Shown here: one piece after another, positions 1-64,000 of the stretch
Position numbering within the stretch: position 1 is the stretch's first letter
Layout: each line of letters starts with the position of its first letter
Assembly (NCBI GenBank): GCA_947178125.1
Contig: CAMWXB010000004.1
Location: 46,418-110,417 of the forward strand
Length of the DNA: 64,000 nucleotides
From: an uncultured Lachnospiraceae bacterium
GTDB lineage: Bacteria; Bacillota; Clostridia; Lachnospirales; Lachnospiraceae
Reading direction: 5' to 3'
Notes under the pieces: generated by a model
Seen by the model: only the letters and a program-made list of their open reading frames with translations
Told to the model about the DNA's origin: nothing
Database searches by the model: none
Translations under genes and position numbers: made by a program

Positions 1-390
1 GTACTGGGAGTCAATGCGGTCATTATTTGCCTGGCAGGTTTCCTGTTCGGCTGGGATAAGGCCTTATATTCTATTATCTATCAATATGCTTCGACGCAGG
101 TTCTGCAGATACTGTATAAGAGATATCAAAAACAAACGTTATTTATTGTTACCAATAGACCGAAGGATGTGTGTAAAGCAATCAATGAGGTAAGCGGGCA
201 TGGCGCAACGATTCTGGAGGGGGAAGGTTCGTATGAGCATTGTGAGAGGGATATCGTTTACTCTGTCGTATCAAGAGAAGAATGCAAGACAGTGATTCAT
301 TCTGTTAAAGAAGCTGACGCCAGCGCTTTTGTCAATGCGCTGCGGACGGAGGAATTATCGGGGCGGTTTTATCAGAGGCCTAACGAATAG
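1..390 (+). CDS. YitT family membrane protein, C-terminal part with DUF2179 domain (5' truncated by window)
   Basis: Open frame from base 1 to TAG at 390; ...LYSIIYQYASTQVLQILYKRYQKQTLFIVTNRP..VCKAINEVSGHGATILEGEGSY matches the YitT/DUF2179 pattern. Confidence 0.85.
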   Translation, partial: VLGVNAVIICLAGFLFGWDKALYSIIYQYASTQVLQILYKRYQKQTLFIVTNRPKDVCKAINEVSGHGATILEGEGSYEHCERDIVYSVVSREECKTVIHSVKEADASAFVNALRTEELSGRFYQRPNE

Positions 391-400
391 CACAAGAATA

Positions 401-510
401 GGGTGAGAAGAACTTCTAAAAACATTCCGCCAGTGGGCGGAACGTTAAGAAGTTCTACGATTTGCAGAGCAAATCTTTCTCTCCCGACAGAATAGCAAAG
501 CTATTCTGTC
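401..510. repeat. Nested-hairpin dispersed repeat, family A copy 1
   Basis: gggtgagaa...ttctctccc outer stem, AGAACTTCT/AGAAGTTCT middle stem, TTCCGCC-agtg-GGCGGAA inner stem, then ACAGAATAGcaaaGCTATTCTGT hairpin. Confidence 0.75.
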
Positions 511-595
511 AGATTGGGGAGCCGCTTCGGAGGGCTTAGGAGTTGTCCGGGCGGGGCGGATAGAGCGTGTTGGTAGTAGTATGTAGAGGATTGAA

Positions 596-2542
596 ATGGA
601 AAAGATTACAAATGAGCAGGTAGAGGCGGCGTGGAAGGTATATCATAAAGCTTTTATGGAAATACCGTATTCCAAACAGAGAAAATTTGTCAAAGGCTGT
701 GAGCATAATATCAAACAGCTGGAACGCCGGATTGCAAGGAAGAAAAAACTGGAAGCACATCAGATTCTGAACGATATGGGGGAACTGCATAAGCGGGCGG
801 CGGATATCGGCTATACAGTCACGAACAGGGACCATAAATTCCGCAATTATTATAAACATGCCCTGCGCAGGCTGATACAGCTGGATTTGTCTTTCCTGCG
901 GATGATGGCGCCGTCCTCTTCGTATATGGAAATCCTGAAGATGGAAGATATCTGCGAACTGCTCCGCTGTAAATCCCTCTATGAGATTTACAAAGACGAC
1001 TATATGCAGTTCATGGTGGGACAGCGGATTGAAGAACTGATGGAGGCGGAACCGGAGAAACAGTATCCGGAAGCGCGCAGTATGCGCAGACATTTTATTC
1101 TGCATATCGGGCCAACCAACAGCGGCAAGACTTATCAGGCGCTGCAGCGGCTGAAACAGGCTTATCAGGGAATTTATCTGGGGCCTCTACGTCTTCTGGC
1201 GCTGGAAGTCTACGATACGATGACGGCGGCCGGCATTCCGTGCAGCATGATCACGGGGGAAGAGAAAATTGTGACGCCGGGTGCTTTTTGCCAGGCATCT
1301 ACCATTGAAATACTGGATTTAAAGGAAATTTATGACATTGCAGTCATTGATGAAGCACAGATGCTGGACGATGAGAACCGGGGAAGCTGCTGGACGAGGG
1401 CGATTCTCGGAATCCGGGCAGAGGAAATCCATATATGCGCTTCACCGATTGCGGAAAAGCTGCTCATACAGATGATCACCCGCTGCGGGGATACTTATGA
1501 CCTGGTGAGGCATGAACGGAATACGGAACTGGAGTTTCTGCATGCAAAATATGATATGGGAAGAGACGTGGAAAAGGGAGACGCCCTGATCACTTTTTCC
1601 AAGAAAAACGTACTCGCGATTGCGGCAGCGCTGGAAGCAAAAGGAATAAAAGCAAGTGTTATTTATGGGAATCTGCCGCCGAAAACGCGCAGGGAACAGG
1701 TGCACCTTTTTGCGGAGGGATTCAATGAGGTCGTCGTTGCGACCGACGCAATCGGAATGGGTGTCAATCTGCCGATACGAAGAATCGTTTTTATGAATAC
1801 CATTAAATTTGACGGTACGGCCAAGCGACGCATACGCGCAGAGGAAATACGCCAGATTGCAGGCCGTGCCGGGCGTTACGGATTCTATAACACTGGTTAT
1901 GTACAGTCTGTAGTGGACATGGGATATGTCGGCAGGAAGATGCAGGAGCCCTTTCATCCGATGAAAAAGGCGAGAATCGGTTTCCCGGAAGTGCTTCTGG
2001 ATATCAATATGGAGCTCGACGAAATCATTGAAATCTGGGAAAATGCGGGCGGTACGGAACTTTACGATAAGATATCCATGACAGAGAGCGTCCGAAAATA
2101 CCGCTATCTGAAAAACTACCGGAAAGCGGCCGGCTGTATGAAGGATAAGAAACTGCTTCTTTCCCTTATCACCTGCCCTTTTGATATCGGGGATAAGGAA
2201 GTCCTGAAACAATGGCTGAAATATTGCGAGAATCCGGCGGAAGAGAAGGACTGTCCGCCTTATCCGAAAGATGCTTCCCTGGAAGGACTGGAGAGTTATT
2301 ATAAGAAGCTTGACCTGTACAGTCAGTTCGCGGGCCGGGCAAACTGGGTCATCGACAGAGAGGCGCTTGAGGTGAACAGAGAGGCGGCACAGCGGGCAAT
2401 CGGCGTTCTTCTTCGGGAAAATAAGAGACAGTTTGAGAAAAAATGCCAGCTATGCGGAAAACCCCTGTTATGGGACTATCCGTATCGAATCTGCGAGGAC
2501 TGCTTTATGGCGGAAGAGGAAGAAGCGGATGATGAACGGTGA
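596..2542 (+). CDS. SUV3-like DExH RNA helicase with C-terminal CxxC..CxxC zinc-ribbon-like tail
   Basis: HIGPTNSGKTYQAL (Walker A of SUV3 type), VIDEAQM, QIAGRAGRYG motif VI, terminal CQLCGKPL..YRICEDC. Confidence 0.85.
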   Translation: MEKITNEQVEAAWKVYHKAFMEIPYSKQRKFVKGCEHNIKQLERRIARKKKLEAHQILNDMGELHKRAADIGYTVTNRDHKFRNYYKHALRRLIQLDLSFLRMMAPSSSYMEILKMEDICELLRCKSLYEIYKDDYMQFMVGQRIEELMEAEPEKQYPEARSMRRHFILHIGPTNSGKTYQALQRLKQAYQGIYLGPLRLLALEVYDTMTAAGIPCSMITGEEKIVTPGAFCQASTIEILDLKEIYDIAVIDEAQMLDDENRGSCWTRAILGIRAEEIHICASPIAEKLLIQMITRCGDTYDLVRHERNTELEFLHAKYDMGRDVEKGDALITFSKKNVLAIAAALEAKGIKASVIYGNLPPKTRREQVHLFAEGFNEVVVATDAIGMGVNLPIRRIVFMNTIKFDGTAKRRIRAEEIRQIAGRAGRYGFYNTGYVQSVVDMGYVGRKMQEPFHPMKKARIGFPEVLLDINMELDEIIEIWENAGGTELYDKISMTESVRKYRYLKNYRKAAGCMKDKKLLLSLITCPFDIGDKEVLKQWLKYCENPAEEKDCPPYPKDASLEGLESYYKKLDLYSQFAGRANWVIDREALEVNREAAQRAIGVLLRENKRQFEKKCQLCGKPLLWDYPYRICEDCFMAEEEEADDER

Positions 2543-2610
2543 GTATATGTTAATAAAATATCAATAGTTATAGTTACGGAAATTTATTAAATGAGCATTG
2601 TGGGCTGGTT

Positions 2611-3294
2611 ATGGTCAAAACGTATATCGTAAATATCAGACAATTGGAAGAAGAAACGGCTTTTCGGGCGGCGCTGCCGTCTGTTTCTTCTTATAGGAGG
2701 CAGAAGATTGCCTCAATAAAGAACGTAAGAGACAGGTGCAGAAGCTTAGGCGCTTCCCTCGCTTTGAATGCGGCTCTGCAGTGCTATGGACTGTGCGAGG
2801 GCTCCATGGAATATGTTCTGGGGAATCAGGGAAAACCGATGCTCCGGGACTACCCGGAAATACATTTTTCCCTGTCCCATGCCGGCGATTATGCCATATG
2901 CAGTATAGGCGCTCAGGAAATCGGAAACGATATCGAACGGGTGCGGCCGGGAAAGCTGCGCGTGGCGGACCGTTTTTTTGCCGAAGCGGAAAAAGAGTGG
3001 CTCTATCAGGCCGACCTGCCAAAAGAGCAGGAAAGCAGGATGTTCCGGCTCTGGACCATGAAGGAAAGCTTTTTGAAAGTAACGGGACATGGAATGTCCC
3101 TGCCATTACGGGATTTTACGGTTTTGGTAGAAGATGAAGGGACGGTCAGACTGCATCAGATGCTGAATAATAACACCTATTATATAAAGGAATATGCTCT
3201 GCCGGACATTTTTCAGGAAACAACAGGATACAAAATTTCTGTCTGCTGCACGACGCTGGATTTTGCGCCGGAACCGGAAGCGGTTCTTTTGTAG
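2611..3294 (+). CDS. 4'-phosphopantetheinyl transferase, Sfp/Gsp type
   Basis: FSLSHAGDYAICSIG..EIGNDIERV and RLWTMKESFLKVTGHGMSLPL motifs. Confidence 0.88.
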   Translation: MVKTYIVNIRQLEEETAFRAALPSVSSYRRQKIASIKNVRDRCRSLGASLALNAALQCYGLCEGSMEYVLGNQGKPMLRDYPEIHFSLSHAGDYAICSIGAQEIGNDIERVRPGKLRVADRFFAEAEKEWLYQADLPKEQESRMFRLWTMKESFLKVTGHGMSLPLRDFTVLVEDEGTVRLHQMLNNNTYYIKEYALPDIFQETTGYKISVCCTTLDFAPEPEAVLL

Positions 3295-3395
3295 GAACTG
3301 CTTTTGCGAAGATGGCACTCCTGTAGAAGTGGTCAGCTTTCGCAGAAATGGATGGTAAACGCATATTTTCAAGACATCTGCACATACTATTCTTC

Positions 3396-3521
3396 ATTCC
3401 GGAGCGTTTACGCGACGGGGCGACGCAAATCTCAAATTTGCGTCTGCCATCAATAGAATTTGTGACGTTCCGGCACAAATTCGTGTGTGAAAAATCAGCG
3501 CATCAGTGTGAGTTTTCACAC
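3396..3521 (+). repeat. 126-bp multi-hairpin element, family C copy 1
   Basis: Near-identical reverse-complement copy at 22491-22616; internal hairpins GACGCAAATctcAAATTTGCGTC, GAATTTGTG..CACAAATTC, GTGTGAAAA..TTTTCACAC. Confidence 0.9.
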
Positions 3522-3591
3522 TATTCTCTAATAAATAACGGTCATTGTGTTTTGCAAGGGCACAGAATCAAGGAAGAAGGAGAGTAGTCAG

Positions 3592-4602
3592 ATGTTGGGA
3601 AAACAGAGCATTCAGTTTCAAAATCCACCCTGTATCGTCAACAGCGGTTCAATCGTCGGAAGCAAAGAGGGACAGGGACCCATGGGAAAGCTGTTCGATA
3701 AAGTAGGGTATGACGATATGTTTGGCGCGAAGACCTGGGAAGAGGCGGAAAGCGCGCTGCAAAGGGAAGCGCTCCAGATCATGCTGGAGAAAGAAAAGAT
3801 AAAAAAGGAAGACATACAGCTTATTTTTGCGGGAGACCTGTTAGGGCAGTCCATCGCCAGCAGTTTTGGTCTCTCATCCTTCCATACGCCGCACATCGGT
3901 CTATATGGCGCGTGTTCGACCTGCGGTCTGTCCATCGGCGTTGGAAGCATGGCTGTGGCCGGCGGTTTTGTGGACAGGGCGGCCTGCGTGACTTCCAGCC
4001 ATTTTGCCAGCGCGGAGAAGGAATTCCGTTTCCCGCTTTCCTACGGGAATCAGAGACCGCTTTCCGCTACATGGACGGTGACTGGAAGCGCTGCTTTTCT
4101 GCTTGCGCCCGGAGATGTCAAGAAGGCGCGCGCAAGAATAGCAGGTGTTACATTTGGCAAAATTATGGATTACGGCATCAAAGATTCGATGAATATGGGG
4201 GCGTGCATGGCACCTGCGGCGGCAGATTCCATTAAACAGCATCTTGCGGATTTCGGCAGGGCGCCGGGGGATTACGACAAGATCATCACGGGGGACCTCG
4301 GCTCAGTGGGGCAGCAGCTTTTGTTCGAATTACTGTCAAAGGACGGCATTGATATCACGAAACAGCATATGGACTGCGGTATGGAGATTTTCGACAGTGA
4401 AAAGCAGAATACCAATGCGGGCGGTTCCGGCTGCGGCTGTGCGGCAGTCATCCTGTCAGCCTATATTTTGAAAAAGATAGAAGAAGGCGTCTGGAAGCGG
4501 GTGCTTTTCCTGCCGACGGGGGCGCTGCTCAGCAAGACGAGTTTTAACGAAGGACAGACGATACCGGGGATTGCGCATGGGATTGTACTGGAGCAGTTTT
4601 AG
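3592..4602 (+). CDS. spoVAD: Stage V sporulation protein AD
   Basis: MLGKQSIQFQNPPCIVNSGSIVGSKEGQGPMG...GDLLGQSIASSFGLSS...GACSTCGLSIGVGSMAVAGGF; ATG at 3592 after AGGAAGAAGGAGAG. Confidence 0.95.
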   Translation: MLGKQSIQFQNPPCIVNSGSIVGSKEGQGPMGKLFDKVGYDDMFGAKTWEEAESALQREALQIMLEKEKIKKEDIQLIFAGDLLGQSIASSFGLSSFHTPHIGLYGACSTCGLSIGVGSMAVAGGFVDRAACVTSSHFASAEKEFRFPLSYGNQRPLSATWTVTGSAAFLLAPGDVKKARARIAGVTFGKIMDYGIKDSMNMGACMAPAAADSIKQHLADFGRAPGDYDKIITGDLGSVGQQLLFELLSKDGIDITKQHMDCGMEIFDSEKQNTNAGGSGCGCAAVILSAYILKKIEEGVWKRVLFLPTGALLSKTSFNEGQTIPGIAHGIVLEQF

Positions 4603-4651
4603 AGCATCGGATACAGACCAGATGTAAACCGGATACAGAGGAGAAATACAA

Positions 4652-5371
4652 ATGACAGCCTTTTTTGCGGATTTACTGGACGATTTTTTAAGTCCCGCCT
4701 TTTTGGAAAAGGTGCGCGTCAAATTTCATTATGAAGAAACGCAGGCGGAAGCGTTAAAAGCAGTGGCAGAAGAAATGTACCCGCTGCTGTGCCGGGAGGC
4801 TTTCTGGGAGCGAAGGCGGGCAGAAGGACAGGCAGTGGAACGGGCAGAGGATGAACTTCCCGCGTGCCTGACAAGTCTCTCTGAAACGCAGTATGAGCGG
4901 GTCGTCATGTCGCTTGGAGCCGGACTGGACGCTCTGCAGGAACGCTACAGCGGGCAGGGACGTTTATCGCAAAGCTATATGCTGGAAGTATTGGCCGGGG
5001 AACTGCTGATGCAGGGGTATGGGGCTTATAACCGCTATATTGCGGAGACGACGGTCTGGCATGTTGCACGGTATCATTTTCCAGGCAGCGAAGAAGCTTA
5101 TCCGCTCGAAATGCTGCCTGACCTGCTAAAAGGATTCACCGGACAGGTCACCTGCAACGAGGCTTTCTGTATGATACCCAAAAAGAGCGTCGTATTCGTA
5201 TCGGAACTGACGCAGGATGAAAAGATGCGCTGTGAGGGAATCTGTATTGGTTGTAACAGCGCGCATTGTGCGAACAGGGCAGCTGGTGATTCCCGGGAGA
5301 AACAACTGTGGGCCAGAATGGCGGATGTGCCGCTTGGCTATGGATACAGCCGGATTTTGGGGAAATTGTAG
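4652..5371 (+). CDS. Possible MetH-activation-domain-like / corrinoid-associated protein with terminal Cys cluster
   Basis: 239 aa, FCMIPKKSVVFVSELTQDEKMRCEGICIGCNSAHC near the C-terminus resembles clostridial B12-dependent Met synthase activation-like proteins. Confidence 0.45.
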   Translation: MTAFFADLLDDFLSPAFLEKVRVKFHYEETQAEALKAVAEEMYPLLCREAFWERRRAEGQAVERAEDELPACLTSLSETQYERVVMSLGAGLDALQERYSGQGRLSQSYMLEVLAGELLMQGYGAYNRYIAETTVWHVARYHFPGSEEAYPLEMLPDLLKGFTGQVTCNEAFCMIPKKSVVFVSELTQDEKMRCEGICIGCNSAHCANRAAGDSREKQLWARMADVPLGYGYSRILGKL

Positions 5372-5445
5372 AGGAAGGCATTACAGAGCAGGGCATCGTT
5401 CATGGAAAAGTACATCCATTCAAAAGAAAGGAGCTGTGGCGGTCA

Positions 5446-5685
5446 ATGGAAAATTCGTATCGTTTTTTTGAGAACAGGGCATGCCAGTATTTTCCCTGCC
5501 ATAAAGGTCTGGAGGACTTTAACTGTTTATTCTGCTATTGCCCTTTTTACCTGAAGGAGAAGTGCCCGGGCGCTCCTCAGTACATAGAAACGGAACAAAA
5601 AAGAATCAAGGATTGTACGAACTGTACATTCCCGCATCGGCCGGAGAATTACGATGAGATTCTCCGGATTCTGAGAGAAAGCTGA
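5446..5685 (+). CDS. Cysteine-rich small domain protein (putative metal binding)
   Basis: MENSYRFFENRACQYFPCHKGLEDFNCLFCYCPFYLKEKCPG...CTNCTFPHRPENY; RBS aaaggag before ATG 5446 (longer frame begins 5308). Confidence 0.75.
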   Translation: MENSYRFFENRACQYFPCHKGLEDFNCLFCYCPFYLKEKCPGAPQYIETEQKRIKDCTNCTFPHRPENYDEILRILRES

Positions 5686-5730
5686 ATGCCTGTACAGCCA
5701 TGGCGGCATACTGGAAGGAAAGGAAAACGG

Positions 5731-7596
5731 ATGGAACAATTATATACGCGTTGGGGAAGGGATATTGACAGTGAGCATGTTCTTCAGGAATATCCACGGC
5801 CTTTGTTACAACGGAAAAGTTATGTAAACTTAAATGGTTATTGGGAATATGCCATCACGAAAAAATGCCGCGGACCGGAGGTTTACGACGGCAGGATTCT
5901 CGTACCCTTTTCGCCGGAAAGCGTCCTGTCCGGTGTCAGCAGGCAGTTACAGCCGGAGGAATATTTGTGGTATCGTACGAAATTGCCAATAGAATCGGAT
6001 AAGCTGGAAGCGGGTTTCCGGCTGTTACTGCATTTCGGAGCGGTAGACCAGGCGTGTCAGATTTATGTAAATGGGCAGAAGGTGTCGCGGCATATGGGCG
6101 GCTATCTACCCTTTTCTGTGGATATTACGGAATATTGCCGTGGAAACTGTGTACTTTCAGATGGAGATGGGACACTTTGCGGGGGGAGCATCGTAAAGGC
6201 CTGCAAAGCGGGCGGCGCGGCAGCTGCTTCGGAAAGCGAACTGGTGCTCGCCGTGCGGGATTTGAGCGATACGTCTTATCACGCGCGGGGAAAGCAGAAG
6301 CTGAAACGGGGCGGTATGTTTTATACGGCCCAGAGCGGTATCTGGCAGACGGTCTGGATGGAGTATGTGCCGGAAAACTATGTGGAAGAACTGCTGACAG
6401 AGCCGGAATTGTTGACGGGTCCGGGAGCGGCACGGGGAGCCGTGCGGATACGGGTCTGTTCGGCCGCGCAGATGCCCGTTCGGATTCAGGTCCGGGAACC
6501 GGCATTGTATAATCGGAAAATGACCGGTTCCGCCAATGGTATCATAGCGGAAGGGCGCGGTCTTTCCAATCAGGAGATAGAGATTTCTCTGCCGGTCATG
6601 AAACCCTGGACCTGCGAAGAACCTTATCTGTATTATTTTACGGTCACGATGGGGGATGACACGGTAGAGAGCTATTTTGCACTGCGCACCTTTACGATTG
6701 AAAAAGATTCCGCGGGGATTCCGCGTATCTGCCTGAATGGGCAGGTGCAGTTCCAGAATGGTGTGCTCGACCAGGGATACTGGCCGGACGGGCTCTATAC
6801 AGCGCCTTCCGATGAAGCTTATATATTTGATATTCTGGAAATGAAGAAACTGGGTTTCAATATGCTCAGGAAGCATATTAAGATTGAGCCCCAACGCTGG
6901 TATTATCATTGCGACAGGCTCGGCATGGTCGTCTGGCAGGATATGGTGAACGGCGGTTCTTATTATAAACACTGGTTCGTGACCTATGCGGCAACGCTTT
7001 TTTCCCGGAAAAGATGGATGATACGGGATAACTGCCTGCGTCTTCTGTCCCGTGCGGAGCAAAAAGGAAGGCGGGAATTTGTCCGTGAGATGCAGGAAAC
7101 GATCCGGCTGTTGAAAGGCCATCCGAGCATCGCGGTCTGGGTGATTTTCAACGAAGGGTGGGGACAGTTCCATGCGGAGAAGATGACGGAACTTGCAAGA
7201 GCCTGTGACGACAGCCGCCTAATCGACCAGGCCAGCGGCTGGTTCGACCAGGAGGGTGGAAGCCTGCAGAGCATTCATCATTATTTTTTCCAGTTCAGGT
7301 TTTTACCGGAAAAAGAACGGGCTACCGTATTGTCGGAGTTTGGCGGCTACTCCCTGCGCATTCCCGGGCACAGCGCCTGCGAAAAGCTGTATGGATATGG
7401 AACGCATAAGAACGGGGAAAGTCTGAACACGGCTTTTTGGGAGCGGATGCGGAAGATGAAAGAGCAGATTCCCAAGGGGCTGTGTGCCGGCGTCTATACG
7501 CAGCTGTCCGATGTGGAAGAGGAGGTCAACGGGATTTTTACATATGACAGAGAGGTCAGGAAGATAGAGCCGGAAAACGGACATGAGTTTTTTTGA
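5731..7596 (+). CDS. Glycoside hydrolase family 2 protein
   Basis: GH2 sugar-binding then TIM-barrel pattern: NGQVQFQNGVLDQGYWPDGLYTAPSDEAYIFDI..KKLGFNMLRKHIKIEP..YYHCDRLGMVVWQDM and acid/base VIFNEGWGQF; RBS GGAAAGG before ATG 5731. Confidence 0.9.
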   Translation: MEQLYTRWGRDIDSEHVLQEYPRPLLQRKSYVNLNGYWEYAITKKCRGPEVYDGRILVPFSPESVLSGVSRQLQPEEYLWYRTKLPIESDKLEAGFRLLLHFGAVDQACQIYVNGQKVSRHMGGYLPFSVDITEYCRGNCVLSDGDGTLCGGSIVKACKAGGAAAASESELVLAVRDLSDTSYHARGKQKLKRGGMFYTAQSGIWQTVWMEYVPENYVEELLTEPELLTGPGAARGAVRIRVCSAAQMPVRIQVREPALYNRKMTGSANGIIAEGRGLSNQEIEISLPVMKPWTCEEPYLYYFTVTMGDDTVESYFALRTFTIEKDSAGIPRICLNGQVQFQNGVLDQGYWPDGLYTAPSDEAYIFDILEMKKLGFNMLRKHIKIEPQRWYYHCDRLGMVVWQDMVNGGSYYKHWFVTYAATLFSRKRWMIRDNCLRLLSRAEQKGRREFVREMQETIRLLKGHPSIAVWVIFNEGWGQFHAEKMTELARACDDSRLIDQASGWFDQEGGSLQSIHHYFFQFRFLPEKERATVLSEFGGYSLRIPGHSACEKLYGYGTHKNGESLNTAFWERMRKMKEQIPKGLCAGVYTQLSDVEEEVNGIFTYDREVRKIEPENGHEFF

Positions 7597-7753
7597 ACCT
7601 TTGAATTACTTGTCGTGTAACAATGGACTTTTTTCCTTCTTTTGTGCTATATTATTTTACAGGACAAGGACTTGTTCGGTTTTCGCGGCAGTTTGTGCTG
7701 ACGTTTACAACGTCCGACACAAACATCGCAGACGGAGAACATGAGGAAGAACA

Positions 7754-7981
7754 ATGCGCGAAATGGAATTTAAAATGGAGCGGCCCGGCCTGTTAAAAGA
7801 AGGCGACCGCGTAACGGTGACGGAGGGTGTGCTTCCCAGCAATTATTATTATACGATCAATCCTTCCCTTGCGATGTCGGGAAATTTTCCTTTTTCCGAA
7901 AGAATGCTGGAGCGGGAGGGAGAAGTTCTCGAGATCATCGAAAATGACAGGGGATTTTATGTGAAAGTGCGGTTCGGGTAG
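7754..7981 (+). CDS. Hypothetical small protein
   Basis: 75 aa ORF between gene blocks, MREMEFKMERPGLLKEGDRVTVTEG... Confidence 0.5.
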   Translation: MREMEFKMERPGLLKEGDRVTVTEGVLPSNYYYTINPSLAMSGNFPFSERMLEREGEVLEIIENDRGFYVKVRFG

Positions 7982-8031
7982 TATATCATATAATAGAACG
8001 AACGCAATCTATACGAAAGGTGGACAAGAAT

Positions 8032-8409
8032 ATGTTAAAAAAAGTAGCAACAGACAAGGCGCCGGCGGCAATCGGTCCGTATTCGCAGGGAATCATCGCA
8101 GATAAGATGCTGTTTGCATCCGGACAGATTCCGATTGACCCGGCATCCGGCGAGATTACCGGAGAGGATATCACACAGCAGGCGGAGCAGGTCATGAAAA
8201 ATGTAGGCGAAATCTTGAAAGCGGCCGGCACAAATTATGAGAACGTGGTGAAGACCACCTGTTTTCTTGCGGAAATGGCTGATTTTGCAGCATTTAATGC
8301 GGTTTATGAGAAATATTTTACAGAAAAACCGGCAAGAAGCTGTGTTGCGGTAAAACAGCTCCCGAAAGATGTTTTGTGCGAGGTGGAAGTCATTGCGTTC
8401 CTCGGATAG
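8032..8409 (+). CDS. RidA family protein (reactive intermediate deaminase)
   Basis: LKKVATDKAPAAIGPYSQGIIADKMLFASGQIPIDPASGEI..ARSCVAVKQLPKDVLCEVEVIAFLG. Confidence 0.95.
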   Translation: MLKKVATDKAPAAIGPYSQGIIADKMLFASGQIPIDPASGEITGEDITQQAEQVMKNVGEILKAAGTNYENVVKTTCFLAEMADFAAFNAVYEKYFTEKPARSCVAVKQLPKDVLCEVEVIAFLG

Positions 8410-8929
8410 GTCGAAAGGATGCAGGAATATCATTCTGATCGGAATGCCGGGCGCGGGCAAGAGTACGATTGGTGTCGTGCTGGCCAAACGACTTGGCCGC
8501 GCTTTTTTGGATTCGGACCTCGTCATTCAGGAAAAAGAGGGAAAGCTGCTTCATGAGATCATTGCACAAGAGGGCCTGGATGGTTTTCTGCGGATAGAAG
8601 AAGAGGTCAACGCATCTCTGGAAGCGGAAGGAGCCGTTATTGCGACCGGCGGGAGCGTCGTTTACGGGCAGAAGGCGATGGAACACTTAAAGCAGATCGG
8701 TACAGTCATCTACTTGCAGCTGCCGCTTGAAACGATTGCCGAAAGGCTTGGCGATTTGAATGAGCGCGGCGTCGCCCTGCAGGACGGTCAGAGTTTACAT
8801 TCTCTTTATGAAGAAAGAGTGCCTTTGTATGAAAAATATGCAGATGTCATTCTGTCTTGCGAAAATAAGATGCTGCGGGAAATTGTGGTGGAGATTGCGA
8901 ATAACATCATAAATAATTGCTCAAAATAA
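8369..8929 (+). CDS. aroK: Shikimate kinase
   Basis: NIILIGMPGAGKSTIGVVLAKRLGRAFLDSDLVIQ..ATGGSVV; overlaps ridA 3' end, exact start uncertain. Confidence 0.88.
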   Translation: MFCARWKSLRSSDRSKGCRNIILIGMPGAGKSTIGVVLAKRLGRAFLDSDLVIQEKEGKLLHEIIAQEGLDGFLRIEEEVNASLEAEGAVIATGGSVVYGQKAMEHLKQIGTVIYLQLPLETIAERLGDLNERGVALQDGQSLHSLYEERVPLYEKYADVILSCENKMLREIVVEIANNIINNCSK

Positions 8930-8995
8930 CAGATATCCATATCTTATGATATGCGTATCTGTTATTTTTATTTTATAAAAAGTGAGGTCATGCAA

Positions 8996-9352
8996 ATGGA
9001 TTATGTGAATGCTTTTTGGGTAGGAGGACTGATCTGTGCACTGGTACAGATTTTAATGGAAAAGACAAAAATGATGCCGGGCAGGATCATGGTACTGCTC
9101 GTCTGTCTGGGAGCGGTCATCAGCGCAGTCGGGCTGTATGAGCCGCTCATGGAGTATGCGGGAGCAGGTGCGGGCGTGCCGCTTCTCGGATATGGCAATA
9201 TCCTGATGAAAGGCGTAAAAGAGGCAATCGACAAGGACGGTTTTATCGGCCTGTTCAAAGGCGGCTTTACGAACGGCGCCGTGGGCTGCAGTGCGGCGCT
9301 TATTTTCGGGTACTTGGCAAGCCTGATTTTCAAGCCGAAAATGAAAGGGTGA
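8996..9352 (+). CDS. spoVAE: Stage V sporulation protein AE
   Basis: MDYVNAFWVGGLICALVQILMEKTKMMPGRIMVLLVCLGAVISAVGLYEPL...GFTNGAVGCSAALIFGYL. Confidence 0.92.
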   Translation: MDYVNAFWVGGLICALVQILMEKTKMMPGRIMVLLVCLGAVISAVGLYEPLMEYAGAGAGVPLLGYGNILMKGVKEAIDKDGFIGLFKGGFTNGAVGCSAALIFGYLASLIFKPKMKG

Positions 9353-9440
9353 ATGATTTAAAATCTGAATGTATTTATTATAAAAAAGGAATTGTCCACG
9401 AATTAATTTGTTGACACTTCCTTTTTTTCGTTTTATCATA

Positions 9441-9690
9441 GGGAGTGAAGATATTCTAAGGCGGCCCAGAACGCCACCTAAGAATATCTAAGTCACTCCC
9501 GAAAAATGCCTTGAAAAGCAGGCATTCTTCCAGCAAAAGTGGAGTGAAGATATTCTAAGGCGGCCCAGAACGCCGCCTAAGAATATCTAAGTCACTCCCG
9601 AAAGAATGCCTTGAAAAGCAGGCATTCTTCCAAATAGAGGGAGTGAAGATATTCTAGGGCGTCAAAGAACGCGCCCAAGAATTTAGAGTA
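9441..9690. repeat. Tandem array of ~99-bp double-hairpin units (two full, one degenerate)
   Basis: gggagtgaagatattctaaggcggcccagaacgccgcctaagaatatctaagtcactccc + GAATGCCttgaaaagcaGGCATTC repeated at 9441 and 9541; partial third copy from 9639. Confidence 0.92.
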
Positions 9691-9713
9691 AGTAGAGAAG
9701 GGAGAGGAGCAGT

Positions 9714-10277
9714 ATGGCAAGAAATGAACGGGGTGCGGGGAGGAAACCGGCGCTTTCGGCAGAAGACGTGAAGATCATCAGGGAACGGCATGAAACGGGT
9801 GCGACGGTTACGGCACTGGCGAAGGAGTATGGGATTTCCAGACAGGTATTGTCCGGTTATCTGAACCAGAACAACGACAAAGAGAAAGAGAACTATAATA
9901 CAGCAAAATCATGGGAGAGGCTGAACAAGGCCTTTCAGGGCATCGATGCTGCAGAATACACGATGCGCATGGAATTTATGTGCGGCGAGGACTGCTGCAC
10001 GGTGATCCTTGTCAACCGGGAGGAGGAAAAGATTGCGGTCATGAACGAGACCGACGACCTGCTTCACCGCGCTTTTGGCATCAAGGTAAAGCCGGACTGG
10101 GCGGATTTTGAGGAATTTCTGGAAAGCCGCTGTTTTCCGAGGGAAAGAGAGGATATTGACCTGATTCTGGATGACCTGGAACTGGATGAGTACGACCCGT
10201 TTGCGATTGTCGAGCGGACGGGCGGCAGAATGGCGGAAGATTTGCAGTGGCTCAAAATCAGATATTATAAAGCGTAG
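9714..10277 (+). CDS. HTH protein with acidic C-terminal domain, partner of downstream HipA-like kinase
   Basis: GRKPALSAEDVKIIRERHETGATVTALAKEYGISRQVLSGYL resolvase-type HTH; ATG 9714 after gggagagg. Confidence 0.65.
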   Translation: MARNERGAGRKPALSAEDVKIIRERHETGATVTALAKEYGISRQVLSGYLNQNNDKEKENYNTAKSWERLNKAFQGIDAAEYTMRMEFMCGEDCCTVILVNREEEKIAVMNETDDLLHRAFGIKVKPDWADFEEFLESRCFPREREDIDLILDDLELDEYDPFAIVERTGGRMAEDLQWLKIRYYKA

Positions 10278-10292
10278 GGGGGGGTGTTTTCT

Positions 10293-11129
10293 ATGAGTAC
10301 GATAGAAATTTCGAAAGATTATATTGTGACCGGAGCAGAGTATTCTTCTCTTGGCAGTCAAATGAAGTGGAAACAGGATGGTTACTGGTATAAGGCCGAC
10401 ATGCTCGGCTTTGAGAGTCTGGCGGAGGCAGTCGTGTCCCATTTGTTGAAACGTTCCAATATCGGAGAGTTTGCGGCGTATGAGCCTGTCACCATTTCTT
10501 ATGAAGGGCAGCAGTACAGGGGGTGCCGCAGTCCGGAGTTTAAGAAGGACAAAGAAGAACTGATATCGCTCGAACGCCTGACAAAAAGCTACACGAGTTT
10601 CGGACTTGCGCAGATGCTGGAGCGGATCACGGATGTGGAGGAACGTATTTTATACACGGTGGAACTGGTGGAAAATCTGACCGGTCTGGATGAGTTCGGC
10701 GTTTACCTGACCAGTTTATTAGAACTCGATGCTTTCTTTTTGAATGTAGGCCGCCATACCGGCAATATCATGCTGCTGTATGATACGGAAAAGAAGGAAT
10801 ATCGCTTTGCCCCTGTTTTTGATATGGCGCAGGCATTGTTTTCGGATACGAAAAATGTCTGTCCGCCGGAAAAAGGCATGGTGGAGTGCTATCATGCCGT
10901 TACGGCCAGACCTTTTTCAGGTAACTTTGACGAACAGTTGAAAGTGGCGAACGAACTCTACGGTAAGCACCTGAAATTCGATTTTTCGGTGAATGAGATG
11001 ATCAATTCCGTCCGCGATGTTCTGAACGGTATGCAGAACGGGCGCGCTTATCATGGTGCGGAAAAAAGAAGAATCGGTGAAATCATCCGTTTTCAGGCGA
11101 AAAAATACCAGTACATGTTTAAAAAATAA
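10293..11129 (+). CDS. HipA/CtkA-like protein kinase-fold protein
   Basis: WYKADMLGFESLAEAVVSHLLKRSNI...LLELDAFFLNVGRHTGNIMLLYDTEKKEYRFAPVFDMAQALFSD resembles the HipA catalytic/metal-binding segments. Confidence 0.6.
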   Translation: MSTIEISKDYIVTGAEYSSLGSQMKWKQDGYWYKADMLGFESLAEAVVSHLLKRSNIGEFAAYEPVTISYEGQQYRGCRSPEFKKDKEELISLERLTKSYTSFGLAQMLERITDVEERILYTVELVENLTGLDEFGVYLTSLLELDAFFLNVGRHTGNIMLLYDTEKKEYRFAPVFDMAQALFSDTKNVCPPEKGMVECYHAVTARPFSGNFDEQLKVANELYGKHLKFDFSVNEMINSVRDVLNGMQNGRAYHGAEKRRIGEIIRFQAKKYQYMFKK

Positions 11130-11234
11130 TAAATTTTAAAAAATTAAAAAAATTTTAGAAAATATTGAAGACATAAAAAGGCCTTTTCCGTTCTAATTAT
11201 TGAAGACGCAGAAAACAGAGGGGAGGCGGGGAAC

Positions 11235-11753
11235 ATACAAACGGAAGAACAATTAACAGCGCTGATCGATTCTTACCAGAATCTTGTTTTTTCCATCTGC
11301 TATAAGATGACAGCAGATTATTTCGCCGCCGAGGACCTGGCACAGGAAACATTCCTTTCTGCGTATGAGCATTTGAGGAACTTCGATGGCAGTAATCCGA
11401 AAGCGTGGCTCTGCAGGATTGCGACCAATAAATGTATCGACTATATGTCCCATTCCGGAAGAAGGAGCATCCCCACGGAGGATATCTATCTGGAAAGCAG
11501 TATGGAGGCAGCGGATACGTCAAAGTCGCCGGAAGCAGTCTGCATGGAACAGGAAACGAAGGAAATGCTGCTGATGAATTGCAGGCGTTTAAAAAAGCCT
11601 TATGACGAAATTGCCAAAGCATACTATTATGACGAAATGGATGTCAGGGAGATTGCCGGAAGCCGCGGCATGAAGGTTAAGACGGTACAGACGCAGGTTT
11701 ACAGGGCGCGCAGTATGCTGCGGAAAATATACAGAAAGGAGAACAGCGCATGA
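11235..11753 (+). CDS. ECF-type RNA polymerase sigma factor (start codon uncertain)
   Basis: Frame continues upstream of ATG 11307 as IQTEEQLTALIDSYQNLVFSICYKMTADYFAAEDLAQETFLSAYEHLRNFDGSNPKAWLCRIATNKCIDYM; sigma r4 PYDEIAKAYYYDEMDVREIAGSRGMKVKTVQTQVYRARSMLRK. Confidence 0.85.
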   Translation: MQTEEQLTALIDSYQNLVFSICYKMTADYFAAEDLAQETFLSAYEHLRNFDGSNPKAWLCRIATNKCIDYMSHSGRRSIPTEDIYLESSMEAADTSKSPEAVCMEQETKEMLLMNCRRLKKPYDEIAKAYYYDEMDVREIAGSRGMKVKTVQTQVYRARSMLRKIYRKENSA

Positions 11754-12226
11754 ACAGGGTAGAAGATAATATCAGAAATTACACAAAGAGCGGCATGACG
11801 AAGCGGGCGGTTCCGTCCTATCTGTCTGATGAAGCGTTGCAGGAGCTGATCGCGGCGACCGAAGCGGAGCCGATGATGTGTCCCCCGAAAGGTTTTCGGG
11901 ATGAGATCATTGAACGGGTCCATCGGAAAAGAAAGCGCATGAAAAATGTATCGCTGTTCTCTTACAGCATGAAAGTCATTGCGGCGACTGCGGCGGCGCT
12001 CAGCCTCATTTTGATCGTACCGGAAAATATCCGTCCGGAAGACGGCGGCAAAGCCGGAATGATGCAGGAATGGCAGGACGAAGAGGATTCAAAAAGGCCG
12101 GTTTCGGAAGCGGAGTGGCTGGAGCAGCAGGGATTCCTGTACCGTTTCAGCAACAGACTGGATGAAGCCTGCAGCAGATTGAACGGAAGATTAGATCGAT
12201 TAATTGGAACGGAGGGTCAATATTAA
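11750..12226 (+). CDS. Putative anti-sigma factor / single-pass membrane protein
   Basis: Overlaps sigma gene stop; one TM segment (MKVIAATAAALSLILIV) after a cytoplasmic basic stretch. Confidence 0.55.
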   Translation: MNRVEDNIRNYTKSGMTKRAVPSYLSDEALQELIAATEAEPMMCPPKGFRDEIIERVHRKRKRMKNVSLFSYSMKVIAATAAALSLILIVPENIRPEDGGKAGMMQEWQDEEDSKRPVSEAEWLEQQGFLYRFSNRLDEACSRLNGRLDRLIGTEGQY

Positions 12227-12888
12227 TGAAAAAGAAGAAAAATCGTTTTTTACTGTTTTGTTTTTCATTCCTGCCCGGGGCGGGAGAAATGTATCTTGGT
12301 TTTATGAAAACGGGCATCAGCCTGCTGAGCATTTTTGCAATATGTGTTATGCTGACCGGTTATACGGGAATTGGCATTGTGGCGTTTCTGCCGTTCGTTA
12401 TCTGGGTATACAGTTTTTTCCATGCGAATAATCTGGGCGCCCTGAGCGATGAAGAATTTTACCGGGTCGAGGACGGATACCTGTTCGGTCTCAATGAAAC
12501 GGAACTTGGCTCTGTCAAAGATTCCATTGTGGGAAAATACCGGAAAGCGCTCGCGCTCATCCTGATCATTCTGGGCGCTTCCATGCTCTGGCAGGCATTC
12601 TGCCGTATGCTGCGGCATCTTGTAGGAAGTGATTTTTATTATGAATATATTTCCCGGTTCACCGGCATCGTCAGCGATGACCTGCCGAAAGTCATCATTG
12701 CCCTTGTCGTGATCTGGCTGGGTGTCAAGCTGATACAGGGGAAAAAAGAAGAACTGGATAAACTGGAGGATATAAAAAGTCCTGCGGCTGCAAATCCTGC
12801 GGGAAATACCGAAAATGGAATACCGGTAGAACGGATTGAGCAGGTAGAAGTCGTGGAAAATACAGAAGAAAATAACGGCAGCGTTTGA
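12226..12888 (+). CDS. Multi-pass membrane protein of the sigma module
   Basis: FLLFCFSFLPGAGEMYLGFMKTGISLLSIFAICVMLTGYTGIGIVAFLPFVIWVYSFF..; start overlaps preceding stop. Confidence 0.65.
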   Translation: MKKKKNRFLLFCFSFLPGAGEMYLGFMKTGISLLSIFAICVMLTGYTGIGIVAFLPFVIWVYSFFHANNLGALSDEEFYRVEDGYLFGLNETELGSVKDSIVGKYRKALALILIILGASMLWQAFCRMLRHLVGSDFYYEYISRFTGIVSDDLPKVIIALVVIWLGVKLIQGKKEELDKLEDIKSPAAANPAGNTENGIPVERIEQVEVVENTEENNGSV

Positions 12889-12932
12889 ACGGGACAAATA
12901 TCTCAGGTTGAGAGAAAGGCAGGGTTATTTTT

Positions 12933-13316
12933 ATGAATGAATCGGAAAATGCAAAAACAATGGAAATGCCGGGAATGACAGATACGAAAAGACTGGAAAA
13001 AGCGCCGGCCGGCCGTACGCATAGAGTCGGTACGGTCACCTGTGGTCTTGTCTTAATTCTATATGGTATTCTGTTCCTTGTCCGCATGGCGCTGCCCGCA
13101 ATTAATTACAGATGGATTTTCGAATGCTGGCCAATCGTCCTGATTTTCCTCGGCGTGGAAATTCTGCTTGGCTGTATCGGAAAGAATGCGGAAAAAACGA
13201 ACTTTAAATATGATTTCGGTTCCGTTCTCATTATTCTGCTCATGATGCTTTTTTCGATGATCATGGCGGCGGTCGATTATGGAATGTGGTACGGAGGATA
13301 TTATTATGGCTTTTAG
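12933..13316 (+). CDS. Small membrane protein, LiaF/DUF5668-like TM region
   Basis: GTVTCGLVLILYGILFLVRMALPAINYRWIFECWPIVLIFLGVEILLGCI. Confidence 0.6.
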   Translation: MNESENAKTMEMPGMTDTKRLEKAPAGRTHRVGTVTCGLVLILYGILFLVRMALPAINYRWIFECWPIVLIFLGVEILLGCIGKNAEKTNFKYDFGSVLIILLMMLFSMIMAAVDYGMWYGGYYYGF

Positions 13317-14285
13317 GAAAAACAGAAGAACTGTCATGGCGGCAGCGGCTGCCTGCTCCCTGCTCATGCTTTCCGGATGTGCCGCGGCTCCGATAGGAGA
13401 ACACAGCGAGGTCTCCCTTCAGTTTTTTGGCCGCCATTCGAGCTACTACAGCGATTTTACCGCAGAGACGGAGGACGGCGGTTATCGGATTCAGGGAACC
13501 GCATATCTTGGGGACGATGCGGAAAGCGGTATCGTGAGAATGAGCGCCGAGGAGGAGCAGACCGCTACGGTCGAAGGCGCGCTGGATGGAAAAAAGGGTA
13601 GTCTCCGCCTTGTGTACACCGCGGCGGACGGAACGGAGACCGTGATAGCGGAATGCGAAGACGCCTCTTATGAAGCCTTCGACACCAGCCTGAAGGTCAC
13701 GGAAGAGGAAAGCGTGCTCAAACTTTCGGGAAACGGTGATTATGAAGTCTGCGATTTTGAGATTTTCATCGTCGGAGACGGCATCCGCTATAATCTGGGA
13801 AAGGGCGGAAACGGAGATGCTTCGGAGGCGGTGGAATCGTTTGAGGCACCTGAAGTACCTAACGTATCTGACGCCTTCTATGAGCCGGAAATTCCGAATG
13901 AGCCTGACGTGCCTGATGCGTCGGAACTGCCGGAACTATCGGAGCTGCCGGAATTGCCGGACTGCCCGATATGCCGGATGGCCCCATCGTCGATAACTGG
14001 CCGGAGAGCATCGAATGTGTGGCCGATGGCATGAATGCGGAACCCTATCGTTTTGAACTTGTAATTGATGCGCCCGTGACCCTTTCTCTGTCCTGTGTGA
14101 CAGCAGAAGGCCGGCTGCGCATACAGATCAAAGATTCCGATGAAAAAATCCTGTTCGATGAAAAGAACATCGACATGGAAGATTTCGAAATCCCCATAGA
14201 CACTCCGGACACCTGCACGGTATCCGTCTGGGCAGAGCAGTACTATGGAAAATTTGAAATCAAACCGGATAGCGTATCGAAATAA
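13306..14285 (+). pseudogene. Lipoprotein gene with apparent -1 nt frameshift in a Pro/acidic repeat tract
   Basis: MAFRKNRRTVMAAAAACSLLMLSGCAAAP lipobox; coding continues in another frame from ~13965 (PDMPDGPIVDNWPESIECVADGMNAEPYRFELVI...). Confidence 0.6.
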
Positions 14286-14345
14286 CTGCAATGGACGTGA
14301 AATTGAGAAGCCGGACATAACGTTGTCCGGCTCCATTTAAGTTCG

Positions 14346-14843
14346 TCAGGAATATACAACTTCCCGTTTATCAAGAAACTTCCCCATCGCCTTATCCCAC
14401 AGTTCATCCGCGCTTTTATCCAGAATAAAAGTATGAAAAGAAGTTCCTGTCACCAGCGTCAGGCCGGTTTCGTCATATTTGACCGTCAGGACAAATGCTT
14501 TGACCTGCTGCGGTGTAATGCCGGTATCGCCTTTTTGCAGAATCGAAGCGACATGCTCCGGGATGAGATGGAGCACAAATTTGAAAGCGCTGGGCGTGCG
14601 GTTTCCTTTGATGAGGGAGTAGCAGATGGGCCGGAGTTTTTTCCATTCGGTGAAATCATAGGGCCGTATCTCTTTATCTTCCCATTCTTCCGCCGTATAG
14701 AAATCCCTGTTTTGCCGGCCGTCTATCTGAAAAGTATTATAAGTGCTGATAGAAGCCTCTTCGACCAGAAACAGATCAAAAGCTTCAGAGGCCAGAAATT
14801 TTCCCATAAATTGTTTGACATTTTTTATTTTAAAAGCAATCAT
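14346..14843 (-). CDS. DUF5721-like protein
   Basis: MIAFKIKNVKQFMGKFLASEAFDLFLVEEASISTYNTFQIDGRQNRDFYTAEE. Confidence 0.6.
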   Translation of the reverse strand: MIAFKIKNVKQFMGKFLASEAFDLFLVEEASISTYNTFQIDGRQNRDFYTAEEWEDKEIRPYDFTEWKKLRPICYSLIKGNRTPSAFKFVLHLIPEHVASILQKGDTGITPQQVKAFVLTVKYDETGLTLVTGTSFHTFILDKSADELWDKAMGKFLDKREVVYS

Positions 14844-15080
14844 TGTTAGAACTATGCTCCTCTCCCTGCTTACGAATCTTACGCAATTGTCTGCCTGCGT
14901 ATTCTGTTCTTCTCTCTCAAATTCTAACCATTCCGCTCAATCCTTGTCAACTCCTTCATGAAAATATTCATGAAGGAAAATTTTCATGAATGAAAGTAAA
15001 GAAAATCTATTTACAGAACAAAGCATCTCGTGTTATCATAAGTAGTAATCAAAACCATGTGGAATAGTTGCGGAGGCTTT

Positions 15081-15917
15081 ATGAAGTATAAAATTGTAGT
15101 AGACAGTTGTTGTGAATTGCCGGAAGAATATAGAGAAGACGAACGGTTCCAGTTTGTTCCGTTAGGGCTGGAAGTGGGCGATTATCAGATTATGGATGAC
15201 AGGGATTTTAATCAGGCGGAATTTCTTGCACAGGTCGCAGTCTGTCCTACATGCCCCAAATCATCCTGTCCGTCGCCGGAAAAATATATGGAGGCATATC
15301 GCACCGAGGCAGAAAACGTCTTTGTGATCACCTTATCTTCACACCTGAGCGGCAGTTATAACAGTGCGGCGCTCGGGAAAAACCTGTATCATGAGCAGTA
15401 CGGGGAGAAAAATATCTGCATCTTCGATTCTGAATCGGCGAGTAGCGGGGAGACACAATACGCCCTGAAAGCGATGGAACTTCAGGAGAAAGGGCTTTCA
15501 TTTGAAGATACCGTGAAAGAACTGGAAGCCTTCCGTGAAGAAATGAAGACCTATTTCATTCTGGATAATCTGGAAACGCTGCGGAAGAACGGAAGACTCA
15601 CCGGCGTAAAGGCAATGGTCGTATCCACGTTGAATATCAAACCAATCATGTGCGGCGACCATGGTGTCATTAAGCAGAAAAGTCAGGCGGTCGGCATGAA
15701 GAAAGCGATCATCAGGCTGGCAGGCATTATGGTATCGGAAGTGCCGGATATGAAGGACAGAACGCTGATGATATCCCATTGTAACTGTCCGGACAGAGCC
15801 GCTTTTGTAAAAAAAGAGCTGCTTGCGAGGACGGAGGTCAAAGATGTCATCATCATGGATACCGCAGGAATCAGCAGTATGTATGCCAATGACGGCGGCG
15901 TGATCGTAACGATATGA
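15081..15917 (+). CDS. DegV family fatty-acid-binding protein
   Basis: YKIVVDSCCELPEEY..FVPLGLEVGDYQIMDD..FVITLSSHLSGSYNSA..IFDSESASSGETQYALKA. Confidence 0.92.
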   Translation: MKYKIVVDSCCELPEEYREDERFQFVPLGLEVGDYQIMDDRDFNQAEFLAQVAVCPTCPKSSCPSPEKYMEAYRTEAENVFVITLSSHLSGSYNSAALGKNLYHEQYGEKNICIFDSESASSGETQYALKAMELQEKGLSFEDTVKELEAFREEMKTYFILDNLETLRKNGRLTGVKAMVVSTLNIKPIMCGDHGVIKQKSQAVGMKKAIIRLAGIMVSEVPDMKDRTLMISHCNCPDRAAFVKKELLARTEVKDVIIMDTAGISSMYANDGGVIVTI

Positions 15918-15923
15918 ACATAG

Positions 15924-15953
15924 AAAGAGGATTCGCGATGCGAATCCTCTTTT
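15924..15953 (+). terminator. Rho-independent terminator after degV
   Basis: AAAGAGGATTCGcgatCGAATCCTCTTTT-like stem followed by T-rich sequence. Confidence 0.8.
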
Positions 15954-15992
15954 CTTGCTTTCTTGCAGCGCAAGCTGCTGAGCTTGCGCTTT

Positions 15993-16286
15993 TTATATGA
16001 TCGCAAACTGAATCGGTGAATAAATCAGGATAATGACGATTGCAATCTGCAGAAACAGGATTGCGGGCATTCCGTAGAGGAAATACCAGTGTCTCGTCTT
16101 GTGGTGGAACAGGTGCATGCCTATCGTCGTGCCCAGGCTTCCGCCCACAAGAGCGATGATGAACAGCGTGGATTCGGGAATCCGCCATGCCCTTTTTCTT
16201 GCTTTCCGTTTGTCGATTCCCATCATCAAAAGCCCTGTTAAATTAATGATTGCCAGATAAAGAACAATATAGGAGATAACGCCCAT
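15993..16286 (-). CDS. DUF1294 membrane protein
   Basis: NLTGLLMMGIDKRKARKRAWRIPESTLFIIALVGGSLGTTIGMHLFHHKTRHWYFLYGMP. Confidence 0.88.
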   Translation of the reverse strand: MGVISYIVLYLAIINLTGLLMMGIDKRKARKRAWRIPESTLFIIALVGGSLGTTIGMHLFHHKTRHWYFLYGMPAILFLQIAIVIILIYSPIQFAII

Positions 16287-16299
16287 AATACCCTTCTTT

Positions 16300-17526
16300 C
16301 TAGTTATTGGAAAGGCCTTCTGCTTCCTGCATCTTCATCGCGCGTACTTTGCTTGCCAGACCGAAGAGGTTGATAAAGCCTTCGGCATCGTGGTGGTCAT
16401 ACAGATCGCCTGTCGTAAAGGAGGCGATACTTTCGTTGTACAGTGAGTACGGAGAAGTCGTGCCGGCTTTGATGATATTGCCTTTGTAAAGCTTGAATTT
16501 TACTTCGCCGGTAACATATTTCTGCGTGGATTCGATAAAAGCCTGTACGGCCTCGCGGAGCGGTGTGAACCATTTTCCTTCGTATACGATTTGGGCAAAT
16601 TTATTGCCGAGGTCTGCTTTTAACGCATAAGTGTCGCGGTCGAGGATTAGTTCTTCCAACTGCTGATGCGCTTCATACAGAATGGTTCCGCCGGGTGTTT
16701 CATATACGCCGCGGGATTTCATGCCGACAACGCGGTTTTCTACGATATCGACGATGCCGATGCCGTGCTTTCCGCCGAGTTCATTCAGAACAGCGATGAT
16801 TTCGGATACTTTCATTTTCTTGCCGTTTACGGAAGTCGGAATACCCTTTTCAAAGGTCATCGTAACATATTCACCTTCATCGGGCGCCTTCTCAGGCGTT
16901 GTGCCGAGCACTAACAGATGTTCGTAGTTCGGTTCATTGGCCGGGTCTTCCAGTTCCAGGCCTTCGTGGCTGATATGCCATAAATTACGGTCACGGCTGT
17001 AACTGTTGTCAGCGGAAAAAGGCAGGTTGATGCCATGCTGGCGGCAATACTCGATTTCCTCTTCACGGGAATTCAGGTTCCACTTCTCATTTCTCCATGC
17101 TGCAATGATCTTTAAATCGGGTGCGAGAGCTTTTACGGCAAGTTCGAAACGAATCTGGTCATTTCCCTTGCCCGTTGCGCCATGGCAGATAGCCGTTGCC
17201 CCTTCCTTACGGGCAACTTCAACTAATTTTTTAGCGATAACAGGTCTTGCCATCGAAGTGCCGAGCAGATATTTGTTCTCATAAACAGCATGAGCCTGTA
17301 CACAGGGAACGATAAAATCATCGCAGAATTCATCCGTTAAATCTTCCACATATAATTTGGAAGCGCCGCTGGATAACGCTCTTTCTTCCAGTCCGTCGAG
17401 TTCTTCGCCCTGTCCGCAGTTACCGCAGACGCAGATAACGTCATAATCAAAATTTTCCTTTAACCAGGGGATGATAACGGTTGTATCAAGTCCGCCCGAA
17501 TAAGCAAGCACAACTTTTTCTTTCAT
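16300..17526 (-). CDS. argG: Argininosuccinate synthase
   Basis: [55 protein letters not shown]. Confidence 0.98.
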
Positions 17527-17610
17527 AATGATTCCTCCAGATTTGTAATATTTGTACTATGTATTAAAATGTTCTCCCAACAATAAACAATATACAACAA
17601 TCAAAAGAAG

Positions 17611-17719
17611 AATGCAAGTGTAATTTTATGCAAACCATTTTATAAAAAGTGGATTTTTATGCAAATAGAGTGAATATTTATAAAAAAGTATTGCATATTA
17701 TGCAAAAAAGGTGTATGAT
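17611..17719. promoter_or_regulatory. Putative ArgR operator region in the divergent argG/argC intergenic region with argC promoter
   Basis: Three TTATGCAAA half-sites (about 17626, 17657, 17698); palindrome TTGCATATTATGCAA; TTGCAT-17 nt-TATGAT promoter 17691-17719. Confidence 0.55.
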
Positions 17720-17877
17720 TTGGACATTCTTTTCATTTTATTATTTGAAAGATGAAAAGAGTATGATAGAATAGAAAGGTGTAAATTGCCGAAGTATGTC
17801 TTTTGAGATGGAACCGGTATAAATGAATGCTGGTATCTGGTACATGAGGTATAAGATAAGAAAGGAAATGAAGCGAA

Positions 17878-18945
17878 ATGGTTAAAGCGGGAATCATCGG
17901 GGCGACCGGATATGCCGGCGGAGAGCTCGTCAGGATTCTGACGGGGCACAAAGAAGTGGAAATCAAATGGTATGGCTCCAGAAGTTATATAGATAAGAAG
18001 TATTGTGAAGTCTACCAGAATATGTTTCAGATTGTGGATGATGTCTGTATGGATGATAACATGGAAGAACTTGCAGAACAGGTGGATGTTATCTTTACGG
18101 CGACACCGCAGGGCCTCTGCGCTTCTCTTGTGAACGATGAGATTCTTTCCAAAGTGAAGATTATCGACCTGAGCGCCGATTTCAGGATCAAAGATGTATC
18201 CGTCTATGAGAAATGGTACGGAATCACCCATAAAGCGCCGCAGTATATCGGGGAAGCCGTGTATGGGCTGTGCGAGCTGAACCGGGAAGCAGTCAAAAAA
18301 GCAAGGTTGACGGCAAATCCCGGCTGTTACACGACCTGTTCCATCCTGACGGCGTGGCCGCTTGTGAAGGAAGGGCTTATCGATGCCGATACGCTGATCA
18401 TCGATGCGAAGAGCGGGACATCCGGTGCGGGACGCGGTGCGAAAGTGCCGAACCTGTATTGTGAAGTCAATGAAAATATTAAGGCATACGGCGTGGCGGG
18501 CCACAGACATACGCCGGAAATCGAGGAACAGCTGGGGTATGCCGCAGGCAGACCGCTGACGCTCAATTTTACGCCTCATCTTGTACCGATGAACAGGGGC
18601 ATTCTTGTAACGGAATATGCTTCACTGAAACCGGTGAAAAAGGAAGATGGCAGCATGGGACTGCCCGATTACGAGCAGATTAAGGCGGTCTATGATAAAT
18701 ATTATAAGGAAGAAAAATTTGTCCGCGTTCTGGAAAAAGGCATCTGCCCGGAGACAAAATGGGTGGAGGGCAGCAATTATGTGGATATTAATTTTGTGAT
18801 CGACGAACGGACCGGCCGCATCATCATGATGGGCGCCTTGGATAATCTGGTAAAAGGCGCGGCGGGGCAGGCGGTGCAGAACATGAACCTGATGTTCGGC
18901 CTGAAGGAAAGCGAAGGACTGGAGTTAGTGCCAATGTTCCCATAG
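17878..18945 (+). CDS. argC: N-acetyl-gamma-glutamyl-phosphate reductase
   Basis: KAGIIGATGYAGGELVRIL..NPGCYTTCSILTAWPL..AGHRHTPEIEEQL. Confidence 0.97.
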   Translation: MVKAGIIGATGYAGGELVRILTGHKEVEIKWYGSRSYIDKKYCEVYQNMFQIVDDVCMDDNMEELAEQVDVIFTATPQGLCASLVNDEILSKVKIIDLSADFRIKDVSVYEKWYGITHKAPQYIGEAVYGLCELNREAVKKARLTANPGCYTTCSILTAWPLVKEGLIDADTLIIDAKSGTSGAGRGAKVPNLYCEVNENIKAYGVAGHRHTPEIEEQLGYAAGRPLTLNFTPHLVPMNRGILVTEYASLKPVKKEDGSMGLPDYEQIKAVYDKYYKEEKFVRVLEKGICPETKWVEGSNYVDINFVIDERTGRIIMMGALDNLVKGAAGQAVQNMNLMFGLKESEGLELVPMFP

Positions 18946-19024
18946 GGTGAGAAAGAATGTCCTCGATGCGGGCATTCTTCCTGTGATTTATGGGGACTGA
19001 GGGCGCCATGGAAGGAGAATAAAT

Positions 19025-19471
19025 GTGATACGGGCGATGGTGATAGAGGATTATGATGAGGTGCGCAGCCTCTGGATGACGATCAAAGGATTTGGCATCC
19101 GGAGCGTGGATGATTCCAGAGAAGGGGTGGAGGCTTTTCTGAAAAGGAATCCCGGGATGAGCGTTGTCGCCATCGAGGACGGCAGGGTGGCCGGCTCTAT
19201 TCTGTGCGGGCATGACGGCAGAAGAGGCTGCCTGTATCATGTTTGTGTGGCGGAAGCGTACAGAATGCGCGGCATCGGCAAAGCGATGGTCGTATTTTGT
19301 ATGAACGCCCTGAAAGAAGAGCATATTAATAAGGTATCTCTGATCGCTTTTACAAAAAACGATATCGGGAATGCTTTTTGGAAACAAATCGGCTGGACAA
19401 AACGGGAAGACTTGAATTATTATGATTTTGTACTGAATGAGGATAATATCACGAAGTTCAATATGGAATAG
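19025..19471 (+). CDS. GNAT family N-acetyltransferase
   Basis: VAGSILCGHDGRRGCLYHVCVAEAYRMRGIGKAMVVFCMNAL acetyl-CoA-binding motif; GTG start. Confidence 0.85.
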   Translation: MIRAMVIEDYDEVRSLWMTIKGFGIRSVDDSREGVEAFLKRNPGMSVVAIEDGRVAGSILCGHDGRRGCLYHVCVAEAYRMRGIGKAMVVFCMNALKEEHINKVSLIAFTKNDIGNAFWKQIGWTKREDLNYYDFVLNEDNITKFNME

Positions 19472-19518
19472 AAAAGATAGGCGGGTATCAAAGGATGCCG
19501 CCGTAACCGGAGAACTAT

Positions 19519-20052
19519 ATGAACGGCATAGAAGATGCGAACAGAAGAAGGTTAGTGGGCATTATCGGTCAGATTCCTAAGGGTATACCAGAAGGATGGG
19601 AGAAGATCAGTTTTGGCGTTGGCGGCCTGATGTATATTGGATTTTCCAATGTATGTACCGAAAAATTGACTGTTATTTCGTCGCAGGGGCAGCGAGTCAT
19701 AAATTGTAGAACAGGAGAAAAAGCATATTGTATCGAAAATTATGATGAAGCGGAGTTGACTGCGCTTACCGGGGAGCAGGGAGATGAAATCATATCGATC
19801 GCAGGTGAAAGCGGTGGAGGATTGCGGTGTTGCTCCAAAGAAGGAAATAGATTGATATCAGCGGCGCCTTTTTGGCCCGAAGAGCAGATTATATTTATGC
19901 CGGACTATGTTTTGTGGACCGATCATCCTGAAAAATGTACGGTCATTTTTGAAGATTATGAAATAAGGGCTTTTGGATTCAGCCGGTGTGGAAATTATAT
20001 AGCAGTCGGAAGTTCAGGAACATTGACTGTTTTCAAGAAGAAAGTCATATAG
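19519..20052 (+). CDS. Hypothetical protein
   Basis: 177 aa ORF inside the arg cluster, no family recognised. Confidence 0.5.
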   Translation: MNGIEDANRRRLVGIIGQIPKGIPEGWEKISFGVGGLMYIGFSNVCTEKLTVISSQGQRVINCRTGEKAYCIENYDEAELTALTGEQGDEIISIAGESGGGLRCCSKEGNRLISAAPFWPEEQIIFMPDYVLWTDHPEKCTVIFEDYEIRAFGFSRCGNYIAVGSSGTLTVFKKKVI

Positions 20053-20078
20053 AAAAATACAAAAGGGGTAAAAGATTC

Positions 20079-21302
20079 ATGAAGATTATTGAAGGCGGCG
20101 TGACCGCAGCAAAGGGATTTGAGGCAGCAGGTGTGGAGGCTTCCATCAAGTATCAGGACAGAAAGGACATGGCGCTTGTTTACAGTCAGAAACCGTGTGT
20201 GACGGCAGGCGTTTTTACGAGCAACATCGTCAAAGCGGCGCCGGTCATCTGGGATAAGGAGGTTGTAGCACATTCACCTTATGCACAGGCAATCGTAGCG
20301 AATGCAGGCATTGCCAATGCCTGTACGGGTTCACAGGGGTATGAATGCTGTAAGCAGACGGCGCAGGCAGCAGCAGAATGTTTACAGATTCCGGCGGATG
20401 CCGTACTGGTAGCATCTACCGGCGTCATCGGTATGCAGATGCCGACCGAAAAAATTGCGGAAGGCGTGAAAAAGCTGGTGCAGCAGAAGGCTGATACGAT
20501 AGAAGCGGGTAGAACAGCAGCGGAAGCGATCATGACAACGGATACCATTTCCAAGCAGGCGGCCGTTTCGTTTGAAGTCGGCGGCAAGACGGTGACGCTC
20601 GGCGGTATGTGTAAAGGCTCCGGCATGATTCATCCCAATATGGGTACCATGCTCGGTTTCCTGACGACGGATGCCGCGATTTCCAAAGAACTGCTTCAGG
20701 AGGCTTTGAGCGAAAATGTAGTTGATACCTTCAATATGATATCGGTAGACGGCGATACTTCCACAAATGACACACTTGTCATTTTGGCAAACGGTATGGC
20801 GGAGAACCCTGAGATAGCATCAAAAAATGAAGATTATGACAAGTTCCGGGAAGCGCTGAACTATATCAATACAACACTGGCTAAAATGATGGCGGGAGAC
20901 GGTGAGGGAGCGACGGCCCTTTTTGAAACAAAAGTCATTCATGCGAAGACGAAGGAAGATGCCCGTAAGCTGAGCAGATCTGTTATCAGTTCAAGCCTTA
21001 GCAAAGCGGCGGTATTCGGCCACGATGCGAACTGCGGGCGGTTTTTGTGCGCGCTCGGTTATTCCGGCGCAGCGTTTGACCCGGACAATATGGAAGTTTT
21101 CCTTGAAAATGGAGAAAAGAGCCTTTTAGTTTACAAGGACGGAACCGTTACGGACTATCCGGAAGAGGAAGCGACGCAGATTCTTTCCGCACCGGAGGTC
21201 AGAGTTCTCGTGGATATGAAGGCAGGCGATGCGGAAGCGACCGCGTGGGGCTGTGACCTGACTTATGATTATGTCAAGATCAATGCGGATTACCGCAGCT
21301 AA
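20079..21302 (+). CDS. argJ: Bifunctional ornithine acetyltransferase / N-acetylglutamate synthase
   Basis: GGVTAAKGFEAAGVEASIK..ANAGIANACTG..GMCKGSGMIHPNMGTMLGFLTTDA. Confidence 0.97.
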   Translation: MKIIEGGVTAAKGFEAAGVEASIKYQDRKDMALVYSQKPCVTAGVFTSNIVKAAPVIWDKEVVAHSPYAQAIVANAGIANACTGSQGYECCKQTAQAAAECLQIPADAVLVASTGVIGMQMPTEKIAEGVKKLVQQKADTIEAGRTAAEAIMTTDTISKQAAVSFEVGGKTVTLGGMCKGSGMIHPNMGTMLGFLTTDAAISKELLQEALSENVVDTFNMISVDGDTSTNDTLVILANGMAENPEIASKNEDYDKFREALNYINTTLAKMMAGDGEGATALFETKVIHAKTKEDARKLSRSVISSSLSKAAVFGHDANCGRFLCALGYSGAAFDPDNMEVFLENGEKSLLVYKDGTVTDYPEEEATQILSAPEVRVLVDMKAGDAEATAWGCDLTYDYVKINADYRS

Positions 21303-21433
21303 AGGCCAGGATTATCCTGGAGCGATTCTGTCAAAAGGAGAATAATTGATGCGAAAGATATTGTGTTATAAAAGGGCGTAACGGGATAGCATAAGGAATC
21401 AGCGAAATGATTCGGTAAGGAAAGCAGAAAGGC

Positions 21434-22345
21434 ATGGAAATCAAAATGGAACAGAAAGAAATGGGTAAGATTCTGGAAAAGGCGGAGACGCTGATCGAGG
21501 CGCTTCCCTATATCCAGAAATTCAATCGAAAGATCATCGTTGTAAAATACGGCGGAAGCGCCATGAGCAACGAAGAATTACAGAAAAATGTCATCAAAGA
21601 CGTTACGCTTTTGAAGCTGGTAGGTTTTAAACCAATCATCGTGCACGGCGGCGGCAAGGAAATCAGCCGTTGGGTTGGCAAGGTCGGCATGGAGGCGAGA
21701 TTTGTCAACGGGCTTCGTGTGACGGATGCCGATACGATGGAAATTGCGGAGATGGTGTTGAATAAAGTCAACAAGAGCCTCGTCAGCATGGTGCAGGAAC
21801 TGGGCGTAAAGGCGGTCGGCATCAGCGGCAAGGACGGCGGACTTCTGGAATGTGATAAAAAGTATTCCGACGGACAGGACATCGGTTTTGTAGGCGATAT
21901 CAAAAAGGTCAATCCCAAAGTATTATATGACCTGCTGGAAAAGGATTTTCTGCCTATCGTTGCGCCAATCGGGCTGGACGAGCAGTTTCAGACTTATAAT
22001 ATCAACGCCGATGATGCGGCCTGTGCGATTGCAAAGGCTGTTTCGGCGGAAAAACTTGCATTTTTGACGGATATCGAGGGACTTTACCGGAACATCGAGG
22101 ACAAATCCACTTTTATTTCCAGGCTGACGGCGACACAGGCCGAAGAGCTGATCGGCAGCGGCTGTATCGGCGGCGGTATGCTGCCCAAGCTGGCGAACTG
22201 CACCGATGCGATCAGAGAGGGCGTGAACAGGGTACATATTCTGGATGGCAGAATACCACACTGTCTGCTGCTTGAGATTTTCACCAATCATGGTATTGGA
22301 ACGGCGATTATTGATGATAATGAAAAGTGCGAGAAGAACTTCTAA
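21434..22345 (+). CDS. argB: Acetylglutamate kinase
   Basis: [43 protein letters not shown]. Confidence 0.97.
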
Positions 22346-22451
22346 AGACGTCCCGCCATTGGACGGGACGCCAGGAAGTTCTACGATTTGCAGAGTAAAT
22401 CTTTTGCAAGGCAAATCTTTCTCGCACTGAAGAATGGCAGAGCCATTCTTC
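22327..22451. repeat. Nested-hairpin dispersed repeat, family A copy overlapping the argB stop codon
   Basis: GTGCGAGAA..TTCTCGCAC outer stem, AGAACTTCT/AGGAAGTTCT, CGTCCCGCCattGGACGGGACG, then GAAGAATGGCagaGCCATTCTTC hairpin. Confidence 0.85.
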
Positions 22452-22490
22452 TTTACGGAATAGTTACAGGTTGAGAGAAAGGCATGGTTA

Positions 22491-22616
22491 GTGTGAAAAA
22501 TCACACTGATGTGCTGATTTTTCACACGCGAATTTGTGCCGGAGCGTCACAAATTCTATTGATGGCAGACGCAAATTTGAGATTTGCGTCGCCCCGTCGC
22601 GTAAACGCTCCGGAAT
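22491..22616 (-). repeat. 126-bp multi-hairpin element, family C copy 2 (inverted)
   Basis: Reverse complement of 3396-3521 with about 4 visible mismatches over 126 positions. Confidence 0.92.
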
Positions 22617-22626
22617 GGAGAGTAAT

Positions 22627-23817
22627 ATGACGAAAATGCAGGAATATATCGATGAGGCGGAGAAAGCCCTTTTACATACTTATAACCGTTATCAGGTAGT
22701 CTTTGAAAAAGGCGACGGCGTTTATCTGTATGATATGGAAGGGAAAAAATATCTGGATTTTGTATCCGGGATTGCGGTATTTGCGCTTGGATACGGAAAT
22801 CGGGAGTACAATGATGCCTTGAAGGAGCAAATCGACAAGATTATCCATACTTCCAATTATTATTATAATATACCTGCCATTGAGGCGGCGAAAAAACTGA
22901 AAAAAGCTTCCGGCATGGACCGGGTCTTTTTTACGAACAGCGGCGCGGAGGCAGTTGAAGGGGCCATTAAGGCAGCAAGAAAATATGCTTATCTCAAAGA
23001 CGGGAAAACAGATCATGAGATCATTGCGATGAATCATTCTTTCCACGGCAGGACGATGGGGGCGCTTTCTGTTACCGGAAATCCGCACTACAGGGAAGCG
23101 TTTGAACCGATGATCGGCAATATCCGGTTTGCGGATTTGAACGATTTTGACAGCATCATGGCCAATGTGAATGAAAAAACGTGCGCTATTTTATTAGAAA
23201 CAGTACAGGGAGAAGGCGGACTTTATCCGGCTGAAGAAGCGTTTCTCAGACAAGTAAAGAATCTGTGCGAAGAGCGGGATATCCTGCTGATTCTGGATGA
23301 AATCCAGTGCGGCATGGGACGGACCGGCTATATGTATGCGTGGCAGAAATTCGGCATTAGACCGGATATCATGACGACGGCGAAGGCGCTTGGCTGCGGC
23401 GTTCCGGTCGGCGCTTTTCTGATGACGGAGAAGATAGGGCTAAATTCCCTGAAAGCGGGCGACCATGGGACGACTTATGGCGGTAATCCACTTGCCTGTG
23501 CGGCAATCTGTAAAGTGCTCGATTTATATGAAAAAGAACATATTCTTGAGCATGTGCAGGAAGCGGGCGCTTATCTGGAAGAACAGCTGGATGCTCTCGC
23601 GGCGGAATATGAAATAGTGGAAACAAGGCGCGGCGCGGGTCTGATGCAGGGACTTGTCTGCAGAGAGCCGGTTGGAGACATCATTAACAGGGCAATGGAA
23701 AAAGGACTGATTCTCATCAATGCAGGAAGCAATATCATTCGTTTTGTTCCGGCGCTTATTATCACGAAGCGGCATATTGATGAAATGATAAGTATTTTAC
23801 GGAAATGTCTGGATTGA
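22627..23817 (+). CDS. argD: Acetylornithine aminotransferase
   Basis: EKGDGVYLYDMEGKKYLDFVSGIAVFALGY..FFTNSGAEAVEGAIKAARKYA..LDEIQCGMGRTG; ATG 22627 chosen because the upstream part of ORF 22534 is repeat-derived. Confidence 0.96.
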   Translation: MTKMQEYIDEAEKALLHTYNRYQVVFEKGDGVYLYDMEGKKYLDFVSGIAVFALGYGNREYNDALKEQIDKIIHTSNYYYNIPAIEAAKKLKKASGMDRVFFTNSGAEAVEGAIKAARKYAYLKDGKTDHEIIAMNHSFHGRTMGALSVTGNPHYREAFEPMIGNIRFADLNDFDSIMANVNEKTCAILLETVQGEGGLYPAEEAFLRQVKNLCEERDILLILDEIQCGMGRTGYMYAWQKFGIRPDIMTTAKALGCGVPVGAFLMTEKIGLNSLKAGDHGTTYGGNPLACAAICKVLDLYEKEHILEHVQEAGAYLEEQLDALAAEYEIVETRRGAGLMQGLVCREPVGDIINRAMEKGLILINAGSNIIRFVPALIITKRHIDEMISILRKCLD

Positions 23818-23840
23818 AAAAGCATAGATAGGAGAAAAGC

Positions 23841-25463
23841 GTGATCATAAAAAGAAGATTTTTGACCGTTCTTCTGATAGCGTGTGTAGTCGGCGGGCTT
23901 TATGCCATAAGCAGCCGCGGGCTGACGGTAGAGCCGAAGGAGGAGACGGAAGAGATAGAAGAGCCTCTTTTCGGGCACAGGGAGACATTGTATCTGTGGT
24001 ATACGGATGAGGCTTTGACGGATTATCTGAACAGCGTGGCGGTCGCCTATAACGATTTTCAGGACGAAGCCCGGGTGATTCCGGTGCATACGTCAGGCGC
24101 GGAATATCTGGAGACCATTAATCAGGCTTCGTTGCATTCGGAAGAGGTGCCGGATTTATACATTGTAGGAAACGATTCTCTGGAAAAAGCATATCTGGCC
24201 GGACTCGCATCGGAAATCAGGATACCGGAGGGTGTTCTTCCTATGTCGAATTTTTTTACGGATACGGCAATTCATGCGGCCACTTATCACGATAAGCAGA
24301 TTGGCTATCCGTTTTATTTTGAGACCAGTTCTTTTTTGTATAACAAGACTTATCTGGAAGACTGGGCGTGTGCACAGATAGAGGCGGAGCTCGATGTGGC
24401 GGCGGCCGAAGCGGCTGAGGCGGAACTTGCACAGAACGGGCCGGTGGAAGAAGCCGGAGAAGAAGGAGCGGAATCAGGTGAATCCGGCAGTCCGGAGGGA
24501 ACGGAAACGGCGGATGCCTCACAGACGGAGAATGCGGAAGGAACCCCGGATGCGGACGGAATCAATGAAAATGCGGTAGCAGAGCGGGTGGAAGAAGCGC
24601 TTCCAAAGACGATCGATGATATTCTGGCATTTGCGGATGTCTATGATGCGCCGGAACAGGTAGAAGCAATTTTTAAATGGGATGTATCCGATATTTTTTA
24701 TAACTATTTCTTTGTCGGAAATTATATTGATGTAGGCGGCATCGCAGGGGACAGGGACGATTCCATAAATATTTACAATGAAGATGCGATCCGCTGCATG
24801 AGGGTCTATCAGGATTTGAATCAGTTCTTTTCCATCGATACCGAAGAAATCAGCTATGCGGATATTTTGCAGGATTTTATTGATGGAAAGATTGTTTACA
24901 CGGTGGTGACGACGGATGCGCTGGCGAAGATAGAGGAAGCGAAAGCGAACGGGGAATTTCAGTATGAATACGGAACTTCACTGATACCGAATGTGAATGA
25001 GGAGCTTGTTTCCCGGTCGTTATCCGTGACACAGTGCATTGTTGTCAATGGATATTCCATGCATAAGGATATGGCAAATGATTTTGCAGTTTATCTGTCC
25101 TGCTATAATGCGGACAACCTGTATGACCGAACAGGGAAAATGCCGGCAAGAACAGATGTTATTTTTGATAACGAGAATGTGCAGGCATTTATTGCGGAAT
25201 ATGAAAAATCCGCGCCTAACCCCAAGATGATCGGAACGAGCAATTACTGGGTAGAGATGGAAATCGCTTTTGCCAGAATATGGGTAGGGAACGACGCCAA
25301 TGCGGAGTTGAAATCCCTTTCTGAGAAAATCATGACACAGGTAAAGGGTGAAGAATATACGGAGGAGTATATCGACGTCCCGGAGGATGAGCCGGAAGAA
25401 GAGGAATATGTAGACGGAGAAATGGCGGAAGAAACCGAAGGAGATGCCAAGGGAACGGAATAA
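23841..25463 (+). CDS. Extracellular solute-binding-like protein with internal low-complexity acidic insertion
   Basis: N-terminal TM/signal anchor; ETLYLWYTDEALTDYLNSVAVAYNDF..VPDLYIVGNDSLEKAYLAGLA..SSFLYNKTYLEDW; insertion of E/A/G/S-rich sequence. Confidence 0.75.
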   Translation: MIIKRRFLTVLLIACVVGGLYAISSRGLTVEPKEETEEIEEPLFGHRETLYLWYTDEALTDYLNSVAVAYNDFQDEARVIPVHTSGAEYLETINQASLHSEEVPDLYIVGNDSLEKAYLAGLASEIRIPEGVLPMSNFFTDTAIHAATYHDKQIGYPFYFETSSFLYNKTYLEDWACAQIEAELDVAAAEAAEAELAQNGPVEEAGEEGAESGESGSPEGTETADASQTENAEGTPDADGINENAVAERVEEALPKTIDDILAFADVYDAPEQVEAIFKWDVSDIFYNYFFVGNYIDVGGIAGDRDDSINIYNEDAIRCMRVYQDLNQFFSIDTEEISYADILQDFIDGKIVYTVVTTDALAKIEEAKANGEFQYEYGTSLIPNVNEELVSRSLSVTQCIVVNGYSMHKDMANDFAVYLSCYNADNLYDRTGKMPARTDVIFDNENVQAFIAEYEKSAPNPKMIGTSNYWVEMEIAFARIWVGNDANAELKSLSEKIMTQVKGEEYTEEYIDVPEDEPEEEEYVDGEMAEETEGDAKGTE

Positions 25464-25595
25464 GCGCGCGTCTGTGATTCGGAAACGTGAAAAAATCGTG
25501 CATATTTTGACCGATACAGGGGAATGATAGTACAAGATGGTTTTGGCCGTCTTGTACTTTTTGTTAATATAAGAATGAAGAATGGAAGGGCGATC

Positions 25596-26027
25596 ATGGT
25601 TGGATTTTTTATTGCATTATTATCCGGTGCTTTTATGAGCATTCAGGGCGTTTTTAATACACAGGTCACGAAATCGTCTACCATATGGGTAGCGAATGCG
25701 TTCGTGCAGTTCACGGCGCTGCTCGTCTGTCTGGGAGCCTGGGTCTTCACGGACCGCTCGTCTTTTGGAGCGCTGTTCAAAGTACAGCCCAAATATATGC
25801 TGCTTGGCGGTGCGATCGGTGCGTTCATTACCTATACCGTTATTAAGGCAATGGAGATGCTGGGGCCGGCCAAGTCCGTTATGCTCATTGTCATTTCACA
25901 GCTCATCGTGGCATATCTGATCGAGCTGTTCGGGCTCTTCGGTGTGGAAAAGCAGCCTCTGGAAATCCGGAAGCTGGCAGGCATGGGAATTGCAATTCTC
26001 GGAATTATTATTTTTAAGTGGACATAG
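25596..26027 (+). CDS. DMT-family small transporter (YdcZ/DUF606-like)
   Basis: LLSGAFMSIQGVFNTQVTKSSTIWVANAFVQFTALLVCL..GGAIGAFITYTVIKAMEMLGPA. Confidence 0.8.
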   Translation: MVGFFIALLSGAFMSIQGVFNTQVTKSSTIWVANAFVQFTALLVCLGAWVFTDRSSFGALFKVQPKYMLLGGAIGAFITYTVIKAMEMLGPAKSVMLIVISQLIVAYLIELFGLFGVEKQPLEIRKLAGMGIAILGIIIFKWT

Positions 26028-26113
26028 GACTGAATTTATTTTACAATAAAATAAGTGCATAGCGGGGACTTCCTGAGCTTTTCCGGCAGGGCCGGAGAAG
26101 CGGAAAGGAAACT

Positions 26114-26881
26114 ATGCGTACATCTATTATTAATCAATTAACAAGGGGAATCTTTTTTCTTTTTCTGGTTCTGATGCTGACCGCCTGTACGAGCAGAGAG
26201 GATATCGTGCTGGAACTTGACGGTCATGAGAGCGGAACGGAAAGCGCGGTGGATGCAGACAGGGATTTGGACGTGGAAACCGGAACGGAGACGGCGCCAT
26301 CGGGCAGTAGTGCCGGGGAGCCGGAGACAGGAACGAAAGCGGAGAACAGCATGACGGTACAGGATGCCGTTATACCGCCTGATATCTATGTACATATTTG
26401 CGGTGCGGTAGAAAATCCGGGTGTCTATCTACTGGCGGCGGGCAGCAGAGTTTATGAAGGCGTTGCGGCGGCCGGAGGTTTCCGGGAAGACGCCTGCGAG
26501 GATTTTATCAATCAGGCCGGTATTTTACAGGACGGTCAGCGGCTTGTCATACCGACGGTGGAAGAGGCGGAGGCGGCGAAAGCGGACGGCTCTTATCAGG
26601 CACTATGGCAGGAAGACACACCGAATACGGGGGTACAGGAGCCGGGAGCGGCCGGTATGGCGGATAATTCGTCCGGCAGTATGAACGGACTCGTGAATAT
26701 CAATACTGCAGAGGAGAAAGAGCTGAGCGCAATTCCCGGCATCGGTGCGGGTAAAGCGGCGGCGATCATACAGTACCGGCAGGAGAACGGAAACTTTGCA
26801 TCCATTGAAGATATTATGAAGGTGAGCGGTATCAAAGAAGGGACTTTTGAGAAAATAAAGGATAAGATCACCGTAAAATAA
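26114..26881 (+). CDS. comEA: ComEA family helix-hairpin-helix DNA-binding protein
   Basis: IYVHICGAVENPGVYLLAAGSRVYEGVAAAGGF (SLBB) + LVNINTAEEKELSAIPGIGAGKAAAIIQYRQENGNFASIEDIMKVSGI (HhH). Confidence 0.92.
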   Translation: MRTSIINQLTRGIFFLFLVLMLTACTSREDIVLELDGHESGTESAVDADRDLDVETGTETAPSGSSAGEPETGTKAENSMTVQDAVIPPDIYVHICGAVENPGVYLLAAGSRVYEGVAAAGGFREDACEDFINQAGILQDGQRLVIPTVEEAEAAKADGSYQALWQEDTPNTGVQEPGAAGMADNSSGSMNGLVNINTAEEKELSAIPGIGAGKAAAIIQYRQENGNFASIEDIMKVSGIKEGTFEKIKDKITVK

Positions 26882-26919
26882 ACGGAATGACGCGGAATGC
26901 GTAAGAATGAGGGGTTGCT

Positions 26920-27606
26920 ATGAGTAAAAGAGTATTGGTCGTGGACGATGAGAAATTAATAGTAAAAGGAATCCGTTTCAGCTTAGAGCAGGATGGCATG
27001 GAAGTGGATTGTGCATATGACGGGGAAGAGGCGTTGGAATTAGCGAAAAGCAATGCGTATGATATGATTCTTTTGGATGTCATGCTGCCTAAGATGACGG
27101 GTTTTGAGGTATGCCAGCAGATTCGGGACTTCTCCAATACGCCTATCGTGATGCTGACCGCCAAAGGCGAGGATATGGATAAAATCCTCGGACTGGAGTA
27201 TGGCGCGGACGATTATATTACCAAACCCTTCAACATTCTGGAGGTAAAGGCGAGGATCAAGGCGATCATGCGAAGGACCGGGAGAAAGAATGAAGAGAAG
27301 GATGCGCAGCGGATTATCGAGAACCGTGATATGCGTTTGGACTGCGACGGCAGAAGGGTCTATATCAAGAATCGGGAAGTCAATCTGACCGCAAAAGAAT
27401 TTGAAGTACTGGAGTTGTTAATGAAAAATCCGAATAAAGTCTACAGCAGAGAGAATCTTCTGAAAATCATATGGGGCAGCGATTATCCGGGAGATGTGCG
27501 GACGGTAGACGTACATATCCGCCGTTTAAGAGAAAAAATCGAAACGACACCGAGCGAACCGGTGTATGTGCATACAAAATGGGGAGTAGGTTATTACTTT
27601 GCATAA
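26920..27606 (+). CDS. OmpR-family response regulator
   Basis: RVLVVDDEKLIVKGI..MILLDVMLPKMTGFEVCQQIR; wHTH DVRTVDVHIRRLREKIE. Confidence 0.95.
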   Translation: MSKRVLVVDDEKLIVKGIRFSLEQDGMEVDCAYDGEEALELAKSNAYDMILLDVMLPKMTGFEVCQQIRDFSNTPIVMLTAKGEDMDKILGLEYGADDYITKPFNILEVKARIKAIMRRTGRKNEEKDAQRIIENRDMRLDCDGRRVYIKNREVNLTAKEFEVLELLMKNPNKVYSRENLLKIIWGSDYPGDVRTVDVHIRRLREKIETTPSEPVYVHTKWGVGYYFA

Positions 27607-29071
27607 ATGGAATTTTAGAAAATTAAAAATTCTGCGCAGCCTGAAAGTGCGTCTGTTCCTCATTCTGTTCATTGTCGGATTAATACCCTGTATTTTCATG
27701 CGGTATGCAATTCTGGAAAACTACGAACATCGTGCGGTGAGTGTCCGGACGTCCGATGTGCAGGCGCAGCTTCGGATTCTGGCAAATCATCTGATCGCTT
27801 ACCGTTATCTGCAGGACACTTCTTCAGAGGTGATCAATGCGGAGTTGAATCAGCTCTCTAATCTGTATGACGGACGTGTTCTGATCATCAACAGCAGTCT
27901 GAAAGTCGTAAAAGATACTTACGGAATCAGCGAAGGGAAAACAATTGTTTCCGAAGAAGTCATCCGTTGCATGAAAGGTGAGAATACGAGCCAGTACGAT
28001 TCCGAAAACGGTTATATTGAAATGACGATACCGATCACGGAAACGATGGTAATGGATATGACCGGGGAAGAACCCAAAAAATTTGATATTGTCAGCGGCG
28101 TCATGCTGACCAGTGTTTCGACGGATAATATTACCGTTACGATGGATATTCTGAGCCGTCAGGCGCTCGTGGTAGAAGTGATCGTTATCATCGCAATCTT
28201 TCTGGTGTCGTTTGTTCTGTCCCAGCTTCTGATACGTCCTTTTGAAAAGATAACGGATGCTTTAAGTCAGGTCAAGGAAGGATATAAGAGCGACCCCATT
28301 TCCGTCCCGGATTATCTGGAAACGGAACATATCGGCGATGCTTTTAATCAGGTGCTCAGCCGTATGAAAGTGCTGGACGATTCCAGACAGGAATTTGTAT
28401 CCAACGTTTCCCATGAACTGAAAACACCGATCACATCCATCAAGGTGCTGGCGGATTCTCTGCGGGGGCAGGAAGATGTTCCGGTGGAACTGTATCGGGA
28501 GTTCATGGAGGATATTGCGACCGAAATCGACAGGGAAAATAAGATCATCAACGACCTGCTCGCTCTTGTCAAAATGGACGGGGCGGCTTCCACGCTGAAT
28601 ATTTCCCAGGTCGATATCAATCTGCTGGTAGAACTGATTATGAGAAGGCTTCGGCCCATCGCGATTAAGCGGGATATCGAACTCGTTTATGAAAGCATCA
28701 GACCGGTCATGGCGGCTGTGGATGAAGTGAAAATAACACAAGTTATTACAAATTTGATAGAGAATGCCATCAAATATAATAAGGAGCATGGATGGGTCAA
28801 GGTGACTGTGGACGCGGATCACCAGTTTTTTACCGTGGAAGTGGCGGATTCCGGAATCGGTATTCCGGCAGATTCCGTCGAGCATATTTATGAACGTTTT
28901 TATCGGGTAGATAAATCTCATTCCAGAGAAATCGAAGGGACAGGCCTTGGTCTGTCGATTACGAGAAGCGCTATTTTGATGCACCGGGGAACGATTAAAG
29001 TAGTCAGTGAGGAAGGGGAGGGAACGACCTTTACGGTAAAGATTCCGTTGACCTACATTGCGGTTTCGTGA
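27599..29071 (+). CDS. Membrane sensor histidine kinase
   Basis: FVSNVSHELKTPITSIKVLADSL H-box, NLIENAIKYN, GIGIPADSVEHIYERFYRVDKSHSREIEGTGLGL. Confidence 0.95.
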   Translation: MHKWNFRKLKILRSLKVRLFLILFIVGLIPCIFMRYAILENYEHRAVSVRTSDVQAQLRILANHLIAYRYLQDTSSEVINAELNQLSNLYDGRVLIINSSLKVVKDTYGISEGKTIVSEEVIRCMKGENTSQYDSENGYIEMTIPITETMVMDMTGEEPKKFDIVSGVMLTSVSTDNITVTMDILSRQALVVEVIVIIAIFLVSFVLSQLLIRPFEKITDALSQVKEGYKSDPISVPDYLETEHIGDAFNQVLSRMKVLDDSRQEFVSNVSHELKTPITSIKVLADSLRGQEDVPVELYREFMEDIATEIDRENKIINDLLALVKMDGAASTLNISQVDINLLVELIMRRLRPIAIKRDIELVYESIRPVMAAVDEVKITQVITNLIENAIKYNKEHGWVKVTVDADHQFFTVEVADSGIGIPADSVEHIYERFYRVDKSHSREIEGTGLGLSITRSAILMHRGTIKVVSEEGEGTTFTVKIPLTYIAVS

Positions 29072-29086
29072 GAAAGGGAATGGCAT

Positions 29087-30046
29087 ATGAAATTGCTTTT
29101 TAAAAATCGGAAAAAAGGATTGTTCCCATTGCTGTTTCTTGTTTTGTCAGTCTGTATAACGGCGTGTGGAAGCGGTTCAGAGATGGAGAATGGAAAGTCC
29201 TATAATATATATTATGTAAACAATGAGGAAACGTGTATTTTTTCCAATCCCTATCAGACGCAGACGGAGAACAGTCAGAGCCTGTTGGATGAGCTGATCG
29301 GACAGCTTGCGGCAAGACCGAACAAAATGGAGTATAAGGCGCCGTTAGCAGAGGGGTTTGAACTGCTTGGCTATTCGTGGGATGGCGAAACGCTTACGGT
29401 TAATTTCGATGAGCATTACAAAGAGATGGACAATATCAAAGAAGTGCTCGTGCGCGCCGCAATCGTCAGGACCCTGTCTCAGGTACCCGATATAAAATAC
29501 ATTGCCTTTACCATCCTGAACGAGCCGTTGGTGGACAGAAGTAATGTCGCCATCGGCACAATGTCTGCGGATACCTTTATCGATAATGCGGGAAATGAAA
29601 TCAATACTTATGAAAAAGTCAATCTCCGCCTGTATTTTGCCAATGAAAACGGTGACAGACTGGTGGAGGAGAACCAGCGGAATGTTATCTATAACAGCAA
29701 TATTTCGATGGAAAAGCTTGTGGTGGAGAAACTGATCGAAGGGCCGACGACCGGGAACAGCTATCCGACGATCAATCCGTCCACGAAGTTATTGAGCGTT
29801 ACCGTTATCGATAGAATATGTTATGTTAACTTTGATGAAGCTTTCTTGAGCCAGCCCTACAGCGTGACATCCGATGTTACGATATATTCCATTACCAATT
29901 CGCTGATAGAGCTGCCCAATATCAATAAAGTCCAGATTTCCATCAACGGCGATACTTCCGTTTACTATAAGGAGAGCATCAGTCTGGCGAATATGTTTGA
30001 ACGGAATCTGGATTTGGTCACAAGTGCCGCATCCGCGGCAGAATGA
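29087..30046 (+). CDS. GerMN (sporulation/spore germination) domain lipoprotein
   Basis: LSVCITACGSGSEM lipobox; two GerMN-like units ..LTVNFDEHYKEM.., ..ICYVNFDEAFLS.. Confidence 0.85.
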   Translation: MKLLFKNRKKGLFPLLFLVLSVCITACGSGSEMENGKSYNIYYVNNEETCIFSNPYQTQTENSQSLLDELIGQLAARPNKMEYKAPLAEGFELLGYSWDGETLTVNFDEHYKEMDNIKEVLVRAAIVRTLSQVPDIKYIAFTILNEPLVDRSNVAIGTMSADTFIDNAGNEINTYEKVNLRLYFANENGDRLVEENQRNVIYNSNISMEKLVVEKLIEGPTTGNSYPTINPSTKLLSVTVIDRICYVNFDEAFLSQPYSVTSDVTIYSITNSLIELPNINKVQISINGDTSVYYKESISLANMFERNLDLVTSAASAAE

Positions 30047-32331
30047 GAGGTGTCATGAGAAGACCCGTATGTCTTATCGGTCTTGCATTTGTCCTGCTCA
30101 TCCGGTTGTATCTGTATCTCCATCCGCTGCCTGCGGCGGAGTTGGAGGACGTCAACAAGAGCGGCATCATTTTGACAGGCCAGGTCGATAAGAAAGAATA
30201 TCGCATTTCTAATGATCAGGAAATCCTGATTTTTTATCTAAAAGAAGTTCAGGTGGTTCAGCCACAGACAATCCCTTCGGAAATAAAAAATGTAATCTGC
30301 TATGCAGAGGACGGACAGGAACCCAGGATGGGAAGTTATGTCCGGGTACAGGGAAAACTGTATGCTTTCGATGGAGCGACGAATCCGGGAGAATTTGACG
30401 CAAGGCGTTATTATCAGATTCTGGACATTCAGGCGAGGATACGGAATACCGTTATCGTGGAAGAAACCGCATCCTACGACCGGTTCCGTGAAGGACTTTA
30501 TCGACTCAGGACATACCTGTCCGCTTTGCTGGATGTCTGCTTTGAGGAAAAGGATGCTTCGATCATGAAAGCAATCCTGTTGGGGGAAAAAGGCGGGCTG
30601 GATGAAGAGACGAAAAAGTTATATCAGCTCAGCGGAATTATCCATATCCTTTCTATCAGCGGATTGCACATTTCCATTATCGGCATGGGTCTTTATAAGA
30701 TGCTGCATAAAGTCAGGTGTCCTGGAATAATAAATGTTATTTTATCAATTTCGTTGATGTACTGCTATGGTGTTATGACAGGAATGAGCATTTCCGCATA
30801 CCGGGCTATTATGATGTTCGGTATTCATATTGCGGCGGGATTGTTTGGCCGTACCTACGATATGCTGACGGCAATGGCGATTGCGGCCATATCGGTTCTG
30901 CTCCGGCAGCCTCTTTATTTATACCACAGCGGTTTTCTTTTTTCGTTCGGAGCCATTCTGGCGATTGGGATTTTCCTTCCGGTAATAGAAGAGAACAGCC
31001 CGAAAGGCTTACATTTTTTCGGCAGTAAGTCTTTCGACGGCAAGCTTGCTCATAGCTGCAAACTTGCAGGTTGTATACATGGCGCAGTCTCACAGACTGG
31101 AAAACTGATGTCAACCAGTCTTGCAGTTTCTATCGTTACCTTGCCGGTATATCTGTGTTTCTATTATGAATATCCGTTGTACTCCCTGTTTTTGAACGTA
31201 TTGCTGCTTCCGGGCATGGGCCTTATCCTGTCGGATGGGATGTTCAGTCTTGTGACGGCGATGTATGCTCTGCCTTTGGGAAGGTATGCGGCGGCGCCGG
31301 CGCATTTTCTGCTCGCCTTTTACGAGTTCTGCTGCAATCTGACACTCCGAATGCCGGAGAGCAGGAACATTCTGGGCAGGCCGGAGAACTGGCAGATAGT
31401 TCTCTATGTACTGATTCTGTGCATAGCCGTCCGGTACAGCCATAAATGGAGCAGGCTGTTGTTCTGGCAATGGATTCTGCTCGCCCTTCTGTGCATTACC
31501 GTGCGGTACCGGAGCGGACTGCAGATCACATTTCTGGATGTTGGGCAGGGAGACTGCATCTATCTTGCCGATGAAAAGGGCGCCCATTATCTGATTGACG
31601 GCGGCAGTTCCAGCAAGAGCGATGTAGGGACCTATCAGATTCTTCCTTTTTTAAAAGAAGAAGGAGCGGATGCGCTGGATGCGGTATTCGTGACGCATAT
31701 GGACATCGACCACTATAACGGGCTTTTGATGCTGGTAGAAGAGATGGTGCAGAACGGCGTTATGATAGAAAATCTGATTCTGCCCGATATCGGCGCGGGA
31801 AGTCGTGGAGAAGCGTATGCAGAGCTGGAAGCGCTGGCGCTTCAGCGGGGGATTTCGGTACACTATATCCACAGGGGGGAAACGTTGTGCCGCGGGAGCA
31901 TTAAGTTTACCTGCCTGCATCCGGAAAAAGGGGCAGAGCAGGAAAGCAATGAGGCTTCCGTTGTGCTCTATCTGGAATATGGCGCATTTTCAGCCCTTTT
32001 TACCGGAGACTTGGAAGGAAGCGGCGAGGAGGCGGTCAGACAGCAGTTGGAAAGCCTCATGCCGGCGGGAGGCGGTATCACCGTACTGAAAGTGGCCCAT
32101 CACGGTTCCAGAAATTCTACGAACGAAGCGTTTCTGGAAACCGTGTCCCCGAAGCTTGCGCTCATCTCCGCCGGGAAGAATAACCGGTACGGGCATCCGC
32201 ACGAAGAATTGATGACCAGACTGGAACAGGCGGGCTGTCATATCTATCAGACAAAAGAGAGCGGCGCGGTGACGATACGCGTGACGCAGGGCGGAAAGCG
32301 CGTGCGGGTGAGGGCGTTTTTGGAGGAGTGA
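30043..32331 (+). CDS. comEC: ComEC/Rec2 DNA internalisation protein
   Basis: LYQLSGIIHILSISGLHISIIGMGLY, competence domain TMs, metallo-beta-lactamase DVGQGDCIYL..DGGSSSKSDVGTYQILPFL..THMDIDHYNGL. Confidence 0.95.
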   Translation: MRGVMRRPVCLIGLAFVLLIRLYLYLHPLPAAELEDVNKSGIILTGQVDKKEYRISNDQEILIFYLKEVQVVQPQTIPSEIKNVICYAEDGQEPRMGSYVRVQGKLYAFDGATNPGEFDARRYYQILDIQARIRNTVIVEETASYDRFREGLYRLRTYLSALLDVCFEEKDASIMKAILLGEKGGLDEETKKLYQLSGIIHILSISGLHISIIGMGLYKMLHKVRCPGIINVILSISLMYCYGVMTGMSISAYRAIMMFGIHIAAGLFGRTYDMLTAMAIAAISVLLRQPLYLYHSGFLFSFGAILAIGIFLPVIEENSPKGLHFFGSKSFDGKLAHSCKLAGCIHGAVSQTGKLMSTSLAVSIVTLPVYLCFYYEYPLYSLFLNVLLLPGMGLILSDGMFSLVTAMYALPLGRYAAAPAHFLLAFYEFCCNLTLRMPESRNILGRPENWQIVLYVLILCIAVRYSHKWSRLLFWQWILLALLCITVRYRSGLQITFLDVGQGDCIYLADEKGAHYLIDGGSSSKSDVGTYQILPFLKEEGADALDAVFVTHMDIDHYNGLLMLVEEMVQNGVMIENLILPDIGAGSRGEAYAELEALALQRGISVHYIHRGETLCRGSIKFTCLHPEKGAEQESNEASVVLYLEYGAFSALFTGDLEGSGEEAVRQQLESLMPAGGGITVLKVAHHGSRNSTNEAFLETVSPKLALISAGKNNRYGHPHEELMTRLEQAGCHIYQTKESGAVTIRVTQGGKRVRVRAFLEE

Positions 32332-32337
32332 AAAAGG

Positions 32338-32880
32338 ATGAGGAGAACAAATGTGATAGAAAGAGATGTGGAAATTATTGGTGAAGAAAATAGAGGGAAA
32401 ATAGTCATTATCAGGAATATCTTGTTTAAGGGGCGTAGAAATATCGCGTGGTGTGAAGTGGAAAGATATTTGAAAGACTTTGTTGGAGAAAACTATGATA
32501 TTTCGGAATGCGGAGATAAAATTTTTATCAGTTCTGACTTCCCTGATGAATTTGCCAAGTCGAATTATACGAAAAAGCTAAAAGGGACACTGGCAAAAGC
32601 AAAAGCGAATGCGGCGCAGGGAGTACCGGAATTGGTCGAGGTCGCCACAGAAAAACGATACAAGGATAATTTAAAAGAAAAACATAGTCTTCATGCGAAA
32701 TATGGCTGGTATCGGTATAATACAAGGTTTGCATTACCGGTTTATGATGAAGATCAGAAGTTGGAAGAATTTAATATATTTCAGGCTGTTCTGCTAATAC
32801 GACATGCGCATGACGGGAAACGATATCTGTACGATATTGTAAATATAAAAAAAGAAACAAGTAAGCCGTCTGGGCTATAA
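32338..32880 (+). CDS. Hypothetical protein, possible BECR-fold (Barnase/EndoU/ColicinE5/RelE) nuclease-like domain
   Basis: KYGWYRYNTRFALPVYDEDQKLEEFNIFQAVLLIRHAHDGKRYLYDIVNIKKETSKPSG resembles C-terminal nuclease-like domains of clostridial polymorphic/phage proteins. Confidence 0.4.
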   Translation: MRRTNVIERDVEIIGEENRGKIVIIRNILFKGRRNIAWCEVERYLKDFVGENYDISECGDKIFISSDFPDEFAKSNYTKKLKGTLAKAKANAAQGVPELVEVATEKRYKDNLKEKHSLHAKYGWYRYNTRFALPVYDEDQKLEEFNIFQAVLLIRHAHDGKRYLYDIVNIKKETSKPSGL

Positions 32881-33001
32881 AGCCGTACGGTAAGAAACTC
32901 GCTTCCTTTGTCTGTTATTTTACAATAATCGTAGAGAAGTGTCAACAAATATTTGACGATTATCTCATCTTCCGGTAAAATGAGGTATCATAACATACGA
33001 A

Positions 33002-33136
33002 AAGGAAGAATGCAGAAATGAGAAACCTTCCAATCTGATTCAGGAACAGCAGAAGAACGGTAATATTGTCCATGTTTGCGGTATGTGGCATCCTATGTTT
33101 TCAGAGCAGGTGCCGGAAGCATGGCATCTTTTGTGA
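33002..33136 (+). pseudogene. C-terminal remnant of a degraded gene
   Basis: Open frame to TGA 33136 reading ..NLIQEQQKNGNIVHVCGMWHPMFSEQVPEAWHLL*, no upstream body. Confidence 0.4.
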
Positions 33137-33161
33137 TACCTGAATGAGAAAGGAAGGTTTT

Positions 33162-34331
33162 ATGATGTCCAAAAAGAATTGTTATCTGATGTATGCCATT
33201 GCCTGTCTGCAGGGAATGGTATTTTACGGACCGATTGCGACGTTATACCGGCAGGCACAGGGGGTATCCGTCTTTGAGATAACCCTGATCGAGAGTATTT
33301 CGCTCGCGTTGTGCCTTTTACTGGAGCTTCCGTGGGGGATTGTGGCTGACCGTATCGGTTATAAGCGTACGATGGCCGCCTGCTGTCTGCTTTATTTTAT
33401 TTCCAAGATCATTTTCTGGAGAGCGGACGGTTTCCCGGCTTTTCTGCTGGAGCGAATACTGCTCAGCGTTGTGATAGCGGGGCTTTCCGGTGTGGATACG
33501 AGCATTTTGTATTTGTCGACGCCAAAAGAGGACAGCCAGAAGGTTTTCGGGATTTATGACGGATTATCGACGGCAGGACTGCTCATGGCAGCATTTATCT
33601 ATTCTGTGGCAGTCAGGGAAAATTACAGGCTGGCAGGATTTCTGACGGTCATAAGCTATGGTCTTGCAGCAGCGCTTTCCCTCTTTTTAACGGAAGTCAA
33701 AGAGGAAGGAAAAGAGCGGATGAGCGGAAAGGCGTTCTGCGGCAGCTTACGGCAGACGCTTACAGATAAGAGACTGCTGCTGCTCCTTCTTGGAATCGCG
33801 TTCTTTCATGAAACACACCAGACAGTCACGGTGTTTTTGAACCAGCTTCTCTATGTCCGTGCGGGTATACCGGATGCGCTCATCGGATATCTTTATATTG
33901 TTGTTACCGTCGTTGGAATGAGCGGCATTTTTTCGGCGGCAGTAACGAAAAAAATCGGAAGATCTGTTCTGATAAGAGCCTGTTATCTGACAGCGGCGGC
34001 GGTCTGCCTGCTTCTTGCATTTACAAGGAACGGCTGGGGAGCGGCGTTTGGTATCATGGCGCTCCGGCTGGCGTTCAGTTTGTTCACGCCCTTGCAGACA
34101 CAGCTGCAGAATGAGCGGATCATTGCAGCGGAGCGGGCAACGGCGCTGAGCATCCATGCAGTCATCATAGACAGCGTGGGCGTGGGAACCAATCTGATTT
34201 ATGGAGCGTTAGCGGAGAAAAGCCTGACGGCGGCGCTTGCCTGTGGTGCGGCGCTGTGTGTTATGGGACTCACGTTCATGGAGATGGGTGAGAAGAACTT
34301 CTACGGTTCGCATGGCGAGCCTTCTTCATAG
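33162..34331 (+). CDS. MFS transporter
   Basis: 12-TM pattern, PWGIVADRIGYKRTMAACCLLYFISKIIFW. Confidence 0.92.
   Translation: MMSKKNCYLMYAIACLQGMVFYGPIATLYRQAQGVSVFEITLIESISLALCLLLELPWGIVADRIGYKRTMAACCLLYFISKIIFWRADGFPAFLLERILLSVVIAGLSGVDTSILYLSTPKEDSQKVFGIYDGLSTAGLLMAAFIYSVAVRENYRLAGFLTVISYGLAAALSLFLTEVKEEGKERMSGKAFCGSLRQTLTDKRLLLLLLGIAFFHETHQTVTVFLNQLLYVRAGIPDALIGYLYIVVTVVGMSGIFSAAVTKKIGRSVLIRACYLTAAAVCLLLAFTRNGWGAAFGIMALRLAFSLFTPLQTQLQNERIIAAERATALSIHAVIIDSVGVGTNLIYGALAEKSLTAALACGAALCVMGLTFMEMGEKNFYGSHGEPSS
34285..34331. repeat. Family A repeat, truncated copy encoding the MFS C-terminal tail
   Basis: gggtgagaagaacttctacGGTTCGCatgGCGAGCCttcttcat. Confidence 0.65.
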
Positions 34332-34424
34332 ATTGTTCGTGCCGCCTGTGACGGCATGTAGGGAATCACGGAGAGATTTTTTACGGGCGGCTTGAAAGAC
34401 AGAGAGAAAGGCGTGGTTATTTTT

Positions 34425-35102
34425 ATGTACAGGATTTTACTGGTGGAAGATGACCCTGTGATCTTTACACAGGTCAGCGGTCATTTGACGAAGTGGGGTT
34501 ATGAAGTGCGGGGCGTTTCCGATTTCGGCGATGTCCTTTCGGATGTGGCAGGCTTTGAACCGCATCTTGTGCTGATGGACATCGGTCTGCCTTTTTACAA
34601 TGGCTATTACTGGTGCGGGGAAATCAGGAAAGTTTCGAAAGTGCCGATTCTTTTTTTATCTTCCGCTTCCGATAATATGAATATTATCATGGCGGTCAAT
34701 ATGGGCGGGGATGATTTTATTGCAAAGCCTTTTGATTTGGAAGTGCTTGCCGCCAAGATTCAGGCGGTTCTGCGAAGGGCGTATTCTTTTCAGGAATCCT
34801 CTTCGCTTTTGGAATACGGCGGTGTTATTTTGAATATGACGGATATGTCATTTTTGTATAAAGGCGAGAAACGGGAATTGTCCAAAAATGAATTCCGCAT
34901 CCTGCAGATTCTTTTTGAAAATGCGGGGAATGCCGTGACGCGGGAAGATATCATGCGGCGTTTGTGGGATGACGAATGTTTTGTGGATGACAATACGCTG
35001 ACCGTCAACGTGAACCGCCTTCGGAAAGTGCTGGAAGGGGCGGGGCTGCGGGATTTTATCCTGACGAAAAAGGGCGTCGGTTATCAGCTGAACAGGGGAT
35101 AG
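34425..35102 (+). CDS. OmpR/BceR-like response regulator
   Basis: RILLVEDDPVIFTQVSGHLTKWGYEV..HLVLMDIGLPFYNGYYWCGEIRKVSKVPILFLSSASDNMNIIMAVNMGGDDFIAKPFDL. Confidence 0.93.
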   Translation: MYRILLVEDDPVIFTQVSGHLTKWGYEVRGVSDFGDVLSDVAGFEPHLVLMDIGLPFYNGYYWCGEIRKVSKVPILFLSSASDNMNIIMAVNMGGDDFIAKPFDLEVLAAKIQAVLRRAYSFQESSSLLEYGGVILNMTDMSFLYKGEKRELSKNEFRILQILFENAGNAVTREDIMRRLWDDECFVDDNTLTVNVNRLRKVLEGAGLRDFILTKKGVGYQLNRG

Positions 35103-35162
35103 GCGGCTGCACATGAAATGCGTGTGGATGAAAACGGACGGAAGAAAGGACGTGCTCGGAAA

Positions 35163-36161
35163 ATGAAACAGCAGGAAAGGATTATTTTCGGTTCTTATTT
35201 AAAAGAGCATATCAGAGCGGTCATCCTGTACGGGCTTTCCGTACTGCTCCTTTTGGGGATGGCTGAACTCTACAGGTACGACGGTGCGGTCAAAAATATG
35301 TCCTATGCGGTGTTTCTGCTCATTTTTTTCGGTGTGCTGTATGGCATATGGGATTATATCCGGTACCGCAGGAAATGTATCATGCTGTATCGCGCCATCG
35401 ACAGAAGCGGGGAGCGGAGCGCCTGTCTGCCGGAAGGAAATTCTTATATAGACGAATTGTACAGGCAGATGCTGGAGGCTGTCGAATCGGAAGAGCGCAG
35501 CTTTCAGACGGAATACGATGAAAAGAAAAGGGATATGACGGACTACTACACGATGTGGACGCACCAGATCAAGACGCCCATCGCAGCGATGCGGCTTTTA
35601 CTGCAGGGAGAAAAGCAGCCGCTGGAAGAACTTTTTAAAATCGAGCAGTATGCAGAGATGGCCCTGCATTATGCCAGACTCGACAGTATTTCGTCCGACC
35701 TGCTTTTTCAGACGCAGGATGTTTATGCAGTAATAAAACAGGCGGTCAAAAAGTATTCGATTCTGTTCATCGGAAGCGGGCTTTCTTTTACGATGGAAGA
35801 ATTTTCCATGCGTGCGGTCACGGACGAGAAGTGGCTTTCTTTTGTGTTCGAGCAGATTCTGTCCAATGCGTTAAAGTATACGCATGAGGGTGGGATTCGA
35901 ATCTACGGGCTTGATGAAAACGGAGAAAAGACGCAGGCGGAGGCTTCCTTTGTCGTCTTCGAGGACAGTGGAATCGGTATCCGGGCGGAGGACCTGCCAC
36001 GGATTTTCGAACGTGGATTTACCGGCCATAATGGGCGTCTGGATAAAAAGTCCACCGGCATCGGCCTCTATCTGTGCAGGCAGATTCTGGACAGGCTTTC
36101 CCATACCATCCGGGTAGAATCGCGTATGGGAGAGGGCACAAGGGTCATTATCAAAGTGTGA
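35163..36161 (+). CDS. BceS-like intramembrane-sensing histidine kinase
   Basis: Two N-terminal TMs, DYYTMWTHQIKTPIAAMRLLLQ, KKSTGIGLYLCRQILDRL. Confidence 0.93.
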   Translation: MKQQERIIFGSYLKEHIRAVILYGLSVLLLLGMAELYRYDGAVKNMSYAVFLLIFFGVLYGIWDYIRYRRKCIMLYRAIDRSGERSACLPEGNSYIDELYRQMLEAVESEERSFQTEYDEKKRDMTDYYTMWTHQIKTPIAAMRLLLQGEKQPLEELFKIEQYAEMALHYARLDSISSDLLFQTQDVYAVIKQAVKKYSILFIGSGLSFTMEEFSMRAVTDEKWLSFVFEQILSNALKYTHEGGIRIYGLDENGEKTQAEASFVVFEDSGIGIRAEDLPRIFERGFTGHNGRLDKKSTGIGLYLCRQILDRLSHTIRVESRMGEGTRVIIKV

Positions 36162-36310
36162 AGAGAAGTTCTAAAACTCACGCCAATGGGCGTTTCGCTA
36201 AGAACTTCTACGGTCCGCAGGGCGGACCTTCTTCACACAAAGGAATCGCTGATGCGATTCTTTCAGGATTATGTTCTGAGAATGCTCTTGTCAGGGCATT
36301 CTGCATAGAG
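36156..36310. repeat. Family A nested-hairpin repeat plus two further hairpins after the bceS-like gene
   Basis: GTGTGAAGA..TCTTCACAC outer stem (36156-36238), AGAAGTTCT/AGAACTTCT, CGCCaatGGGCG, then GAATCGctgatGCGATTC and AGAATGC..GGCATTCT. Confidence 0.85.
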
Positions 36311-36480
36311 AGTTGTGCTGATTACGCCGGATGTCCGGTGATGTGACAGGAATGTAAGTTTGGAGAAGGAAATGTAAGCCGAATCGATGGCTGCGCATTT
36401 CCTTTTGCTTTATGATGAGTGATAAGAAGTGCGTTGGGTTTGCGCGATTATGGTACAGACTTGGAAAAGGAGAGAAGATC

Positions 36481-37287
36481 ATGGCAATCTTGGAAGTAAA
36501 AAATCTGAAAAAAGTATACACGACCCGCTTTGGCTCGGTAAAAGTGCAGGCGCTAAGCGATGTGAATTTTTCGGTGGAAGAAGGCGAATATGTGGCGATC
36601 ATGGGAGAGTCCGGTTCCGGAAAGACGACGCTGTTAAATATTCTCGCTTCTCTGGATAAGGCGACGAGCGGCCAGGTGCTTCTGCGGGGACGGAATGTTA
36701 CGGAGATAAAGAATAAGGAACTCTGTGCTTTTCGGCGGGAACATCTTGGTTTCGTTTTTCAGGAATTTAATCTGCTGGATACGCTTTCTTTAAAAGACAA
36801 CATCTTTCTGCCGATGGTGCTTTCGGGAGAGGACTACGGAAAGATGGAAGAGCGGCTTGCGCCTCTCGCCAGACGGCTGTCCATCGACGATGTGCTGGAA
36901 AAATATCCCTATGAGGTATCGGGCGGACAGAAACAGCGTGCGGCGGCCTGCAGGGCCATGATCACGGAGCCGGACATCATTCTGGCGGATGAGCCGACCG
37001 GGGCATTGGATTCCAGAGCGTCCGGGAAACTGTTAAAGCTGTTCGATGAAGTCAACGCGGAAGGTCAGACAATCCTGATGGTAACGCACAGCATTCAGGC
37101 GGCGAGTTATGCAGGCCGGGTCCTGTTTATCAAAGACGGCTGCGTTTATCATCAGATTTATCGGGGAAATCAGAGCAAGGATGCGATGTATAAAATGATT
37201 TCGGACGCGCTCACGGTGCTGCAGAGCGAGGGGAGTCAGAGCTCCGGCAGCAATCTGGTGGAACGGCAAATTTGCAGCGCAGGCTGA
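36481..37287 (+). CDS. ABC transporter ATP-binding protein (BceA/FtsE-like)
   Basis: GESGSGKTTLLNILASLDKATSGQV, SGGQKQRAAACRAMI, ILADEPTGALDS. Confidence 0.95.
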   Translation: MAILEVKNLKKVYTTRFGSVKVQALSDVNFSVEEGEYVAIMGESGSGKTTLLNILASLDKATSGQVLLRGRNVTEIKNKELCAFRREHLGFVFQEFNLLDTLSLKDNIFLPMVLSGEDYGKMEERLAPLARRLSIDDVLEKYPYEVSGGQKQRAAACRAMITEPDIILADEPTGALDSRASGKLLKLFDEVNAEGQTILMVTHSIQAASYAGRVLFIKDGCVYHQIYRGNQSKDAMYKMISDALTVLQSEGSQSSGSNLVERQICSAG

Positions 37288-37306
37288 GAGAGGCAGGGTT
37301 ATTGAT

Positions 37307-39304
37307 ATGAAAAAATGGAAATTGCTGCCGCATATGGCGGTGAAGGGAATCGTGGCGAACGGAATTGTTTATTATCCTTATATAGCAGCTGTTATTTTTG
37401 CTGTTTTTACGCATTTCGTGTTTTCGTCCATTCTGCAGAACGATTTGATGGAAATCCTGCCCTATAAGGCATACGCGTGGATCATTCTGGAAATCGGAAA
37501 AGGGCTTTTGGAATGGATTCTGTTCTTTTTTCTGCTTTATGCGAACAGTTTTGTAATAAAAAGGCGGAAAAAGGAAATCGGCCTGTATACATTGCTTGGC
37601 CTGGAAAAAAAGCATATCGGCATGATGCTGTTTCTGGAAAGCTGCATCGTCTATGCAATAACGATGGCGGGCGGTATTCTTCTGGGCGTGGTGCTCTCCA
37701 AGCTTTTGTTCCTGTTATTGCTCAGACTGAGCAATGTGCCGCTTGACGTGGATTTTGTCTTTAAAATGAAGGCGTTCATGGAGACGCTTATCTATTTTGG
37801 CATTGTTTTCCTGCTTCTTTTCCTCAGTCAGCTGTGGGAAGTCGGCAAATCCCGCCCGGCGGAACTGATGAGCGGGAGCAGGAAGGGGGAAAAGGAGCCG
37901 CGTCTGCTCGTTTTATGGTCTGTCATCGGTACGGCGGCGCTTATTTTCGGGTATCGCGCGTCAATCGGCGCACAGGCGGATTCCATGATCCTGATAAATT
38001 TTGCATTGGCGGTTTTGCTGGTGGTCATCGGAACCTATCTTCTTTTTACATCGGGGAGCGTGTTTTTCCTGAAACTGCTCCGCCGGAATAAAAAGCTGTA
38101 TTATAAAGCAAAGAATTTTATTACAATTTCCGGCATGTATTACCGGATGAAAAAGAGTGCGGCGGGACTCGTCAATATCTGTATTTTTTCCACGATGGTG
38201 ATCATCACGCTCATTTGTACCGTATCTGCCTGGCTTGGACTGGACGGCGTGACGCATTATATCTGTCCGTATGATCTGGAGATTGAGCTGGATGAGGGAA
38301 AAATGACGGCGGAGCAGTTTCGGATGAAGTTGGAAGAACTTACGGAAAAATACGGCCTGACGGTGCAGCGTGCCGACGTATTTGATGCTATTTCCTTATC
38401 CTGTTCCCGGGATGGCAGCAGTTTTGAACGGAAAAAGGAAGAGGATGAGAAAAACTGCGATGTCATTATCATGACCCTTGCAGACTATGAAGAATTGAGC
38501 GGTGAAAAGGAAATCCTGACCGGGCAGGAAGTGTTAATACATGCGGAAGGCGCGGACTATGGCGAAGAGACGTTTACCTTTATGGGAATTGACGGAACCG
38601 TCAAAAGGGAAGTGTCGGAACTTTTCCCTTATCCGAAGGCAGAGGAGAACCGAAACGGAAGATATATCATCATCGCGCGCGATGATGCGGCAAGGGATGC
38701 TTACGTCAGAGCGTGGGCGGAGGTGAACGGTGTGGAGGACATGGAGGCCTTTTTACAGAGCGGAAGGCGCATAGCCGGGATTGTCCTGGAGGGGGAAGAT
38801 GCGGCCAAAACATCTTATATAGAAGAACTTTCCGAATGGGGATGGATGCAGGATGGCATCCGCAATGAGAAGAACGGTCTGGAACAAAGAGGAGAACTCT
38901 GCTCCATGTATGGCGGGCTCCTGTTCATCGGCGTTATATTCGGAACCGATTTTTTCCTGTGCCTGCTCATCATTATGTACTATAAACAGATTTCGGAAGG
39001 CTACGAGGATATGCAGAGTTATGCGATCATGCAGAAAGTGGGCATGAGCGGGGATGAAATCAGGAGTACCGTTCACAAACAGATTCTTTTCGTGTTCGGC
39101 CTGCCTCTGGCCGGGGCGCTCGTCCATACCCTGGCCGGAATGTTCATGGTAAAGCAGTTGATGGTCATGATCGGATTTTTCGATACCGGCCTCATGATAG
39201 AATGTGCTGTCGGCGTTTCCGTGGTGTTTATGCTGATTTATGTCATCAGTTACTGGAGAACGGCCAGAACGTATTATCGGATTGTGAACCGCACGGCGGC
39301 GTGA
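37307..39304 (+). CDS. ABC transporter permease, FtsX/BceB-like
   Basis: ANSFVIKRRKKEIGLYTLLGLEKKHIG FtsX signature; large extracellular loop; multiple TMs. Confidence 0.93.
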   Translation: MKKWKLLPHMAVKGIVANGIVYYPYIAAVIFAVFTHFVFSSILQNDLMEILPYKAYAWIILEIGKGLLEWILFFFLLYANSFVIKRRKKEIGLYTLLGLEKKHIGMMLFLESCIVYAITMAGGILLGVVLSKLLFLLLLRLSNVPLDVDFVFKMKAFMETLIYFGIVFLLLFLSQLWEVGKSRPAELMSGSRKGEKEPRLLVLWSVIGTAALIFGYRASIGAQADSMILINFALAVLLVVIGTYLLFTSGSVFFLKLLRRNKKLYYKAKNFITISGMYYRMKKSAAGLVNICIFSTMVIITLICTVSAWLGLDGVTHYICPYDLEIELDEGKMTAEQFRMKLEELTEKYGLTVQRADVFDAISLSCSRDGSSFERKKEEDEKNCDVIIMTLADYEELSGEKEILTGQEVLIHAEGADYGEETFTFMGIDGTVKREVSELFPYPKAEENRNGRYIIIARDDAARDAYVRAWAEVNGVEDMEAFLQSGRRIAGIVLEGEDAAKTSYIEELSEWGWMQDGIRNEKNGLEQRGELCSMYGGLLFIGVIFGTDFFLCLLIIMYYKQISEGYEDMQSYAIMQKVGMSGDEIRSTVHKQILFVFGLPLAGALVHTLAGMFMVKQLMVMIGFFDTGLMIECAVGVSVVFMLIYVISYWRTARTYYRIVNRTAA

Positions 39305-39332
39305 GGAAACTGGGGGAGAAGAATTGTCATTT

Positions 39333-40190
39333 TCAGGGCATTCTTCTCTCTTTGGTTTCGAGTTCTTCCACTTTAGCAAGAAGTTTCTGAATGGTAGAAT
39401 CCTGTTTGGCGATACGCGAATCCTTTTCAGCGATACATACTTCCTGTTCCCTGATGATTTTCTTATAAGTCCGTATTTCCCGGTAATATTCTTCCCTGTC
39501 CAGACATCGTTTCCGAATATCTTCTTCCGCGCCGAGCCGGAACATCGTATTGGAAGCTTCGGCGATATCGTTGTTGTCAGAAGCAAGCATATGAATCTCC
39601 TCCCACGTTGTGGCCTTGAACAATCTGGCCCAGTAGTCAACCTGATATTTCTTATCTTCTTCGGTCGCTAAATCAATTCGAGATAAGTTTACCACACTCA
39701 GGGCGAAGTTGTCATTATAAATATCATGATTTTTTACATTAATCAGTTTATAGGTTGCATAAAATTCCGGCGATTCTTCGAAAAGGGTATAGTCGAGAAA
39801 GCCGATGTGGATTACCGGCTGTATATCCATATATTCCTGTCCGTGGCCGAGCTGGTCATAAGAGCGGCAGAGGTAGATGAGGGAACGGTTTGGCCAGTCC
39901 ATTCTATCGTCTACCTGCATTTCCAGATTGATCAGGGTATGATTATTGAGGCGGACATTGATATCCAGCCTGAATTCCTTATCGGTGATGGATTCTCCAA
40001 GAATGATCGGGTTCGTGATTTCGGCGGAGATGACTTCTGCTTCCGAAAGATGCAGAAGAGAGCAGATAAGGCTGCGTAAGACTTTGTTGTTTTCCTGTAA
40101 AACAGCGCGGAACATATAGTCGTTGGCCATGTTGAAACGGACGGGGCCGCTGGCCGTTTGTGCAGAGTGGACGGATTTGTTTTGATTCAT
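39333..40190 (-). CDS. Rpn-family PD-(D/E)XK nuclease (transposase-31-like) with C-terminal coiled coil
   Basis: NMANDYMFRAVLQENNKVLRSLICSLLHL..EFRLDINVRLNNHTLINLEMQVDDRMDWPNRSLIYLCRSYDQL. Confidence 0.88.
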   Translation of the reverse strand: MNQNKSVHSAQTASGPVRFNMANDYMFRAVLQENNKVLRSLICSLLHLSEAEVISAEITNPIILGESITDKEFRLDINVRLNNHTLINLEMQVDDRMDWPNRSLIYLCRSYDQLGHGQEYMDIQPVIHIGFLDYTLFEESPEFYATYKLINVKNHDIYNDNFALSVVNLSRIDLATEEDKKYQVDYWARLFKATTWEEIHMLASDNNDIAEASNTMFRLGAEEDIRKRCLDREEYYREIRTYKKIIREQEVCIAEKDSRIAKQDSTIQKLLAKVEELETKERRMP

Positions 40191-40482
40191 AGATGTGTCT
40201 CCTTTGTGAAATAGAATTGTAGCATATGGGGCATGACAGAACAGGATGCCCAAAAATAAAAGTAAGTTCTTTATAACATAAATCGGGAAAGAATACAAAT
40301 CTATTTGTATTCTAAGGATATAGAAAAAATAATGACGAAATATCGTACATGAAAAGAAAAAATCATGATGTAGAAGAAAAATGGAATATCTTTGTGAGCA
40401 GAGTACCAGATATGGTATTGTGCAATTTTATAAAAAATCTCAAAATTCCCGCACATTTCCCGTGTCAAATCCGTTATATCTA

Positions 40483-40577
40483 GTGTGAGAAGTACTTCTA
40501 GAGCTCACAGCAAAGGCTGTTTCGCTAAGAAGTACTAAGTCTCACACCGAAGAATGCCTAAAATACGGGCATTCTTC
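40483..40577. repeat. Family A nested-hairpin repeat plus GAATGCC/GGCATTC hairpin
   Basis: GTGTGAGAAGTACTTCTagagctcACAGCaaaGGCTGTttcgctaAGAAGTACTaagtCTCACAC then GAAGAATGCCtaaaatacgGGCATTCTTC. Confidence 0.88.
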
Positions 40578-40620
40578 ATCACAGACAGAAAACAAATCCC
40601 TGCGAAAGGAGGTCTCCAAG

Positions 40621-41088
40621 GTGGCAGTCAATATCGAAGAAGAATACGACAAAATCTACCGCTACTGCTATTTTCGGCTGCGTGAGAGGGAATTATCCGA
40701 GGATATCACGCAGGAGACCTTTCTGCGCTATTTTGCGTCCTATCACCACACGGATTCCCTGTCCATGCTGAAATGTCTCTATACGATCGCGCGAAACCTC
40801 TGTGTTGATGAATACCGCAGGGCCGGGAAAAAGGAAACGGGACATTCGGGCGGACAGCCTCTTGCGGTGTCTGCGGAAGAGCAGGTGCTCACAAGCCTTG
40901 CGGTGCGGACGGCTTTGTCGAGGATGGAGGCGGAGGAACAGGAACTTTTGCTGTTACGGTATGTGAATGAAACGCCGCTTGCGGTAATTGGGCAGATTTA
41001 CGGCATTTCCCGATTTGCCGTCTATCGGAAACTGCTTGCCGTGAAGGGGAAATTCGAGGAAGAACTGCGAAAGGAGGGAGAATTTTGA
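40621..41088 (+). CDS. ECF-type sigma factor
   Basis: YDKIYRYCYFRLRERELSEDITQETFLRYFASY; r4 LLLLRYVNETPLAVIGQIYGISRFAVYRKL; GTG start. Confidence 0.85.
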   Translation: MAVNIEEEYDKIYRYCYFRLRERELSEDITQETFLRYFASYHHTDSLSMLKCLYTIARNLCVDEYRRAGKKETGHSGGQPLAVSAEEQVLTSLAVRTALSRMEAEEQELLLLRYVNETPLAVIGQIYGISRFAVYRKLLAVKGKFEEELRKEGEF

Positions 41089-41804
41089 AGAAAAAGGAAT
41101 GGAAAAAAGAACTGCGGCAGGTGTTCGAGCCGCCTGCACCCATGCGGAAAAAAGAATTTATCAGGGAACTGGAAAGACCTGGAATCGGATTTTGCGGGTT
41201 TCTCATGATACAGGCCGGCTATATACGCAAATGGGTCTGGTTTGCCTCGGCGTTCGTGTTTTTCTCATCGCTTGTCGGTGCGGCAGTTTTTTCGGCGGAT
41301 ATGCTCTGGTGGGTTTCCGCATGGATGCCGCTGCTCGCCCTGACCATCGTTGCCGAAAGCGGGCGTTCCGAAAACTATGAAATGGCGGAAATGGAAATGG
41401 CGACCCGCTTTTCGTTAAAAAGCGTTCTTCTGGCCAGATTGGGGATTCTTGGCGTGGAAAATCTGCTGCTCTTGTGTCTGCTCCTGCCCGTCGGGCTTTG
41501 CAATAATCTGTTTGGGCCGATACAGGCCGGGCTGTATATGCTGACGCCCTTTTTGCTGACTGCTTTTCTCGGTCTTTTCATCTTGCGCCGATTCAGGGGG
41601 CGGGAAGCTTTTTATCTGTGTGCAGGAATAACATTCGTTATTTCATTGATGGTCATTTTTCTGCATGACAATATGCCGCGGCTGTACGGGGAAGAGCGGT
41701 TGCTTTGGTGGGCCGTCGCGGCTGCCATGTTCGGCTTCGGAACCGTGAAACAGTATTACCAGTTTATCAACAGAATGGAGGACTTCATATGGAACTTGTC
41801 ATAG
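41085..41804 (+). CDS. Membrane protein of sigma/ABC module
   Basis: Multi-TM, start overlaps sigma stop and 3' end overlaps next ABC ATPase gene. Confidence 0.65.
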   Translation: MKKKEWKKELRQVFEPPAPMRKKEFIRELERPGIGFCGFLMIQAGYIRKWVWFASAFVFFSSLVGAAVFSADMLWWVSAWMPLLALTIVAESGRSENYEMAEMEMATRFSLKSVLLARLGILGVENLLLLCLLLPVGLCNNLFGPIQAGLYMLTPFLLTAFLGLFILRRFRGREAFYLCAGITFVISLMVIFLHDNMPRLYGEERLLWWAVAAAMFGFGTVKQYYQFINRMEDFIWNLS

Positions 41805-42502
41805 ACCGGTTATCAAAACAATATAAGAACCGCATTGTGGTGGACCGGGTCTCGGTAACGCTTGGAAAAGGCGTATACGGGCTGCTCGGAGAAAACGGCG
41901 CAGGCAAAACGACGCTGATGCGGATGGTCTGCGGTATTTTACGGCCGAGCGGCGGAACGGTCGCGCTCGACGGCATGGACGTGGGAGAAGAGTCTTATCG
42001 GGCGGTCCTGGGATATCTGCCGCAGGATTTCGGGTATTATCCGGAATTTGACGCAGCAGATTTTCTACTGTATATGGCCGCCTTAAAAGGGCTTCCGAGA
42101 GCATCTGCCAGAGTAAAGGTAAAAGAACTGCTGGAACTCGTAGCTTTGCAGGATGTAAAACACAAAAAGATCAAAACTTTTTCAGGTGGAATGAAACAGC
42201 GGCTCGGCATTGCGCAGGCGCTTCTAAATGAACCGAAATTACTGGTTCTGGACGAACCGACGGCCGGACTTGACCCGAAAGAGCGCGTCCGTTTCCGTAA
42301 TCTGATCGAAAGCCTGGGAAAAGAAAATATTGTTCTGTTATCCACGCATATCGTTTCGGATATTGAACATATTGCGGACAAAGTTCTGATCATGAAAAAC
42401 GGGCAGATGGTCTATCAGGGGGAATGGGACCATGACAAAGGAGATTTGGAAGAATTTTATCTGAACCGGTTCGGAGATGAAAAAGGGATATCCGCTGGTT
42501 GA
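41789..42502 (+). CDS. ABC transporter ATP-binding protein (ABC-2 type exporter)
   Basis: LLGENGAGKTTLMRMVCGILRPSGG, FSGGMKQRLGIAQALL, LVLDEPTAGLDPKERVRFRNLI. Confidence 0.95.
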   Translation: MELVIDRLSKQYKNRIVVDRVSVTLGKGVYGLLGENGAGKTTLMRMVCGILRPSGGTVALDGMDVGEESYRAVLGYLPQDFGYYPEFDAADFLLYMAALKGLPRASARVKVKELLELVALQDVKHKKIKTFSGGMKQRLGIAQALLNEPKLLVLDEPTAGLDPKERVRFRNLIESLGKENIVLLSTHIVSDIEHIADKVLIMKNGQMVYQGEWDHDKGDLEEFYLNRFGDEKGISAG

Positions 42503-42564
42503 GAGAAAAGCGTTTTCAACGATTGAATCTGAGTGTCTGCCGAAGCAGACAGATGGGAGTAAAA

Positions 42565-43779
42565 ATGAAACAATTCGGAATACTTTATCGATATGAACTG
42601 AAAAAAATCATCAAAAAGAAACTGCTGTGGGTCACGTTTTTTATCTGTATGGCGATTACGGCAGTTTCGGTGTTGTCGAATCTGATGGGAAACTATTATG
42701 TAGACGGGGAAATCGTCGATACCCATTACCATATGTTCCTCGTTGACAGCGCTTACAGCAGAAATCTGTCGGGCCGGAAAATCGATCAGGAACTGCTCGA
42801 AGAAATGACACAAGCTTATGGAAAAATCCCGCAGGCGGCGGGCAGGTATACGCTGACCAGGGAATACCAGACCTATGCCCGGCCGTACAGTCCCGTTTTT
42901 AACACGGTCAGATGGTGGAGCGGTATGGAGACGGAAGAGCTTATGGACTGGAAGGCGGATGAGGGGGAGCTTTATGCTTTAAAAGCGGCCGCGTGCAAAG
43001 AATATTATGAGTGGCTTTTTCTGACGGACAGGGAGAAGGCGTTCTGGGCGGAAAAAGAAACGCAGGCGGATAAGCCGGTCACTTATATGTACCATGAAGG
43101 ATATGCGGACCTGATGAGAAAGGTAAAAGTTGTCGGTATGCTGATGCTTTTTTTAACGGCAGTCTGCCTTTCCGGGGTTTTTCCGGAAGAACACATGCGC
43201 AGGACGGACCAGTTGATGTTGTCCAGCATATTTGGAAAAAAAGATGTGTACTGGGCTAAAATTCTGGCGGGAATCAGCGTATCCGTTGCCGCTTCTGCGT
43301 TGATGACGGTTCTGGCTGCGGGCCTTTCGCTCGGCATTTACGGGAGCGAAGGCTTTGGAGCGGCGTTTCAGCTGTATCCGAGCAACAATTTGTATTCGTA
43401 TCCTATAACAATGGGGCAGGCGTGCCTGATCGCTTATGGAATGCTGTTCATAACAGCCATATTGTCCAGTTTGTTCGTCATGGTCCTGTCGGAACTGCTG
43501 CACAGCAGTATAGCAGCGCTGTCGGTTTCCACAGGCATTATTGTAGCGGGAATGATATGCAACGTACCGGCGCAGTACCGTGTTCTGGCGCAGATATGGA
43601 ACTGGATGCCTATGACGGTCCTGCATTCCTGGAATATCTTTGATCTGCGTCTGCTTACGGTATTTGGACATCATTTCCTGGCATGGCAGGTTCTGCCGGT
43701 CATTTATATTTTGTGCAGTATCGGACTGGCCGTTGCGGGGAAGTATTTTTATAAGGAGTATCAGGTGTCGGGGCGTTGA
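42565..43779 (+). CDS. ABC-2 type permease
   Basis: 6-TM arrangement, downstream of ATPase, FGILYRYELKKIIKKKLLWVTFFICMAI. Confidence 0.8.
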   Translation: MKQFGILYRYELKKIIKKKLLWVTFFICMAITAVSVLSNLMGNYYVDGEIVDTHYHMFLVDSAYSRNLSGRKIDQELLEEMTQAYGKIPQAAGRYTLTREYQTYARPYSPVFNTVRWWSGMETEELMDWKADEGELYALKAAACKEYYEWLFLTDREKAFWAEKETQADKPVTYMYHEGYADLMRKVKVVGMLMLFLTAVCLSGVFPEEHMRRTDQLMLSSIFGKKDVYWAKILAGISVSVAASALMTVLAAGLSLGIYGSEGFGAAFQLYPSNNLYSYPITMGQACLIAYGMLFITAILSSLFVMVLSELLHSSIAALSVSTGIIVAGMICNVPAQYRVLAQIWNWMPMTVLHSWNIFDLRLLTVFGHHFLAWQVLPVIYILCSIGLAVAGKYFYKEYQVSGR

Positions 43780-43793
43780 ATTTGGAGAAGCAG

Positions 43794-43958
43794 CGCAGAA
43801 AAGGCGGGAGCCGGACGGCATATAGTTCCTGCGGAGGCCCTTGAGAAATGTCAGTGCTTAGCGAGGTTATTTCGAGCTTAGCATCTGTTACATTTCTCGC
43901 GGAGCGAAAGCGTGCCTCCAAAGGAACTATATGCCGTCCGGCTCCCGCCTTTTCTGCG
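43794..43958. repeat. Long perfect-arm inverted repeat (37-bp arms, further inner stems)
   Basis: 43794-43830 cgcagaaaaggcgggagccggacggcatatagttcct is the exact reverse complement of 43922-43958; inner GGAGGC/GCCTCC and GAGAAATGT/ACATTTCTC. Confidence 0.95.
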
Positions 43959-44124
43959 GTTAACGTTTTTTGCGAGTTTTTCGCGGGTCTGAATGTTCCA
44001 CTAGCCAAAAAATAGAATAGCGAGTATAATAGGTTGAAAGAACAATGTTCTTTCAACCGAATTTGTTTGGTTTACATAATATTTATGTCTGACGTCCAGA
44101 ACTTGCAGACTGGGAGGGGCCGGA

Positions 44125-45108
44125 ATGCAGAAGTTAAATGAAGAAATAAAGTCCGGGCAGTTGAAACAGGTCTATCTGCTGTATGGGGAAGAGGATTATC
44201 TGCGCAGACAGTACAGGGATAAACTGAAAAATGCCCTGACAGGCGGCGATGATTCCATGAACTGTCATTATTTTGAAGGAAAAGACATCCGGACGGGGGA
44301 GATCATCGATTTGGCGGAGACGCTTCCTTTTCTGGCGGAGCGGCGTGTGATCGTCATTGAGAACAGCGGCCTGTTCAAACGCGGCGGCGAACAGCTTGCG
44401 GAATACTTAAAGGAGCCTTCCGAGACGACTTTTTTTGTCCTGGCGGAAAAGGAAATCGACAAGCGGAGCAAGCTTTTTAAAGCTGTGTCCGTAAAAGGAC
44501 GTGCCATCGAATTCAAAGCGCAGGACGAGAGCATTTTAAAACGCTGGATACTCGGTACTTTGAAGAAAGAGAATAAGAAAATTACAGAGCGCGATTTGGA
44601 ACTTTTTCTGGAAAAGACCGGAACGGGTATGGAGAATATCAGCAAAGAGCTGGAAAAACTGGTCTGCTACTGTATGGACCGCGAGGCCGTTACAAGAGAA
44701 GATATTGAAGCCATTTGTACAAGGCAGATAAATAACCAGATTTTCGATATGATGAATGCCATTGCTGAAAAAAAGCAGAAAGAGGCAATGCGTTTGTATT
44801 ATGACCTGCTGACATTGAAAGAGCCGCCGATGCGCATTCTTTTTCTGCTGGCGAGACAGTTCAACCTGCTGCTACAGGTCAGGGAATTGAAGAAAAAAGG
44901 CTATCCCGTTAAGACGATTGGAGAAAATGTCGGGCTTCCGGGATTTATTGCCGGAAAATATGTGAATCAGGCGGCGAAATTTTCCACCAAGGACCTGCGG
45001 CAGGCTGTTACCGACTGTGTAGAGGCGGAAGAAGCGGTGAAAACAGGGAAGATGAATGATGTTCTGAGCGTTGAACTTTTGCTGATCAGATACAGCGGCA
45101 CTGCTTAG
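44125..45108 (+). CDS. holA: DNA polymerase III subunit delta
   Basis: GQLKQVYLLYGEEDYLRRQYRDKLKNAL..LAETLPFLAERRVIVIENSGLFK..FLLARQFNLLLQVRELKKKGYP. Confidence 0.93.
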   Translation: MQKLNEEIKSGQLKQVYLLYGEEDYLRRQYRDKLKNALTGGDDSMNCHYFEGKDIRTGEIIDLAETLPFLAERRVIVIENSGLFKRGGEQLAEYLKEPSETTFFVLAEKEIDKRSKLFKAVSVKGRAIEFKAQDESILKRWILGTLKKENKKITERDLELFLEKTGTGMENISKELEKLVCYCMDREAVTREDIEAICTRQINNQIFDMMNAIAEKKQKEAMRLYYDLLTLKEPPMRILFLLARQFNLLLQVRELKKKGYPVKTIGENVGLPGFIAGKYVNQAAKFSTKDLRQAVTDCVEAEEAVKTGKMNDVLSVELLLIRYSGTA

Positions 45109-45146
45109 TGGTATGGGAGTACGGGAAGAGAAAGGAAAATATTTAA

Positions 45147-45608
45147 ATGTTCAATATAATATGGACCTGTGTGATTTTTTACATTATTTACAGGACGGTC
45201 GCCAGAAGGAATGGTACGCACAACAAAGGAGCAGGAGCGGGAAGGCCGCCTGAAATCCGTACGACGCCGGTGAAGCACCGGGAACAGCGCAGCGTCCGGC
45301 CGCAGCAGCGTACAAATGTGCAGCAGCCTGTGAAAGAGCCGGAAGCGAAAGCAGGTTCCACAATGGCATATCTGGAAGAAAAAGCTAAACAGGACCAGGC
45401 GGAGCATGCGAGGGAGAAATGGGAAGAAACAAAGCGTCTGAATCAGAATTATGGTGGACTTCGTGTGGCGCAGCGGCTTTTTGAGGGAGATTCCGTGCCA
45501 GGGGGACAAAAATGCGTTGCCTGCGGTTATTGCGGAGCAGAGAATCTCATTCCCACGATGCCGCGCGAACGTTACAGCTGTTATTTTTGCAGGGAACCGC
45601 TTGGATAA
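45147..45608 (+). CDS. Membrane-anchored protein with C-terminal zinc-ribbon-like motif
   Basis: N-terminal TM (IIWTCVIFYIIYRTV), C-terminal CVACGYCGAENLIPTMPRERYSCYFCREPL. Confidence 0.6.
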   Translation: MFNIIWTCVIFYIIYRTVARRNGTHNKGAGAGRPPEIRTTPVKHREQRSVRPQQRTNVQQPVKEPEAKAGSTMAYLEEKAKQDQAEHAREKWEETKRLNQNYGGLRVAQRLFEGDSVPGGQKCVACGYCGAENLIPTMPRERYSCYFCREPLG

Positions 45609-45665
45609 AATTTTAGCTTGAAAGAGCATACATATCAGATATTTGAATGAAATGGAGGGGTTATC

Positions 45666-45959
45666 ATGAAGTGCAGAAGAAGGGAAATGGAAGCGGACGT
45701 AGAGAAGTACGAGGTTGGTAAAGGGCTGGAGGATGGCTTTGAACTGATGTCGGACGTCATAACGAAAGGATGGATTGTGACGGATTTTCTTGTTCAGATC
45801 AAAAAGGAAAACGGCAGTATCGTGTGTCCTTATATCGTCAACCGCAGGGGGCGTACTTTTATCGGTGAAGGAGATTATGTTATTCAGGATAAAGACGGGA
45901 CCAAACATGTATGCGGTGCGGACAAGATATTCAACAGATATGAGATAATTGAAGAATAG
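45666..45959 (+). CDS. Hypothetical protein (PGDYGI-like)
   Basis: 97 aa ORF with upstream RBS ggagggg; IVCPYIVNRRGRTFIGEGDYVIQDKDGTKHVCGADKIFNRYEII. Confidence 0.6.
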   Translation: MKCRRREMEADVEKYEVGKGLEDGFELMSDVITKGWIVTDFLVQIKKENGSIVCPYIVNRRGRTFIGEGDYVIQDKDGTKHVCGADKIFNRYEIIEE

Positions 45960-46028
45960 GTTGAAAATTCAGAGATTTTTCATGCCCCGTTGCTTGCGGC
46001 GGGATTTTTGAATCGTCCTGCGAATATT

Positions 46029-46078
46029 GTGCCTTGCGCATAGCGGACCGTGTTCGTATTCAATATCGCAGACAGAGG
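46029..46078 (+). repeat. Family B leader-like repeat, partial copy
   Basis: gtgccttgcgcatagcggaccgtgttcgtattcaatatcgcagacagaggg, compare 55854-55915 and 62053-62107. Confidence 0.65.
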
Positions 46079-46310
46079 GAAAGACCACAGAGTTTCAGAA
46101 AAAGGAAAGCAGTTCCGAAGACAGAGATGTTTCGGAACTGCTTTTTTGTTTGGTCTGTTTTTTATAAAGTACCGTTTATCGTACACTGCCTTTGCTATCA
46201 TGGATATATCTTACAGCTGTGAATGACAAAACAGTATTGAAAAAATCGAACATTTGTTTTATAATCATATTAAGAACATTTGTTCTATAAACGGCAAGGG
46301 GGGAAGATAA

Positions 46311-46685
46311 ATGAGGAAGAGGAATTTTTCATTTGTTATCGCAGTTATCATATCCGTTCTGGTCATATCATTCTGCATGACGGAGACCGTAATGGGCCAG
46401 AACAGGGCAGATCACAGGCGGGAGAAACAGTATTACTCAGCGATGGAGAAAGAATACTACGCCGATATGAAGGCGCTTCTTACGAGGAAGGGATATGTCA
46501 ACAGCGGTATCACGATCCGGTGGATATCAGAAGAAACGGGAGAAAGAAATTATACGGTAATGATTCATCATAGAAGGATCACGCAGCTTGATGATGCGGG
46601 GAAAGAAGACCTGTTACAGGAACTTATGAAAACAGAATTTCAGGATGCGGGCTGTACTTTCTGTTATGAATTTCTGGTATTTTAG
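46311..46685 (+). CDS. Hypothetical secreted/membrane-anchored protein
   Basis: N-terminal hydrophobic anchor FSFVIAVIISVLVISFCMTETVMG; RBS aagggggga. Confidence 0.6.
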   Translation: MRKRNFSFVIAVIISVLVISFCMTETVMGQNRADHRREKQYYSAMEKEYYADMKALLTRKGYVNSGITIRWISEETGERNYTVMIHHRRITQLDDAGKEDLLQELMKTEFQDAGCTFCYEFLVF

Positions 46686-46789
46686 GATTTTTAAGAAATG
46701 AAGTGAATGACATTTGGCGGGTTTGGGATTATAATAGTACAGGAAGTGATTTCGGGGTATCTCCCCACGAGAAAGGCATGGTTACAGAT

Positions 46790-47371
46790 ATGAGACATAA
46801 TCCACAACCGCAGGAAGTTTACAGATATTTTAAAGGCAGTCTGTATCAGATCCGCTGTCTTGCGAAGGACAGTGAAACAGGAGAAACGATGGTTGTATAT
46901 CAGGCGATGTACGGGGATTTTCAGATTTATGTCAGTACGCTTTCTTCTTTTATGGAAGAAATCGACAGGCAGAAATATCCCGATGCAGACGGATATTATC
47001 GTTTTGAACTGTTGGGAGCGCAGGAAGTAGAACAGCCTGTGACGCAGGCTCCGGTCATTATGTCGGATACGGAAGAGCAGGAAACACCGAGGCCGGAGAG
47101 AGAAGAAAATGAAACGGCGGATATAGACGCCGCGATGCAGGAAGAACTGAATATCGATCCTCTGGTACTGCAGTTTCTTGATGCCGGTTCTTATGAGCGG
47201 CGGCTGGAAATTCTCAGTATGCTTCACAGCCGTATTGACCATGACATGATCAATACAATGGCGGTAGCCGTGGATGTTGAGATCAAAGAAGGAGAAATTG
47301 AAGACAGATATGAGGAATTGAAGAACTGTCTTCTGACTTTCGAAAAGTTTGAGTGCAACAGACTTAGATGA
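46790..47371 (+). CDS. DUF1653 domain protein
   Basis: PQEVYRYFKGSLYQIRCLAKDSETGETMVVYQAMYGDFQIYVSTLSSFMEEIDRQKYP. Confidence 0.88.
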   Translation: MRHNPQPQEVYRYFKGSLYQIRCLAKDSETGETMVVYQAMYGDFQIYVSTLSSFMEEIDRQKYPDADGYYRFELLGAQEVEQPVTQAPVIMSDTEEQETPRPEREENETADIDAAMQEELNIDPLVLQFLDAGSYERRLEILSMLHSRIDHDMINTMAVAVDVEIKEGEIEDRYEELKNCLLTFEKFECNRLR

Positions 47372-47504
47372 CCGGACGGACAGGATGAATACAGCGGACT
47401 GAAATAAGCTGGGCGGCCTGCTGGCAGAGAATTGATAATCAGATAAACGTATGGATGAGCGATGTGAAGCGTTTGGTGAACAGTTTTATGTCAGGAGGGA
47501 TATT

Positions 47505-48449
47505 ATGTTTTATGATTTGGAAAACAGACTTGTGGTCGGCGTTTCTTCAAGGGCGCTATTTGATTTATCCTGTGAGAATGAAATTTTTGAAAGAGACGGC
47601 GTGGAGGCCTACTGCCGTTATCAGGTAGAGCATGAGGATGAAATTTTAAAGCCGGGTCCGGGCTTTCCGTTGATTAAGGCATTGCTTGATCTGAATAATC
47701 TGCCGGGCAAAGAGGGATGTGTCGAAGTCATTATCATGTCGCGTAACAGTCCGGATACATCGCTTCGGGTATTCAATGCCATCGCTTATTATGGACTGAA
47801 CATTACGAGGGCAGTGCTGGCGAGCGGTGCTTCGCTTGCCCCCTATCTGGAGGCTTTTCGGACCGATTTATTTCTATCGGCATATGAGGATGATGTGCAG
47901 AGTGCGATAAATTCCAATATTGCCGCAGGAATCATATGTAGTGACGGAATCCATACATATGACTGCAATCATCAGATTAAACAGATAAGAATTGCATTCG
48001 ACGGGGATGCGGTGCTTTTTTCGGATGAATCGGAACGGATTTCCAGAGAATACGGGCTGGAAGCTTTTGAAGAAAATGAACGGAGGAATGCCGATAATCC
48101 ATTGCAGGCCGGGCCCTTTGCTAAATTTTTAAGAACTTTGTCGGAATTGCAGAAAGATTTTACGATGGAAGAAGCGCCAATCAGGACTGCGCTTGTGACT
48201 TCGCGGTGCGCACCTGCACACGAGCGGGTCATCCGCACGTTAAGGGCATGGAATGTCAGGATCGACGAGGCGTTCTTTCTCGGCGGCGTTCAGAAAACAG
48301 ATGTACTGAAAGCCTTTGGAGCGCATATTTTCTTCGATGACCAGGCGGTACACACAAAGACCGCATCTGAGGTGGTTCCGGCGGCAAGAGTGCCTTATAA
48401 GAACAAAGAACCAGGCATGAGAAGAAGCTCTAAAGGCGCTTCGCCATAG
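47505..48449 (+). CDS. Cytosolic 5'-nucleotidase (NT5C1-type) family protein
   Basis: VVGVSSRALFDLSCENEIFERDGVEAYCRYQ..VIIMSRNSPDTSLRVFNAIAYYGLNITRAVLASGASLAPYL. Confidence 0.85.
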   Translation: MFYDLENRLVVGVSSRALFDLSCENEIFERDGVEAYCRYQVEHEDEILKPGPGFPLIKALLDLNNLPGKEGCVEVIIMSRNSPDTSLRVFNAIAYYGLNITRAVLASGASLAPYLEAFRTDLFLSAYEDDVQSAINSNIAAGIICSDGIHTYDCNHQIKQIRIAFDGDAVLFSDESERISREYGLEAFEENERRNADNPLQAGPFAKFLRTLSELQKDFTMEEAPIRTALVTSRCAPAHERVIRTLRAWNVRIDEAFFLGGVQKTDVLKAFGAHIFFDDQAVHTKTASEVVPAARVPYKNKEPGMRRSSKGASP

Positions 48450-48458
48450 GGAGGAAGC

Positions 48459-50207
48459 ATGAAATATCATAATATATCGGAGGCGAGATTTTTATCCAGA
48501 CCGAACCGGTTTATTGCTTATGTGGAATTGAACAGTGAACGTACCAGGGTTCATGTGAAGAATACCGGCCGATGCGGCGAGCTTTTGCTGGAGAATGTGC
48601 CTGTATATCTGGAAAAGAGCGAGAATCCTGAGCGTGCTACCGCGTATGACCTTGTAGCAGTGCAAAAAGCGGACAGACTTGTCAATATAGATTCTAATGC
48701 GCCGAATAAAGTGGTGGCGGAGTGGCTTCAGAAAAAGCTGCTTTTTCCCGATTTAACGCTGATACGCCCCGAAACGGTCTATCGTAATTCACGTTTCGAT
48801 TTTTATCTGGAAACGGCGTCGGGGCGGAAAATCTTTATGGAAGTGAAAGGAGTAACGCTGGAAAACGATGATCAGGCGGCTTTTCCCGATGCACCTTCGG
48901 AAAGAGCCGTCAAGCATGTGGAAGAATTGATGCTTGCCCGGCAGGAAGGCTATGAGGCTTATGTTCTTTTTGTCATTCAGCTGAAGGATGTGGCGTCCTT
49001 TTCACCGAACCGGGAGGCGCAGCCGGCTTTTGGAGATGTTTTGATAAAGGCAAGGCGGGCAGGCGTAAAGGTGCTTGCTTATGATTGTGAGGTAGGAAAG
49101 GACAGTCTGGAACTGCGGAAGGAAGTACCGGTCATTCTGTCTCCTTTGGAGAGGATAGCGGCTCCGCTGCTTGCATGGTATGACAGGGGCAGACGGATTC
49201 TGCCCTGGCGTGAGAGTCCGACACCCTATCATGTATGGATTTCCGAAATCATGCTGCAGCAGACGAGGGTGGAAGCGGTAAAGCCTTATTATGACCGGTT
49301 TTTGGAGGCACTGCCGGATATTGAGAACCTTGCCGGAGTGGAAGAAGAAAAGCTTCTGAAGTTATGGGAAGGACTTGGATATTATAATCGTGCCAGAAAT
49401 CTGAAGAAGGCGGCGGAGAAAATCGTTATAGATTATGAAGGACAGATGCCGGGAGAATATGAGGAACTTATCAAACTGCCGGGAATCGGCAGTTATACGG
49501 CGGGAGCGATTGCTTCCATCGCTTTTCATCATGCGGTTCCGGCGGTAGACGGAAATGTTCTGCGGATATTGGCGAGACTTCGCATGGATGAACGGGATAT
49601 TCTGGATGCCAAAGTGAAAAAGGAGATAGAAGCGGAATTGTCGGAAGTGATGCCGCAGCATCGGCCGGGAGATTTCAATCAGGCTTTGATGGAACTCGGC
49701 GCAATGGTCTGTGTGCCGAATGGTGCGCCTAAATGCTGCGATTGTCCATGGACGGCTTTTTGTGAGGCGAAAAGGGCGGGACGCATTGCTGAGTTTCCGC
49801 ACAAGTCACCGAAGAAACCGAGAGGAATCGAGAAGAAAACAATCCTTGTCATCCGGGACGAAGGTAAAGTTGCACTGCATAAACGCGCTGCCAAAGGACT
49901 TTTGGCCGGAATGTATGAGTTTCCTTCGATGGAAGGAGAGCGGACGGAAGAAGAAGTGCTTTCATACCTGAAAACGCTTGGTCTGGCGCTCATCCGGATT
50001 GAAAAGCTGCCTTCTTCGAAGCATATTTTTACCCATAAAGAATGGCATATGACAGGTTATGCGGTACGCGTGGATGAACTGGAAAGAATGCAGCCGAAAG
50101 GGAATCTGCTTTTTGTGACTCCGGATGAAATGGAAAAAGAGTATCCAATACCTTCCGCATTTGCCGTATATATGGATTCTGTCCGAACGACTGAGAAAGG
50201 AGTATAG
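48459..50207 (+). CDS. SfsA - MutY fusion (DNA/RNA nuclease SfsA domain + A/G-specific adenine glycosylase)
   Basis: SfsA: RFIAYVELNSERTRVHVKNTGRCGELL..RFDFYLETASGRKIFMEVKGVTLE; MutY: LPWRESPTPYHVWISEIMLQQTRVEAVKPYY..LPGIGSYTAGAIASIAF..CCDCPWTAFC, one uninterrupted 582-aa frame. Confidence 0.95.
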   Translation: MKYHNISEARFLSRPNRFIAYVELNSERTRVHVKNTGRCGELLLENVPVYLEKSENPERATAYDLVAVQKADRLVNIDSNAPNKVVAEWLQKKLLFPDLTLIRPETVYRNSRFDFYLETASGRKIFMEVKGVTLENDDQAAFPDAPSERAVKHVEELMLARQEGYEAYVLFVIQLKDVASFSPNREAQPAFGDVLIKARRAGVKVLAYDCEVGKDSLELRKEVPVILSPLERIAAPLLAWYDRGRRILPWRESPTPYHVWISEIMLQQTRVEAVKPYYDRFLEALPDIENLAGVEEEKLLKLWEGLGYYNRARNLKKAAEKIVIDYEGQMPGEYEELIKLPGIGSYTAGAIASIAFHHAVPAVDGNVLRILARLRMDERDILDAKVKKEIEAELSEVMPQHRPGDFNQALMELGAMVCVPNGAPKCCDCPWTAFCEAKRAGRIAEFPHKSPKKPRGIEKKTILVIRDEGKVALHKRAAKGLLAGMYEFPSMEGERTEEEVLSYLKTLGLALIRIEKLPSSKHIFTHKEWHMTGYAVRVDELERMQPKGNLLFVTPDEMEKEYPIPSAFAVYMDSVRTTEKGV

Positions 50208-50216
50208 CAACAGGAG

Positions 50217-51242
50217 ATGAAACTGTTATCAATTGCAATTCCGAGTTATAATTCGGAAGCTTATATGCGTAAGTGCATCGAATCGCTGCTTCCGGGCGGT
50301 GAGGATGTGGAAATTTTGATTGTGGATGATGGTTCTAAAGATAGAACGGGAGAAATCGCGGACGAATATGAAACGATGTATCCGAATATTGTCAAAGCGA
50401 TTCATCAGGAAAACGGCGGACATGGTGCTGCTGTCAATACGGGGCTGGAACATGCGACAGGCCTGTATTTTAAAGTGGTGGACAGCGATGACTGGGTCAA
50501 GGAAAGCGCGTACCGGAAGATACTGCAGACGCTGCGGGAACTTGCAGGCGGAAGCACGGTGCTGGATATGCTGATCAGCAACTTCGTTTATGAAAAAGAG
50601 GGTGCGAAAAAGAATAAAGTGATGCGATATCACCATGCCCTCCCAAAAGATACTATTTTTACATGGGATGAGGTAAAGCACTTTCGTAAGGGCCAGTATA
50701 TTTTAATGCACTCCGTTATTTTCAGGACAAAACTGTTAAAGGAATGCGGGCTGAAACTGCCGGAGCATACATTCTATGTGGACAATCTCTTTGTATTTGA
50801 ACCGCTGCCATATGTCAGGACTATGTATTATCTCGATGTGAATTTTTACCGGTATTATATCGGAAGAGAAGGCCAGTCCGTTAACGAGCAGGTCATGATA
50901 TCCAGAATCGACCAGCAGATACTGGTCAATAAGCTCATGCTGGATTATCTGATAGAAAAGAAAGCCGAAATTTACAGGAAGCGCAGAATGCGTGCCTATA
51001 TGATAAGTTATCTGGAGATCATTACCGTCATTTCTTCGGTATTGCTGATTCGTTCCGGTACTGAGGAAAGTCTGGAGAAGAAGAAAGAGCTGTGGGAGGA
51101 TATCAAGCAAAAGGACGGCCTGCTCTATATCAGGCTCAGGTACGGTATTATGGGAAATTCTATGAACCTTCCGGGAAAGGGCGGCAGAAAGATATCTGTG
51201 GAAGCCTATAAGATCTGTCAGCGTTTCTTCAAATTCAATTAA
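50217..51242 (+). CDS. Glycosyltransferase family 2
   Basis: LLSIAIPSYNSEAYMRKCIESLLPGGEDVEILIVDDGSKDRTGEIADEY..FKVVDSDDWV. Confidence 0.95.
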   Translation: MKLLSIAIPSYNSEAYMRKCIESLLPGGEDVEILIVDDGSKDRTGEIADEYETMYPNIVKAIHQENGGHGAAVNTGLEHATGLYFKVVDSDDWVKESAYRKILQTLRELAGGSTVLDMLISNFVYEKEGAKKNKVMRYHHALPKDTIFTWDEVKHFRKGQYILMHSVIFRTKLLKECGLKLPEHTFYVDNLFVFEPLPYVRTMYYLDVNFYRYYIGREGQSVNEQVMISRIDQQILVNKLMLDYLIEKKAEIYRKRRMRAYMISYLEIITVISSVLLIRSGTEESLEKKKELWEDIKQKDGLLYIRLRYGIMGNSMNLPGKGGRKISVEAYKICQRFFKFN

Positions 51243-51279
51243 CATAGATTGGGGAACAGTATAGAAATTAAAAATGGGA

Positions 51280-51960
51280 TCAGAGAGTCTCCGGTCCCAT
51301 TTTTCTTTTATTTTTACGATTCAGATTATGTTTCAGATTCAATAATACATCGGAATGATATACGATCAAATACATAATGGATGCCATGATAAGGGCGGTC
51401 ATCACATCGAATACGGAATGCTGCTTGGTAAACATGGTCGATAGAATGATCGAAACGCAGAGTACCAGTGAACCGAAGCGGATGCCTTTATGCTGTGCAA
51501 AATGCCTGCTCTTTGCAATGGCGAAATGACAGCCGAGCGAGTTATATACATGAATGCTTGGCCACAGGTTTGTCGGTGTATCAGCGCGGTAGATACATGC
51601 GACCAGCCTGGTGAAAATATTATCCCTCGGTAAAATGAAGGGTCTTAAATTGTGTCCGTTCGGCCACAGAGTTGAGACAAGCAGAAAAACAGTCATTCCC
51701 GTGAACAGGAAAGTACAGCATTTGAAATAGTCATCCTTGTCCTTAAAAAAGAAATACATGACCGTGACCGCAACATAGAGGAACCATAACAGATACGGAA
51801 CAATAAATACTTCGCAGAACGGAATGTGATCATCCAATGCGACATGAATCAGTTTATAATGTTTGACCGTGCGTTCCAAATGACTGAACCATATCATATA
51901 GATTGGCGCATATATCATCAGTGGAATAATATGTTTATATTTATGATATAAGTATTTCAT
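51280..51960 (-). CDS. PAP2-superfamily membrane phosphatase
   Basis: NLWPSIHVYNSLGCHFAIAKS..SIILSTMFTKQHSVFDVMTALIMA PAP2 motifs. Confidence 0.85.
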   Translation of the reverse strand: MKYLYHKYKHIIPLMIYAPIYMIWFSHLERTVKHYKLIHVALDDHIPFCEVFIVPYLLWFLYVAVTVMYFFFKDKDDYFKCCTFLFTGMTVFLLVSTLWPNGHNLRPFILPRDNIFTRLVACIYRADTPTNLWPSIHVYNSLGCHFAIAKSRHFAQHKGIRFGSLVLCVSIILSTMFTKQHSVFDVMTALIMASIMYLIVYHSDVLLNLKHNLNRKNKRKMGPETL

Positions 51961-52097
51961 GCCGCATTGAGTACCTTTCCCTAACCTCTAAATTTAAAGA
52001 TAATCATAGCAGATTGTATGGAAAAGTCAAAATCATTTTTGTATAAAAATTTTGTCCATTTTATTATAAAAATAGTCAAAAAAACGGAATAAAAAAA

Positions 52098-53066
52098 TCA
52101 GGTGAGAAAATGTGCTTTTTCTTTCTCGCACGACAGACATATATGGTCGGATTTATAGTGTACTTCTCCGTCGGTATGGACCCAGAGCGGAACGGATGTT
52201 TTAATCTCTATCCGGGATGCCCGGTAGTGAAATATCTGGGGAAAAAGATAGTGTTTTCCAAAAAAAGCCGTGGGTAATGCCAGAAAAATAACAAATTTTG
52301 GAAGATGGCCGACCAGGCATACATCGAGAAGACCGTCTCCGGCATCGGCATCCGGGCAGAATTTGAATCCGCCGCCTTCGTATCTGTGTATCATGAAGGC
52401 AGAAAACAGAAAACGGTCCAAATGGATGGGAGCCTTATTGTCCAGATACAGATCGCAGGATACATTTTTGGCGGTGAGCAGCTGTTTCAGGGCAATTCCG
52501 AGATAAGTCAGTTTGCCGAGTTTCAATTTGTTCAGCACATTCTTGAGCCGGGAAGAAAGGGCTTCTTCACATACGGCCGCATCGAATCCTATGCCGCTGC
52601 TGACAACGAAAAATCGCTCGTTGGGCGTGTCGCCGCCGCCTTTTTTCACAGAAGTACCGGCATGACTGTTTATGGTAAGTTTTCCCAGATCGATTCTGCG
52701 GGAAATATCTTTATTCAGAATTGCGTCCAGAATCTTCAGAGGATCTTTTCCGAGCCGCATATCCCTTGCCAGGTCATTGCCCGAACCGGTAGGAATAAAA
52801 CCGATATTTGCCTTGGAAAAATCCCGGATTCCCTGTAAAGCTTCGTTTACCGTTCCGTCACCGCCCAGAATGATCAGATTGACGGGCTTTTCATCCGATG
52901 TGACTTCGGCGGCCAGTTCCGCGATATGTCCGTTGTGGGTCGAGAGCATGAGCCGGTATGGAATTTTTCTTTCCTGAAAAACCGGTTCCAGCTGTTTCCA
53001 GATACGCATCCCCCTGCCGGAGCTGGAAGAAGGGTTCATTATAATATAATACATATTTATAGCCAT
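52098..53066 (-). CDS. Diacylglycerol/lipid kinase family protein (YegS/DgkB-like)
   Basis: YIIMNPSSSSGRGMRIWKQLEPVF..LIILGGDGTVNEALQGI..IGFIPTGSGNDLARDMRL. Confidence 0.93.
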   Translation of the reverse strand: MAINMYYIIMNPSSSSGRGMRIWKQLEPVFQERKIPYRLMLSTHNGHIAELAAEVTSDEKPVNLIILGGDGTVNEALQGIRDFSKANIGFIPTGSGNDLARDMRLGKDPLKILDAILNKDISRRIDLGKLTINSHAGTSVKKGGGDTPNERFFVVSSGIGFDAAVCEEALSSRLKNVLNKLKLGKLTYLGIALKQLLTAKNVSCDLYLDNKAPIHLDRFLFSAFMIHRYEGGGFKFCPDADAGDGLLDVCLVGHLPKFVIFLALPTAFFGKHYLFPQIFHYRASRIEIKTSVPLWVHTDGEVHYKSDHICLSCEKEKAHFLT

Positions 53067-53382
53067 GTTCCTCTCTCGGTCTGCGAGTTTGATTTATCCT
53101 TTGTTCAGATTTTGGAATGGTGGACTCGCAAACTCGCGCTTTCAGCGTTCTTTGTCCGATTTCATCGGACGTTTGCTCGTTAGCAGCGCTGAAAGAACAA
53201 ATGTCGCTTCTCGCTGCCTGTTCTTTCTTTGTGCTTGCTATATTATATCTTACCATATTTAAAGGTATCTTAAAAGAAATTCCACCGGACATATTGCGTC
53301 TGAATCCAACCTTGTGATATACTTACACTGATTTTTTATGTACAGTAAATGAAAGATTATAAAAAGAAAGGCAGGAACAGGA

Positions 53383-54621
53383 ATGTATTCATTAGATGAG
53401 GTAAAAAGAACGGACCCGGAAATTGCACAGGCAATCGAGGATGAACAGCAGCGTCAGAATTCGCACATCGAGCTGATCGCATCGGAAAACTGGGTAAGCA
53501 AAGCAGTTATGGCGGCGATGGGAAGTCCGCTTACGAATAAATATGCAGAAGGCTATCCGGGAAAAAGATATTATGGCGGCTGTGAATGCGTTGATGTCGT
53601 GGAAAATCTGGCAAGAGAACGGGCGAAAGAACTTTTTGGCTGTGAATATGTGAATGTTCAGCCGCACTCCGGCGCACAGGCTAATATGGCGGTATTCTTT
53701 GCAGTCATGGAGCCGGGAGATACTTTTATGGGGATGAATCTGGACCATGGCGGACATCTTTCCCACGGTTCACCGGTGAATATGTCCGGTAAATATTTCA
53801 AGTGTGTACCTTATGGTGTAAATGACGAGGGATTTCTCGATTATGATAAAGTTCGTGAGATTGCGCTGGAATGTAAGCCGAAGATGATCGTTGCGGGTGC
53901 ATCCGCTTATGCAAGGACACTGGACTTCAAGAAATTCCGGGAAATCGCTGACGAAGTCGGCGCTGTTCTGATGGTGGATATTGCACACATTGCCGGACTC
54001 GTAGCAGCCGGCTTTCATCCGAGCCCGATTCCATATGCGCATGTGACGACGACGACGACCCATAAGACTCTGCGCGGACCCCGTGGCGGTATGATCATGT
54101 CTTCTCAGGAAGTGGCTGATAAATATAACTTTAACAAAGCAATCTTTCCCGGTACGCAGGGCGGGCCGCTGATGCATGTTATTGCGGCGAAGGCGGTATG
54201 CTTCAAGGAAGCTTTATCTCCTGCCTTCAAAGAGTACCAGCAGGGTGTTATTGACAATGCGCAGGCGCTTTGCAAAGGGCTGCTCGCAAGGGATGTGAAG
54301 ATCGTATCCGGCGGTACGGATAACCATTTGATGTTAGTGGACCTGACGAATTATGATCTGACAGGAAAAGCAGTAGAGAAGCTTTTGGACGAAGCGCATA
54401 TCACGGCGAATAAAAATACGATTCCGAACGACCCCAAGTCTCCTTTTGTGACGAGCGGTATCCGTCTGGGAACGCCTGCGGTAACTTCCAGAGGTCTGAA
54501 TGCGGACGATATGGATCAGGTAGCGGAGGCTGTTTCCATTGTGATCAAAGAAGGCGAAGCAGGAATTGAAAAGGCCCGTGCGATCGTTCAGGGCTTAACG
54601 GATAAATATCCGCTCAACTAA
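53383..54621 (+). CDS. glyA: Serine hydroxymethyltransferase
   Basis: [54 protein letters not shown]. Confidence 0.98.
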
Positions 54622-54648
54622 GGAGAGAGAAAGAGAGGGTTCATAAAA

Positions 54649-55854
54649 ATGATTCAGGTAGCAGTTTTAGGATACGGTACGGTAGGAAGCGGTGTTGTGG
54701 AAGTCATCGAGACCAATAAGGCGGTCATCAATAAAAAAGCGGGAACGGAGCTGAATATCAAATATATTCTGGATTTGAGAGATTTTCCGGGCGACCCGTA
54801 TGAGGATAAAGTAGTCCATGATTTCAATATGATTCTGGAGGATCCGGAAGTCACCGTTATCTGTGAGACGATGGGCGGCATCGACCCGGCCTATACTTTT
54901 TCCAAGAAAGCGCTTCTTGCGGGCAAAAGTGTCTGTACCTCCAACAAGGAGCTTGTTGCCAATCACGGCTCGGAACTGATTCAGCTTGCGAAAGAGAATC
55001 ACTGCAATTATCTGTTCGAGGCAAGCGTTGGCGGCGGTATTCCGATCATCCGGCCTTTGAACTACTCTCTGACAGCGGAAAAACTGGATGCGATCACCGG
55101 TATTTTGAATGGAACGACGAATTATATCCTGACCAAAATGGAGGAAGACGGCGCGGATTTCGCCGATGTTCTGAAAGAGGCGCAGGAAAAGGGGTATGCG
55201 GAAAGAAAACCGGAGGCCGATGTCGAGGGATACGACGCCTGCCGGAAGATAGCAATTCTTTCTTCTCTGATGAAAGGAAAGACCGTTAATTATGAGAAAA
55301 TTTATACGGAAGGAATTACGAAGATTACGTCGGCCGACTTTATTTATGCAAAGAAGATGAAGCGTTCCGTCAAGCTTTTAGCGATGAGCAAAGGAACGGA
55401 GGACGGATTTTTTGCAATGGTAGCTCCTTTCATGATTCCGGAAGAACATCCGTTATTTAATGTAAAAGGCGTATTCAATGCGGTTTATGTGCATGGAAAT
55501 ATGCTGGGCGACTCCATGTATTATGGAAGAGGTGCAGGAAAGCTGCCTACGGCCAGTGCAGTAGTTTCCGATATTGTGGATTGTGCGAGACATCCGGGTA
55601 AGACCATTATGTGCTTCTGGGATGCCGAGCAGGTCGAACTGATGGATATTGCGGATACAAAACGCAGATTCTTTGTCCGTGTGAAAGCGGAGAAAAAAGA
55701 AGAGGCAGCGGCTGCATTTTCTTCTATTGAAGAAGTGAATGCAGGGCTGACAGAAGAATTTGCTTTCGTAACAGATGTTATGACAGAAAAAGAATTTGAT
55801 GAAAAGATTGCTTCCATTGGCGGCTCGATCAATAGAATCCGCCTGGAGAACTAG
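54649..55854 (+). CDS. hom: Homoserine dehydrogenase
   Basis: VAVLGYGTVGSGVVEVI..CTSNKELVANHG..ASVGGGIPIIRPL..NGTTNYILTKM. Confidence 0.97.
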   Translation: MIQVAVLGYGTVGSGVVEVIETNKAVINKKAGTELNIKYILDLRDFPGDPYEDKVVHDFNMILEDPEVTVICETMGGIDPAYTFSKKALLAGKSVCTSNKELVANHGSELIQLAKENHCNYLFEASVGGGIPIIRPLNYSLTAEKLDAITGILNGTTNYILTKMEEDGADFADVLKEAQEKGYAERKPEADVEGYDACRKIAILSSLMKGKTVNYEKIYTEGITKITSADFIYAKKMKRSVKLLAMSKGTEDGFFAMVAPFMIPEEHPLFNVKGVFNAVYVHGNMLGDSMYYGRGAGKLPTASAVVSDIVDCARHPGKTIMCFWDAEQVELMDIADTKRRFFVRVKAEKKEEAAAAFSSIEEVNAGLTEEFAFVTDVMTEKEFDEKIASIGGSINRIRLEN

Positions 55855-55922
55855 TGCCTGCGCATAGCGAACGATGTTCGCATTCAAAGTTCGCAGGTTG
55901 AGAGAAAGGCATGGTTATTAGT
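55854..55922 (+). promoter_or_regulatory. Family B leader-like repeat, full copy carrying RBS of the downstream gene
   Basis: gtgcctgcgcatagcgaacgatgttcgcattcaaagttcgcaggttgagagaaaggcatggttattagt immediately before ATG 55923. Confidence 0.65.
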
Positions 55923-57128
55923 ATGAAATATGTAATCGTTTTAGGCGATGGCATGGCAGATGAACCGATAGAGAGCCTTGGCGGCAGGACGCCGCTCGAA
56001 TATGCGGTAACGCCGGCTATGGATGCTTTGAGCAGGAAGGCGGAAATCGGCATGGTGCAGACGATTCCGGAAGGGATGAAGCCGGGCTCCGATACGGCGA
56101 ATCTGGCTGTGCTCGGATACGACCCGAAGAAATATTATTCCGGCCGTTCGCCGTTAGAAGCCTTGAGCATTGGCGTTCCGATGAAAGATACGGATATTGC
56201 CATCCGCTGCAATATCGTGACGATTTCGGAAGATGATGTGCCTTTTGAAGAAAAAACGATCATCGACCACAGTGCCGATGAGATCAGTACCGAAGACTGT
56301 GCCGTGCTGCTCGATGCGGTCAGAAAAGAACTGGAGAATGACAGTTACAAATTTTATGTCGGCACGAGTTACAGGCATTGTCTGATCTGGGATAAGGGCG
56401 CGGTCGTGGAACTGACGCCTCCTCACGATGTACTGACACAGATCATCGGACAGTATCTTCCTAAAGATGCGGTACTGCGCGGGATGATGAAAAGAAGTTA
56501 TGATATTTTGGTAAATCATCCGATTAATATAGACAGAAAAAAGAGAGGACTGCATCCGGCTAACTGTTGTTGGTTCTGGGGCGCCGGAACAAAACCGATG
56601 TTATCCTCTTTTACGGAAAAGACCGGGAAAAAGGGCATGATGGTGTCAGCCGTCGATTTGTTAAAAGGAATTGCTGTTGGCGCTGGCATGGGTGTAGCAT
56701 CGGTGGAAGGCGCGAACGGCGGTCTTCATACAAATTATGAAGGTAAGACACAGGCCGCACTTTCGGCGTTGTTAAAAGACGGATACGATTTCGTCTATAT
56801 TCATCTGGAAGCGCCGGATGAGATGGGGCATCAGGGCAGTGCAGAGCGGAAAATACAGGCAATCGAATATCTGGACACAAGGGTCATCGGGCCTTTAAAG
56901 GAGGCGCTGGATGCGGCAGGCGAATCCTATCGTATGCTGATACTTCCAGATCATCCGACCCCTGTCAGAGTCAGGACTCATACATCGGACAGCGTGCCAT
57001 ATCTGCTTTATGACAGCACAAAGGAACTTGACAGAACATGGAACTATAATGAAAAAGAAGGCGCCGCGAGCGGCATTTGCTTTCCGGAAGGGTATACACT
57101 GATAGATCATTTATTTGAGGAAGTGTGA
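55923..57128 (+). CDS. ApgM-family (archaeal-type cofactor-independent phosphoglycerate mutase-like) protein; probable alternative homoserine kinase
   Basis: MKYVIVLGDGMADEPIESLGGRTPLEYAVTPAMDALSRKAEIGMVQTIPEGMKPGSDTANLAVLGYDP; located between hom and aspartate kinase. Confidence 0.9.
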   Translation: MKYVIVLGDGMADEPIESLGGRTPLEYAVTPAMDALSRKAEIGMVQTIPEGMKPGSDTANLAVLGYDPKKYYSGRSPLEALSIGVPMKDTDIAIRCNIVTISEDDVPFEEKTIIDHSADEISTEDCAVLLDAVRKELENDSYKFYVGTSYRHCLIWDKGAVVELTPPHDVLTQIIGQYLPKDAVLRGMMKRSYDILVNHPINIDRKKRGLHPANCCWFWGAGTKPMLSSFTEKTGKKGMMVSAVDLLKGIAVGAGMGVASVEGANGGLHTNYEGKTQAALSALLKDGYDFVYIHLEAPDEMGHQGSAERKIQAIEYLDTRVIGPLKEALDAAGESYRMLILPDHPTPVRVRTHTSDSVPYLLYDSTKELDRTWNYNEKEGAASGICFPEGYTLIDHLFEEV

Positions 57129-57205
57129 GAAGAATGAAGATTTTAAGGCGTCGAAAGACTCCGTCAGCGTCTTAGAACACAAACTCGTAAGCTATGGAAA
57201 GGAAT

Positions 57206-58537
57206 ATGATCATAAAAATGAGAAAAGTAGTGAAATTTGGCGGGAGTTCTCTTGCCAGCGCAGAGCAGTTTGAGAAGGTCGGTAATATCATTCATGCGGA
57301 TAAGGAGCGTAAGTTCGTCGTACCTTCTGCGCCCGGAAAGCGGGATGCGGATGATACGAAAGTAACGGATATGCTTTATGGATGTTATGATTTGGCGGAA
57401 GCCGGCAAAGATTTCAAGACGCAGTTACAGGCGATCAAGGCGAGATACCAGGAGATTATCGATGGCCTTGCTTTAAAAATTTCTCTGGAAGAGGAATTTA
57501 AGGCGATCGAGAAGAATTTTAAGGCGAAGGCAGGCCGCGATTATGCGGCGTCCAGAGGAGAATATCTGAACGGTATCATCATGGCCGCATATCTCGGATT
57601 TGAATTTATTGATGCAGCCGAAGTCATACGGTTTAAAGAAAACGACGAATTTGACTCGGAAGTGACCAACGAATTGATGCGGGAACGCCTGAATCCTTTA
57701 GAATCAGCAGTCATTCCGGGGTTCTACGGGGCGAGAGCGGATGGAACGGTCAAGACTTTTTCCCGCGGTGGTTCCGATATTACGGGTTCTATCGTGGCAA
57801 GGGCGGTCAAGGCGGATGTTTATGAGAATTGGACCGATGTTTCCGGTATATTGATTGCCGACCCCCGGATCATCTACAAACCGGAAGGGATAGAGACAGT
57901 TACATACAAGGAACTTCGAGAACTGTCTTATATGGGTTTTAATGTCCTGCACGAAGATGCCATCTTCCCGGTCAGAAGAGAAGGGATACCGATCAATATC
58001 AGGAACACCAATGCGCCGGAGGACGAAGGAACCTGGATCGTGGAAAGCACCTGCCAGAAACCCAAATACGTCATCACCGGTATTGCGGGAAAGAAAGGTT
58101 TCTGTGCGGTCAATATTGAAAAGGATTCCATGAATTCGGAAGTGGGATTTGGCAGAAAAGTTCTGCAGGTCTTTGAGGATAACGGTATTTCCTTTGAACA
58201 TGTGCCGTCTGGCATTGATACGATGACTGTTTTTGTGCATCAGGATGAGTTCATGCACAAAGAGCAGAAAGTCGTGTCCGGCATCCATAGACTCGCAGAC
58301 CCGGATACAATTGAAATCGAGGCGGATTTAGCGTTGATCGCTGTCGTAGGACGAGGCATGAAATCCACAAGAGGAACGGCGGGTAGAATCTTTTCTGCGC
58401 TTGCGCATTCCAATATCAACGTGAAAATGATCGACCAGGGTTCCAGTGAGCTGAACATTATCATCGGTGTTGCCAATGCGGATTTTGAAACGGCGATTAA
58501 GGCAATTTATGACATTTTTGTACTTTATCAGCTATAA
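57206..58537 (+). CDS. lysC: Aspartate kinase
   Basis: KVVKFGGSSLASAEQFEKV..VPSAPGKRDADDTKVTDMLY..FSRGGSDITGSIVARAV; two ACT domains. Confidence 0.95.
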   Translation: MIIKMRKVVKFGGSSLASAEQFEKVGNIIHADKERKFVVPSAPGKRDADDTKVTDMLYGCYDLAEAGKDFKTQLQAIKARYQEIIDGLALKISLEEEFKAIEKNFKAKAGRDYAASRGEYLNGIIMAAYLGFEFIDAAEVIRFKENDEFDSEVTNELMRERLNPLESAVIPGFYGARADGTVKTFSRGGSDITGSIVARAVKADVYENWTDVSGILIADPRIIYKPEGIETVTYKELRELSYMGFNVLHEDAIFPVRREGIPINIRNTNAPEDEGTWIVESTCQKPKYVITGIAGKKGFCAVNIEKDSMNSEVGFGRKVLQVFEDNGISFEHVPSGIDTMTVFVHQDEFMHKEQKVVSGIHRLADPDTIEIEADLALIAVVGRGMKSTRGTAGRIFSALAHSNINVKMIDQGSSELNIIIGVANADFETAIKAIYDIFVLYQL

Positions 58538-58687
58538 TTATTTACTATTTTGGTAAATTGTGCTATATTATTATAGTCAAGCACTTCAATCTAAGAAAGA
58601 ATACATAATATTTAAAATTTAATATGTAATATTTTATATATAATATTTACATTTCATACTTAACTTTGAAGGGGGAGATATTTTTAT

Positions 58688-60646
58688 ATGGCAAAATTGA
58701 CCAACGATGCGCTGGTATTTACGAACGATAATTGTATCGGCTGTAATAAGTGTATATCAGTGTGCCCTGTACTGACTGCTAATTATGCAGTGAATGAGAA
58801 TAATCAGAATAAGATCGTAGTGGATGGAAAACAGTGCATCAGCTGCGGAGCCTGTTTTGATGCCTGTGAACATCAGGCGCGGGAGTATTGTGATGATACG
58901 GAACGTTTCTTTGAAGACCTGCGGAAGGGGGAAAAGATTTCCCTGCTTCTTGCACCTGCTTTTCTGGCAAATTACCCGAATGAATACGCTTCTGTACTGG
59001 GTGGCCTGAAAGAAATGGGTGTTAATCGTATTATCAGCATCAGCTTCGGTGCGGATATTACGACGTGGGGATATATCAATTATATTACCAGGAACAAATT
59101 TAAAGGCGGCATTTCACAGCCGTGTCCGGCAATCGTAAGCTATATTGAAAAATACATACCGGAACTCATTCCGAGCCTTGTGCCTGTGCATTCGCCTTTA
59201 ATGTGTGGTGCCATTTATGCCAAAAAGTATATGAAAGTGCCGGACAAGCTGGCTTTTATCAGTCCCTGTATCGCGAAAAAGAACGAAATTGAAGACCCCA
59301 ACTGCGGCGGATATGTATCTTATAATGTAACATTCGACCATTTGATGAAATACGTCAGAGAACACAATATTTCCGGGAAGCCGGTGTCCGACGAAATAGA
59401 GTATGGACTCGGTTCTATTTATCCGATGCCGGGCGGCCTGAAAGAAAATGTATACTGGTTCTGCGGCGAAGAGGTCTTTATCCGTCAGATAGAAGGGGAG
59501 CGGCATGCGTACGAGTTTCTGGAGGACTACAAAGAAAGAGTCCTGAACGGAAAAGAACTGCCTTTTATGGTGGATGCGCTCAATTGTGCGAAGGGATGCA
59601 TCTATGGAACAGCGGTAGAGGAAGAGAAAACGAAGAGCGACGATACGCTTTACGAAGTGCAGAAAATTAAAGAGGCGAGTAAACGGAATGGTAAGAAGAG
59701 CGCATGGAGCAGGAATCTGACACCGAAACAGAGACTGGAGCGGTTCAATAAACAGTTCAGACAGCTGGATATCAATGATTTTATCAGGCATTATACGGAT
59801 AAATCTGCAGAGGTCAGGATTAATTATCCGGATACTTCCGAACTGAATGCTATTTTTGAAACGATGGAGAAAACGCAGACGGAGAGCCAGACGATCAACT
59901 GTTCTGCCTGCGGCTATAAGACTTGTCAGGACATGGCGGCAGCGATCTATAATGGCTGTAACACAAGAGACAATTGCGTTTATTATATAAAAGATGCCGT
60001 CTATAAAGAAAAACTTCTTGCGGAAGAGCTGTCTGCGGAGATGCAGGAAAAGAATGAAGTGATTGAGATGAGAAATCAGCAGATTTCGCAGGTGATTGGT
60101 GAAGTTACCGTTGATTTTGACAGTCTGGATACTTCCATTAGCGAGATGTCTATGGGGAATAACAGCAATGCGGAAGAAAGTACCGGTATTTCCATGTCCA
60201 TGAGTGAGGTCGTGACATTCTGCGACGATCTGCGTGCCGCGTTGACACAGATTCAGGGTCTTTTGGTGAAGCTGGAGGAAAATAACCTGGAAATCACCAA
60301 TGTCGCGGAGGAGACCAACTTACTTGCGCTGAATGCGAGTATTGAAGCCGCAAGAGCGGGTGAGTCCGGAAGAGGTTTTGCAATCATTGCGGAGAATATT
60401 AAGAAACTTGCCGATTCTTCCAAGGATACGGCGAGCGACAGTGATAGAAATAAAGAAGAGATACAAAGTGCAATCGCGAATCTGTTAGGAGATGCCGAAA
60501 AACTGATCGACATCATTGACAGCGTTAATGTCCGCGTAACGAATCTCGCGGCATCCACAGAGGAAATCGCGGCATCTGCAGATGTGATCAGTACGATTTC
60601 TTCGGATTTAAGAGGAAAGCTGAAGGAACTCGAGAGCGGGAACTAA
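58688..60646 (+). CDS. Cytoplasmic [FeFe]-hydrogenase-like sensor with methyl-accepting chemotaxis domain
   Basis: 2x[4Fe4S] [26 protein letters not shown]-cluster-like [38 protein letters not shown] Fe-S motif; MCP hairpin [38 protein letters not shown]; no TM segment. Confidence 0.92.
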
Positions 60647-60660
60647 ATGAACGAAAAAAC

Positions 60661-60690
60661 AAAGAACGCCGTATTTTCGGCGTTCTTTTT
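60661..60690 (+). terminator. Rho-independent terminator between convergent genes
   Basis: AAAGAACGCCGtattttCGGCGTTCTTTTT. Confidence 0.9.
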
Positions 60691-60693
60691 GTA

Positions 60694-61329
60694 TTAATAG
60701 CCTAGATCCTCAGCCACAAGATATACTTTGATTCTGCCTTCATGGCCGCTTCGTCTTGTGATGACGATCTGATTACAGAAACAATCCGGAGCCAGACAGT
60801 CATGGCAATGACCGGTTGCGGCACAGGGGATTTTCTTATTTAAACGGATGGCATTGGCTGGAGAAGCCATGTTTCGGACCCTTGCAACACCGTTTTCCAC
60901 ATCCGTGACAATCTTGTTCATCCCGACCACGATGATGACATGAGACGGACCCTGAATCAGACAGGCGACCCGATTTCCGTTACCGTCAATGTTGATCAGT
61001 TCTCCATCGATCGTTACCGCATTGCTGCTCATCAGATAATAATCCGCAAGAACGGTCCTGGCATAAATCTGTCTTGCTTCTTCGGGATTTTTGGCTGTTG
61101 TCCGGTCAATTAATTCATAAGGACCATTATGAACTGCCTCCATTAGTCCTGTTTCCTTGATTGTTTCACTTCCGCCCCAGCTGATGACGCTGCCGGACGG
61201 GATAGAATCAAGGATTGCTTTTACACATTCCGAACTGTTTTCAAAATAATAGCCTTCCATGTTTCTTTTTTTCAGGTTTTCAATGATTGTCTTTGCCATA
61301 GCGGCAAAGGCTTCTGTTTTATGTGACAT
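60694..61329 (-). CDS. LUD (LutC/YkgG) domain protein
   Basis: SGSVISWGGSETIKETGLMEAV..ADYYLMSSNAVTIDGELINIDGNGNRVACLIQGPSHVIIVVGMNKIV. Confidence 0.92.
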   Translation of the reverse strand: MSHKTEAFAAMAKTIIENLKKRNMEGYYFENSSECVKAILDSIPSGSVISWGGSETIKETGLMEAVHNGPYELIDRTTAKNPEEARQIYARTVLADYYLMSSNAVTIDGELINIDGNGNRVACLIQGPSHVIIVVGMNKIVTDVENGVARVRNMASPANAIRLNKKIPCAATGHCHDCLAPDCFCNQIVITRRSGHEGRIKVYLVAEDLGY

Positions 61330-61554
61330 CGTAATTCCTCCTGTTCTGATTCTGTTTTCAGGCAGCTGCAAAACGCACCGCTGCGGGCGGCAGGCAGTGA
61401 AAGCATGCCTTGCGGCGAATCGTCTATGTTTCTATTCTATCAGTTTTGACATGATGAATATAACTGTAAAAATAAGAAAAAAATGACAATAGAGTGATAA
61501 TATGCAGAAAAATAGAAAAAAATGGAAAAATTAAAAGAAATTTTGAAAAATGTG

Positions 61555-61582
61555 TTGACAAATTAAAATCACATGGTATAAT
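61555..61582 (+). promoter_or_regulatory. Consensus sigma-A promoter
   Basis: TTGACA (61555-61560), 16-nt spacer, TATAAT (61577-61582). Confidence 0.85.
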
Positions 61583-61588
61583 AAAACC

Positions 61589-61915
61589 ATAAACAAACAA
61601 ATTCACATAGATATCACAGAAGAAAGCGAGGTACGGACCACCGAAAACTTAAACTGAATCCATTTTAAAGTACAAATGAATAAGGAACAAAAGACAAGGC
61701 AGATAGAGGAAGCCGAAAGGCTGAATCTACAGGAATCGTAATCGAGTACAGAAGAGAAAGTAACGAAGCACAGAAGAAGAGAGAAGAAGCCGTTACAGTA
61801 TATTCATACGAAAGAGAAATGGAAAGAGTACGAAAGAGGAAAAATGGAGGTATAGGCCCTTGGATAGTGCAGTATAGAAGCGGGTGTTGATCGAAAGGAT
61901 TGATGCCCGCTTCCT
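61589..61915 (+). ncRNA. Candidate structured non-coding RNA, purine-rich, ORF-poor
   Basis: ~330 nt downstream of the consensus promoter with no ORF in the supplied track; AAGCCgaaaGGCT hairpin inside AGAT..ATCT; 3' stem GAAGCGGG..CCCGCTTC at 61877-61913. Confidence 0.6.
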
Positions 61916-62134
61916 CGTTGTGCTGACAAAGACAACATAAATCGTCATAATCGGACGTAAATAGAAAAATTATGTGGTAAAATGTAGGAATATAGGTTAT
62001 GATATACTATATATAGTATAGGTTGAAAAATAATTTTTTAACCGCGAATTTGTGCCTGTGCGCAATATCGCAAGATGGTGTTTGCGTTCAAATGTCGCAG
62101 ATTGATGGATACGACAGAGTGATTGGAGGCTTGT

Positions 62135-63781
62135 ATGGGAAAATTATTTAATCGAAAAAAACATCTTTTTCAGGAGGATGAATTGGAAGATGAAGAGGAT
62201 GACGAGATAGAAGACGATGAAGATGAAATAGAAGACGATGAAGATGAAATAGAAGACGATGAAGATGAAATAGAAGATGACGAAGAAGATGATGAAGATG
62301 AAATAGAAGATGAAGATGAGATAGAAGATGAAGATGAAGACGATGACGAAGATGAAGACGATGACGAAGATGAAGACGATGACGAAGATGAAGACGATGA
62401 TGAAGATGAAGATGAAGACGAAGATGAAGATGAGATAGACGAAGAAGATGAAGAAGATGAAGAAGAGGATGAGGAGACCAGAGCGGCGAACAGGAGGCGC
62501 TATAGGCGTAAGCGGCGTATCAGGAATCAGATAATCGCGTATGCGGTCGTGATTCTTTTTCTGGCAGGACTGGTGGCCGGAGGTGTTGTTGTGGGACAGA
62601 AAATTTCTGCTGTTGTGAAGGAAAAGAAGCAGGATGAGCTGCAGGATGCACAAATAGAAACGGATGAACCGGAAATACCGCCGGAAAATATGATTGTTGA
62701 GACTCCGCCTGAGGTGGCGGTGCCGACGGAAGAAGAGCAATTGGAAGAAATCGTTAATAACAGCATTTCTACAATGCCGATAGAGGACAGGGTAGCAGGC
62801 CTTTTTATTGTCACGCCGGAGGCTCTGACAGGGGTTCAGACTGTTACGAGGGCAGGTGAAGGAACACAGGAGGCTTTGGAGAAATATGCGGTCGGAGGTT
62901 TGATTTATTTTGATAATAATATCATCGATAAAGACCAACTGGCAGAGATGTTATCGAATACCGTCTCAATGAGCAAATATCCTGTTTTTCTTGCAGTCGA
63001 TGAAGAGGGTGGAACGGTCAGCCGCGTGGCAAACAGCAATATTGAAGTAATCCAGGTGGATGATATGGCAACGGTTGGAGCGGGCGGCGATACTTCGACG
63101 GCTTATGAAACGGGAGTTACAATAGGTTCATATTTGAGCGCTCTTGGATTTAATCTGAATTTTGCACCTGTGGCCGATGTGGTGACAGCAGAGGATGGCG
63201 GAGTATTAGGCAGCAGAAGTTTTGGTATGGATGCGGGTGTCTGCGCAGATATGGCTTCCAACGTGGTGAGTGGTATGCAGAGCACTGGTGTCAGCGCCTG
63301 CCTGAAACATTTTCCGGGAATCGGCTCGGCGGAAGAGGATACGCATGACGGAAGAGTGGAGATATCCAAAACGGCGGAAGAATTGCGGGCTTCCGATTTT
63401 ATTCCATTTCAACAGGGGATTGGGGCTGGAGCGGATTTCGTTATGGTCGGCCATGTTACGGCACCTGCATTGGATGCAGAAATGCCATGTTCTCTGTCAA
63501 AAGCAGTCATTACGAATGTTCTCCGTGAAGAGTTGGGATTTGACGGTGTTGTTATAACGGATGCACTGAACATGAGTGCAATTACTGAATACTATACGCC
63601 CGAAGAGGCAGCTGTGCTGGCAATCGAAGCCGGCGCAGATATGATTCTGATGCCGGAAGATTTTGAGGCGGCTTATAATGGATTGTTGACGGCAGTACAG
63701 GAGGGCACGATTTCGGAAGAGAGAATTAATGAATCTCTGAAAAGAATCTACCGTATCAAATGCAGGAATAAATTGCAATAG
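62135..63781 (+). CDS. Membrane-anchored glycoside hydrolase family 3 (NagZ-like) protein with long poly-Asp/Glu N-terminal tail
   Basis: Acidic repeats, RRRYRRKRR basic stretch, TM IIAYAVVILFLAGLVAGGVVVG, GH3 VFLAVDEEGGTVSRV..NFAPVADVVT..CLKHFPGIGSAEEDTHDGRVEI..DGVVITDALNMSAI. Confidence 0.93.
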   Translation: MGKLFNRKKHLFQEDELEDEEDDEIEDDEDEIEDDEDEIEDDEDEIEDDEEDDEDEIEDEDEIEDEDEDDDEDEDDDEDEDDDEDEDDDEDEDEDEDEDEIDEEDEEDEEEDEETRAANRRRYRRKRRIRNQIIAYAVVILFLAGLVAGGVVVGQKISAVVKEKKQDELQDAQIETDEPEIPPENMIVETPPEVAVPTEEEQLEEIVNNSISTMPIEDRVAGLFIVTPEALTGVQTVTRAGEGTQEALEKYAVGGLIYFDNNIIDKDQLAEMLSNTVSMSKYPVFLAVDEEGGTVSRVANSNIEVIQVDDMATVGAGGDTSTAYETGVTIGSYLSALGFNLNFAPVADVVTAEDGGVLGSRSFGMDAGVCADMASNVVSGMQSTGVSACLKHFPGIGSAEEDTHDGRVEISKTAEELRASDFIPFQQGIGAGADFVMVGHVTAPALDAEMPCSLSKAVITNVLREELGFDGVVITDALNMSAITEYYTPEEAAVLAIEAGADMILMPEDFEAAYNGLLTAVQEGTISEERINESLKRIYRIKCRNKLQ

Positions 63782-63870
63782 CTGACGGATTTGCTTTGAA
63801 AGGTAAAATTGTCGGAAAATTATATATAATTAATAAAAATGATTGAATTCAATAAATTTCAATTTAATCG

Positions 63871-63899
63871 TTGACAAAAGATTTGAAGTGTAGTATGAT
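63871..63899 (+). promoter_or_regulatory. Promoter of tRNA gene
   Basis: TTGACA, 17-nt spacer, TATGAT, 51 nt before the tRNA. Confidence 0.8.
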
Positions 63900-63949
63900 A
63901 TTACTTGTCTGAAAGAGATATCTCATAATCTTAATTAGATAAGTGATAT

Positions 63950-64000
63950 GCGCGAGTGGCTCAGTTGGTGGAGCACGACCTTGCCAAGGTCGGGGTCGCG
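63950..64000 (+). tRNA. tRNA-Gly (GCC), truncated by window end
   Basis: gcgcgagtgGCTCagttggtgGAGCaCGACCttGCCaaGGTCGgggtcgcg: D-arm and anticodon arm with GCC. Confidence 0.88.

Follow-up and report, generated by a model that had tools for sequence, protein, structure and literature searches.

A predicted stand-alone RNA gene of the Lachnospiraceae made of ribosome-binding-site-like units and a micro-ORF closing at a terminator-type hairpin

The window, by which we mean the whole stretch of DNA analyzed here, consists of 64,000 nucleotides from an uncultured Lachnospiraceae bacterium. Upstream of a gene for a GH3 protein, it carries a plus-strand promoter with the hexamers TTGACA (61555-61560) and TATAAT (61577-61582) separated by a 16-nt spacer. 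The hexamers score 12/12, the highest value in the region, and a TG precedes the -10 element, which makes it an extended -10; a shuffled region contains 3.8 sites with a score of at least 9/12. The promoter is followed by a predicted RNA of about 335 nt that is terminated by a hairpin at 61877-61913. The features of the locus are as follows.

61555..61582, plus strand: sigma-A-type promoter TTGACA-N16-TATAAT with extended -10 (TG); 12/12 in 80 of 90 close homologues, at least 11/12 in 72 of 101 distant ones
61589..61925, plus strand: predicted RNA gene, with the 5' end about 7 nt past the -10 and the 3' end just beyond the hairpin; limits from homology within the genus
61601..61612, plus strand: conserved 5' block ATTCACATAGAT, genus form, from an alignment of 29 homologues
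61625..61652, plus strand: inner unit AGCGAGGTACGGACCA followed by CCG AAA ACT TAA, with a dead start position and a stop three codons later; weight-matrix (PWM) score 29
61710..61722, plus strand: small hairpin AAGCC-GAAA-GGCT with a GAAA loop, seen in the fold; an insert that varies between lineages and is missing from most relatives
61760..61796, plus strand: helix GUAACG (61760-61765) / CGUUAC (61791-61796) around a length-variable purine-rich loop, from covariation in 61 homologues
61798..61809, plus strand: small hairpin GUAU/AUAC, 100% paired in 61 homologues, with a both-sided change in one pair
61846..61877, plus strand: last unit, Shine-Dalgarno GGAGG (61846-61850) and micro-ORF TTG GAT AGT GCA GTA TAG (61860-61877; M-D-S-A-V-stop), with conserved start and stop
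61877..61913, plus strand: terminator-type hairpin GAAGCGGGTGTTGATC/GATTGATGCCCGCTTC with its base at the micro-ORF stop codon, from covariation and the U-rich tail of relatives
62135..63781, plus strand: membrane-anchored GH3 protein with a polyacidic N terminus (Pfam PF00933), the downstream neighbor, outside the RNA

The perfect hexamers and 16-nt spacer reported in the initial annotation are borne out by the full score and by the conservation of the promoter, and the positions it gave for the locus and for the arms of the hairpin are correct. In a nucleotide search of 61 genomes, homologues with about 67-86% identity turned up in 34 of the genus's 37 genomes, and most of the alignments start at or beside the promoter and stop at the hairpin. 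In an alignment of 29 homologues the promoter hexamers are invariant, conserved blocks alternate with length-variable inserts, and no long reading frame is conserved. Perfect (12/12) promoters are kept in 80 of the 90 close loci; family-wide, a promoter scoring at least 11/12 lies upstream of 72 of 101 loci, compared with 6 of 99 downstream flanks and none of 101 shuffles. Predicted RNA lengths across the family range from 130 to 507 nt, with a median of 347. The sequence 3' of the hairpin resembles an intrinsic terminator, with a T fraction of 0.55 over 14 nt and a TTTT run in 49 of 103 loci; the U-tract of the window itself is weak. With its own promoter, its own terminator and unrelated neighbors, the predicted transcript has the features of a stand-alone small RNA, and we conclude from these comparisons that the locus is a real, conserved, strongly promoted small RNA gene of this kind.

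That much of the earlier reading, a conserved and strongly promoted noncoding RNA locus standing alone, holds; its assignment to a raiA-type, 6S or large ornate RNA does not. Folded as a single sequence, the RNA is more stable than shuffles (z = -3.8), largely because of the hairpin at 61877-61913. This hairpin, the terminal stem GAAGCGGG...CCCGCTTC already picked out by eye, is real and strongly covarying, with changes on both sides in 12 of its 16 pairs and 97% of cells paired. The GUAACG/CGUUAC helix is 82-100% paired in the 61 homologues, with both-sided changes in two pairs. The RNA body is mainly unpaired purine-rich linker with length-variable inserts; in the middle of the RNA, length and inserts range over tens to hundreds of nucleotides while units resembling a ribosome-binding site (RBS) persist. 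Covariation is thus confined to the 3' hairpin and two short helices, the conserved core consists of RBS-like repeats and a micro-ORF, and the description of a structured "ornate" RNA was mostly wrong. The GNRA-like hairpin AAGCCgaaaGGCT noted earlier exists in this sequence as a variable insert that most relatives lack. A second proposed hairpin, GGaccaCC, falls inside the conserved inner unit, where its pairing has no covariation support: the GG...CC pairs of the unit are invariant. The covariation scan did not recover a long-range stem, CCAUUU/AAAUGG ahead of the last unit, that had seemed plausible by eye in some relatives.

Rfam has no match anywhere in the window at gathering thresholds and none inside 61555-61915 even at E<=10, so that the check for 6S, raiA and similar RNAs suggested by the initial annotation returned nothing at the locus; a scan of 32 other loci gave no relevant match. 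Both 6S and raiA RNA are, like the present one, conserved stand-alone RNAs of Firmicutes. They differ in that the 6S RNA of this genome (RF00013, 68 bits) lies elsewhere, on contig C73, with no 6S match at the locus, and in that raiA (RF03072) matches neither the locus nor the genome, nor the control genomes. The main texts of two structured-RNA surveys (PMC8632094, PMC11109978) contain no fitting Lachnospiraceae or glycosidase-linked motif, and an unnamed entry may stand in their supplementary motif lists. The RNA family is outside Rfam and was not found in the literature searched. That it is nevertheless a new compact structured RNA (a riboswitch, ribozyme, scaffold or raiA-like RNA), as first proposed, is quite improbable: the fold z-score and the covarying helices speak for it, but beyond the terminator those helices are short only, the middle of the RNA varies in length and inserts while the RBS-like units persist, and Rfam offers no match. 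Structure-based RNA searches and ORF callers both miss this RNA because its conserved core is made of translation signals, not of a fold.

The most conserved block of the family, GGAGGUANRGRCCANUGGAY..., can be read as a five-codon ORF that closes at the hairpin and is preceded, across a 9-nt spacer, by a Shine-Dalgarno sequence. The locus had been called ORF-free, and there is indeed no plus-strand ORF of at least 30 aa inside the RNA, but the block in the window contains the five-codon micro-ORF at 61860-61877 behind GGAGG. Other frames fared poorly in comparison with relatives. The frame of a 22-codon ORF beginning at ATGAATAAGGAA (61677) is not maintained, and minus-strand ORFs of 51 and 44 aa, which are to be expected because the top strand is purine-rich, have no counterpart among the homologues.

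In about 95 loci the start codon of the micro-ORF is UUG, GUG or AUG and never CUG, and codon 6 is UAG, UGA or UAA and never UGG, a result that the search pattern itself had fixed in part. For this reason we built a covariance model of the last unit and hairpin (R1) from 57 sequences and searched 395 Lachnospiraceae genomes with it. Among the 103 complete matches, 102 open with NUG and close in frame at the base of the hairpin, compared with 48 and 12 loci that have a stop there in the other two frames; as the training set held the TG of the start codon and the T of codon 6 constant, these counts are partly built in. The stops are UAG in 51 loci, UAA in 41 and UGA in 10, and the ORF has 5 codons in 78 loci, 6 codons in 22 and 7 or 8 in the rest. 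More independent of this bias are the six-codon ORFs, the mixture of stop codons and the inner units with AUG. In the six-codon ORFs, which are largely free of it, codon 6 is a sense codon and the stop has shifted to codon 7. Comparison across the family shows that the last unit is under selection as a start-to-stop ORF, and by every comparative sign it appears to be translated.

The encoded peptides diverge (DSIV, DEIV, YSEE, DTSFK, GPEVH). Because they vary, it seems to be the act of translation that matters, and the peptide itself is unlikely to be the product that counts. A micro-protein gene, or a decayed coding gene, whose product matters would account for a micro-ORF that looks translated; it is very improbable given that the peptide changes in both sequence and length across the family and that no longer ORF in the window is conserved on either strand. 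The leading edge of an initiating ribosome lies at +15 to +18. By the model, 86 of the 103 loci have the hairpin base at +18, counted from the last start codon, a placement blurred by a refold that pairs the micro-ORF with the U-tract as well.

The last unit is one of a series. The conserved content of the RNA is 1-5 RBS-like units GAGGUACRGWCCA, the last of which is the micro-ORF unit, and each is laid out as a Shine-Dalgarno sequence GAGGU, a fixed spacer ACRGWCCA, a start position and an early stop. The short members of the family reveal repeats such as AAAGGAGGUACGGACCACCGAAAACGUAAG with the micro-ORF unit at the end. A weight matrix finds a mean of 1.5 units per RNA (range 0-5), compared with 0.02 per shuffled RNA and 0.04 in downstream sequence; in the window it finds two, at 61625-61644 and 61844-61863. 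Across 105 inner units, 86 have CCA, CCG, AAG or a similar triplet at the start position, and the other 19 have AUG or UUG. Those with AUG or UUG have a stop within five codons in frame in 17 of 19 cases, against 2 and 7 in the other frames. The start-less units have one in 73 of 86, against 19 and 29, an excess explained in part by common ancestry of a fixed motif; the frame statistic of inner units is suggestive only, because among homologous sequences a stop stays at a constant offset whatever the cause. In the genus form of the RNA, the purine-rich linkers contain recurring motifs that resemble GUACNNAAGA, for example at 61745-61755 and 61827-61838; these are possibly eroded units. At one locus (L295; G081:C71:61000-62800, minus strand) five units or more repeat every 58 nt, and most of the inner ones have GGAUGGU in place of GGAGGU, which in several of them makes a weaker Shine-Dalgarno sequence.

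As to function, we infer, tentatively and with something short of even confidence, a stand-alone regulatory RNA that acts in trans on the translation-initiation machinery, its inner units holding and its last unit initiating. At the inner units, 30S subunits, or a factor recognizing ribosome-binding sites, would be retained without productive initiation. On the last unit a single ribosome would be loaded, its leading edge up against the stable 3' hairpin; this ribosome would initiate, make a throw-away peptide and recycle, and while docked it could protect the 3' end of the RNA. In this way the RNA would serve to sense or titrate either free ribosomes or a regulator of translation. A sharper version is a ribosome trap in which the start-less array parks 30S subunits and the final five-codon mini-gene parks an initiating ribosome at the hairpin, the whole forming a titratable brake or gauge on initiation; we regard it as rather unlikely. 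If the ribosome model is true, the RNA would give the cell an unusual means of gauging or braking translation initiation.

Minigenes of the lambda bar type are very short ORFs behind a ribosome-binding site, in which it may be translation as such, and not the peptide, that counts. The axe-txe minigene (PMC8708949) shares this arrangement of a very short ORF behind a ribosome-binding site. Such minigenes sit within other genes or operons, whereas the units described here form an independent RNA gene.

We prefer the ribosome reading because the relation of start to stop is kept both in the last unit and in those inner units that have a start codon. CCA and CCG are poor start codons, and the conservation of the inner units could reflect a protein or RNA ligand instead of ribosomes. 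The conserved spacer, with its invariant CC, is not needed for ribosome binding and provides no significant extra pairing with 16S rRNA. An extended antisense to the 16S 3' end, suggested by the resemblance of AAAGGAGGUGAUCCAGCC to the unit, was rejected: spacer pairing is no better than in shuffles, for a 16S tail taken from general knowledge, the 16S 3' end not having been found in this assembly.

Somewhat unlikely is a sponge for a partner other than the ribosome, with units that mimic the ribosome-binding sites of mRNAs and so sequester an RNA-binding protein or a C-rich sRNA (a Shine-Dalgarno blocker, as in the RosA/RoxS case), the micro-ORF reporting occupancy. This reading keeps its weight because the CC of the spacer is conserved and the inner units seldom have a start codon; the units are also nearly identical, and their spacer is conserved beyond the Shine-Dalgarno sequence. 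There is precedent in RosA of Bacillus subtilis, described in outline as an sRNA sponge of RoxS (PMC8216469), which is of the same kind, a Firmicute sRNA that sponges another regulatory RNA. For the present RNA no partner was found: the copies of GGTACRGWCCA inspected outside it look like chance, are mostly intragenic and suggest neither partner nor target. To our knowledge, RosA is not a tandem array with a micro-ORF at its terminator.

Sponges of the CsrB/RsmZ type are likewise stand-alone and strongly transcribed, with repeated motifs that resemble ribosome-binding sites and a terminator at the end, traits that are predicted from sequence in the present case. They differ in carrying GGA in hairpin loops, where this RNA has GAGGUACRGWCCA, a presence independent of CsrA and a last unit that is a micro-ORF. 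CsrA as the general target is ruled out, since 50 of the 119 genomes with strong matches to the RNA lack CsrA and there is no phylogenetic association (p = 0.08); the GGA is not conserved either, most inner units of the genus reading GAGAGG. If the RNA is a sponge, its repeated unit would be a bait for finding the partner.

The RNA that we read, tentatively, as acting on translation initiation is widespread. A 21-base motif from its 3' end matches 97 stretches of genome contigs, mostly from Lachnospiraceae; the few matches from other taxa (Alkalibacillus, Latescibacterota and others) come without the remaining parts of the RNA. R1 matches 150 of the 395 Lachnospiraceae genomes (126 of 306 genera), and a broader covariance model of the 3' end, R2, matches 208 genomes and 169 genera. 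The RNA is thus present in more than half of the sampled genera of a family that is dominant in the mammalian gut. Outside it, the same Shine-Dalgarno sequence, micro-ORF and hairpin occur in G846 and G852, two congeneric genomes from a different family of the order, and the remaining matches inspected in that order are chance. A search at the level of the class gave weak matches only; a match in G944 comes from a contaminated assembly. In single genomes (L212, L225, L229) the 3' element occurs twice per region, from about 200 bases to 8 kb apart. Six pattern matches were found in viral contigs and only one of them, in an IMG/VR contig (L132, 4466-4850), is this RNA. There the RNA body lies, without a promoter, in a GC-rich contig of the viral collection; the upstream junction is near the predicted transcription start, and a chimeric assembly is possible.

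In 73 close loci the GH3 gene lies downstream of the RNA on the same strand, and the micro-ORF closing at a terminator hairpin, with its start and stop conserved in 102 of 103 loci, has the anatomy of a leader peptide. A cis-acting leader or attenuator, in which ribosomes translating the micro-ORF would open the terminator and allow read-through into the next gene (GH3 in the window), is nevertheless improbable. Of 101 loci across the family, 30 are followed by GH3, 38 by a different gene on the same strand and 33 by a gene on the opposite strand, so that the first downstream ORF is something other than GH3 in 71. Because a third of the downstream genes face the opposite way, the RNA does not appear to be the leader of its neighbor. 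In five loci a flagellin gene separates the RNA from GH3, the gap contains a promoter-like sequence of GH3's own, and the final codons of the peptide lack the conservation typical of stalling peptides. The leader-peptide attenuators and upstream-ORF candidates described in the texts of PMC8632094 and PMC11109978 share the strong Shine-Dalgarno sequence, the very short ORF and the terminator hairpin at the stop; the present RNA differs from them in having no constant downstream gene, a neighbor that is often on the opposite strand and a peptide that is not conserved. On these comparisons the association with GH3 is a matter of lineage history and apparently not the RNA's general target.

The gap between the RNA and GH3 contains a palindrome-like sequence, ATATACTATATATAGTATAG, at 62003-62022, and relatives have the related TATAGTATAC at the same place; the element may be a promoter or operator of GH3. 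The GH3 protein (62135-63781) begins with an extended tail of mostly acidic residues, and a patch of basic residues and a predicted membrane anchor lie between this tail and the catalytic domain. The acidic tail is missing in several relatives. At the loci with a flagellin gene between the RNA and GH3 (L033, L055, L083, L095 and L117), leaders with CsrA-type sites AAGGATG and AGGAGGG/GGGAGGG were seen. Elsewhere in the window, at 58688-60646 on the plus strand, lies a gene for a 652-aa fusion of the large-subunit domain of an iron-only hydrogenase with ferredoxin and methyl-accepting chemotaxis signaling domains.
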